This document shows, one piece after another, positions 1-33,878 of a stretch of 33,878 nt of DNA (the first letter of the stretch is position 1; each line of letters starts with the position of its first letter). The notes under the pieces are model-generated. The model was not told the origin of the DNA. It ran no database searches and worked only from the letters and a program-made list of their open reading frames with translations. Source of the stretch: Nautiliales bacterium. Lineage in GTDB: Bacteria > Campylobacterota > Campylobacteria > Campylobacterales > JAADDX01. The stretch is from NCBI GenBank assembly GCA_030826765.1, contig JAUUDM010000037.1, positions 1-33,878 of the forward strand. Reading direction: 5' to 3'. A program made the position numbers and the translations under genes.

Positions 1-1
1 A

Positions 2-169
2 ATATTAGAATATGAAAAAGAAAATAACCTTCCTCATACTCCAATAATAGCCCTAACAGCAAATGCTCTAAAAGGCGATAGAGAAAGATTTTTAAGTGCT
101 GGAATGGATGAGTATCTTACTAAACCGCTAAATAGAAAAGAGTTAATAAAAGTTTTAAATCAATTTTAA
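2..169 (+). CDS. Receiver domain, C-terminal end (partial two-component protein)
   Basis: Reading frame 2 is open from the left edge to a TAA at 167-169 and gives about 55 residues. It contains PIIALTANALKGDRERF followed by GMDEYLTKPL. This is the last part of a CheY-like receiver domain: the conserved Thr/Ala of strand beta-4 is in ALTAN, and the conserved Lys-Pro of strand beta-5 is in LTKP. The protein ends just after the last helix, so the receiver is C-terminal. That is usual for hybrid histidine kinases, but a single-domain regulator is also possible. The phosphoacceptor aspartate lies outside the window. Its stop codon overlaps the stop of the converging membrane-protein gene by three bases. 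Confidence 0.85.
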   Translation: MLEYEKENNLPHTPIIALTANALKGDRERFLSAGMDEYLTKPLNRKELIKVLNQF

Positions 170-537
170 AACGGTTTTAACATTGTAAGTAAAATCATTA
201 CAATAAAAGCAATAAAAGTAAAAATATACATTATATTTCCACATTTTCTACTTACAAATTTACCTTTTTTAAGTAGATAAAGTAAAAACAGAGTTTCACC
301 CATTAAAATAATATCAATGCTTAATTTTACTCTTAGCCAATAACCTTTATGTATTGAACTTCCAATATTAAACATAATCATAACACCAGCCACTAAAACA
401 GCTATCATCATTAAAAATGATAAAAGTCCAAAAATAGCGGATTCCACTTTATCCTCATGTTGCATACTTTTAATAAAAGTAAGAAGCAAAAAAGCCCAGC
501 CAAAAGCTAAGCTTAAATGTGCTACATAAATATACAT
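166..537 (-). CDS. Small integral membrane protein, four predicted helices, unknown function
   Basis: A 123-residue, strongly hydrophobic protein with four likely membrane segments, at about residues 5-24, 34-56, 70-88 and 101-121. Lys and Arg cluster in the loops (KSMQHEDK, KKGKFVSRK). The layout, with a Trp-Leu-Arg-x-Lys-Leu before the third helix, loosely recalls small CopD/SirB-like membrane proteins, but no diagnostic residues let me name it. The ATG is two bases after the stop of the 97-residue gene, so the two are almost certainly co-transcribed. The ribosome binding site is weak, which fits translational coupling. It converges on the receiver gene with no obvious terminator between them. 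Confidence 0.7.
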   Translation of the reverse strand: MYIYVAHLSLAFGWAFLLLTFIKSMQHEDKVESAIFGLLSFLMMIAVLVAGVMIMFNIGSSIHKGYWLRVKLSIDIILMGETLFLLYLLKKGKFVSRKCGNIMYIFTFIAFIVMILLTMLKPF

Positions 538-539
538 TT

Positions 540-833
540 CTATACCAATTTAATAATTGTTCCTGTAGCTAAATAATCAACTACTTCATCACCTTCTTCA
601 TTATGAGAAGTTATAACTTTTACATCTATATTTTTAACACCATCAGCTTCCATATCTTCTGCTTGTTCTTGAAGATAAACAATTACTTGTTGCATCGCTG
701 TTGTTGGAAAAAGTTCATCTTTATATAAATCACCACTAGGAAGTCTTACTCCTGCATATGCTATTGTCACTACTTCGTGCGCATCTGGAATCTCTCCAAA
801 ACTTAAAATCTGTTCTTTAATATCTCTTGCCAT
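540..833 (-). CDS. Small soluble protein, possibly YbjQ-like
   Basis: A 97-residue acidic soluble protein with no signal peptide. The second half has a helix rich in Glu/Gln (QQVIVYLQEQAEDMEADGV), then a strand-loop-strand ending in YLATGTIIKLV. That pattern resembles the C-terminal half of YbjQ/DUF74 proteins (helix, 'GADAV', then '...GTAVKL'), but this is recognition by eye and not strong. The ATG has an AAAGGATC ribosome binding site. It is the first gene of a two-gene operon with the membrane protein that starts two bases after its stop. A TATAAT on the minus strand at 860-855 lies very close to the start codon. A second possible -10 (TATCAT, 922-917) has an FNR-like palindrome about 41 bases upstream of its predicted start. 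Confidence 0.65.
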   Translation of the reverse strand: MARDIKEQILSFGEIPDAHEVVTIAYAGVRLPSGDLYKDELFPTTAMQQVIVYLQEQAEDMEADGVKNIDVKVITSHNEEGDEVVDYLATGTIIKLV

Positions 834-886
834 TATAGATCCTTTTTTAATTTTATTATACTATAATTATTGATTTTTAATTTTCA

Positions 887-892
887 TATAAT
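887..892 (+). promoter_or_regulatory. Candidate -10 box of a short plus-strand unit
   Basis: A perfect TATAAT on the plus strand, with predicted start near 899. No annotated plus-strand gene follows before the terminator at 1032-1058. The unit would cover a possible ribosome binding site (AGGAGA, about 933-938) and an 18-codon frame. In such AT-rich DNA a TATAAT alone is weak evidence. The support comes from the ordered series of promoter, ribosome binding site, small frame and terminator. Confidence 0.35.
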
Positions 893-945
893 ATCTTCTT
901 TTATGAAATTTGGATGATGATACTATTTTTATAGGAGAGTTTTCA

Positions 946-959
946 TTGATTTACATCAA
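946..959. promoter_or_regulatory. FNR/CRP-family-like palindrome TTGAT-N4-ATCAA
   Basis: The sequence TTGATTTACATCAA is an exact match to the classical FNR half-sites TTGAT and ATCAA with the correct 4-base spacer. On the minus strand its centre lies about 41-42 bases upstream of the start predicted from a TATCAT box (922-917), which is the class II activator position for the YbjQ-like/membrane-protein operon. Campylobacterota have CRP/FNR-family regulators, but their exact sites vary, so the regulator is unknown. Confidence 0.4.
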
Positions 960-1002
960 AAACAAAAATTTAGGCACTTTAAAGACACTTATAAGAGATT
1001 AA
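946..1002 (+). CDS. Possible 18-residue small ORF (TTG start)
   Basis: A TTG follows an AGGAGA ribosome binding site by about 8 bases and opens a frame encoding MIYIKNKNLGTLKTLIRD, ending at TAA 1000-1002. The peptide is basic with no recognisable domain. Immediately after it, ATG TTA CAA GAA GTA AAT TAG (1003-1023) makes a second tiny frame. Both lie between a TATAAT and a strong terminator, so this could be a small-protein gene, a leader peptide or a non-coding RNA. The TTG coincides with the first half of an FNR-like palindrome. Chance cannot be excluded for a frame this short. Confidence 0.25.
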   Translation: MIYIKNKNLGTLKTLIRD

Positions 1003-1031
1003 ATGTTACAAGAAGTAAATTAGGAGAAAAA

Positions 1032-1058
1032 TACTCTCAAAAAGAGAGTAAATTTTTT
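1032..1058. terminator. Bidirectional intrinsic terminator after fqrB
   Basis: A perfect 7-base stem, TACTCTC (1032-1038) and GAGAGTA (1044-1050), closes a 5-A loop. On the plus strand it is followed by a run of T. On the minus strand it lies 7 bases past the fqrB stop and is followed by TTTTT. It can end fqrB transcription and any plus-strand transcript from the gap. Confidence 0.75.
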
Positions 1059-2052
1059 ATAATTTTTTTACTAAATCAGTAGCTGCATAAAATCCGTGAT
1101 TGATTGCAACAGAGATTGATTGTGCACCTTTTACAACATCACCAGCTACATATAAACCTTCTACATTTGTTTCCATTGTTTCAGGATTATGAACTGCTTG
1201 CCATTTTTCTTCATCATATTCAATTCCAGAATTTTGTAAAAATTCTCTTGGCGTTGTCCCCCCTAATGCATATACTACTCTATCAAATGTTTCACTTGTT
1301 CCATCTTTAAAATTAACTTTAACTCTTGGTGGAGTTACCTCATCATCTTCTACTGGTTCAACACTTTCTACATCAACACCAAGTCTTGAATTGATTTTAC
1401 CTTCTTCAATATATTTTTCAACAATTTCTTTATTTGTTGGATTCATTCTTGTAATTTCTGCTCTTCTATAACATAAAGTAACATCACAATCAGGATACAT
1501 ATCTTTAAGTCCATAAGCATATTCACCAGCAGTATCACCACCACCAACTATCATAACTTTTTCACCTGGAACTACTTTATCAAGGTTAAAGTTTAATCTT
1601 GGTCTGATTTTTCCTGGGAATTTATAACCTGGTTTATTTGGTTTACCCATAACTCCAATACCTATTACAACTTTTTTAGCTTGAATAACACCAAGTTCTT
1701 TATCTGCTGCAATTTCAAAAACATCACCTTTTTTTTCAACTGCATAAACATGGTGATTATAAACAACTCTAATTCCATACTTTTCAATAATATCATCAAA
1801 TTGTTTAATATATTCTTCTTTACTTCCTTGCTCGAAACTTAAATGTCCGTGAAATTCTGCTTTAATTCCAGCCCAATCAACATCAACTCTTTTTCCGTGT
1901 TTATAAAATTTTCTCACAGTTTCATTATGAGCATCTGACTTTTCTAAAACCAAAACTTTTGCTGGATTTACTCCAGCTATAATAGCCTCTGCTGCTGCAC
2001 TAATTCCACCAGGACCTGCACCTATTACTACTAAATCAAATACTTTATCCAT
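1057..2052 (-). CDS. fqrB: FqrB-like flavodoxin:NADP+ oxidoreductase
   Basis: A 331-residue FAD/NAD(P)H oxidoreductase. The start is the ATG at 2052, which has an AAGGAG site. The open frame continues further upstream, but only as low-complexity Lys/Phe/Leu sequence crossing the promoter region. The FAD-binding motif GAGPGGISAAAEA is near residue 12, the NAD(P) motif VGGGDTAGEYA lies mid-protein, and LYVAGDV near the end is the second FAD site. There is no redox CxxC, so it is not a thioredoxin reductase. The string FYKHGKRVD and the overall length match, from memory, Helicobacter HP1164 (FqrB) and Campylobacter Cj0559. In H. pylori, FqrB links NADPH and flavodoxin, the electron carrier for pyruvate and 2-oxoglutarate oxidoreductases. 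It is transcribed alone, divergent from proA. The name rests on family resemblance; a YpdA-like disulfide reductase is the alternative. Confidence 0.75.
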   Translation of the reverse strand: MDKVFDLVVIGAGPGGISAAAEAIIAGVNPAKVLVLEKSDAHNETVRKFYKHGKRVDVDWAGIKAEFHGHLSFEQGSKEEYIKQFDDIIEKYGIRVVYNHHVYAVEKKGDVFEIAADKELGVIQAKKVVIGIGVMGKPNKPGYKFPGKIRPRLNFNLDKVVPGEKVMIVGGGDTAGEYAYGLKDMYPDCDVTLCYRRAEITRMNPTNKEIVEKYIEEGKINSRLGVDVESVEPVEDDEVTPPRVKVNFKDGTSETFDRVVYALGGTTPREFLQNSGIEYDEEKWQAVHNPETMETNVEGLYVAGDVVKGAQSISVAINHGFYAATDLVKKL

Positions 2053-2101
2053 AAATTCTCCTTGTTTTTTCTTCTTTTCAAATAAAAAGAAACACTTTTG
2101 G

Positions 2102-2107
2102 TATAAT
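2102..2107 (+). promoter_or_regulatory. Candidate -10 box for proA-kefB-ppx
   Basis: A TATAAT preceded by TTTTGG lies in the fqrB/proA gap, with predicted start near 2114 and a leader of about 88 bases before the proA ATG. An AACACTTTT element (2091-2099) sits immediately upstream. Its inverted copy recurs in both direct repeats further down. Confidence 0.4.
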
Positions 2108-2154
2108 TGTATATAAAATTTCTTTTTTTTATACTTCTTTAAAATAGAAAATAA

Positions 2155-2227
2155 AAAAAGTGTTACAAAAAGTAAATAAAATTTATAAAGAGGAGCTAAT
2201 GATGGAAAAAGTGTTACAAAAAGTAAA
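2155..2227 (+). repeat. 22-base direct repeat flanking the proA start
   Basis: An identical 22-base sequence occurs at 2155-2176 and 2206-2227, offset by 51 bases. The first copy is in the leader and the second covers proA codons 2-9. Both contain AAAAGTGTTAC followed by AAAAAGTAAA, and they lie in the same reading frame (VLQKV). The bases between the copies are not similar. The inverse of AAAAGTGTT is also present at 2091-2099 next to the proposed -10. This may be an operator set, a translation-control element or a relic of a local duplication. Confidence 0.6.
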
Positions 2228-3434
2228 AGAAGCAAGTAAAAAAATAGCTACTTTAAAAGGTGGTATAAAAGATAAAATATTATTACAAATGGCAGATGAA
2301 TTAGAAAATAAATCTTCTGAAATAATTAAAGAAAATGAAAAAGATTTACTATATGCTGAAAAAGCTAATTTAAGTACTGCCTTAATGGATAGACTTTTAT
2401 TAAATGAAAAAAGAATCGAAAATATGGCAAATGCTCTAAGAGAAATTGCATCTCTTAAAAATCCAGTTGGAAGAGTTTTAGAAGGCTGGGAACTTCCAAA
2501 TGGACTTAGAATAGAAAAAACTGCTATTCCTATTGGAGTAATTGGAATTATTTATGAAAGTCGGCCAAATGTAACAAGTGACGCGGCTGGATTATGTTTT
2601 AAAAGTGGAAATGTTTGTATATTAAAAGGTGGAAAAGAAGCAGAACATTCAAACAGAGTTATTGCAAAAATTTTAGGTGAAGTTTTAGAAGAAAACAATT
2701 TACCAAAAGAAGCTATTTCACTTTTACCTGATTATTCAAGAGAAGGGGTTGCAAAACTTATTAAAATGGATAAATTTGTAGATTTAATTATTCCAAGAGG
2801 TGGAGAAGGATTAGTAAGATATGTTAGTGAAAATGCAACAGTTCCAGTTGTAAAACACGATAAAGGACTTTGCCATACTTACATACATAAAGATGCAGAT
2901 TTTGAAAAAGCTATAAAAATTGCAATTAATGCAAAATGCCAAAGACCTGGTGTTTGTAATGCGATGGAAACTTTAATAGTCGATGAAGAAATAGCTGATA
3001 AAATTTTACCATTATTAAAAATAGAATTTATAAAAAATGAAACTATTTTAAAAGGTGATGAATTTGTTTCAGAATTAATTGAAGTTGAAAAAGCAAACGA
3101 AGAAGATTGGAACACAGAATATTTAGCAAATATTTTATCAATTAAAGTTGTTGAAAATATTGATGAAGCAATTTCACATATTCAAAAATATGGGTCAGGT
3201 CACTCAGAAGCAATTATTACAGAAAACTACTCTGCAAGTGAAAAATTTTTAAATGAAATTGACGCTGCTTGTGTATATGTAAATGCATCCACAAGATTCA
3301 CTGATGGTGGTGAATTTGGATTTGGTGCGGAAGTTGGAATTAGTACAAACAAACTTCATGCAAGAGGCCCTATGGGAATTAATGATTTAACAACTTATAA
3401 ATTTAAAATTTATGGGGAAGGTCAGGTTAGATAA
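2202..3434 (+). CDS. proA: Gamma-glutamyl phosphate reductase
   Basis: A 410-residue cytoplasmic enzyme that reduces gamma-glutamyl phosphate with NADPH to glutamate semialdehyde, the second step of proline synthesis. Family signatures are clear: IYESRPNVTSDAAGLC (about residues 117-132), GGKEAEHSN, and AKCQRPGVCNAMETL (about 244-258), where the cysteine in GVCNA is the catalytic nucleophile. ATG 2202 is chosen because AGGAG at 2191-2195 is well spaced from it and the resulting length matches the family. ATG 2199 directly precedes it. A GTG at 2160 would add 14 residues and lacks support. Its stop overlaps the kefB start by one base (TAATG), so this heads the proA-kefB-ppx operon. No proB is in view. 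Confidence 0.95.
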   Translation: MEKVLQKVKEASKKIATLKGGIKDKILLQMADELENKSSEIIKENEKDLLYAEKANLSTALMDRLLLNEKRIENMANALREIASLKNPVGRVLEGWELPNGLRIEKTAIPIGVIGIIYESRPNVTSDAAGLCFKSGNVCILKGGKEAEHSNRVIAKILGEVLEENNLPKEAISLLPDYSREGVAKLIKMDKFVDLIIPRGGEGLVRYVSENATVPVVKHDKGLCHTYIHKDADFEKAIKIAINAKCQRPGVCNAMETLIVDEEIADKILPLLKIEFIKNETILKGDEFVSELIEVEKANEEDWNTEYLANILSIKVVENIDEAISHIQKYGSGHSEAIITENYSASEKFLNEIDAACVYVNASTRFTDGGEFGFGAEVGISTNKLHARGPMGINDLTTYKFKIYGEGQVR

Positions 3435-5044
3435 TGGATGCAACATTAATAGCGATAGTCATATTTTTTGTTTCACTTTTATTCAATATACCTTTATCAA
3501 AATTTAAAATACCTCCTATTATTGGATATATAATTACAGGTATTATAATAACTGCTGTTTTTCATATAGAAAAAGAAACAGTTGATCATATTGCTGAATT
3601 TGGAATTATATTTTTAATGTTTTTAATAGGTGTGGAATTTAGTATAGAAAAAATGAAAAATATGAAAAAAGAAGTGTTTATTTATGGAACACTTGAAATG
3701 TTACTCGTTGGAATAAGTATTGGGATAATAACTCATTATCTTTTTTCAATTGACTGGAATGTTAGTTTAATAATCGGCGGAGCGTTAGCACTTAGTTCTA
3801 CGGCTATTGTTTTAAAACTTTTAAATGAAAGTCACGAAATTTCAAAACCTTATGGTAGAAATGCACTTGGAATTTTACTTTTTCAAGATATTGCAGTAAT
3901 ACCTATTTTAATCGCAATTTCAATTATTACAAATAAAGATTTATCTTTGAGTGATATGATATCACAGACAATCATTGGATTTTTAAGTTTAATTGCTGTA
4001 ATTTATCTTTTTGGGAAATATGTTGCTCCTTTTATTCTAAAACAAGCGGCAAAAACAAAATCAAATGAGTTATTTTTAGCAACTCTATTTTTGATAGTTT
4101 TAAGTGCATCTGAAACTGCTCATTTTTTTGGACTTAGTTATTCACTTGGAGCTTTTTTAGGTGGTATGATTATTTCTGAAACACCATATAAATATCAAAT
4201 AGAAGCAGATTTAGCTCCTTTTAGAGATTTACTTTTAGCGTTATTTTTCGTCTCAGTCGGACTTAGTGTTGATTTACATTTTGCTATTTCTAACATTTTT
4301 TCTATTTTAGGAATTACAATCAGTGTAATGATCTTAAAAGCTATTATAATTTTTGCTATTTTAAGACCTTTTGAGAAAAAAAGAGTAAGTATCAAAACTG
4401 CACTTACATTATCTCAAGTAGGTGAATTTGCATTTGTAATTTTTGCTTTACTTGCTAAATATTCTCTTACTGATAATGCACTTTTACAAAAATTCATTGT
4501 AGCAGTTGTTATTTCTATGATTTTAACTCCTTTTATTCTAAAATATTTATATCAAATATTACCTTTTTTTGACACAAACAAAAATGAAGAATTACCAACC
4601 TTACAAGCTGCACCTGCAAAAGAACATACAATTATTATTGGATATAATAATATTGGTAAAAAAGTGGCTCATAAACTTACTAATTTAGCAGAAACTTATA
4701 TATTAATTGATAGACAAATAGAAAATGTAAAAGAAGGACTAAAAAATGGAGATAATGTTATTTTTGGAAATGCAGCTAATAAAAATATTTTAGAATCTGT
4801 GAATATAAAAGAAGCAAAAACTGCTATAATTACAACATTAAATGAAGAAAATACTCATCTAATTACAGAAAATATACTCGCATTAAATCCAGATATAAAA
4901 ATTATTGTATTGAGTGAGGAAGATAGTATAGAAAAAGAATTTTACAAACAAAATAGGATAATCAGAGTAAATAAAGATAGAGAAATGGCTAAAAAAATTA
5001 TAAATCTATTTTTTAAATTAAAGGAAGAAAATGGTAGCAATTGA
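3434..5044 (+). CDS. kefB: CPA2-family K+/H+ antiporter with RCK domain (KefB/KefC-like)
   Basis: A 536-residue inner-membrane cation:proton antiporter. Residues 1-375 form the multi-helix Na+/H+ exchanger domain, with LIGVEFS, SSTAIVLKLL, LFQDIAVIP and SVGLSVD blocks typical of the Kef/CPA2 group. A linker at 376-396 leads to a TrkA-N/RCK nucleotide-binding domain (about 397-525) starting HTIIIGYNNIG. The middle Gly of the usual GxGxxG is Asn here, so nucleotide preference may differ. The acidic EFGIIFLMFLIGVEFS region agrees with cation exchange. Its start overlaps the proA stop and its end overlaps ppx by 14 bases, so all three are co-translated. Glutathione gating as in E. coli KefC should not be assumed. 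Confidence 0.85.
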   Translation: MDATLIAIVIFFVSLLFNIPLSKFKIPPIIGYIITGIIITAVFHIEKETVDHIAEFGIIFLMFLIGVEFSIEKMKNMKKEVFIYGTLEMLLVGISIGIITHYLFSIDWNVSLIIGGALALSSTAIVLKLLNESHEISKPYGRNALGILLFQDIAVIPILIAISIITNKDLSLSDMISQTIIGFLSLIAVIYLFGKYVAPFILKQAAKTKSNELFLATLFLIVLSASETAHFFGLSYSLGAFLGGMIISETPYKYQIEADLAPFRDLLLALFFVSVGLSVDLHFAISNIFSILGITISVMILKAIIIFAILRPFEKKRVSIKTALTLSQVGEFAFVIFALLAKYSLTDNALLQKFIVAVVISMILTPFILKYLYQILPFFDTNKNEELPTLQAAPAKEHTIIIGYNNIGKKVAHKLTNLAETYILIDRQIENVKEGLKNGDNVIFGNAANKNILESVNIKEAKTAIITTLNEENTHLITENILALNPDIKIIVLSEEDSIEKEFYKQNRIIRVNKDREMAKKIINLFFKLKEENGSN

Positions 5045-5930
5045 TTTAGGAAGTAACACACTTAGAGTTGTGGAATATGACTGTACATCTAAAACTATAT
5101 TAAATAGTTATGAAAAAATAGTAAAAACAGCTGATAGATTAGTAAAAACTGGTAAAATTAGCGAAGAGAGTGTTGAGAGAATAATAGAGGCTATGAAAGA
5201 AGCACAAGAAAAAGTTAATTTTAATAATGTTCAAGCAGTAACAACTGAAGCACTTAGAAAAGCAACAAACCAAAAAGAAGTTTTAGAAAAAATTAAAAAT
5301 GAAACTGGTGTAGAATTTAGGATTATTGGAGCAGACGAAGAAGCATATTATACTACTTTTGCTACATCAGTATGTCTAAATAATCAAAACATTCAATATA
5401 AAAATATGTTTTTAGCTGATATTGGTGGAGGTAGCACTGAACTTATTTTATCAAATAAAAAAGAAGTAATTAGCGAAAGTTTTCCTATTGGAATAGTTAC
5501 AACTTCACAAAGATATAAATCAATCGAAGCCTTAGAATATGGAATTAGACAAGATACTCAACCTTTTAAAGATTTTATAAATTTTATCAAACAAACTTAT
5601 AGACCTGATATTTTTGTAGCTTCAAGTGGAACTCCAACAACTATTGCAGCTCTTAAAATAGGACTTGATTATAAAACTTATGATGCTGAATTAGTAAATG
5701 GAGTAGAACTTACAGTTGAAGATTTAGATAAATGGATGGATAAACTTTTAAAAATGGAAATGAAACAAAAAGAAAGACTTGTTGGAATAGGAAGAGGAGA
5801 TTTAATTGTAAGTGGAATTATGATTTTCAAAGAAATATTCAGACTAACTGGATTTGAAAAATGTATAGTTTGTGATATGGGCGTTAGAGAAGGAGTTGCA
5901 TTTGATTATTGCAAAAATAATCAAAAATAA
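5031..5930 (+). CDS. ppx: Ppx/GppA-family phosphatase
   Basis: A 299-residue ASKHA-fold phosphatase that hydrolyses terminal phosphate from polyphosphate or converts pppGpp to ppGpp. The first phosphate-binding loop is AIDLGSNTLRVVEYD (residues 3-17) and the second is ADIGGGSTELIL (about 129-140), with the catalytic-type Glu in TTEALRKA (about 73). The protein is short and lacks the C-terminal HD-like and extension domains of E. coli Ppx (513 residues), matching the compact form common in Campylobacterota. The ATG has AAGGAAG upstream and lies inside the end of kefB (14-base overlap). Whether it prefers polyphosphate or pppGpp cannot be told from sequence alone. Confidence 0.88.
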   Translation: MVAIDLGSNTLRVVEYDCTSKTILNSYEKIVKTADRLVKTGKISEESVERIIEAMKEAQEKVNFNNVQAVTTEALRKATNQKEVLEKIKNETGVEFRIIGADEEAYYTTFATSVCLNNQNIQYKNMFLADIGGGSTELILSNKKEVISESFPIGIVTTSQRYKSIEALEYGIRQDTQPFKDFINFIKQTYRPDIFVASSGTPTTIAALKIGLDYKTYDAELVNGVELTVEDLDKWMDKLLKMEMKQKERLVGIGRGDLIVSGIMIFKEIFRLTGFEKCIVCDMGVREGVAFDYCKNNQK

Positions 5931-5948
5931 TTCTTCTTCTTTCTAAAA

Positions 5949-7085
5949 TTAAAATCTAAGAGTAATTTCTGTAGCCAATCTAGAAGGCTTTGTCAAACTA
6001 TCACTTCTTATACTAAAATGAATATTTTTATATTGCATTCCTATAACTATACTAGAAAATCTTGTTTCATATCCACAAGATAAAGATAGATTTTTGGAAA
6101 CACGATGATTTATATCTACATATGGAAGATAAATTTGTTCTATATAATCACTTCCTATCGTATAAATATTATCAAAAGTTCTATATTTACTTTCCACTCT
6201 AAATTTTTGCATTAATTTTTGTTTATATTTTACATAACCTTCCCAACCAGAAACTGTTGGATTAAATCTAGCATATCCATGCGAATCATACTTTTTATTA
6301 TTTGAATTTAGATAAACATAACTATGCGGTAAATGCCTCCAATATAAATACCCAATTAAATCATTTGCCAAAAATAAAAAACTCATATTTTTTGATTTAA
6401 TATATAAAGATAAATGAGAACTATATCCATATGCATATGCAGATTTGTCAACATCTAATTTATAAAGATAATTATGTGTATAATTGTAATTAGCAGTGGC
6501 ATTATAATTATAATCATTATTTGAAGTAGCTACTGCTCTACCTGTAATACTACCGTCTTGCATCTCTTTTGAAAAAAGACCTTCTAATCCAAAACCTAAA
6601 TCAACTGTATAATTTTCTTTTTTCAGGATTGAAAATTTTCTTGCATAAGACAATCCTTGCATTTTATAAGCTTTTAAATCTAAAGTTCCACTATATTCTT
6701 TATTTTCTCCCAATCCTTGTTTGTTTTGAGTACGATAAATAAATTCAGCTATATCTTTATTTGTATCAAAAAATATTTCTTCACGATATACATATCCAAA
6801 ATAATTATCTGATTTATCAATATACCCAATATCAAATCTTGCATTTGCATATAGTACATTTCTACCATTTCTTGGATGAAAATCTTTATTTAACTTATTA
6901 AAAACACTTGATAAAGAGAAAGGATCACTTGCCAAAAGTAAATTTGAATGAATATAATATCCATTTTTAGAGGTAATATCTTGTGGAGAAAATATAGGAA
7001 TAACACCAGCAAAAGCTGGAGTTATAAAATAAAAAATTATGAAAAGCTTAATTAATTTCTTAATATAAAGTCTCAAAAGAACCAT
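5949..7085 (-). CDS. Predicted outer-membrane beta-barrel protein, unknown family
   Basis: The signal peptide has a Lys-rich start, a hydrophobic core and a probable signal peptidase I site after TPAFA. The rest, about 350 residues, is rich in Tyr, Asn, Ser and Phe, with alternating patterns typical of amphipathic strands. It ends in TEITLRF, where the terminal Phe is a typical BAM beta-signal. ATG 7085 is preferred; a TTG at 7091 is two codons earlier. Neither has a clear ribosome binding site, and the gene overlaps the end of the 952-residue lipoprotein by about 26 bases. Translational coupling to the lipoprotein is therefore likely, which argues that the two work together. I do not recognise the family. 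A role as a porin, or as a barrel partner that holds or exports the lipoprotein, is inference. Confidence 0.7.
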   Translation of the reverse strand: MVLLRLYIKKLIKLFIIFYFITPAFAGVIPIFSPQDITSKNGYYIHSNLLLASDPFSLSSVFNKLNKDFHPRNGRNVLYANARFDIGYIDKSDNYFGYVYREEIFFDTNKDIAEFIYRTQNKQGLGENKEYSGTLDLKAYKMQGLSYARKFSILKKENYTVDLGFGLEGLFSKEMQDGSITGRAVATSNNDYNYNATANYNYTHNYLYKLDVDKSAYAYGYSSHLSLYIKSKNMSFLFLANDLIGYLYWRHLPHSYVYLNSNNKKYDSHGYARFNPTVSGWEGYVKYKQKLMQKFRVESKYRTFDNIYTIGSDYIEQIYLPYVDINHRVSKNLSLSCGYETRFSSIVIGMQYKNIHFSIRSDSLTKPSRLATEITLRF

Positions 7086-9918
7086 CTGCAAATTTTATAC
7101 GAGGAGTTCCTGAGAAATCTTCTATTGTACCAACTTTATCTCCAGATTCGTTTGTTACACTAGAACTTGCATAATCAACACCATCATCATTGAAATTGAT
7201 TTTAGCTTGTACACCTGAACTTGAGAAAATATTAACAGTTTTTATTTTATCTACATCATTAAATTTCGTATATGCTTTAATTAATGTTTCACCATTTATA
7301 TATGTAACATTAATATTTCTATTTTTTCCTGTATTTAAATAGTTTAAACTTACATTCATTGCAGGAGATTCTGGCATTTGAAGTATTCCTTTTACTGAAA
7401 TATCTAAATTAGGTTCATAATATTTATATGAAGAATCAGCATCTACAACATCTAACCATTTTGCATCTATAATTGCTTCAAGAGATGTAGAATCTTTTGT
7501 ATTTGTAAGTTTTCCATCAAAAATAATTTCTGAAGGGAAATGTCCACTATTTTCAAAATCATCATCTATATCAAAACCAAACCATTTATTATCACCAAAA
7601 TGAGCATTACTACAATCATCTAAACCTTTATAATTTTGAATATTAAACATATAAGATTCATTTAAATCACCTTTTACATCATTAAAATTAAAGTTTATAT
7701 GTGTTTGATTATTATTATTATCATACCATGTTCCATTACTATGTGAATAAGGATGATAAGATAATCCATCTGGAGCTGTAAATGTTATTTCTGATACATC
7801 TAAGTTTCTTACATCACCATCGCATATAAATTCGCTTCCAAACCAAGTATATGGAATTTCAGTCTCAAATCCTTTTTTTGCTGCAATTTTATTAACAGCA
7901 TATTTTATATCAATTTTTCCATCAAGATTATAATTATCTACTACTCCATTTACATAAAGATTTTTAATTTCTACATATTTTGGATTTGGTTGATAATATG
8001 TATTATTTTTATCATCAGTTGTTTTATTTGTATCATATGCAATAAATACATTTGCATCTGTAATACTTACACTATCACCATTATTAGCTATTTTAGCATT
8101 TAAATTAAAATTAGCACCCGTATCTGTTTTATCTACTTTAATATTTGCATTGACATCTTGAGAATTTATTTTTCCTTCTGGAATCGTTGCACCATAATAA
8201 TCAATAGGTAATTTACCTGTAATTTTCGCACTTAAAGTTGTAAAATCTGAAGCATTAAAATCATCAGCACCTAATACTTTTGGATAAGTTAAATTACCTT
8301 CCCAAGGAGTTGTTACATTTGTATCTTTAATAGAATATTTCCAAACAGTATTGTTATCTATATCATCTTTTGAAACTGTAAGATTTCTATCCCCACCATC
8401 AACTATACGAGAAAGTTCTGTTTTATTAGTATCAATAGCTTCAGAAATCATATCATTAAGAGTATCAATAACTTTTGATGTAAATTCTACATTACCAGCT
8501 ATATCATTAAGTGCTTTATTTATTTTAGTTGATTCATCTTTTGTAAAATCTTGTGCTTTATTTACTTGTGTACGAACACTTTCAAGCATATTTTTTGCTT
8601 TTGTAATATCACTTTCTGATGCAATACCTGCTGGTGGATTTAATGTAAGAGATAAAGACATTAAGTCTGTATCATTAGAAGAATAAAGCATTTGACTAAA
8701 ATTTGCCAAAGACATTGTGTCTAAACTTTTATAATCAATACCATCAATAGAAGCTATTTTTTTAGCTATATCATCTGTTATAAGTTGATGATTTGCACCA
8801 ACATATGATTTAATTTTTTGTATAGTATAAGCTGATGATAAAGCATCTTTTATAGAACTATTAATATCACTTGATTCAATAATAGATTCAGGTGTTACAT
8901 CATCTAATGAGTTAAAATTACTTGCAATAGAAGATATATTATCTTTTGTAAAAGAAACATTATAACTATTAAATATATTCTCTATTGCCATAGAAATTAA
9001 TTTTGTACTTGCATCATCAACTGCTGTTGTAATATTATTTTCAATTGTTTGAAGATTTTCAGTATCTACTGTACCATTTGCATCAATTACCGATTGAATA
9101 TTATTTTTAATAACATAATCTGAAATTAAAGCAGCATCTTTTACACTACTTTTCTTATCTACAGCTATTTCTACAGTTTTTTCTATAACTGATGCCACTT
9201 GTGCAGCTTTTAATGTAGAATTGTTATCTGCAGCTTTTGTTACTACATTTACAATTGATATATTAGTATCATTACTATCTGCTACTTGACTTATAGCTGG
9301 TACTAAACTTACATAAACATCACTATTATCAATATTTGAAGCTTTTGCCATAGTAGTTATAACTCTGTGAATTGTCATAGCTTTAGCAATTACTTTTTTA
9401 TTACCATTATTTGCAAGTTCTACAGGATCAGCTTTTATTTCATCTGGTGTTAAATCTAAAACCTTAGCAACTTTAGAATATGCTTTATCCGTAGGAATTC
9501 CTTTTTCAACCATTGCTGCAACTAATGTTATTAATGGTGTAATATTAACATTACCACTTGCTACTGGAGCTTTGAAACTACCTGTTAAATTAGAATATGT
9601 ATCTATATCTATACCACCTTTTACAATAATTGATGCATTAGGATGTGCTTTTCTATCACCTGCAGAAATAGTTAAAGAATAATAACCTTTATCATCTGTC
9701 ATAGCAAAAGGTTCTCCAACATCACATTTATTATTATTATTTTCATCAAAACATACTGTTGCAGTTTTAATATAGCCATCTGCTACCGTACCATTTGTAT
9801 TATTACTACTTGAACTACCATCATCAGAAGAACTACCATTACCCCCACACCCAGTCATTGATAAAACAACTGCTGTTGCTACTGAAATCATTGAAGATTT
9901 TATAATTTTTTTCTTCAT
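7060..9918 (-). CDS. Large predicted surface lipoprotein (952 aa)
   Basis: The N-terminus is a lipoprotein signal with the lipobox S-M-T-G-C (Cys24). There is no Asp at +2, so outer-membrane sorting is likely. A flexible Gly/Ser/Asp/Asn linker follows (about 25-45). Residues about 46-105 form a small beta domain beginning GYIKTATVCFDENNNNKCD with EPFAMTDDKGYYSL. This is a pattern common at the start of large bacterial surface proteins; its Asp/Asn loop could bind calcium and its two cysteines could form a disulfide. Residues about 120-520 are helical and Asp/Ser/Asn-rich. The C-terminal 400 residues are beta-rich with aromatic and Asp/Asn content. The ATG has AAGGAGTG. It follows the secretion genes and one barrel-like gene, and overlaps the next barrel gene. 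A type II secretion cargo or a surface adhesin is plausible but unproven. Confidence 0.75.
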   Translation of the reverse strand: MKKKIIKSSMISVATAVVLSMTGCGGNGSSSDDGSSSSNNTNGTVADGYIKTATVCFDENNNNKCDVGEPFAMTDDKGYYSLTISAGDRKAHPNASIIVKGGIDIDTYSNLTGSFKAPVASGNVNITPLITLVAAMVEKGIPTDKAYSKVAKVLDLTPDEIKADPVELANNGNKKVIAKAMTIHRVITTMAKASNIDNSDVYVSLVPAISQVADSNDTNISIVNVVTKAADNNSTLKAAQVASVIEKTVEIAVDKKSSVKDAALISDYVIKNNIQSVIDANGTVDTENLQTIENNITTAVDDASTKLISMAIENIFNSYNVSFTKDNISSIASNFNSLDDVTPESIIESSDINSSIKDALSSAYTIQKIKSYVGANHQLITDDIAKKIASIDGIDYKSLDTMSLANFSQMLYSSNDTDLMSLSLTLNPPAGIASESDITKAKNMLESVRTQVNKAQDFTKDESTKINKALNDIAGNVEFTSKVIDTLNDMISEAIDTNKTELSRIVDGGDRNLTVSKDDIDNNTVWKYSIKDTNVTTPWEGNLTYPKVLGADDFNASDFTTLSAKITGKLPIDYYGATIPEGKINSQDVNANIKVDKTDTGANFNLNAKIANNGDSVSITDANVFIAYDTNKTTDDKNNTYYQPNPKYVEIKNLYVNGVVDNYNLDGKIDIKYAVNKIAAKKGFETEIPYTWFGSEFICDGDVRNLDVSEITFTAPDGLSYHPYSHSNGTWYDNNNNQTHINFNFNDVKGDLNESYMFNIQNYKGLDDCSNAHFGDNKWFGFDIDDDFENSGHFPSEIIFDGKLTNTKDSTSLEAIIDAKWLDVVDADSSYKYYEPNLDISVKGILQMPESPAMNVSLNYLNTGKNRNINVTYINGETLIKAYTKFNDVDKIKTVNIFSSSGVQAKINFNDDGVDYASSSVTNESGDKVGTIEDFSGTPRIKFADGSFETLY

Positions 9919-9977
9919 ACTTCACTCCTTTTTCAAATTTTTATTATTTTATCATAAATTTCTTTCAAAACTCTTAC

Positions 9978-10000
9978 AAATTTATATTTTTTATAAATTT
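9978..10000 (-). other. AT-only inverted repeat after the 266-residue gene
   Basis: AAATTTATA and TATAAATTT form a perfect 9-base stem around a 5-base loop, starting immediately after the stop of the 266-residue gene on the minus strand. No clear T-run follows, so termination would be inefficient at best. It could be a weak attenuator or RNA 3'-end barrier between that gene and the lipoprotein gene. Confidence 0.35.
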
Positions 10001-10801
10001 TTAAAAATTCAAATAAATTCCTAAATTAAGATATTGATTTTTTGTTTTACTATCTGGTTCATAAACTGCATATGTACCATCACTAAAAGTTATAGTTTTA
10101 GTGTCACTTTTTGTAATTTTCCAATAATCATAAGTATATTTAAAACTTATTCCATAATTTTTAGCAAGATGATATCTTATAGGAAGTTCAAATCTATAAC
10201 CATCAGTTTTACCTAAATCAAAAGTTGTTCCACCACCTAAATCAGCTTCCATTTTAGGAGATACTGCTCTATGATAAAAAAAATTTATTCCATAATCAAA
10301 TTTTGAAAATATTTCATTATCACTAAATCCAACTATAAAATATGGCCAATAATATCTTTCATCATAATCTCCTGCATAATCACTCTTTCCTCTATTCCAA
10401 TATCTATACCCAATTCCAAAATCAAAATACATTTTTTCTATGTATGAAGTAAATTCATAAGTTTTTAAAAAAGCTTCATAGATAATTCTACTGTTAAAAA
10501 TATAACTATTTTTCTCTTGTAAAGTTAAAGGTTTTCCATCCCAAGTACTACCATTATAAGTTGTTTCTCCTTGAGAATATTCAATTCCAAATATAATTCT
10601 ATTTTCATTTACAAAATATTTATAAATATCTAATCTTATTCCAGCCATATCCAAATATTTACTACTTTCACTATCTATAATACTTGAATTTTGATACTCT
10701 TTATAATTAGTTTTTAGAAATGAAGACATCAAATCTATATGTAAATCTGCCCCATTTACTAAAACTAAACTTACAATAATAAACGATAATAATTTTTTCA
10801 T
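10001..10801 (-). CDS. Predicted outer-membrane beta-barrel protein (266 aa)
   Basis: The signal peptide is MKKLLSFIIVSLVLVNGA, with cleavage probably after GA. The mature part, about 248 residues, is rich in Tyr and Phe, has alternating hydrophobic patterns, and ends YLNLGIYLNF, a good beta-signal with terminal Phe. Sequence such as YIEKMYFDFGIGYRYWNRG looks like barrel strands and turns. Length suits an 8-12-strand barrel. The ATG has a GAGGAAT site and starts nine bases after the stop of the last pseudopilin gene, so it belongs to the secretion operon. It is separated from the downstream lipoprotein gene by 82 bases. I do not recognise a named family. The secretin does not normally need such a protein, so it may be a cargo anchor or an unrelated porin-like protein. 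Confidence 0.7.
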   Translation of the reverse strand: MKKLLSFIIVSLVLVNGADLHIDLMSSFLKTNYKEYQNSSIIDSESSKYLDMAGIRLDIYKYFVNENRIIFGIEYSQGETTYNGSTWDGKPLTLQEKNSYIFNSRIIYEAFLKTYEFTSYIEKMYFDFGIGYRYWNRGKSDYAGDYDERYYWPYFIVGFSDNEIFSKFDYGINFFYHRAVSPKMEADLGGGTTFDLGKTDGYRFELPIRYHLAKNYGISFKYTYDYWKITKSDTKTITFSDGTYAVYEPDSKTKNQYLNLGIYLNF

Positions 10802-10810
10802 TTGTATTCC

Positions 10811-11314
10811 TCAATATTCATCAAAAGGTTTTATTTTTTGAATAATTTTTTTATTATTACTAAATTCTATGTCTAAAAGATAAATATTTTTTTGTTTTGA
10901 GGTGAATATTTTAAATTTTTTTACATTACCAATAAAATCAACATCAAATGAATTTTTAGTAGTAGATAAATTAGAAAAAGGATATAAAGTCTCTACTCTA
11001 TAAAGTTTATGATTTTTTACAATATAAGTAACATATGGCATAATTCTTCTATGCAAAGAGTGTGAAGTTTGCATAAATAATGTATCTCTATTTTTATTTT
11101 CTTTTACAACTTTTATACTACCATTTAAAGCAGTTAATAAATCAACAAATGTCATCTTTTTTATTTTTTCAAATTTATCTAATTTATTTTTATTTTCAAT
11201 ATATACTTTATTAGAAACATTTATATCAGCATATGTTTTATATAAAAACACCATTATAATTGAAAGAATAGTAATAGAAATCATAAGTTCAATTAAAGTA
11301 AAACCTTTTTTCAT
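10811..11314 (-). CDS. gspJ: Minor pseudopilin, GspJ-like
   Basis: A 167-residue type IV pilin-like protein. The leader is MKKG and processing would give FTLIELMISITIL..., with Gly at -1, Phe at +1 and Glu at +5. One hydrophobic N-terminal helix (about 5-27) is followed by a charged helix and a beta-rich globular part. In type II secretion GspJ is part of the pseudopilus tip with GspI, GspK and GspH. The J assignment rests on position after the I-like gene and on its greater length; sequence alone does not separate I from J. Its start overlaps the preceding gene by four bases (ATGA). Confidence 0.8.
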   Translation of the reverse strand: MKKGFTLIELMISITILSIIMVFLYKTYADINVSNKVYIENKNKLDKFEKIKKMTFVDLLTALNGSIKVVKENKNRDTLFMQTSHSLHRRIMPYVTYIVKNHKLYRVETLYPFSNLSTTKNSFDVDFIGNVKKFKIFTSKQKNIYLLDIEFSNNKKIIQKIKPFDEY

Positions 11315-11712
11315 TGAATTCTTATCCTAACAAACTTAATATTTTCTTTTTTTATAGAGACTTTACTTTCTCCAAGTTCAAAATTTACTGTTGAATCAGA
11401 ATAATCAGAAGTATTAATATCCTGTAATCTATCATAATCTATTTTTACTTTAATATTTTTAAATTCTCTTCTCAACTCATTATCTAAATCTATATTTTCT
11501 ACAAGTCTATAAAGTGGGAGTTTTTCTTTTTCAAAGCCATATTTGTCATTCCATAAAAATAGTGAAAAATAAGAAGTATCCTCAGATGATTTCTCTAAAT
11601 GCTTAAACATATTAGTTGCATTACCTCTCATTTGTAACATTGCTCCAATAACTAAAGAAATAATCATAACTGATACCATAACTTCTATAAGAGTAAAAGC
11701 CTTTTTATTCAT
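11311..11712 (-). CDS. gspI: Minor pseudopilin, GspI-like
   Basis: A 133-residue pseudopilin. The leader MNKKA precedes FTLIEVMVSVMIISLVIGAML, giving Glu at +5 of the mature helix. The residue before the cleavage site is Ala rather than the usual Gly. GspI is a tip pseudopilin that nucleates the GspI-J-K complex. Length fits the GspI family (about 120-130). The start overlaps the end of gspE by eight bases, and the end overlaps gspJ. The C-terminal part contains Asp/Glu-rich strands and no cysteine. Confidence 0.78.
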   Translation of the reverse strand: MNKKAFTLIEVMVSVMIISLVIGAMLQMRGNATNMFKHLEKSSEDTSYFSLFLWNDKYGFEKEKLPLYRLVENIDLDNELRREFKNIKVKIDYDRLQDINTSDYSDSTVNFELGESKVSIKKENIKFVRIRIQ

Positions 11713-13219
11713 TTCCTAAACCAATTCTAATTGCTTCATCAAGAGAAGTTTCTCCTTTTAGCAATAAAATAGCAAGTTGTTTTGAAATTGTTTGAAATCC
11801 AAAATTTTCTAAAGCTGTTTTAATACTATGTTCATCTATAGTTGTTTTGAGTAATTCTTTTATATCATCATTTATAATTAAAAGTTCTCCAACAGACCTT
11901 CTTCCTATATAACCTGTATAGTTACACTTTTCACATCCAACAGCTTTATAAATTTTACTATTTTTAGGTAAATTATAATCATTTGAATACTCCTTAGCTA
12001 AAATATCTTCTTGTTTGCAATAAGGACACAAAATTCTTACTAATCGTTGAGCTAAAATTCCTAAAAGAGAAGAAGAAATTAAAAATGGTTTAATTTGCAT
12101 ATCTAAAAGTCTTGAAATTGTAGCGACTGCTGAATTTGTGTGAAGTGTAGAAAAAACTAAATGACCGGTAAGAGCAGCTCTGATTGCAATACTTGCTGTC
12201 TCTTCATCCCTCATTTCCCCTACCATAATAACATCTGGGTCTTGACGCAAAATAGAACGAAGTGCCGCTGGAAAAGTTAACCCTACTTTTTCATTTACCT
12301 GAACTTGTGTAATTTTATCAGATTTATATTCTACAGGATCTTCAACTGTAATTATATTTTTTTCCGGAGTTGCTACTTCTCTTAGAAATGAGTGTAAAGA
12401 AGTCGATTTACCACTTCCAGTAGGACCTGTTACTAAAATAATTCCGTGAGATGATTTTAGAAGTTTTTGAATATCTTTTATAAGAGTATTATCAAAGCCA
12501 AGTTCGTCTATTTTAGGTATTTGTGAGCTTTGCATAAGAATCCTCATAACAACTCTTTCACCATAAAAAGTAGGTAAAACAGATACCCTTATATCTAAAA
12601 CTTCTCCAGCAATTTTAATTTGAGTTCGTCCATCTTGTGGAATTCTTTTTTCTGAAATATCAAGGTTTGAAATAACTTTTATTCTTCTTATTATAAGATT
12701 TACCACTTTTTTATCTAAATCCACATTTTTAGTAAGCATTCCATCTATACGAAATTTAACTTCACCTTTTTTTTCCTGCACATCGATGTGAATATCTGAT
12801 GCTCTTTTTTTTACTGCTTGATAAAAAAGCGCATTTACAAATTTAATAATCGGTGCAGACTCTTCACTTGTCAAAATATCACTTGAAGTTCTTAGAAAGT
12901 CTGTAAGAGAGATATCTTCTTCTACCTCATCTTCTTCATTTTCTTGCATTGTTTTAATTGCTTTATCTGTTCTGAGTTCTAAATATTTATTATAAAGTCT
13001 ATCAAATGAATCTTCATCAAGAATTTTAAATGGATATTTGTTTGGAAGTTTTGTATAATAATTGGTTGCTTCTACTAAATATTTTTCAGAAGTAAAAGCT
13101 ACAATTTTATCTTTATATTTACTAAAAAGTAGATAATTTTTTATATTAAGATTTGTATCAATTCTTTCTATTTCATAAACTTCTAACTCCATAGAATGAA
13201 TTTTCTGTAAATTCATCAT
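11705..13219 (-). CDS. gspE: Type II secretion ATPase GspE
   Basis: A 504-residue hexameric cytoplasmic ATPase that powers pseudopilus assembly. The N-terminal domain (about 1-110) binds GspL. The core shows Walker A GPTGSGKST (265-273), an Asp box TVEDPVEYK (291-299), Walker B DPDVIMVGEMRDEE (327-340) and the His box FSTLHTNSA (356-364). A zinc-binding tetracysteine is present as C398-x2-C401 and C429-x2-C432. The tetracysteine is shared by T2SS GspE and PilB, so neighbours decide the call: gspD is directly upstream with an ATGA overlap, and pseudopilin genes follow. ATG 13219 is followed by a second ATG, and GGAG lies upstream. Confidence 0.93.
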   Translation of the reverse strand: MMNLQKIHSMELEVYEIERIDTNLNIKNYLLFSKYKDKIVAFTSEKYLVEATNYYTKLPNKYPFKILDEDSFDRLYNKYLELRTDKAIKTMQENEEDEVEEDISLTDFLRTSSDILTSEESAPIIKFVNALFYQAVKKRASDIHIDVQEKKGEVKFRIDGMLTKNVDLDKKVVNLIIRRIKVISNLDISEKRIPQDGRTQIKIAGEVLDIRVSVLPTFYGERVVMRILMQSSQIPKIDELGFDNTLIKDIQKLLKSSHGIILVTGPTGSGKSTSLHSFLREVATPEKNIITVEDPVEYKSDKITQVQVNEKVGLTFPAALRSILRQDPDVIMVGEMRDEETASIAIRAALTGHLVFSTLHTNSAVATISRLLDMQIKPFLISSSLLGILAQRLVRILCPYCKQEDILAKEYSNDYNLPKNSKIYKAVGCEKCNYTGYIGRRSVGELLIINDDIKELLKTTIDEHSIKTALENFGFQTISKQLAILLLKGETSLDEAIRIGLGNE

Positions 13220-15114
13220 AAAGAGTTCTCCACATATGGAGTAGCTTTTAATATTTTCACTGTTTTATTACTTTCTATCTTTTCTATTTTTTCTTCACTA
13301 TTTTTAGTTTTAGATTTTTTTTCGATTATTTTTTCTGCTTTGTTATTATACTCTTCTTGTATTTTTGCTAAAAGTCCAAGTTTTTGCTGTAATTTAGACA
13401 ATTCTGTACTTTTATCTATAACATAAGGTGTTAAAATAACAATTAAATTATCTTGTTCATATGATTCATTTTTTGAAGAAAACAGACCACCTAAAAATGG
13501 AATATCTCCAAGTAATGGAATTTTTGATTCAGACTTTAAGATATAATTTTTCACAAGTCCTCCTATAATAATATTTTCACCACTACGAAGTATAGCTTCT
13601 GTTTTTACCTCTTGTTTAGAAGTAATAGGTTGTTTAGTGGCATTATTTGTTCCATCATCTAAAACATTTTCCAATGAAGTTACGACATTAAGAGTTACTT
13701 TATTTTTAGATGAAACACGAGGTTTTACCTGCAAAGTAAGTCCAATGTCTTTTCTTTTATAAGAAACTGTTGTACTTCCTGAAACAGAAGTTTGTCCAGA
13801 AGAGATAGAAATTGTTTTTCCTACATAAATTGATGAAGATTTATTGTTCATACATAAAATTGAAGGATTTGAAATAGATTTAGCTGCTCCGTGCGATTGT
13901 AAAAAATTTAGTGTAGCTCCAAGTGCCAAAGCACTTTTAGTCGCTGAACCAATAGTTCCTAAGGCATTAATAACTTGACTACTTACTGAATTAGTTAATG
14001 GAGCTGAACCAAAATTAGCACTCATAGCATATAAACCTGATGAAGAAACATCACCAGCTGAAAAACCATATTTTATACCTACATCTTTGGCTTTATTTTT
14101 ATTAATTTCAATAATTTTAGCTTGCACATAAACTTGATATTTTTCTGTATCTAAATCATCTATAATCTTTTTTAATCCTTCTAACATTACAGGTTCACCC
14201 ACTGCTACAATAGCATTTAATTCTTTGTTTGCAGATACACTTGGTCTCGCACTCGGATCTGAAAAAATCTGTTTTGAAATTATATTATTTAGAGTTTTTA
14301 ATACATTATCAGCATCTGAATTTTTTAATGTAAAAATACGAATATTTTGACTTATATGTGAAGTAACATCCATTTTTTTAATCAATTTTTTTAAAGTTTC
14401 AACGTTTTTAGCTAATCCAACTAATACAAGTCCATTTAAATTTTCATCATAAATTATTTTAACATTTTGAGCTTCAACTCTTTGAGCAAATATAGATTTT
14501 GCTATATTTTCTAATTTATCTTTTAATTTTTTTGCATTTGTATGTTTTATTGGAACAATCTCAACAACTCTTTTATTGTCTAAAGATATTTCATTAATTA
14601 CCTTTTCAATTGTTTTTATATTTTGAGGATAATCTGTAATTAAAATTGCATTACTTTTTCTAATAGTCATAAGTCTTGCAGATTTAGAAGTTAAATATCT
14701 AATTTTTGATGCCACGACATCAACATTTATATTTTTTACTCTAATGATTTTTGTAACCATTAAAGAATTATTTAAATTTTTATCATTTTTTACTATAGGA
14801 AGATTGCTTCTAATAGCATCACTTAATCTAACAATCTCATAAATAGAACCTTGTTGAACTATCGTATATCCCCTGGTATTTAAAACAGATAAAAGAATAT
14901 TCATAAGTTCATCATCATAAATAGGAGTTGTACTAATAAAATTAATTTCACCATCTATTTTTTGAGTCATCAATATGTTTTTATGATTAATTTTTGAAAC
15001 TAATTTTATTAAATCACTAATTTTCATATTTGAAAAATTAACATTTATTTTCTCTCTTGCTTGTAAATTTCCTATTATTAAAAAAGCAATTATTATGTAT
15101 TTAATTAACTTCAT
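13216..15114 (-). CDS. gspD: Type II secretion secretin GspD
   Basis: A 632-residue outer-membrane secretin with a signal peptide cleaved near residue 19 (NLQA). An N0 domain (about 21-100) is followed by repeated N1-N3 domains (about 115-325), which form the periplasmic vestibule. The secretin core runs from about 325 to 565 and includes SNPSILCMNNKSSSIYVGKTI, a Gly/Ser-rich gate segment, and SKIPLLGDIPFLGGLFSS (about 529-546). The tail after 570 is Lys/Glu-rich and might carry pilotin contact or a coiled coil; no pilotin gene is seen. It overlaps gspC by 14 bases at its start and gspE at its end. The single Cys421 is in the core. Confidence 0.95.
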   Translation of the reverse strand: MKLIKYIIIAFLIIGNLQAREKINVNFSNMKISDLIKLVSKINHKNILMTQKIDGEINFISTTPIYDDELMNILLSVLNTRGYTIVQQGSIYEIVRLSDAIRSNLPIVKNDKNLNNSLMVTKIIRVKNINVDVVASKIRYLTSKSARLMTIRKSNAILITDYPQNIKTIEKVINEISLDNKRVVEIVPIKHTNAKKLKDKLENIAKSIFAQRVEAQNVKIIYDENLNGLVLVGLAKNVETLKKLIKKMDVTSHISQNIRIFTLKNSDADNVLKTLNNIISKQIFSDPSARPSVSANKELNAIVAVGEPVMLEGLKKIIDDLDTEKYQVYVQAKIIEINKNKAKDVGIKYGFSAGDVSSSGLYAMSANFGSAPLTNSVSSQVINALGTIGSATKSALALGATLNFLQSHGAAKSISNPSILCMNNKSSSIYVGKTISISSGQTSVSGSTTVSYKRKDIGLTLQVKPRVSSKNKVTLNVVTSLENVLDDGTNNATKQPITSKQEVKTEAILRSGENIIIGGLVKNYILKSESKIPLLGDIPFLGGLFSSKNESYEQDNLIVILTPYVIDKSTELSKLQQKLGLLAKIQEEYNNKAEKIIEKKSKTKNSEEKIEKIESNKTVKILKATPYVENSL

Positions 15115-15901
15115 ATGTTATCTCCTTTTCTTCATTACCTCTTTTTATAATCAAATTTAGTGTATCTATATATTTTATATTTTTATATAGATTCATAACA
15201 TCATTATAAGATGAAAATCTTACATTATTTGCACCTAATATAATATCTCCTCTTTTCAATCCTAATTGTGCCATTTTTGAGCCTGCTCTTATTCTTCTAA
15301 TTATAAATCCTTTTAGTTTGCCATTTTTTTTGATTTCATCTATAGAAATATCTCTCCAAATCTCTGAAAAATGATGAGTATAATAAGTTACATCCTTTCG
15401 ATTAACAGTTTTTAATGAATCCCTATTTTCATAAGAAACCCTACTAATTCTATTCATATTTTTTTTATTTTGATTAAGTTTTAAAATATAATCTTTATTA
15501 TTTTTAGTAAATATTACATAATCTAAATAAATGGATTTAAGTTTATAACCTTGATAAGTTTCTCCTATTGAAATTATAGATGTTTTACTTGGATTTTTTT
15601 TATTAGCTATTATTATATATCCATATTTTTCATTCCCATAAAGCCCTTTAAGTATCAGCTCATTTATATTCATTACATCTGTTATATTATGTTTTATTTG
15701 TTTTTTATTTTTCAAAATAATAGGCTCTAACATATTTTGAAAATCTATTCTTTGATAAGGCATTACACAAGAAATATTTTTATTGGATTCTACTCCCATT
15801 TCTGGTAAATACCACCATACAACAAGAGATAATAATTTAGCAAAAAGGAGTATAAATATAATAGTTTCTATTATATTTAATAAATTAAAAGTTTTCTTCA
15901 T
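15101..15901 (-). CDS. gspC: Type II secretion inner-membrane protein GspC (PDZ type)
   Basis: A 266-residue inner-membrane protein linking the platform to the secretin. The start ATG 15901 has GGGGAG seven bases upstream; an in-frame ATG at 15916 has none. Residues about 9-30 are the membrane helix. A periplasmic homology-region-like domain follows (about 60-150). The last 70 residues form a PDZ domain, beginning KGFIIRRIRAGSKMAQLGLK and containing GDIILGANNV. The PDZ form of GspC, rather than the coiled-coil form, is a substrate-selectivity determinant in known systems. The gene overlaps both neighbours and sits just upstream of gspD, the classic C-D pair. Confidence 0.85.
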   Translation of the reverse strand: MKKTFNLLNIIETIIFILLFAKLLSLVVWWYLPEMGVESNKNISCVMPYQRIDFQNMLEPIILKNKKQIKHNITDVMNINELILKGLYGNEKYGYIIIANKKNPSKTSIISIGETYQGYKLKSIYLDYVIFTKNNKDYILKLNQNKKNMNRISRVSYENRDSLKTVNRKDVTYYTHHFSEIWRDISIDEIKKNGKLKGFIIRRIRAGSKMAQLGLKRGDIILGANNVRFSSYNDVMNLYKNIKYIDTLNLIIKRGNEEKEITYEVN

Positions 15902-16418
15902 ATTTATACTCCCCATTTTTTATCTTTTTAAACTCTCTTAAAACAGTTCTATATTTTCTAATCATAAGTTTTGACGGATATAAAATAACAACCGCTTTTT
16001 TATTTAATAAAGAGATTTTTATATCAGCTTTTCCAAAATCACCTTTTGAAAGACCTACTACATTTAAAGGATTAAAAATAGAATAAACTAAATAAGTTTT
16101 TTCAATATGAGTAGGTAAAAAATCTTGCATAACCGAAGAAAGTTTTATGTTTTTTAAATTAACTTTATTATATAAAAGTAATAAAATAATATCTCCATTT
16201 TCAACAGTTGCACTATCTACTCCTTGCACACTTATATGCATATTTTTTATATTTAAATTAAAACCTCTTTCAGCTAACTTTTCATCTGAAATAACAACAT
16301 CGTATTTTACAAGATATTTTTCTATTAAATAATATAAATTAGTTTTTGGCACAAAATAAACAAAAGCTATTAAAAACATCAAAATATAAAAAATATATTT
16401 AAAAAAATTTTTTACCAT
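15885..16418 (-). CDS. gspN: Type II secretion protein, GspN-like
   Basis: A 177-residue protein with one N-terminal membrane helix (about 6-24) and a periplasmic part predicted to be beta-rich with strand pairs such as NLNIKNMHISVQGV and KADIKISLLNKKAVVIL. This matches the AsmA-like organisation of GspN, but identity is weak by eye and the protein is shorter than typical GspN (about 250). The call is supported by its place between gspM-like and gspC genes. GspN is dispensable in several known systems. The start overlaps gspM by seven bases and the ribosome binding site is weak. Confidence 0.6.
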   Translation of the reverse strand: MVKNFFKYIFYILMFLIAFVYFVPKTNLYYLIEKYLVKYDVVISDEKLAERGFNLNIKNMHISVQGVDSATVENGDIILLLLYNKVNLKNIKLSSVMQDFLPTHIEKTYLVYSIFNPLNVVGLSKGDFGKADIKISLLNKKAVVILYPSKLMIRKYRTVLREFKKIKNGEYKYEENF

Positions 16419-16813
16419 TGTAAACTCATTTCTAAAGATGCTGTTTTATTATCTTTTGTCTGAATATTAAACGATTTTATTTTATAAACACCATTAAATA
16501 TTCTTGAAGATAATTTATTTAATATATCTAAATTCAATTTATTTGCTTTTATATTTACACCATTTGGGATATAGTTTAGTATTATATTATTCTTTTTTAT
16601 CCAATATTTATTAGCAATTTCTCTTTTAAAATTTTGTTTTGTTTTTTTAAATGCATTTTTATATGCTTTTAATTCAAATGCAACTTTTTTAGTTTCCTGA
16701 AATGATTTTTTAGCCTCATTTAAGCTATTTTCTAAATTTGAAATTTTAAAAAACAAAAAAACAACTATAACAATAGATAAAACAATTATATAAAAAGGAT
16801 TTATTTGATTCAT
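16412..16813 (-). CDS. gspM: Type II secretion platform protein, GspM-like
   Basis: A 133-residue inner-membrane protein. One N-terminal helix (about 6-24) is followed by a coiled-coil-prone Lys/Glu segment (about 26-70) and a small beta-alpha domain, consistent with GspM's ferredoxin-like periplasmic fold. GspM partners GspL in the platform. It follows gspL directly with an ATGA overlap, and GAGG is present upstream of the ATG. Sequence identity of GspM is always low, so synteny and topology carry the call. Confidence 0.72.
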   Translation of the reverse strand: MNQINPFYIIVLSIVIVVFLFFKISNLENSLNEAKKSFQETKKVAFELKAYKNAFKKTKQNFKREIANKYWIKKNNIILNYIPNGVNIKANKLNLDILNKLSSRIFNGVYKIKSFNIQTKDNKTASLEMSLQW

Positions 16814-17748
16814 ATTTTTACCTCTATATTCATTTGATTTTTTATAAAATTATATGTGAATTTAATGTTTTCTTTATTTAAAAAGTCAATCACACTTTTT
16901 GCTTGTTTATCGTTTCCTATTCCTTTAATTTTTACTAAGATTAAATTTCCAGCATATTTAATACTTATGATTTTTTCATTCTTATCAAGTTTTAATTTTA
17001 ATATTTCTCCTACGACTTTTCTTAATTTTAACTGTTTATTAAATATTTCTTTGTAAGATTCTAAAATAGAGAGATTTTGTATCATTGTTGGTTTCAAATG
17101 ATATTTTTGAAATAACTCATCTTTTTTTGTTTCAATTTTACCAATTTTATTATTTAATATAAAAATTTGAACTATTAAAATAAAAATCAATAATCCTAAT
17201 ATAAAACTAATTTTATACAAATGTTTTGTATCAATTAAATTACCACCATATTGTTTAATTCTTATTTTCTTATTTGAAAGTGTTATATCATCTAAACTTA
17301 ACTCTTTTACATCATCAAACCACTCTTTGAATCCAAGTAAAATAATGTTATCTTTTACATAAATAACTTCATTTTCATTAACTTTTACTGGCATAGATAG
17401 ATTTTGTAATTCTGTTTGTGCTAAATGAATAGATGAAATATTTGATAAAGGTATATTTTTTTCTCTTAAAAGCTCTAAAATTTTTTTATCTTCATATGCA
17501 AAAGCAATATATTCATCACCTTCTTTATAAACAAAATAACTATAAACACCCTCAGGTAAAATATCTTCAAATATTGATGGTAAAAGTTTTTTAACTTCTC
17601 TTAAATTTACAGATAAATTAATTTTTTTTAACCAATATAAAGAAGGTGAAAGTATAATAGAAAATTTTTCTTTATTATTAGAGTTTATCTTTTTTGTAAA
17701 TTTATCTAAAAAAATATTTTTAGTTTTTGTTTTAAATTTCGAAAGCAA
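16810..17748 (-). CDS. gspL: Type II secretion platform protein, GspL-like
   Basis: An inner-membrane protein that recruits GspE. A cytoplasmic N-terminal domain (about 25-170) shows the strand pattern of the actin-like GspL fold. A single membrane helix (about 178-198) and a coiled segment follow, then a periplasmic ferredoxin-like domain. The start chosen is TTG 17748, because AAAAGGTG lies six bases upstream (312 residues). The ATG at 17766 adds six residues but has no ribosome binding site. The upstream gspK stop lies inside this gene's start, so translation is coupled. Low sequence identity is normal for GspL; topology and position support the name. Confidence 0.75.
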   Translation of the reverse strand: MLSKFKTKTKNIFLDKFTKKINSNNKEKFSIILSPSLYWLKKINLSVNLREVKKLLPSIFEDILPEGVYSYFVYKEGDEYIAFAYEDKKILELLREKNIPLSNISSIHLAQTELQNLSMPVKVNENEVIYVKDNIILLGFKEWFDDVKELSLDDITLSNKKIRIKQYGGNLIDTKHLYKISFILGLLIFILIVQIFILNNKIGKIETKKDELFQKYHLKPTMIQNLSILESYKEIFNKQLKLRKVVGEILKLKLDKNEKIISIKYAGNLILVKIKGIGNDKQAKSVIDFLNKENIKFTYNFIKNQMNIEVKI

Positions 17749-18634
17749 AATTTGACACCTTTTCATTTTTTATATCATATTCAAAACTAATATGAGCAAA
17801 TTGATTATCTTTTTGGGTAAAAATATTTACTAAAATATAAGGTTCATAAAAGCTTATTTTAAACTTAGATAATCTCTTTTTTTCTTCATCATTTAAATTT
17901 AAATCTTTTAATTTATGATAAGTTCCCTCTTTTTTATATAATTCTTCTGCTCTTATTTTATCAATACCAAGCATAAATTCCCAAGTTTGAATAGTTGCAT
18001 AATTTAAATCAATTGCCATATCAATATTTTTAGAATAATAAAACAACTCATTAAATGGTATTTTATCTAAATTTATACTATTTTCTTCTTGATAGAATTC
18101 ATTAATTTGATTTAAATGCTCTTTTGAAGCTATATAATTCCTAAAAAGAGAAGGATTTTTATCAAAAATATCCGTATTATAAATATTCTTATCTTTTTTT
18201 GCTTTATAAAAATTTATATTATCCAATAATACATCAGCATAATCATAACTTACCATGAAATTATTATTTAAATATTCTCTTAAATATTCTCTTGCATCTT
18301 TATTAACTGCAATTATATTAGGATTAAATTTACTCCTTGCACTACTTATTGAAATTTTTATTTGAATATCTTTAGTATTTAGAGGAATAAATTGTGTATT
18401 TGATAAAAAAGCGTGAAATTTATCTGTTGCATTTTTATCTTGTAAAGCTTTAATATCTTTAGATTTTTTCAAAATATTAATTATATCATTAGTAATAGCT
18501 ACATTTTGATACATAAATTTTTCATTATCTACTTTTTGCATAGAATTATTAAGCTGTTTTAGTCCATAACCAATAGTCGCTGTAATTACAATGATAAACA
18601 TTAAAGTTAAAAGTAATGCCACTCCCTTTTTCAT
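17732..18634 (-). CDS. gspK: Minor pseudopilin GspK-like
   Basis: A 300-residue tip pseudopilin. The leader is MKKG and the mature protein begins VALLLTLMF, with no Glu at +5, which is the hallmark of GspK. A large mostly helical domain follows, with the GspK/SAM-like segment INLDKIPFNELFYYSKNI and DKIRAEELYKKEG. GspK caps the pseudopilus tip. Length suits the family (about 300-330). Its start overlaps the end of gspF by one base. Confidence 0.85.
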   Translation of the reverse strand: MKKGVALLLTLMFIIVITATIGYGLKQLNNSMQKVDNEKFMYQNVAITNDIINILKKSKDIKALQDKNATDKFHAFLSNTQFIPLNTKDIQIKISISSARSKFNPNIIAVNKDAREYLREYLNNNFMVSYDYADVLLDNINFYKAKKDKNIYNTDIFDKNPSLFRNYIASKEHLNQINEFYQEENSINLDKIPFNELFYYSKNIDMAIDLNYATIQTWEFMLGIDKIRAEELYKKEGTYHKLKDLNLNDEEKKRLSKFKISFYEPYILVNIFTQKDNQFAHISFEYDIKNEKVSNFAFEI

Positions 18635-19848
18635 CAGTGAATACTCATAGAAAAAATTGGAAGTAACATTGCAGCTACAATAAAACCTATACTACCACCC
18701 ACTATAAGCATAAGTGTTGGTTCTAATAAAGTTAAAAGCATAGCGATTTTATCTCTATTCTCTTCAAAATATAGTTCAGAAATATTTATAAAAACCCTCC
18801 CCGTTTGTGAAGTTTCTTCACCAATTGCTACAGCTTGTAAAAAATCAATATTTAATTTAGTTTTTTCTTCATTTAGTGATTGTGAAAGAAGCTTACCTTC
18901 TACTACTTTTTTACTTGCATCTATAAACATTTTTTTAATTACTCTGTTATTTAAAATATTTGCACTTAAATTTACAGTTTGCACAAACGGCACACCTGAG
19001 CGAATAAGAAGTGAAGCCATATAAGAAAATCTTGCAAGTTCACTTTTCATTACAATATCTCCAAAAATTGGAATTTTTAAAATTATTTTATCTATAAAAT
19101 AAGCAAATGTATAAACTTTTTTTCTTAAAATTACAAAAAGGGCTACAATTATAAAAATAGATATTAAAATCAGTTGAAAATTATTACTAAAAAAATTCCC
19201 CATAGCAATTACAAAAAGTGTCGAATCAGGAAGTTTTTGGTCCATACTTTTAAAAATAGAAGTGATTTGTGGCACTACAAAAGTAAGCATAAAAATAATC
19301 ATTGCAAATGAAACCACTATCATAAAAGATGGATAAGCAAAAGCACTTGTTATCTCTTTTTTGATTTTATCTTGTTCTTTTAAAAATCTCGATAATTCCA
19401 TCAAAACTTCATCTAAAATACCACCATTTTCACTAACTTTAATAGATTCTTTATAAAATTCAGGAAGACTCACTACTCCTTGCATTTGTAAAGCTGTATA
19501 AAAATCTTTCCCCTCATCTAAATAAGTACTAATTGTTGTCAAAAATAACTCAATTTTTTTATTTGATTTATAATGTGATGATATTATTTTTATAGCTGAA
19601 ACTATACTTATACCGGAACGAAGATACATTGAAAGTTCTCTTGAAAGTGCGGCAAGTTCTTTTGGAGGAATTTTATATTTTATACTAAAATTAAAATTTT
19701 TTAAAAAAGATGTTTTTTCTTCTTCTATTTTTTGATAAATAATTCCTTTTGCTTTTAATTTTGTTTTTGCTTCGTCAATAGAAATAGCTTCTATTTTATC
19801 TTTAACTTTTTTACCTTTACTATCAATACCTTTATATTTAAAAATCAT
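18634..19848 (-). CDS. gspF: Type II secretion platform protein GspF
   Basis: A 404-residue polytopic inner-membrane protein of the PilC/GspF family. The N-terminal segment (YKGIDSKGKKVK) is the usual cytoplasmic start. Two homologous T2SSF helical bundles follow at about 65-190 and 265-390, each with LSMYLRSGISIVSAI-like or ASLLIRSGVPFVQTV blocks. Three membrane helices are visible (about 170-192, 215-237 and 375-400). GspF couples GspE to the pseudopilins. The ATG overlaps the gspH stop by four bases. Confidence 0.93.
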   Translation of the reverse strand: MIFKYKGIDSKGKKVKDKIEAISIDEAKTKLKAKGIIYQKIEEEKTSFLKNFNFSIKYKIPPKELAALSRELSMYLRSGISIVSAIKIISSHYKSNKKIELFLTTISTYLDEGKDFYTALQMQGVVSLPEFYKESIKVSENGGILDEVLMELSRFLKEQDKIKKEITSAFAYPSFMIVVSFAMIIFMLTFVVPQITSIFKSMDQKLPDSTLFVIAMGNFFSNNFQLILISIFIIVALFVILRKKVYTFAYFIDKIILKIPIFGDIVMKSELARFSYMASLLIRSGVPFVQTVNLSANILNNRVIKKMFIDASKKVVEGKLLSQSLNEEKTKLNIDFLQAVAIGEETSQTGRVFINISELYFEENRDKIAMLLTLLEPTLMLIVGGSIGFIVAAMLLPIFSMSIH

Positions 19849-20327
19849 TGTAATACTTCTTCTATCAGTTTTGATTTAGTTTCACTAAGTTCAGATAAAG
19901 AATCATAAATTTTAGGATTATTAAAATAATCAGTATAATCATAAACTTTATTTTTATAACGAATTATCACTTGGTCAGTTATCCCATTTTTATCTACACT
20001 AAAGCTAAAAAAGTTATTATCATCTTTTTTAGAAACTCCATTATAATAATTATATCTATAGATTTCTACACTATCATCAAAAAATGATTTTACTTCTTTT
20101 ATTTTTTTATTATCAATTTCAATAAAACATTTGTCAGCATTTTCTGGACAAATAAAAGCAACTTTTGAAGTTTTAGAAAAAGATTGAAGATAAAATTTTA
20201 AATTTTTAAAAGAAGGAGTTATTTTTTCATATAAAGGAGATTTTATTTTTGAAATAACAATAGAATAAACAACTCCTATAATCATAACAACTATCAATAA
20301 CTCCATCAACGAAAAAGATTTTTTCAA
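19845..20327 (-). CDS. gspH: Minor pseudopilin, GspH-like
   Basis: A pseudopilin with an N-terminal FSLMELLIVVMIIGVVYSIVI helix and Glu at +5. The residue before the cleavage site is Ser rather than Gly. The start is uncertain: TTG 20327, just after the gspG stop, gives the leader MKKS, resembling the leaders of the sister pseudopilins. A GTG at 20342 gives the longer leader MNVNSLKKS. Neither has a strong ribosome binding site, and coupling to gspG is likely. About 160 residues with a beta-rich globular part and two cysteines (about 60 and 67 in FICPENADKCFIE), which could pair in the periplasm. GspH is assigned from its position after gspG and its size. Confidence 0.78.
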   Translation of the reverse strand: MKKSFSLMELLIVVMIIGVVYSIVISKIKSPLYEKITPSFKNLKFYLQSFSKTSKVAFICPENADKCFIEIDNKKIKEVKSFFDDSVEIYRYNYYNGVSKKDDNNFFSFSVDKNGITDQVIIRYKNKVYDYTDYFNNPKIYDSLSELSETKSKLIEEVLQ

Positions 20328-20328
20328 A

Positions 20329-20718
20329 CTATTTACATTCACTTAGTCTAATATCAGCATTTTCACCTTTTCCACCCTCTTTACCATCAGCACCAAGAGA
20401 AATAAGCTCTACTTTTCCATCTTTATTTATATAAATAAAATTATGATCCCATGAATCTTTTGGCATTTTTCCATCTTTAAAATATTTATCTGTTTTTGTA
20501 AGTGCAGATAGCCCCTCTTCTGTCGAAGGGTAAGAACCATGATCTAATTTATACATATCAAGTGCACCATCGTACATAGATTTCATTTGAACACAAACAA
20601 GCTTTTGTTTAGCTTCACTCCCTTTTGAAGTAAGTGCTGGCATAACCATTGATGCTAAAAGTCCTAAAATAACAATAACTATCATAAGTTCTATTAGAGA
20701 AAATCCTCTTTTTTTCAT
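20329..20718 (-). CDS. gspG: Major pseudopilin GspG
   Basis: A 129-residue major pseudopilin that forms the secretion piston. The leader MKKRG precedes FSLIELMIVIVILGLLASMVMPAL. The globular part has the GspG signatures DHGSYPSTEEGLSAL, PKDSWDHNFIY and the calcium loop LGADGKEGGKGENADI. The Trp-Gly of the common PWG motif is Trp-Asp here. The ATG has AAAGG upstream. It is the first gene of the secretion block, with an extended -10 28 bases before the start codon. Confidence 0.95.
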   Translation of the reverse strand: MKKRGFSLIELMIVIVILGLLASMVMPALTSKGSEAKQKLVCVQMKSMYDGALDMYKLDHGSYPSTEEGLSALTKTDKYFKDGKMPKDSWDHNFIYINKDGKVELISLGADGKEGGKGENADIRLSECK

Positions 20719-20745
20719 AATTTACCTTTATAAATTTATAATATT

Positions 20746-20751
20746 ATTATA
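20746..20751 (-). promoter_or_regulatory. Extended -10 box for the secretion operon
   Basis: On the minus strand the sequence TGATATAAT gives a perfect extended -10 (TGnTATAAT), with predicted start near 20739, about 21 bases before the gspG ATG. The leader contains the AAAGG ribosome binding site. No -35 match is clear, as is usual for sigma-70 promoters in Campylobacterota. Confidence 0.5.
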
Positions 20752-20873
20752 TCATAAATAGATTAAATATATAATTGGAATTATAAAAAACTGTATTATA
20801 AATAAAGAAAGTTTAAAGAAAGTAGTCTTGAAAATGCAAGGCAAAAAGCCCTACAACCAATTGTTTTAAATAA

Positions 20874-21221
20874 TTAACAACCAGCTGGAACTTTTCCGTT
20901 TAAGATACCTTTTAAGAAATCTTCCACATCTTTTGTTTTATGTTTTTTAACTATTTTTTTAAGACCTTCTGCAACTTTTGGAAGTCCTGCTTTGTTAGCT
21001 GCTTCAATTAGTCCTTTTGCGTTGTTTGCAAATAATGCATCTAAATCATCTGGATCTTCAACATCTATTTTTTTTAGGAAAGCTGTTGAAGTAACCCCAC
21101 TTGATTTTTTAACATATTTGTTAAAATATTTAAACCCTTTGTTATAATCAGCAAATGACATTGTTGTTGCAACACTTGCAATTAATGCTCCAGCTGCTAA
21201 CATTTTTACTAATTTTTTCAT
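20874..21221 (-). CDS. Small exported protein with a C-terminal cysteine
   Basis: A 115-residue protein with a signal peptide (cleavage near TMSFA-DYN), leaving a basic, helix-rich mature domain of about 91 residues. Repeated KK/DK pairs and a DLDALFANNAKGLIEAANKAGLPKVAEGL region suggest a short helical bundle. The final residue is the only cysteine (KVPAGC). Lone terminal cysteines may suit disulfide attachment, metal or sulfur chemistry, but that is speculation. The ATG has an AAGGAG site. The gene has its own -10 and lies directly upstream of the secretion operon, with no convincing terminator between. It is a possible small secretion cargo. I do not recognise the family. Confidence 0.75.
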   Translation of the reverse strand: MKKLVKMLAAGALIASVATTMSFADYNKGFKYFNKYVKKSSGVTSTAFLKKIDVEDPDDLDALFANNAKGLIEAANKAGLPKVAEGLKKIVKKHKTKDVEDFLKGILNGKVPAGC

Positions 21222-21279
21222 GTTATTCTCCTTAAATTTTTATACATCCGTTAAATCAGATGAATATATGTTAAATATC

Positions 21280-21285
21280 ATTATA
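21280..21285 (-). promoter_or_regulatory. Candidate -10 box for the exported-protein gene
   Basis: A perfect TATAAT preceded by TTG on the minus strand, with predicted start near 21273 and a leader of about 52 bases. The leader holds a small imperfect hairpin (CATCT/GGATG, 21245-21262). Confidence 0.4.
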
Positions 21286-21313
21286 CAATTATAAAACTTA
21301 AAATAAACTTAAA

Positions 21314-23521
21314 TTAAGTCTTAATTCCCATTAAGGTATCAAGCATGGTAGAGATAGTAGTTATCACTTTTGCACTAGCTTGATAACCACTTTGAAATTT
21401 CATAAGATTAGTCATCTCTTCATCCATATTTACTCCACTTTCACTTTGATACTCTTTTTCAACTGAATTAAATATAGCTGTATGAGTATCTACACTTGTA
21501 TTAATTTTCTCTGAATCATTCGCTATATTACTTGTCATATATCTATAATAACCAGCTATAGTAGTTTTTACACTATCTTCATTTTTGGAATTAAATTCTA
21601 TATCATTATATTGAAATTGAACCATTTCATTTGCTACATCATTATTTCCATTACTTGGTGCTTTATAAGCATTGATAAGTGAAGCATCTTTAATAAATCT
21701 ATCATCAAGTGAAATAGTTTTACTATCATATCCACTAAAAAATTTATTAATCCCAACTGCACCACCAAAATTTGCACTATCATTATCAAGGCCTACATAA
21801 GTAGTATCATCACTTTTTTTATTAAAAACCACCTTTCCATCTGCAATATAGGCTTTATATAAATCATCTATATCATTACTTGAATCATTATCATTATTAT
21901 CATCAATATTTGGCATATTTATTTGAGACAAAACTCCTTGTAATGTAGAATACATAGGGTCATTACTTTTAGAATTTACAATAATTGTTCTTCTTGCTAA
22001 TTCATCTCCATCGTCATTATAAGCAACCACATCAAAACTTCCATCTTTAACTGGAAGTGGAAAATCAACATCATTCGCTTTTTTTATAGGTTGAAACTGC
22101 ACATAGTTCATTGCATCAAAAAGTAAAGCACCATCATCTTTTACTAAAAGTGCTCCATTATCTAAACTTTCATTTCCATCATTATCTTTTTTTTGAAAAA
22201 CAATATTCCCACCATTTTGAGCTACAACTTCATAATCAACATTATTATTGGAAAGTTCATCATTTATATTTTTTAAGTTCTTTTGTAATGTTTTAGTTGG
22301 GTCAATTGATATTTTTATATCTTTTTGAAATTTTCCATTATTATCATAAGCAGAGAGTGTTAAATCTCCTTTTCTAACTGGATTATGTAAACTATCTTCT
22401 ACCATTTTTGAATTTAATGGATATTTAGTTATTTGGTCACTTGTCAAAGATACCGGTTTAAACAATGTATCTCCAGTCGCTTTTTCCTCGGCTGAATATG
22501 AATAAATAGAGTTTGTATGTTGAATTAAAGTAGCTGAAAAAGAGTCTAATTCATTAATATATTTTCCAGTTATACCATCTGTAATTTTTCCTTTTTCATC
22601 ATAAGTAGTTCCTCTAAATTCCAAAAGCCCACCTATAATTGAACGATTTGGAATATCTTTTGTAATATCAACTTCTGTATAATCTTGTTTTTGAAAATAA
22701 ATAGAATACATATTTTCGCTACTTTTTGGATTTTCTTTTACTTCAATTGGATGATAAGTGGAATTATCTACTATTGGATATCCTCCTAAACTTATTGTAT
22801 AATCTTTATCATAATCAACACTTGTATTTTGTCCTACATTAGAACTTGTAAGTCCATTTTTTTGAACTCTTGCACCAGTTAATTCTACTAATCTTTTTTC
22901 CGCTTTATCTCTTTCATCTCTTAAAGAATTAGCATGATTTATATCATTTGCTTCTACTTTTTTTATCTCTTTTGTTAGTCCTGCAATATTTTTAAGTAAT
23001 CCATTCACTTCTTCAGAAAAAGAGTTGACTTTTTTATTTACAGATATTTTTAAATTATCTATTTTTTCTCTTGTTTCTTTAATTGTATTTGCTAATGTTT
23101 GGGTTTTACTTGCTAAATCAACTTTAGCACTATCATCATTAGGATTATTTGCAAAATGATTCCAAGAATCAAAATAATTTTGTATATCTTTATTAAGCCC
23201 AACATCTTTAACATCAGGAAAATAACTAACTATTTCATCCATATTTTGCTGTAATGTTTTAAAATAACTTAAATCTTTGTTTGATGCTTCATATCTATTA
23301 AATAAAAAATCATTTTTTATTCTAACAACAGTTTGAATCTTTGCTCCCATTCCTATATCACCAGAAGCTGTATGAATAGAAGAAGCAGAAACTATTTGAG
23401 CTCTCTCTCTTGTATAATCAGGATTTGAAGCATTTGAAACATTATTACTAGTTACTGCTAAAGCTGATTGATTTACATTAAGCCCACTATATCCTGTATT
23501 TAAAGATGAAAAAAGTGACAT
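21314..23521 (-). CDS. flgK: Flagellar hook-associated protein 1 FlgK
   Basis: A 735-residue junction protein between hook and filament. The N-terminus, SSLNTGYSGLNVNQSALAV followed by NNVSNASNPDYTRER, and the C-terminus, GVNMDEEMTNLMKFQSGYQASAKVI, are the conserved paired helical D0/D1 regions. The central part is Asp/Asn-rich and much longer than in E. coli (547 residues), as in other Campylobacterota. The start lies just after the flgN stop, with AAAGG upstream. It is the last gene of flgI-J-M-N-K, the same order as in Campylobacter. Confidence 0.93.
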   Translation of the reverse strand: MSLFSSLNTGYSGLNVNQSALAVTSNNVSNASNPDYTRERAQIVSASSIHTASGDIGMGAKIQTVVRIKNDFLFNRYEASNKDLSYFKTLQQNMDEIVSYFPDVKDVGLNKDIQNYFDSWNHFANNPNDDSAKVDLASKTQTLANTIKETREKIDNLKISVNKKVNSFSEEVNGLLKNIAGLTKEIKKVEANDINHANSLRDERDKAEKRLVELTGARVQKNGLTSSNVGQNTSVDYDKDYTISLGGYPIVDNSTYHPIEVKENPKSSENMYSIYFQKQDYTEVDITKDIPNRSIIGGLLEFRGTTYDEKGKITDGITGKYINELDSFSATLIQHTNSIYSYSAEEKATGDTLFKPVSLTSDQITKYPLNSKMVEDSLHNPVRKGDLTLSAYDNNGKFQKDIKISIDPTKTLQKNLKNINDELSNNNVDYEVVAQNGGNIVFQKKDNDGNESLDNGALLVKDDGALLFDAMNYVQFQPIKKANDVDFPLPVKDGSFDVVAYNDDGDELARRTIIVNSKSNDPMYSTLQGVLSQINMPNIDDNNDNDSSNDIDDLYKAYIADGKVVFNKKSDDTTYVGLDNDSANFGGAVGINKFFSGYDSKTISLDDRFIKDASLINAYKAPSNGNNDVANEMVQFQYNDIEFNSKNEDSVKTTIAGYYRYMTSNIANDSEKINTSVDTHTAIFNSVEKEYQSESGVNMDEEMTNLMKFQSGYQASAKVITTISTMLDTLMGIKT

Positions 23522-23522
23522 A

Positions 23523-23945
23523 TTAAGCCTTTAAAGATAAATTTGAAGAATATCTTTGACTCATTTTATATCCAATATCAACTTCTGTCTGATTTACTCT
23601 ATTTGTTAAATTATTATAAAAATTAGCTACTAAAAGAGCCATTTTTGAAAATTTTTTATGAATATTATGAAAATTTTGAAGTTTAAGTTTAAACTCATCA
23701 AATAAATTACTCTCTTCATTACTTAACATATTTTCTAAACTAAGTCCACTTTCACTTCTTTTAAGTAAAATAGTATCAATTTGATTTTTTTGAGATATAA
23801 ACTCTTGCACTATTTTATCTTTGATTTGATTTCTTTCAAACAAAACATCATGATTCGCTTCTTTAATATCATCAATATCCTGTTTTGTTATATCAATTAA
23901 TTTATCTAAATTATTATTAGTAGAAATAAGAATTTGTTTAAGCAT
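23523..23945 (-). CDS. flgN: FlgN-like flagellar chaperone
   Basis: A 140-residue, wholly helical cytoplasmic protein with a long coiled-coil pattern, lacking a signal or membrane segment. FlgN binds FlgK and FlgL and delivers them to the flagellar export apparatus. The family is poorly conserved; the call rests on helical character, size and its position between flgM and flgK. The ATG has AAAGGAGA four bases upstream. That ribosome binding site is entirely within a perfect hairpin stem (23950-23974), suggesting control of translation. Confidence 0.75.
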   Translation of the reverse strand: MLKQILISTNNNLDKLIDITKQDIDDIKEANHDVLFERNQIKDKIVQEFISQKNQIDTILLKRSESGLSLENMLSNEESNLFDEFKLKLQNFHNIHKKFSKMALLVANFYNNLTNRVNQTEVDIGYKMSQRYSSNLSLKA

Positions 23946-23949
23946 AGAT

Positions 23950-23974
23950 TCTCCTTTATTTTAGAAAAAGGAGA
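23950..23974 (-). promoter_or_regulatory. Hairpin burying the flgN ribosome binding site
   Basis: Between flgM and flgN the minus strand has TCTCCTTT, a 9-base loop, then AAAGGAGA, a perfect 8-base stem. The second arm is the flgN ribosome binding site, and the ATG begins four bases later. No T-run follows, so it is not a terminator. It begins ten bases after the flgM stop, so ribosomes finishing flgM could open it. Confidence 0.6.
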
Positions 23975-23984
23975 GAAAAGAAGT

Positions 23985-24173
23985 TTATAGAAGATTTTTA
24001 GCCAAACTCTCAGCTGTTTTATTTATATCTATTTTATAAGTTCCATTTTTTATAGATTCTTTTATTGTATCTACTTTACTTTTCTCTACTTTTTCACTTT
24101 GTATATTTTCTTTTTTGTCTTTCGATATAGATGTAAAGAAAGTAGAATTATTTGAGGAAATCCCTTTTATCAT
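23985..24173 (-). CDS. flgM: Anti-sigma-28 factor FlgM
   Basis: A 62-residue protein. The C-terminal half has KVDTIKESIKNGTYKIDINKTAESLAKNLL, the conserved sigma-28-binding helices of FlgM; the N-terminal half is polar and probably disordered. FlgM holds FliA inactive until it is exported through the completed hook. The gene has an AAAGGAT ribosome binding site and its own sigma-28-like promoter overlapping the end of flgJ, so it can be expressed with the operon and autogenously. The N-terminus is short, as in other Campylobacterota. Confidence 0.85.
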   Translation of the reverse strand: MIKGISSNNSTFFTSISKDKKENIQSEKVEKSKVDTIKESIKNGTYKIDINKTAESLAKNLL

Positions 24174-24203
24174 ATAAAATCCTTTTATATTATCTTACTA
24201 TCT

Positions 24204-24230
24204 ATATCGACTAAAAATTATTTCTTTTAA
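24204..24230 (-). promoter_or_regulatory. Candidate sigma-28 promoter for flgM
   Basis: The minus strand has a CGATAT -10 (24209-24204), matching the CGATWT form reported for Campylobacter, and a TTAAAA element (24230-24225) about 15 bases upstream in the -35 region. The -35 region overlaps the flgJ stop codon. This would give FliA-dependent expression of its own inhibitor. Confidence 0.5.
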
Positions 24231-24520
24231 CTATTTAAATGTTGTTTTTCTTTTAGATAATTGAATAATAATTTACTATATCCAAACTCTCCTGAAAGTG
24301 ATTTTGCATATTGTTCTGTTTGCATTGATTTATAAATATTTTCCCCTGCACTTTTAGGATATAAAGAGTTATCTTCTTTCAAAGCATCCTTTAAAAAATG
24401 TTTTAAAAGCTCACTTTCAAAGTTGTCACAAGATGTTTTTAATTTTTGAAGATTTGATTTATTTATATCTATTTTATTGTATCTTCCAATTGTAATTACG
24501 CTACTATCTATACTACTCAT
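24227..24520 (-). CDS. flgJ: Flagellar rod-binding protein FlgJ (N-terminal type)
   Basis: A 97-residue single-domain FlgJ. Residues about 22-90 show the rod-binding pattern: CDNFESELLKHFLKDAL, then NIYKSMQTEQYAKSLS. The C-terminal peptidoglycan hydrolase domain of enterobacterial FlgJ is absent, as usual in Campylobacterota, so another enzyme must open the wall. It follows flgI by nine bases. Confidence 0.85.
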   Translation of the reverse strand: MSSIDSSVITIGRYNKIDINKSNLQKLKTSCDNFESELLKHFLKDALKEDNSLYPKSAGENIYKSMQTEQYAKSLSGEFGYSKLLFNYLKEKQHLNS

Positions 24521-24529
24521 ATTAACTCC

Positions 24530-25534
24530 TTAATTAATTTTTAAATCAGATTTCAAAGCACCACTGCTTTTAAGTGTTTCAAGAATTGCTATCACATCTT
24601 TTGGTTTAGCATGATATTTTTGAAAAATCCCAGCTAAATCATTCATAGTACTTCTTTTTGTAATTTTAATTATCATATCCCCTTGTGTAATTACAATAGG
24701 ATCAATCTTTATATTACTTCCAGCAACAATCGTTCCAGTTCTCTCATCAACTACTACAATATTTCTTTGTTTTGTATAATAATCAATACCTTGTACCTTT
24801 GCTAAAAATTCAGGCATACTCATATTTTTTGGTTTTCTAAGTTGTACACTTCTTGGATCAAGTGCAGTTGCAAGATTTGCTTCAAAAGTTTTATTTATTA
24901 AATTCTGAATAGTTACAGCTTCATTAAAATCACTATGTTTAAGACTTAAAATAGCTTTTTGTCTATTATAAATATCATAAACAACCTCTCTCTCAACAAT
25001 AGCTCCGCCATATAATTTACCGGCAGTAGTAAAATGAGCCTGAACTCCTCTATTTTGTCCCACATTAAATCCACCTATAGTTAAATGTCCTTGTGCCAAA
25101 GCATATATTTGCCCATTTACTGCTTTTAGTGGGGTTAAAAGCAAAGTACCACCTTCTAAACTTTTAGCATCACCAATAGATGAAACTGTTATATCTATTT
25201 TATCCCCTTGTCTTGCAAAAGGAGGCAAAGTTGCAGTTACCACAACAGCTGCAACATTTTTACTTTTGATATCTTTGGGATTAAGTTTAACATTCACATT
25301 TTTAAGTAAATTTGATAAAGTCTGATTAGTGAAAGCAGCACTGCTATCCCCTGTTCCTTTTAAACCAACTACAAGTCCATATCCCATAAGTTGGTTATCT
25401 CTAACTCCTATAATAGAAGAAATATCTCCTATTTTTTGAGCAAACAGATTAACACTTGCTACAAAATAAAATATAAATAAAAAGAACAAAACCATTTTTT
25501 TCTCAAATCCATCTAATTTTAAACGTTCATCCAT
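24530..25534 (-). CDS. flgI: Flagellar P-ring protein FlgI
   Basis: A 334-residue periplasmic P-ring protein. Conserved blocks are DNQLMGYGLVVGLKGTGDS, NVAAVVVTATLPPFARQGD and IDPIVITQGDMIIKI. ATG 25534 is chosen: AAGGA is 8 bases upstream, and the sigma-54 promoter predicts a start near 25552, which rules out the earlier frame opening at 25567. This leaves 13 charged residues before the hydrophobic signal core. A start at 25495 would give the cleaner signal MVLFFLFIFYFVASVNLFA, with a weaker ribosome binding site. First gene of the operon. Confidence 0.9.
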   Translation of the reverse strand: MDERLKLDGFEKKMVLFFLFIFYFVASVNLFAQKIGDISSIIGVRDNQLMGYGLVVGLKGTGDSSAAFTNQTLSNLLKNVNVKLNPKDIKSKNVAAVVVTATLPPFARQGDKIDITVSSIGDAKSLEGGTLLLTPLKAVNGQIYALAQGHLTIGGFNVGQNRGVQAHFTTAGKLYGGAIVEREVVYDIYNRQKAILSLKHSDFNEAVTIQNLINKTFEANLATALDPRSVQLRKPKNMSMPEFLAKVQGIDYYTKQRNIVVVDERTGTIVAGSNIKIDPIVITQGDMIIKITKRSTMNDLAGIFQKYHAKPKDVIAILETLKSSGALKSDLKIN

Positions 25535-25554
25535 AAAACTAATCCTTTTTTTGT

Positions 25555-25560
25555 TAAAAT
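25555..25560 (+). promoter_or_regulatory. Candidate -10 box for the CinA-like gene
   Basis: TAAAAT on the plus strand, preceded by TTG, with predicted start near 25567 and a leader of about 25 bases that includes AAAAAGGAG. This leader runs through the sigma-54 promoter of the divergent flgI operon, so the two promoters overlap. Confidence 0.35.
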
Positions 25561-25561
25561 A

Positions 25562-25579
25562 CAGCAAAACTTATTCCAA
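25562..25579 (-). promoter_or_regulatory. Sigma-54 (RpoN) promoter of the flagellar operon
   Basis: The minus strand reads TTGGAATAAGTTTTGCTG, with the invariant GG and GC separated by exactly 10 bases, which is the -24/-12 geometry and very close to the Campylobacter RpoN consensus. Predicted start is near 25552, 18 bases before the flgI ATG. It places the P-ring genes in the RpoN/FlgR middle class of flagellar genes. Confidence 0.75.
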
Positions 25580-25591
25580 AAAAGGAGAAAA

Positions 25592-26320
25592 ATGATTTTT
25601 GCCGTAATAATAGGGACTGAAATTTTAAATGGAAGAAGAGAAGACTCTCATTTTAAATTTTTAAGAGATAAATTAATTGATAGAGGTTATGAATTAAGTG
25701 GAAGTTTTATAATAAAAGATGATCCAAATCTTATGCAAAAAACATTTAAAATGATAAAAGATATTCCAGAAAGTGAAATGTTTTGTTTTGGTGGAATTGG
25801 AGCTACTCCTGATGACTATACAAGAAATTTGAGTGCAAAAGTATTCAGTAATAATCAAATGGATTTTAATAAAGAATTTATAAAATTAATTGATAATAAA
25901 TTTCAAAATGAAGATAATACAAAAAAATATAATTTAGCTTACTGGCCAACTAATGCCAATCCTATTAGAAACAACCCTATAAATGGATTTTTTGGATTTG
26001 AGATTGAAAAAAGATTTTTCTTTATGCCTGGATTTCCCCAAATGGCTCATCCAATGGTAGAAGAAATTTTAGACAAATATTTTCCACCTATTGCAAAAAA
26101 AGAAAGATATTCACTCATTGCTTATGCCAAAGAAAGTGAAATGCTTGATATTATGAATTCTCTTCCAAAAGAAATAGAATTTTCAACATTACCTAAACTT
26201 GATTATACATCTGAAATATCAATAGCAGGAAAAAATGCTAAAAAATGGATAGAATTTTTTAAAAATGAGTTAGAAAAAAAAGGAATAAAATATAAAGAAA
26301 TAAAAACAGAAGTTAAATAG
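25592..26320 (+). CDS. CinA/MoaB-type molybdopterin-binding domain protein
   Basis: A 242-residue protein. The N-terminal 90 residues match the MoCF/CinA-N fold: AVIIGTEILNGRREDSHF is the first motif and FCFGGIGATPDDYTRNLS is the GG-x-G-x-T-x-DD-x-T block. The canonical CinA C-terminal deamidase domain is absent. The rest keeps the pattern FFFMPGFPQMAHPMVEEIL, equivalent to the 'lPGvP.Em..m' segment of CinA. The family includes molybdenum cofactor biosynthesis and nucleotide-repair enzymes; the substrate here is unknown. The ATG has AAAAAGGAG. It diverges from flgI and its end overlaps sdhE by eight bases (convergent). Confidence 0.8.
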   Translation: MIFAVIIGTEILNGRREDSHFKFLRDKLIDRGYELSGSFIIKDDPNLMQKTFKMIKDIPESEMFCFGGIGATPDDYTRNLSAKVFSNNQMDFNKEFIKLIDNKFQNEDNTKKYNLAYWPTNANPIRNNPINGFFGFEIEKRFFFMPGFPQMAHPMVEEILDKYFPPIAKKERYSLIAYAKESEMLDIMNSLPKEIEFSTLPKLDYTSEISIAGKNAKKWIEFFKNELEKKGIKYKEIKTEVK

Positions 26321-27140
26321 ATAACTTCACTTCTGTTTTATTTAAATTAATTGCAGTCTCTTCTGGAGTCATACCACAAGCAACATTTATAAGCTGAGTT
26401 ACTTGTAAAATCGGCTCTTCTTTTCCATCCATTGCTTTATGACAAAGTGGGCAAGGAGTTGCTACAATATCTGCACCAGCTTCTTTTGCACCATCAAGCG
26501 GTTTAATGGCAAGTCTCTCTTTTTGTGCATTATCAGTATAAGTTGCATGATATCCACAACAAGTATTTTGATTTTGATATTCATCAATAACTTCAACTCC
26601 AAGAGGTTCAAGTATCTCTTTTAATAGAGTTGGATTATCAGGATCATCAACTGCTACTTCATTTGGAGCTAATACATGACATCCATAATAAGGTGCAACT
26701 TTTACTCCACTAATTTCTCTTTTAAGAGCTTTTTTATAATTATCCATTCCTATAAAATCTCTAAGTAAATTTAAAGTATGATAAATTTTAGCTTCACCTT
26801 TATACTCTAATCCTTCATCTGCTAATATTTTATTAACTTGTTCTTTTAAGTCAGGATTACTATCAAGTGCAAGTTTTGTTTTTGCAATAATCATATAGCA
26901 AGTATTACAAGGAGTATATAAATCAACTCCCTCTTTTTCTGCTAAGGCAATATTTCTTGCATTAAGTCCATAAACTACTAATTTATTACTTTCATCAATA
27001 ACACCACCACCACAACAAGCAGCTCTTTCTAATAAAATTCCATCGACACCCATATTTTCTAAAAATCTAATAGTTATTTCATAATTATGCTCATCGGCAC
27101 CTTGAAAACAACATCCTGGGTAAATTCCTATCTTTTTCAT
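26313..27140 (-). CDS. sdhE: Succinate dehydrogenase/fumarate reductase third subunit, CCG type (SdhE/MfrE-like)
   Basis: A 275-residue cysteine-rich protein with two CCG repeats. The first uses C10-C11, C42-C43 and C78-x2-C81; the second uses C154, C194-C195 and C230-x2-C233. This is the pattern of heterodisulfide reductase HdrB and of the SdhE/MfrE subunit, which carries iron-sulfur sites and replaces the haem anchor. There are no transmembrane helices, so quinone contact would be monotopic. It overlaps sdhB by four bases (ATGA), making a co-translated pair. The SdhE of the FAD assembly system is an unrelated protein. Confidence 0.85.
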   Translation of the reverse strand: MKKIGIYPGCCFQGADEHNYEITIRFLENMGVDGILLERAACCGGGVIDESNKLVVYGLNARNIALAEKEGVDLYTPCNTCYMIIAKTKLALDSNPDLKEQVNKILADEGLEYKGEAKIYHTLNLLRDFIGMDNYKKALKREISGVKVAPYYGCHVLAPNEVAVDDPDNPTLLKEILEPLGVEVIDEYQNQNTCCGYHATYTDNAQKERLAIKPLDGAKEAGADIVATPCPLCHKAMDGKEEPILQVTQLINVACGMTPEETAINLNKTEVKLSI

Positions 27141-28096
27141 TTAACTTCCTTTTGAACTTTTTTAATAAAGTTTTGTAAATCTTGAATTCCATCAAACGGT
27201 TGTGGTCCAAAGTTTTCTTCTTTCAGTCCTCTTTCTTTAAATTCTTTTTCCATATTTTCTTTAATTACTTCTCCATCTTCTTCAAGTGAAGCAACTGGTA
27301 AATTATATTTATCAATTTGACCTGTTTCATAAACAGTTTGGAACCAGAATTTTGCTCTTCTTGTAGCTGAATTATCTTTTCCAACATCTTTGGCTATTCT
27401 TCTAAGCCCTAAAATATCTTCTGCAGGCTTAATATCTTTTGGACAAGCTGCTAAACACATTTGACATTGAACACATTCATAAATTCCACTATTTTCAACT
27501 AAATTAATTCTTTCTTCTACATCCATTCCATCTCTTGAATCCATAATAAATCTAAATGCTTTTGTAAGTTGTAATGGTCCTAAATATTTAGCATCACCTT
27601 CAAGCGCATTACATTGACCATAACATGCCATACATAAAATACAATCAGTTTGTTTGTCATACATTGCAAACTCTTCTGGTGAAACTAAAGATTCACTTTT
27701 TAAATTATCTGGTACTTTTTTAGGATCTGGTTCAAGATAAGGTTTAACTTTTTTAAGTTTTTCAATAGCTGGATCAATATCAACTACTAAATCTTTAATT
27801 ACTGGTAAATGTTGAAGTGGCTCTATTTTAACTACACCATTTCTAATTTTGTCTTTTGCTTGGATTTTACAAGCAAGTCCACTTCTACCATTAATAAGCA
27901 TAGCACAACTTCCACAAATAGCACTTCTACAAAATGATCTAAAAGTTAGAGTTGAATCTATTTTATCTTTTATATACATTAGTAATTCAAGAACTGTTAA
28001 AGTATCTTCTACTTCAACTTCAAAATCTTGCCAATAACTTTCCTTTTTTTCAGGATTATATCTTTTTATTTTCGCAGTATATTTTATATTTTTCAT
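27137..28096 (-). CDS. sdhB: Succinate dehydrogenase/fumarate reductase iron-sulfur subunit
   Basis: A 319-residue electron-transfer subunit. A plant-ferredoxin-like domain holds the [2Fe-2S] cysteines C56, C61, C64 and C76. The C-terminal ferredoxin domain has C152-x2-C155-x2-C158-x3-C162 and C208-x2-C211-x2-C214-x3-CP. It is about 80 residues longer than E. coli SdhB, as in the MfrB/SdhB group of type E complexes. The ATG has AAAGGA upstream. The gene is separated from sdhA by a divergent tRNA gene and has its own symmetric -10. Confidence 0.92.
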   Translation of the reverse strand: MKNIKYTAKIKRYNPEKKESYWQDFEVEVEDTLTVLELLMYIKDKIDSTLTFRSFCRSAICGSCAMLINGRSGLACKIQAKDKIRNGVVKIEPLQHLPVIKDLVVDIDPAIEKLKKVKPYLEPDPKKVPDNLKSESLVSPEEFAMYDKQTDCILCMACYGQCNALEGDAKYLGPLQLTKAFRFIMDSRDGMDVEERINLVENSGIYECVQCQMCLAACPKDIKPAEDILGLRRIAKDVGKDNSATRRAKFWFQTVYETGQIDKYNLPVASLEEDGEVIKENMEKEFKERGLKEENFGPQPFDGIQDLQNFIKKVQKEVK

Positions 28097-28113
28097 TTAA
28101 AATCCTTTTTTGA

Positions 28114-28123
28114 TATAATTATA
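28114..28123. promoter_or_regulatory. Symmetric -10 box serving tRNA-Arg and sdhB
   Basis: TATAATTATA is a perfect palindrome in which a TATAAT can be read on each strand. On the plus strand it lies 11 bases before the first tRNA base, which is the normal spacing for a -10. On the minus strand it predicts a start near 28111, about 15 bases before the sdhB ATG. Confidence 0.55.
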
Positions 28124-28130
28124 TTTATAT

Positions 28131-28207
28131 CTCCTGGTAGCTCAGCAGGATAGAGCATCGGATTCCTAATCCGAAGGTCGAGGGTTCGAATCCCGCCCAG
28201 GAGACCA
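28131..28207 (+). tRNA. tRNA-Arg (anticodon CCT)
   Basis: A full cloverleaf: the acceptor stem CTCCTGG pairs with CCAGGAG, the D arm holds GCTCAGCAGGATAGAGC, and the anticodon stem TCGGA/TCCGA encloses TTCCTAA with anticodon CCT. The T arm has GAGGGTTCGAATCCCGC, and CCA is encoded at 28205-28207. It reads AGG arginine codons. It lies on the strand opposite to the sdh genes, between sdhA and sdhB. Confidence 0.95.
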
Positions 28208-28221
28208 TTTCTTTAATGGAT

Positions 28222-28260
28222 AATTTATAATTGAAAATTAATAATTATAAATTTTTTATT
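28222..28260 (+). terminator. AT-only hairpin after tRNA-Arg
   Basis: AATTTATAATT (28222-28232) and AATTATAAATT (28243-28253) form a perfect 11-base stem with a 10-base loop, followed by TTTTATT on the plus strand. It may end the tRNA transcript, although the stem has no G-C pair. It is also part of a low-complexity segment described under findings. Confidence 0.45.
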
Positions 28261-28286
28261 ATCAATTCTCCATTTTCCATTCTCAA

Positions 28287-29993
28287 TTAATACACTCTTT
28301 CAGCTGGTTCATACATACTAATATCAACTTTACCTTTTTCATAATTAAAACTTCCATCACTATTTTTAGTAACCATTGAATGATATAAAAAGTTTTCATC
28401 ATCTCTTGTTTCATAATCATCTCTATAAAAACTACCTCTACTCTCTTTTCTTTCAAGTGAAGTATAAGCTAAAACATCAGCTAGTTCTAAAAGATTGAAA
28501 AATTCAAGTGTTGATTGTAAGTCAAGATTAAATACTTTTGATTTATCTTCAACTCCAAGATTTTTATTTGCTCTTTCGATTAAATTTTTAAGTTTAGCAT
28601 AACCTTCTTTCATCTCTTTTTCGTTTTTAAATACACCAAAATGTCTAAACATAATCTCACCAAGCTCATCTCTTAAATCACCTAAAGTCTCTTTAGATTC
28701 TCTATTCATAAGCTCTTCTATCATTTTTTTATCTTTTTGAAGTATTTCTTCACCACCTTTAGCAAAATCAACACCTTCTGCATATCTAACCGCTTCAAGT
28801 CCTGCAACGTGTCCAAAAACAACAATATCAAGAAGTGAATTTCCTCCAAGTCTGTTTGAACCGTGAACACTTACACATTGAGATTCACCTGCTGCATATA
28901 ATCCTTCTATATTAGTTTCACATTTTAAGTTTGTATCAATTCCACCCATTGCATAGTGAGCTGTTGGTTTGATTGGAATAGGAGTTTCTATTGGGTCAAT
29001 TCCTTCAAAATCAATTGCAAGTTCTCTAATTTGAGGAAGTCTTTCTTTGATTTTTTTTGCACCTAAATGAGTTAAATCAAGATGAACAAATTCTCTTCCT
29101 TCTTCATCTTTAAATCCTCTACCTTCCCTAATTTCTTGCATAATACTTCTACTTACTAAGTCTCTTGGACCAAGTTCCATTTTTGAAGGAGCATATTTAC
29201 TCATAAATCTTTCACCTAAATTATTTTTAAGATGACCTCCTTCACCTCTTGCAGCTTCTGTTACTAAAATAGCAGATTTTCTAAGCCCTGTTGGGTGGAA
29301 TTGTAAAAATTCCATATCTTTCAAAGGTACCCCAGCTCTAAGTGCTGCTGCAGTTCCATCACCTGTACAACCTAAAGCGTTTGAAGTATACCCCCAATAC
29401 ATTCTACTATGTCCACCAGTTGCCAAAATCACTGATTTTGCTTTGATAAACTGAGTTTCACCAGTAGCAATATTAATTGCACTTACACCTTGAACTCTCT
29501 CACCATCATGAGCAATATTTAAAAAAAACCACTCATTTAAAAAATTAACTTCATTTTTTAAACATTGCTCATATAATGTATGAAGCATAACATGACCCAT
29601 TTTATCAGCACTATAACAAGTTCTATCTTTACTTGCCCCACCAAATGGTCTTTGAGCAATTTTTCCATTATTTATTCTTGAAAAAGGCACACCCATATGC
29701 TCCATTTCTCTAACAATTCTTGGAGCTTCATAACACATATATTTTACTGCTTTTTGGTCAGCTAAATAATCACTTCCTTTTATCGTATCAAATGTATGAG
29801 CACTTTCATTATCACTTGGATCAACATTTGCCAAAGCTGCATTTATACCACCTTGAGCTGCTCCTGTATGTGAACGAGTAGGATAAATTTTACTCATTAC
29901 AGCAACATTCAATCCTTTTGTCTCTTTAGCCGCGCTTAAAGCTGCATAAAGACCAGCACCACCTGCACCTATAATTAAAACATCAACTTTCAT
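28287..29993 (-). CDS. sdhA: Succinate dehydrogenase/fumarate reductase flavoprotein subunit
   Basis: A 568-residue flavoprotein that interconverts succinate and fumarate. The FAD motif is [12 protein letters not shown] (9-20), and [10 protein letters not shown] contains His42, the expected covalent FAD attachment site. [15 protein letters not shown] and [12 protein letters not shown] contribute to the active site and FAD-binding domains. There is no Tat signal, unlike the periplasmic MfrA of Campylobacter and Wolinella, so this enzyme faces the cytoplasm. The ATG has AAGGAGCG. The direction of use (fumarate reduction or succinate oxidation) cannot be read from the sequence; reductive TCA cycle use is plausible. 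Confidence 0.93.
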
Positions 29994-30019
29994 AACGCTC
30001 CTTTATAAAGTATTATTTT

Positions 30020-30025
30020 ATTATA
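30020..30025 (-). promoter_or_regulatory. Candidate -10 box for sdhA
   Basis: TATAAT on the minus strand, with predicted start near 30013, about 20 bases before the sdhA ATG. Just upstream is GTTAG-N4-GTTAG, a short direct repeat with an internal AGTTAGAACT inverted element that could be an operator. Confidence 0.45.
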
Positions 30026-30046
30026 GCTAACAGTTCTAACTAAATA

Positions 30047-30065
30047 AAAGAGACTAATACTCTTT
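30047..30065 (-). terminator. Intrinsic terminator after znuB
   Basis: On the minus strand, AAAGAG and CTCTTT form a 6-base stem around TATTAGT and are followed by TATTTA. It is 34 bases past the znuB stop and just before the sdhA promoter. It is modest in strength. Confidence 0.5.
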
Positions 30066-30098
30066 AATTAATTATAGTTACAAAAAGAAACAAAAGAG

Positions 30099-30884
30099 TT
30101 ATTTTTTAAACAAAGAAAGAAAAAAGAAAGTAGTTGCTACTAAAATAATTGTAGCGGTTGCAGAAATATCAAAATAAAAACTAATAAATATTCCACTTAT
30201 CATAAAAATAGCTGATAAAATTCCAGATAGAATCATCATTCCTTTAAGGGATTTAGTAAATTTTTCAGCAATAAATGGAGGCATTGTAAACATTGCTATA
30301 ATCAAAATAAGCCCAATTGCACGAACACTCATAACAACTGTTAAAGAGATTAAAACTAAAAGTAAAGTATATAAAAAACCTACATTTAAACCTCTTACTT
30401 TTGCAAATTCTTTATCATAACTAATAAGTAAAATTTGATTATATAAAATAGAGATAAAAATAATCAAAAGAGTATCAACTCCAATCATCATATAAATATC
30501 TTCATTTGAAATAGTTAAAATTGAACCAAAAAGATAACTAATAAGTCCAGCATTATATCCAGGCGTTAATTCACTAAACAAAATACCCACACTCATACCA
30601 ACAGCCCAAACTGCACCGATTACAGCGTCACTTCTATGAGGAATTTTAAGGCTAATATATGATAAAATAAGTGCTAAAAACACTGCAAAAACTGAAGTCA
30701 TTAGTAAAATTGGCAAAGAAAAATAAATAGCAAGTCCAATTCCACCAAAACTTCCATGAGCAATACTTCCTGCAATAAAACTTGATTTGTTTATTACAAT
30801 TAAACTACCCATAATAGCAACTGCAATAGATATTAAAAAACTTGCATAAAAAGAGTTTGGAATTAAAGTTATTATATCAATCAT
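30099..30884 (-). CDS. znuB: Metal ABC transporter permease (ZnuB-like)
   Basis: A 261-residue ABC-3 family permease with about eight hydrophobic segments. Motifs include GSIAHGSFGGIGLAIY and GAVWAVGMSVGILF, both characteristic of ZnuB/MntB/TroC. It forms the channel for divalent metal import. Its start overlaps znuC by eight bases. Zinc is the likeliest ion, but manganese or iron cannot be excluded. Confidence 0.88.
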   Translation of the reverse strand: MIDIITLIPNSFYASFLISIAVAIMGSLIVINKSSFIAGSIAHGSFGGIGLAIYFSLPILLMTSVFAVFLALILSYISLKIPHRSDAVIGAVWAVGMSVGILFSELTPGYNAGLISYLFGSILTISNEDIYMMIGVDTLLIIFISILYNQILLISYDKEFAKVRGLNVGFLYTLLLVLISLTVVMSVRAIGLILIIAMFTMPPFIAEKFTKSLKGMMILSGILSAIFMISGIFISFYFDISATATIILVATTFFFLSLFKK

Positions 30885-31584
30885 TGCTTACCTTACATTT
30901 ATGAACTTCATTTATAAAATCAATTTCACAAAAATGTCCATCTTTTCTATGTAAATGTAAATCAGGTGCATCATGTAAAACTAATGTTTTACTTATCCAA
31001 GCCACTTTATTAACACCTTCAAGTAAAAAATTTAAATCGTGTGAAATCATTATTTTTGTTATATTTAAAGATTTTAAAATATCGTAAATCTCTTTTTGAC
31101 CTTGTGGGTCAATTGCGCTTGTTGGCTCATCTAAAATTAAAACATCAGGATTACTAACCATTGCACGAGCGATTAAAACTCTTTGTCTTTGTCCTCCGCT
31201 TAATTCAGAAATTTTTTTATCTTTATATTCATACATTTTTACAAGTTTTAATTTTTCATACACCTCTTTTTTATCTTCTTCATTATAAAAAAATTTATAT
31301 TTTTTTATTCTTCCTTGCAAAACAACATCTAAAACTGTTATAGGAATATCAAGTGAAAAATTTGTATATTGAGGAACATATCCAAGCTTTTGAGTATGTA
31401 GTTTGATTGAGCCTTTTGTAGGTTTAATAAAGCCCAAAATTAATTTAACAAATGTAGATTTACCACCACCATTTGGACCAATTACGGCCAAATAGTCGTT
31501 TTTTTTAATAGTTAAATTAATGTTTTTTAAAACTAATTCATCATTGTAAGAAAAACTCACATTTTTAATCTCTATTAGATTCAT
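30877..31584 (-). CDS. znuC: Metal ABC transporter ATPase (ZnuC-like)
   Basis: A 235-residue ABC ATPase. Walker A is GPNGGGKST (36-44), the signature LSGGQRQR is at about 128-135, Walker B with catalytic Glu is VLILDEPTSA (148-157), and the H-loop is MISHDL. The last 30 residues are unusual: DLHLHRKDGHFCEI and EVHKC give a His/Cys-rich tail that could sense metal. The start overlaps the end of znuA by 20 bases, and the ribosome binding site is weak. Confidence 0.9.
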   Translation of the reverse strand: MNLIEIKNVSFSYNDELVLKNINLTIKKNDYLAVIGPNGGGKSTFVKLILGFIKPTKGSIKLHTQKLGYVPQYTNFSLDIPITVLDVVLQGRIKKYKFFYNEEDKKEVYEKLKLVKMYEYKDKKISELSGGQRQRVLIARAMVSNPDVLILDEPTSAIDPQGQKEIYDILKSLNITKIMISHDLNFLLEGVNKVAWISKTLVLHDAPDLHLHRKDGHFCEIDFINEVHKCKVSND

Positions 31585-32356
31585 TTAAAACTTTACTCAC
31601 CTCTAATAAATTTTCTAGTATATTATATTTTAATGGTGAAAAACTAACTACTTTTCCATCAATTTTTTGTGCTATAAATTTAGCTGATTTTTGACTAAAC
31701 TCTGGAGAAGTTAAAACAATTTTAATATTTTTCTCTTTTGCCGTTTTTATAAGTCTCATTTGATATTGTAAACTCGGCTCTTTCCCCTCTTTTTCAAGAG
31801 CAATTTCATTTAGATTATACTCTTTTGCAAAATAGTATAAACTTGGATGAAAAATTATAAAAGTTCTATTTTTAAGAGGTTTTAATAATTTTGTTATTTT
31901 TTTATCTGTTTCATCAATTTCTTTTATAAAATTTTTATAGTTATTTTCATAAAATTCTCTGTTTTTAGCATCATACTCTATTAAAGCATTTTTAACATTT
32001 AAAGCTTGTTGTTTTATAAGTTGTGGTGCCAACCAAACATGTGGATTTTTATCTTTTTGTATTCCTTTGGTAACATCAATTATTTTTATTTTTGGATTAA
32101 TTGCAATAAATTTATTTATCCAAGCTTTTTCAAATGGCACACCAATTTTAAAATAAATAGCTGAATTTCTTAAACTCATAAGTTGTTTTGGAGTTGGATT
32201 ATAAGATGCAGGCTCATTTCCTGGTAATACCATTACATTTACATTAGCTTTATTACCAGCAATTTTATTAACTACAAATTTTTGTGGAATAATTGAAACT
32301 GTGACATTATAAGCAAATAGATTTATAGCAAATAATAAAAATATAAGTTTTTTCAT
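31565..32356 (-). CDS. znuA: Periplasmic metal-binding protein (ZnuA-like)
   Basis: A 263-residue cluster A-I solute-binding protein with a short signal peptide (cleaved near LFA-YN). Metal ligands visible are His106 (NPHVWLAP), His170 (IFHPSLYY) and probably Glu219 (SPEFS). The usual first histidine, in P-H-x-Y-x-P-T-P, is replaced: residues 49-56 read PASYNPTP, so Ala50 takes its place. The charged His-rich loop of many ZnuA proteins is missing. The ATG has AAGGA upstream. It heads znuABC and follows rpsU by 41 bases, so it may be read through from rpsU. Confidence 0.85.
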   Translation of the reverse strand: MKKLIFLLFAINLFAYNVTVSIIPQKFVVNKIAGNKANVNVMVLPGNEPASYNPTPKQLMSLRNSAIYFKIGVPFEKAWINKFIAINPKIKIIDVTKGIQKDKNPHVWLAPQLIKQQALNVKNALIEYDAKNREFYENNYKNFIKEIDETDKKITKLLKPLKNRTFIIFHPSLYYFAKEYNLNEIALEKEGKEPSLQYQMRLIKTAKEKNIKIVLTSPEFSQKSAKFIAQKIDGKVVSFSPLKYNILENLLEVSKVLNESNRD

Positions 32357-32379
32357 TGGAAGTCCTTATTTTTGTATTT

Positions 32380-32392
32380 TTCCCAAAGGGAA
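32380..32392 (-). other. Inverted repeat between rpsU and znuA
   Basis: TTCCC-AAA-GGGAA is perfectly symmetric. No T-run follows on either strand, so it is a poor terminator. It lies about 25 bases before the znuA ATG and could be a weak attenuator or an operator. Confidence 0.3.
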
Positions 32393-32397
32393 GAAAA

Positions 32398-32610
32398 TTA
32401 TAACTTAGATTCGTATCTTCTAAGCATCCATAATTTTCTAAGAAGTTTTTTTCTTGTAGCGATTTTTTCTTTTTTTCTGATTTCAGATTTTGGTTCAAAG
32501 AATCTTCTTTTTCTAACTTCAACTACGATTAAGTTTCTGTCAACTTGTCTTTTGAACTTTCTGTATGCAGATTCGAAATCTTCACCTTCTCTTACGATAA
32601 TTCCTGGCAA
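32398..32610 (-). CDS. rpsU: Ribosomal protein bS21
   Basis: A 70-residue basic protein of the small ribosomal subunit that aids mRNA base pairing in initiation. The sequence [19 protein letters not shown] and the end LRRYESKL fit the epsilonproteobacterial S21. The start chosen is TTG 32610: it gives the expected MPGI start, and AGGTGGTGAG lies just upstream. In-frame GTG codons at 32619 and 32622 would add three or four residues and have poor spacing from any ribosome binding site. It is divergent from htpX. Confidence 0.92.
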
Positions 32611-32661
32611 ATTACTCACCACCTTTCTTTTTTAGTTTTTACTGCTTTAAGTAATTTGAGA

Positions 32662-32671
32662 TATAATTATA
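32662..32671. promoter_or_regulatory. Symmetric -10 box between rpsU and htpX
   Basis: TATAATTATA again, here within a 14-base palindrome GATATAATTATATC (32660-32673). It can serve rpsU (start near 32659) and htpX (start near 32674). Two further TATAAT matches on the plus strand (32682-32687 and 32695-32700) may also serve htpX. Confidence 0.5.
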
Positions 32672-32722
32672 TCAAAATTTTTATAATTTTTAGTTATAAT
32701 TTAAAGAAAAAAGGAGAAAACA

Positions 32723-33586
32723 ATGGCTTTAATTATGCTTATATTAATGAACTTAGCTGTAATGGCTTCATTATATTTAATTCTGTTTATTTTAAGTGCC
32801 TTTTTTGGAATTCATCTTGATCCACAAAGTATGAGTGGACTTTTTTTAATGGCAGCTGTTTTTGGTTTTGGTGGTGCATTTATTTCACTTCTTTTATCAA
32901 AATGGATGGCTAAAAAAAGTATGGGTGTTTATATAATTGATACTCCACAAAATGAAACTGAAGAATGGCTTATAATGACTGTTTCAAAACTTGCTGCAAA
33001 AGCTGGACTAAAAATGCCAGAAGTTGGAATTTTTGATGGACCACCAAACGCATTTGCGACAGGTTGGAACAGAAATGCTGCTTTAGTTGCAGTTTCAACC
33101 GGACTTTTAGAAATTATGGATGCAAAAGAGATAGAAGGAGTTTTAGGTCATGAAATGAGTCATGTTAAAAATGGTGATATGATTACAATGACTTTAATGC
33201 AAGGTGTTTTAAATACATTTGTAATTTTTATATCAAGAATAATTGCAGATATTTTCGCAAGAGATAGAGAAGGAAATACAAACTATTTTATGTACAATAT
33301 AATTAGTTTTGCTCTTGAGATGGTCTTTTCTATTTTTGCAACTATGATTTTAATGTGGTTTAGCCGATATCGTGAATATAAAGCTGATGAAGGTTCAGTT
33401 AAACTTGCAGGAGCTGAAGGTATTTATTATGCACTGGCAAAACTTGGACAAATACCAAAAGAAGAGTTAGCATTACCAACAGAAATGAAGGCTTTCGGAA
33501 TTGTTGGATTTTTAGAAGTTTTATTTGCTTCACATCCACCAATTGAAGCAAGACTTAAACATATTGAGGAAATAAGCAGAAGTTAA
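32723..33586 (+). CDS. htpX: Membrane zinc metalloprotease HtpX
   Basis: A 287-residue M48 protease that degrades damaged inner-membrane proteins. Two N-terminal helices (about 5-27 and 38-58) precede the zinc site GHEMSHVKNGD (His143, Glu144, His147). A third ligand, probably Glu218, sits in SRYREYKADEGS. Two more hydrophobic segments lie around 155-175 and 190-212. The ATG has AAAAAGGAGAAAAC. It converges on fabH with two bases between the stop codons. Confidence 0.93.
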   Translation: MALIMLILMNLAVMASLYLILFILSAFFGIHLDPQSMSGLFLMAAVFGFGGAFISLLLSKWMAKKSMGVYIIDTPQNETEEWLIMTVSKLAAKAGLKMPEVGIFDGPPNAFATGWNRNAALVAVSTGLLEIMDAKEIEGVLGHEMSHVKNGDMITMTLMQGVLNTFVIFISRIIADIFARDREGNTNYFMYNIISFALEMVFSIFATMILMWFSRYREYKADEGSVKLAGAEGIYYALAKLGQIPKEELALPTEMKAFGIVGFLEVLFASHPPIEARLKHIEEISRS

Positions 33587-33588
33587 GC

Positions 33589-33878
33589 TTATTCTCCTGC
33601 AAAAGGAATTAAAGCACTTCCCCAAGTAAATCCACCACCAAAAGCATCAAGTAAAGCAATATCACCTTTTTTAAGTTTTCCTGATTCATACATATCATTT
33701 AGTGCCATAGGAATAGAAGCACTTGAAGTATTTCCATATTTATCTACGGTTAAAACTGATTTCTCAGCAGGCATTTTAATTGCACGTGCTACTGCATCAA
33801 TAATTCTATAATTTGCTTGATGAGGCACAAACCAAGTTAAATCATCACTTGTCATATTATTTCTTTTTAAAATATCTC
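33589..33878 (-). CDS. fabH: 3-oxoacyl-ACP synthase III, C-terminal part (partial)
   Basis: About 96 residues are visible and the frame runs off the right edge ([12 protein letters not shown]...). [13 protein letters not shown] contains the catalytic His, and [14 protein letters not shown] contains the catalytic Asn of the Cys-His-Asn triad of FabH, which starts fatty acid synthesis by condensing acetyl-CoA with malonyl-ACP. [11 protein letters not shown] near the end is typical. The internal ATG at 33855 is not the start; it lies within the conserved domain. Confidence 0.93.

Follow-up and report, generated by a model that had tools for sequence, protein, structure and literature searches.

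A conserved lipoprotein-barrel gene pair associated with type II secretion in Campylobacterota: a candidate surface complex

Routes to the cell surface and the locus analysed

The Slam exporter is a DUF560 barrel with an N-terminal TPR domain, and systems of the SusCD or TbpAB type are built on a 22-strand TonB-dependent barrel with a plug. The transfer of lipidated proteins to the outer surface by the type II secretion system (T2SS) is a question that was reopened by work on GspN in 2025. In Acinetobacter, the surface location of T2SS-dependent lipoproteins depends on a stretch rich in Gly/Ser or Asn/Asp that follows the lipidated cysteine, and their export requires GspN, as that of PulA requires PulN in Klebsiella (PMC12802150). 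In Shewanella, MtrC is a T2SS-delivered surface lipoprotein that sits on the barrel MtrB (PMC1974784, PMC12175506).

The stretch of DNA analysed here, 33,878 nucleotides of a contig from a Nautiliales bacterium of deep-sea-vent type (hereafter the window), carries a gsp gene cluster followed by genes for a barrel-like protein (B1), a large lipoprotein (LP) and a second barrel (B2) (Table 1). A sequence-only reading of the window had described these three open reading frames, and their positions were borne out, all on the minus strand, as was the start of B1 9 bases past gspJ (10811-11314). The overlap of about 26 bases that it had given for LP and the 380-residue gene is also correct when counted from the in-frame ATG at 7085 (378 aa), which is the likely start of B2; counted from the TTG that yields 380 aa, it is 32 bases. 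B1 and LP are separated by 82 bases and a good ribosome-binding site lies immediately 5' of LP, so the two genes are co-directional without translational coupling. The same reading had placed none of the three in a named family, and Pfam and NCBIfam scans agree, returning chance-level matches to B1, LP and B2 with none above cut-off; a Pfam scan of every sequence aligned for LP and B2 likewise gave chance-level matches only.

Table 1. Positions of the features discussed in the window and the basis of each call
Feature	Position	Strand	Basis or remark
B2, 380-aa outer-membrane barrel, putative LP partner	5949-7091	minus	ORF, AlphaFold2, reciprocal co-occurrence
LP, 952-aa lipoprotein	7060-9918	minus	ORF call, AlphaFold2 model, relatives
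LP conserved C-terminal tail, residues 929-952, ending GTPRIKFADGSFETLY	7063-7134	minus	all B2-paired lipoproteins
LP Cys24 and sorting motif C-GGNGSSSD (residues 24-32)	9823-9849	minus	20 family members scored
B1, 266-aa barrel-like outer-membrane protein	10001-10801	minus	operon member here, outside conserved module
gspJ and gspI, minor pseudopilins	10811-11712	minus	N_methyl domain matches
gspE, T2SS ATPase	11705-13219	minus	PF00437 1.6e-132, TIGR02533 2.3e-163
gspD, secretin	13216-15114	minus	TIGR02517 above equivalog cut-off (NCBIfam)
gspC, PDZ type	15101-15916	minus	GspC_delta 1.8e-18, TIGR01713 3.4e-16, PDZ_2
GspN-like, 177 aa, N-terminal membrane helix	15885-16418	minus	family in 77 gsp-locus ORFs
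GspM-like (133 aa), GspL-like (318 aa), GspK-like (300 aa)	16412-18634	minus	gene order and membrane helices
gspF, gspH-like, gspG	18634-20718	minus	PF00482, N_methyl, PF08334

The upstream gsp genes (G, H, F, K/L/M-like, GspN-like, C, D, E, I and J) are those of a genuine T2SS. With gspC-J and the K/L/M-like genes in the window and two prepilin peptidase genes elsewhere in the genome, the system is complete. The GspK, GspL and GspM labels were assigned from gene order and the pattern of membrane helices; these genes matched no curated family in the Pfam and NCBIfam scans and are conserved across gsp loci. In eight loci of one family (L189, L190, L194, L197, L201, L203, L204 and L206) the GspL-like frame is long (560-620 aa) and there is no separate GspK-like gene, possibly reflecting a fusion. 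Between the gspM-like gene and gspC lies a reading frame of 177 aa that is probably a short GspN, an assignment that is weak by sequence: TIGR04411 (GspN) matches 4 of 25 relatives weakly (best E 6e-4) and the window copy itself not at all. A 115-aa secreted-looking protein of no family is encoded between flgK and gspG (20874-21221), and a profile search of other gsp loci found no relative of it.

The LP-B2 pair and its association with type II secretion

A survey of 150 genomes of the order for B1, B2, LP stretches and GspC identified B1 and B2 in 16 genomes each and LP stretches in 35. A profile of the LP C-terminal domain matches exactly the 16 B2 genomes and none other of the 150. Each B2 gene found comes immediately after a lipoprotein gene, and the product of that gene matches LP over its final 450-500 residues, as seen in 17 loci and then in 15 from a wider scan, the two sets overlapping partly. 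On these sequence comparisons LP and B2 are an obligate pair and a conserved unit, and the unit is LP-B2 rather than a trio with B1, since the two occur in the same 16 genomes and B2 always follows an LP-type lipoprotein. The idea that the lipoprotein and the overlapping barrel belong together, put forward from the window alone, thus extends across genomes. The distance matrices of LP and B2 correlate at r = 0.91, which fits co-inheritance and is not by itself proof of contact.

B1 had been counted in the same module, and this part of the proposal did not stand. The protein has a signal peptide, a beta-rich pattern and a C-terminal Phe, and is about equally frequent without a T2SS: 9 of its 16 genomes are GspC-positive and 7 negative (p = 0.51, no association). 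B1 and B2 have few genomes in common and are not neighbours outside the window. The trio was accordingly dropped, and B1 is, as far as sequence comparison goes, an unrelated, widely scattered protein and not a module member. The only other gsp-linked B1 relative seen lies between gspL-like and gspM-like genes (L091:9633-10607, genome G128).

GspC marks 80 of the 150 genomes, and all 16 B2 genomes are among them (Fisher 2e-5); with GspC shuffled within families, the association keeps only moderate significance (p = 0.016). LP stretches, which include the N-terminal module without B2, fall in GspC-positive genomes in 33 of 35 cases (Fisher 4e-9; within-family permutation p = 5e-5). Of the two exceptions, one genome (G118) holds a full-length gspD frame and the other (G049) is a weak match. 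Common descent exaggerates the raw Fisher values and the within-family tests are more reliable; absences carry assembly noise because many of the surveyed genomes are vent MAGs. A second survey, of 397 genomes of the phylum and overlapping the first, contained about 93 with a true GspC, after profile matches at E 1e-6 to 1e-9 were left out as HtrA-type PDZ proteins (470-500 aa frames); B2 was present in 12 genomes, 12/12 GspC-positive. A family mate of the window genome (G012) lacks GspC, LP and B2.

Six sampled genomes have the pair within or bordering the gsp cluster, in three arrangements. In the window, LP-B2 closes the gsp operon. In MAG loci L235, L236, L237 and L239 the pair opens it, in the order LP-B2-gspG-gspH-gspF, and the full run through gspJ is seen in L277, which seems to be the locus of L235 again. 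In the complete genome G047 (L076) the pair comes before gspG-H-I-J, and the gspDC side lies back to back with it. Could the placement of LP and B2 in this operon be accidental, without any functional link to type II secretion? B1, which sits in the same operon and shows no association, speaks for it; the pair, in contrast, is present exclusively with a T2SS and is gsp-linked in 6 of 23 B2 genomes against about 2% expected, with P about 5e-6 if the cases are independent, 0.01 if recounted as three independent events and 0.08 as two. Chance adjacency is thus regarded as very improbable.

That the pair runs in the same direction as the adjoining gsp operon in several genomes would also suit a role of LP and B2 as accessories of the secretion machine, for example as a secretin stabiliser or a pilotin-like helper. 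However, 64 of the 80 GspC-positive genomes lack the pair, and in most B2-positive genomes it is unlinked to gsp genes; the pair is therefore dispensable for the machine, and an accessory role is given very little credence. The tie to type II secretion that the sequence-only reading proposed, and would have abandoned had the genes proved common without type II genes, holds for LP-B2: such occurrence was checked for and not seen, and the co-occurrence (16/16 and 12/12), the six-genome linkage and the sorting motif described below all point the same way.

Architecture of LP and B2 and a proposed route of assembly

LP begins with a signal peptide and the lipobox LSMTG-C24, with Cys24 as the predicted lipidation site. 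A lipobox is present in LP and all 20 relatives scored, and the LP stretch after the cysteine, GGNGSSSD, matches the Gly/Ser/Asn/Asp sorting motif. Across the LP family, 20/20 members have 5-8 of 8 such residues after the cysteine; at least 5 of 8 also occur in 10 of 36 other lipoproteins, several of them large and beside gsp clusters. At the genome level, a DNA pattern for lipobox-Cys-Gly-Gly-Gly is found 4.45 times per GspC-positive genome versus 1.06 per negative one (within-family p = 1e-4), and a reversed-codon control gave 0.82 versus 0.41; the pattern is crude, and the window LP (GGN) is not among its matches. Other large lipoproteins with a Gly-rich sorting motif within 5 kb of gsp clusters were seen at L158 (637 aa), L163 (790), L165 (428), L170 (587) and L178 (563); unmatched by LP profiles, they are candidates for further T2SS clients.

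The AlphaFold2 model of LP (pLDDT 84, pTM 0.60) comprises a tether (residues 25-37), a beta-sandwich (38-120), a helical part (128-430), a 62-residue helix (435-496) and an all-beta C-domain (500-952). Among solved structures Foldseek returned nothing below E 0.001, the weak best fold matches being LptD-type chains, and a search of PDB sequence profiles gave a doubtful EMC10 match alone (E 0.001). The fold matches, together with the majority of loci being unlinked to gsp genes, are what favours a periplasmic LP that plugs or gates B2 from inside, as LptE does in LptD, with the T2SS link due to a shared lifestyle. Against it, the sorting motif and N-terminal module follow the T2SS even without B2, a 952-residue protein with a long helical stalk is large for a plug, and the gsp linkage persists in rearranged form. 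An inner plug is accordingly considered quite unlikely.

All B2-paired lipoproteins end in a near-invariant tail, [I/V]KYxDG[T/S]FES[L/I]x, found in 17 of the 1,957 frames of the collected loci, all 17 being paired LP relatives, and in 0 of about 1,940 other neighbouring frames. Unpaired lipoproteins that share only the LP N-terminal module lack it. The tail suggests a docking signal, because an extreme C-terminus is strictly kept and tied to a single partner gene. The N-terminal module is common to other T2SS-associated lipoproteins and therefore probably serves export or anchoring, while the C-terminal half is probably the B2-specific functional part.

Further LP-type lipoproteins were observed in genomes that carry the pair. 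In genome G047 a 1229-aa lipoprotein with an LP-like N-terminal module and a different C-terminus lies directly upstream of LP-B2 (L076:5128-8817). Loci L274 (4167-6182) and L275 (4101-6158) encode a second LP-type lipoprotein of 671-685 aa with C-GGGGGG and the tail IKY.DG[ST]LQSLI; no barrel is adjacent, and their genomes also carry an LP-B2 pair.

B2 is modelled as a confident beta-barrel (AlphaFold2 pLDDT 88, pTM 0.83), in agreement with its initial description as barrel-like. The mature protein is predicted to be barrel throughout, with no extra domain past the signal peptide and about 16-17 strands, an approximate count from the secondary-structure string. The nearest solved folds in Foldseek are barrels, among them those of FadL/TodX type, with TM not above 0.42, and a search of PDB sequence profiles found nothing. 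A scan of 85,000 species genomes matched B2 in Campylobacterota only, and a search of plasmids gave no match. Membership in three known classes was rejected: the FadL family (no profile match, best TM 0.42 at about 9% identity), the SusCD or TbpAB type (B2 has 380 aa, no plug and no Pfam match) and the Slam exporters (no DUF560 match in the Pfam scan of 23 members, which matched no other family either, and no TPR or POTRA domain).

These features bear on whether B2 could be LP's own export gate, flipping one lipoprotein outward in the manner of Slam, with the T2SS unrelated. The strict LP-B2 pairing, the gene overlap and the precedent of Slam barrels as lipoprotein exporters speak for such a gate. 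The all-barrel B2, with neither a TPR or POTRA domain nor DUF560 similarity, speaks against it, and such a gate leaves the T2SS-only occurrence of the pair and the T2SS-type sorting motif unaccounted for; we consider it unlikely.

We favour, with moderate confidence, an explanation in which the adjacent T2SS exports LP as a lipoprotein of the cell surface and B2 is the outer-membrane barrel dedicated to it. LP would cross the inner membrane by Sec and be lipidated at Cys24; the lipobox is observed and the pathway is standard. The Gly/Ser/Asn/Asp stretch would then keep LP off the Lol route and mark it for the T2SS, and the GspN-like protein may help this sorting, by analogy with Acinetobacter and Klebsiella. 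LP would exit via the GspD pore, remain anchored in the outer leaflet, and dock its C-terminal beta-domain on B2 from outside through the invariant tail. Counting against this reading, two genomes (G022 and G037) carry an extra LP-type lipoprotein without a neighbouring B2. The role of the complex is most likely surface uptake, attachment or a gated pore. More tentatively, it may be built from both sides, with B2 arriving from the periplasm and LP via the T2SS pore, and the two locked by the C-terminal tag.

Comparison with described systems

JlpA, a surface lipoprotein of Campylobacter jejuni in the same phylum, matches the LP model weakly (rank 43, E 0.4, TM 0.13/0.29) and is much smaller; this is not evidence of kinship. 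FadL/TodX channels are the best structural matches of B2, but the likeness is that of barrels in general. Slam barrels are paired with surface lipoproteins and B2 with a putative one, whereas B2 lacks both DUF560 similarity and a periplasmic repeat domain.

By analogy, MtrC-MtrB is the closest working analogue of LP-B2. In both, a lipoprotein gene adjoins a barrel gene, although for LP the surface site and the barrel contact are predicted. LP has no CxxCH heme motif and is not an MtrCAB member, B2 has about 16-17 strands and not 26, and there is no MtrA; because LP lacks the heme motif, the resemblance is at most one of assembly.

PulA of Klebsiella and InvL of Acinetobacter are like LP in having a lipobox, a rich stretch after the cysteine, and a T2SS with a GspN-like protein (PMC12802150). 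No common family was found, and LP differs in its obligate barrel partner and conserved C-terminal tail. Campylobacterota offer an independent phylum where the T2SS is accompanied by the proposed sorting motif and by a GspN-like gene, and LP is a likely client of the widespread, little-studied T2SS of vent members of this phylum. If this is true, the Gly-rich T2SS lipoprotein sorting code, so far studied in Proteobacteria, extends across Campylobacterota. The LP-B2 pair contributes a candidate docking partner, together with a short, precise and mutable C-terminal tag.
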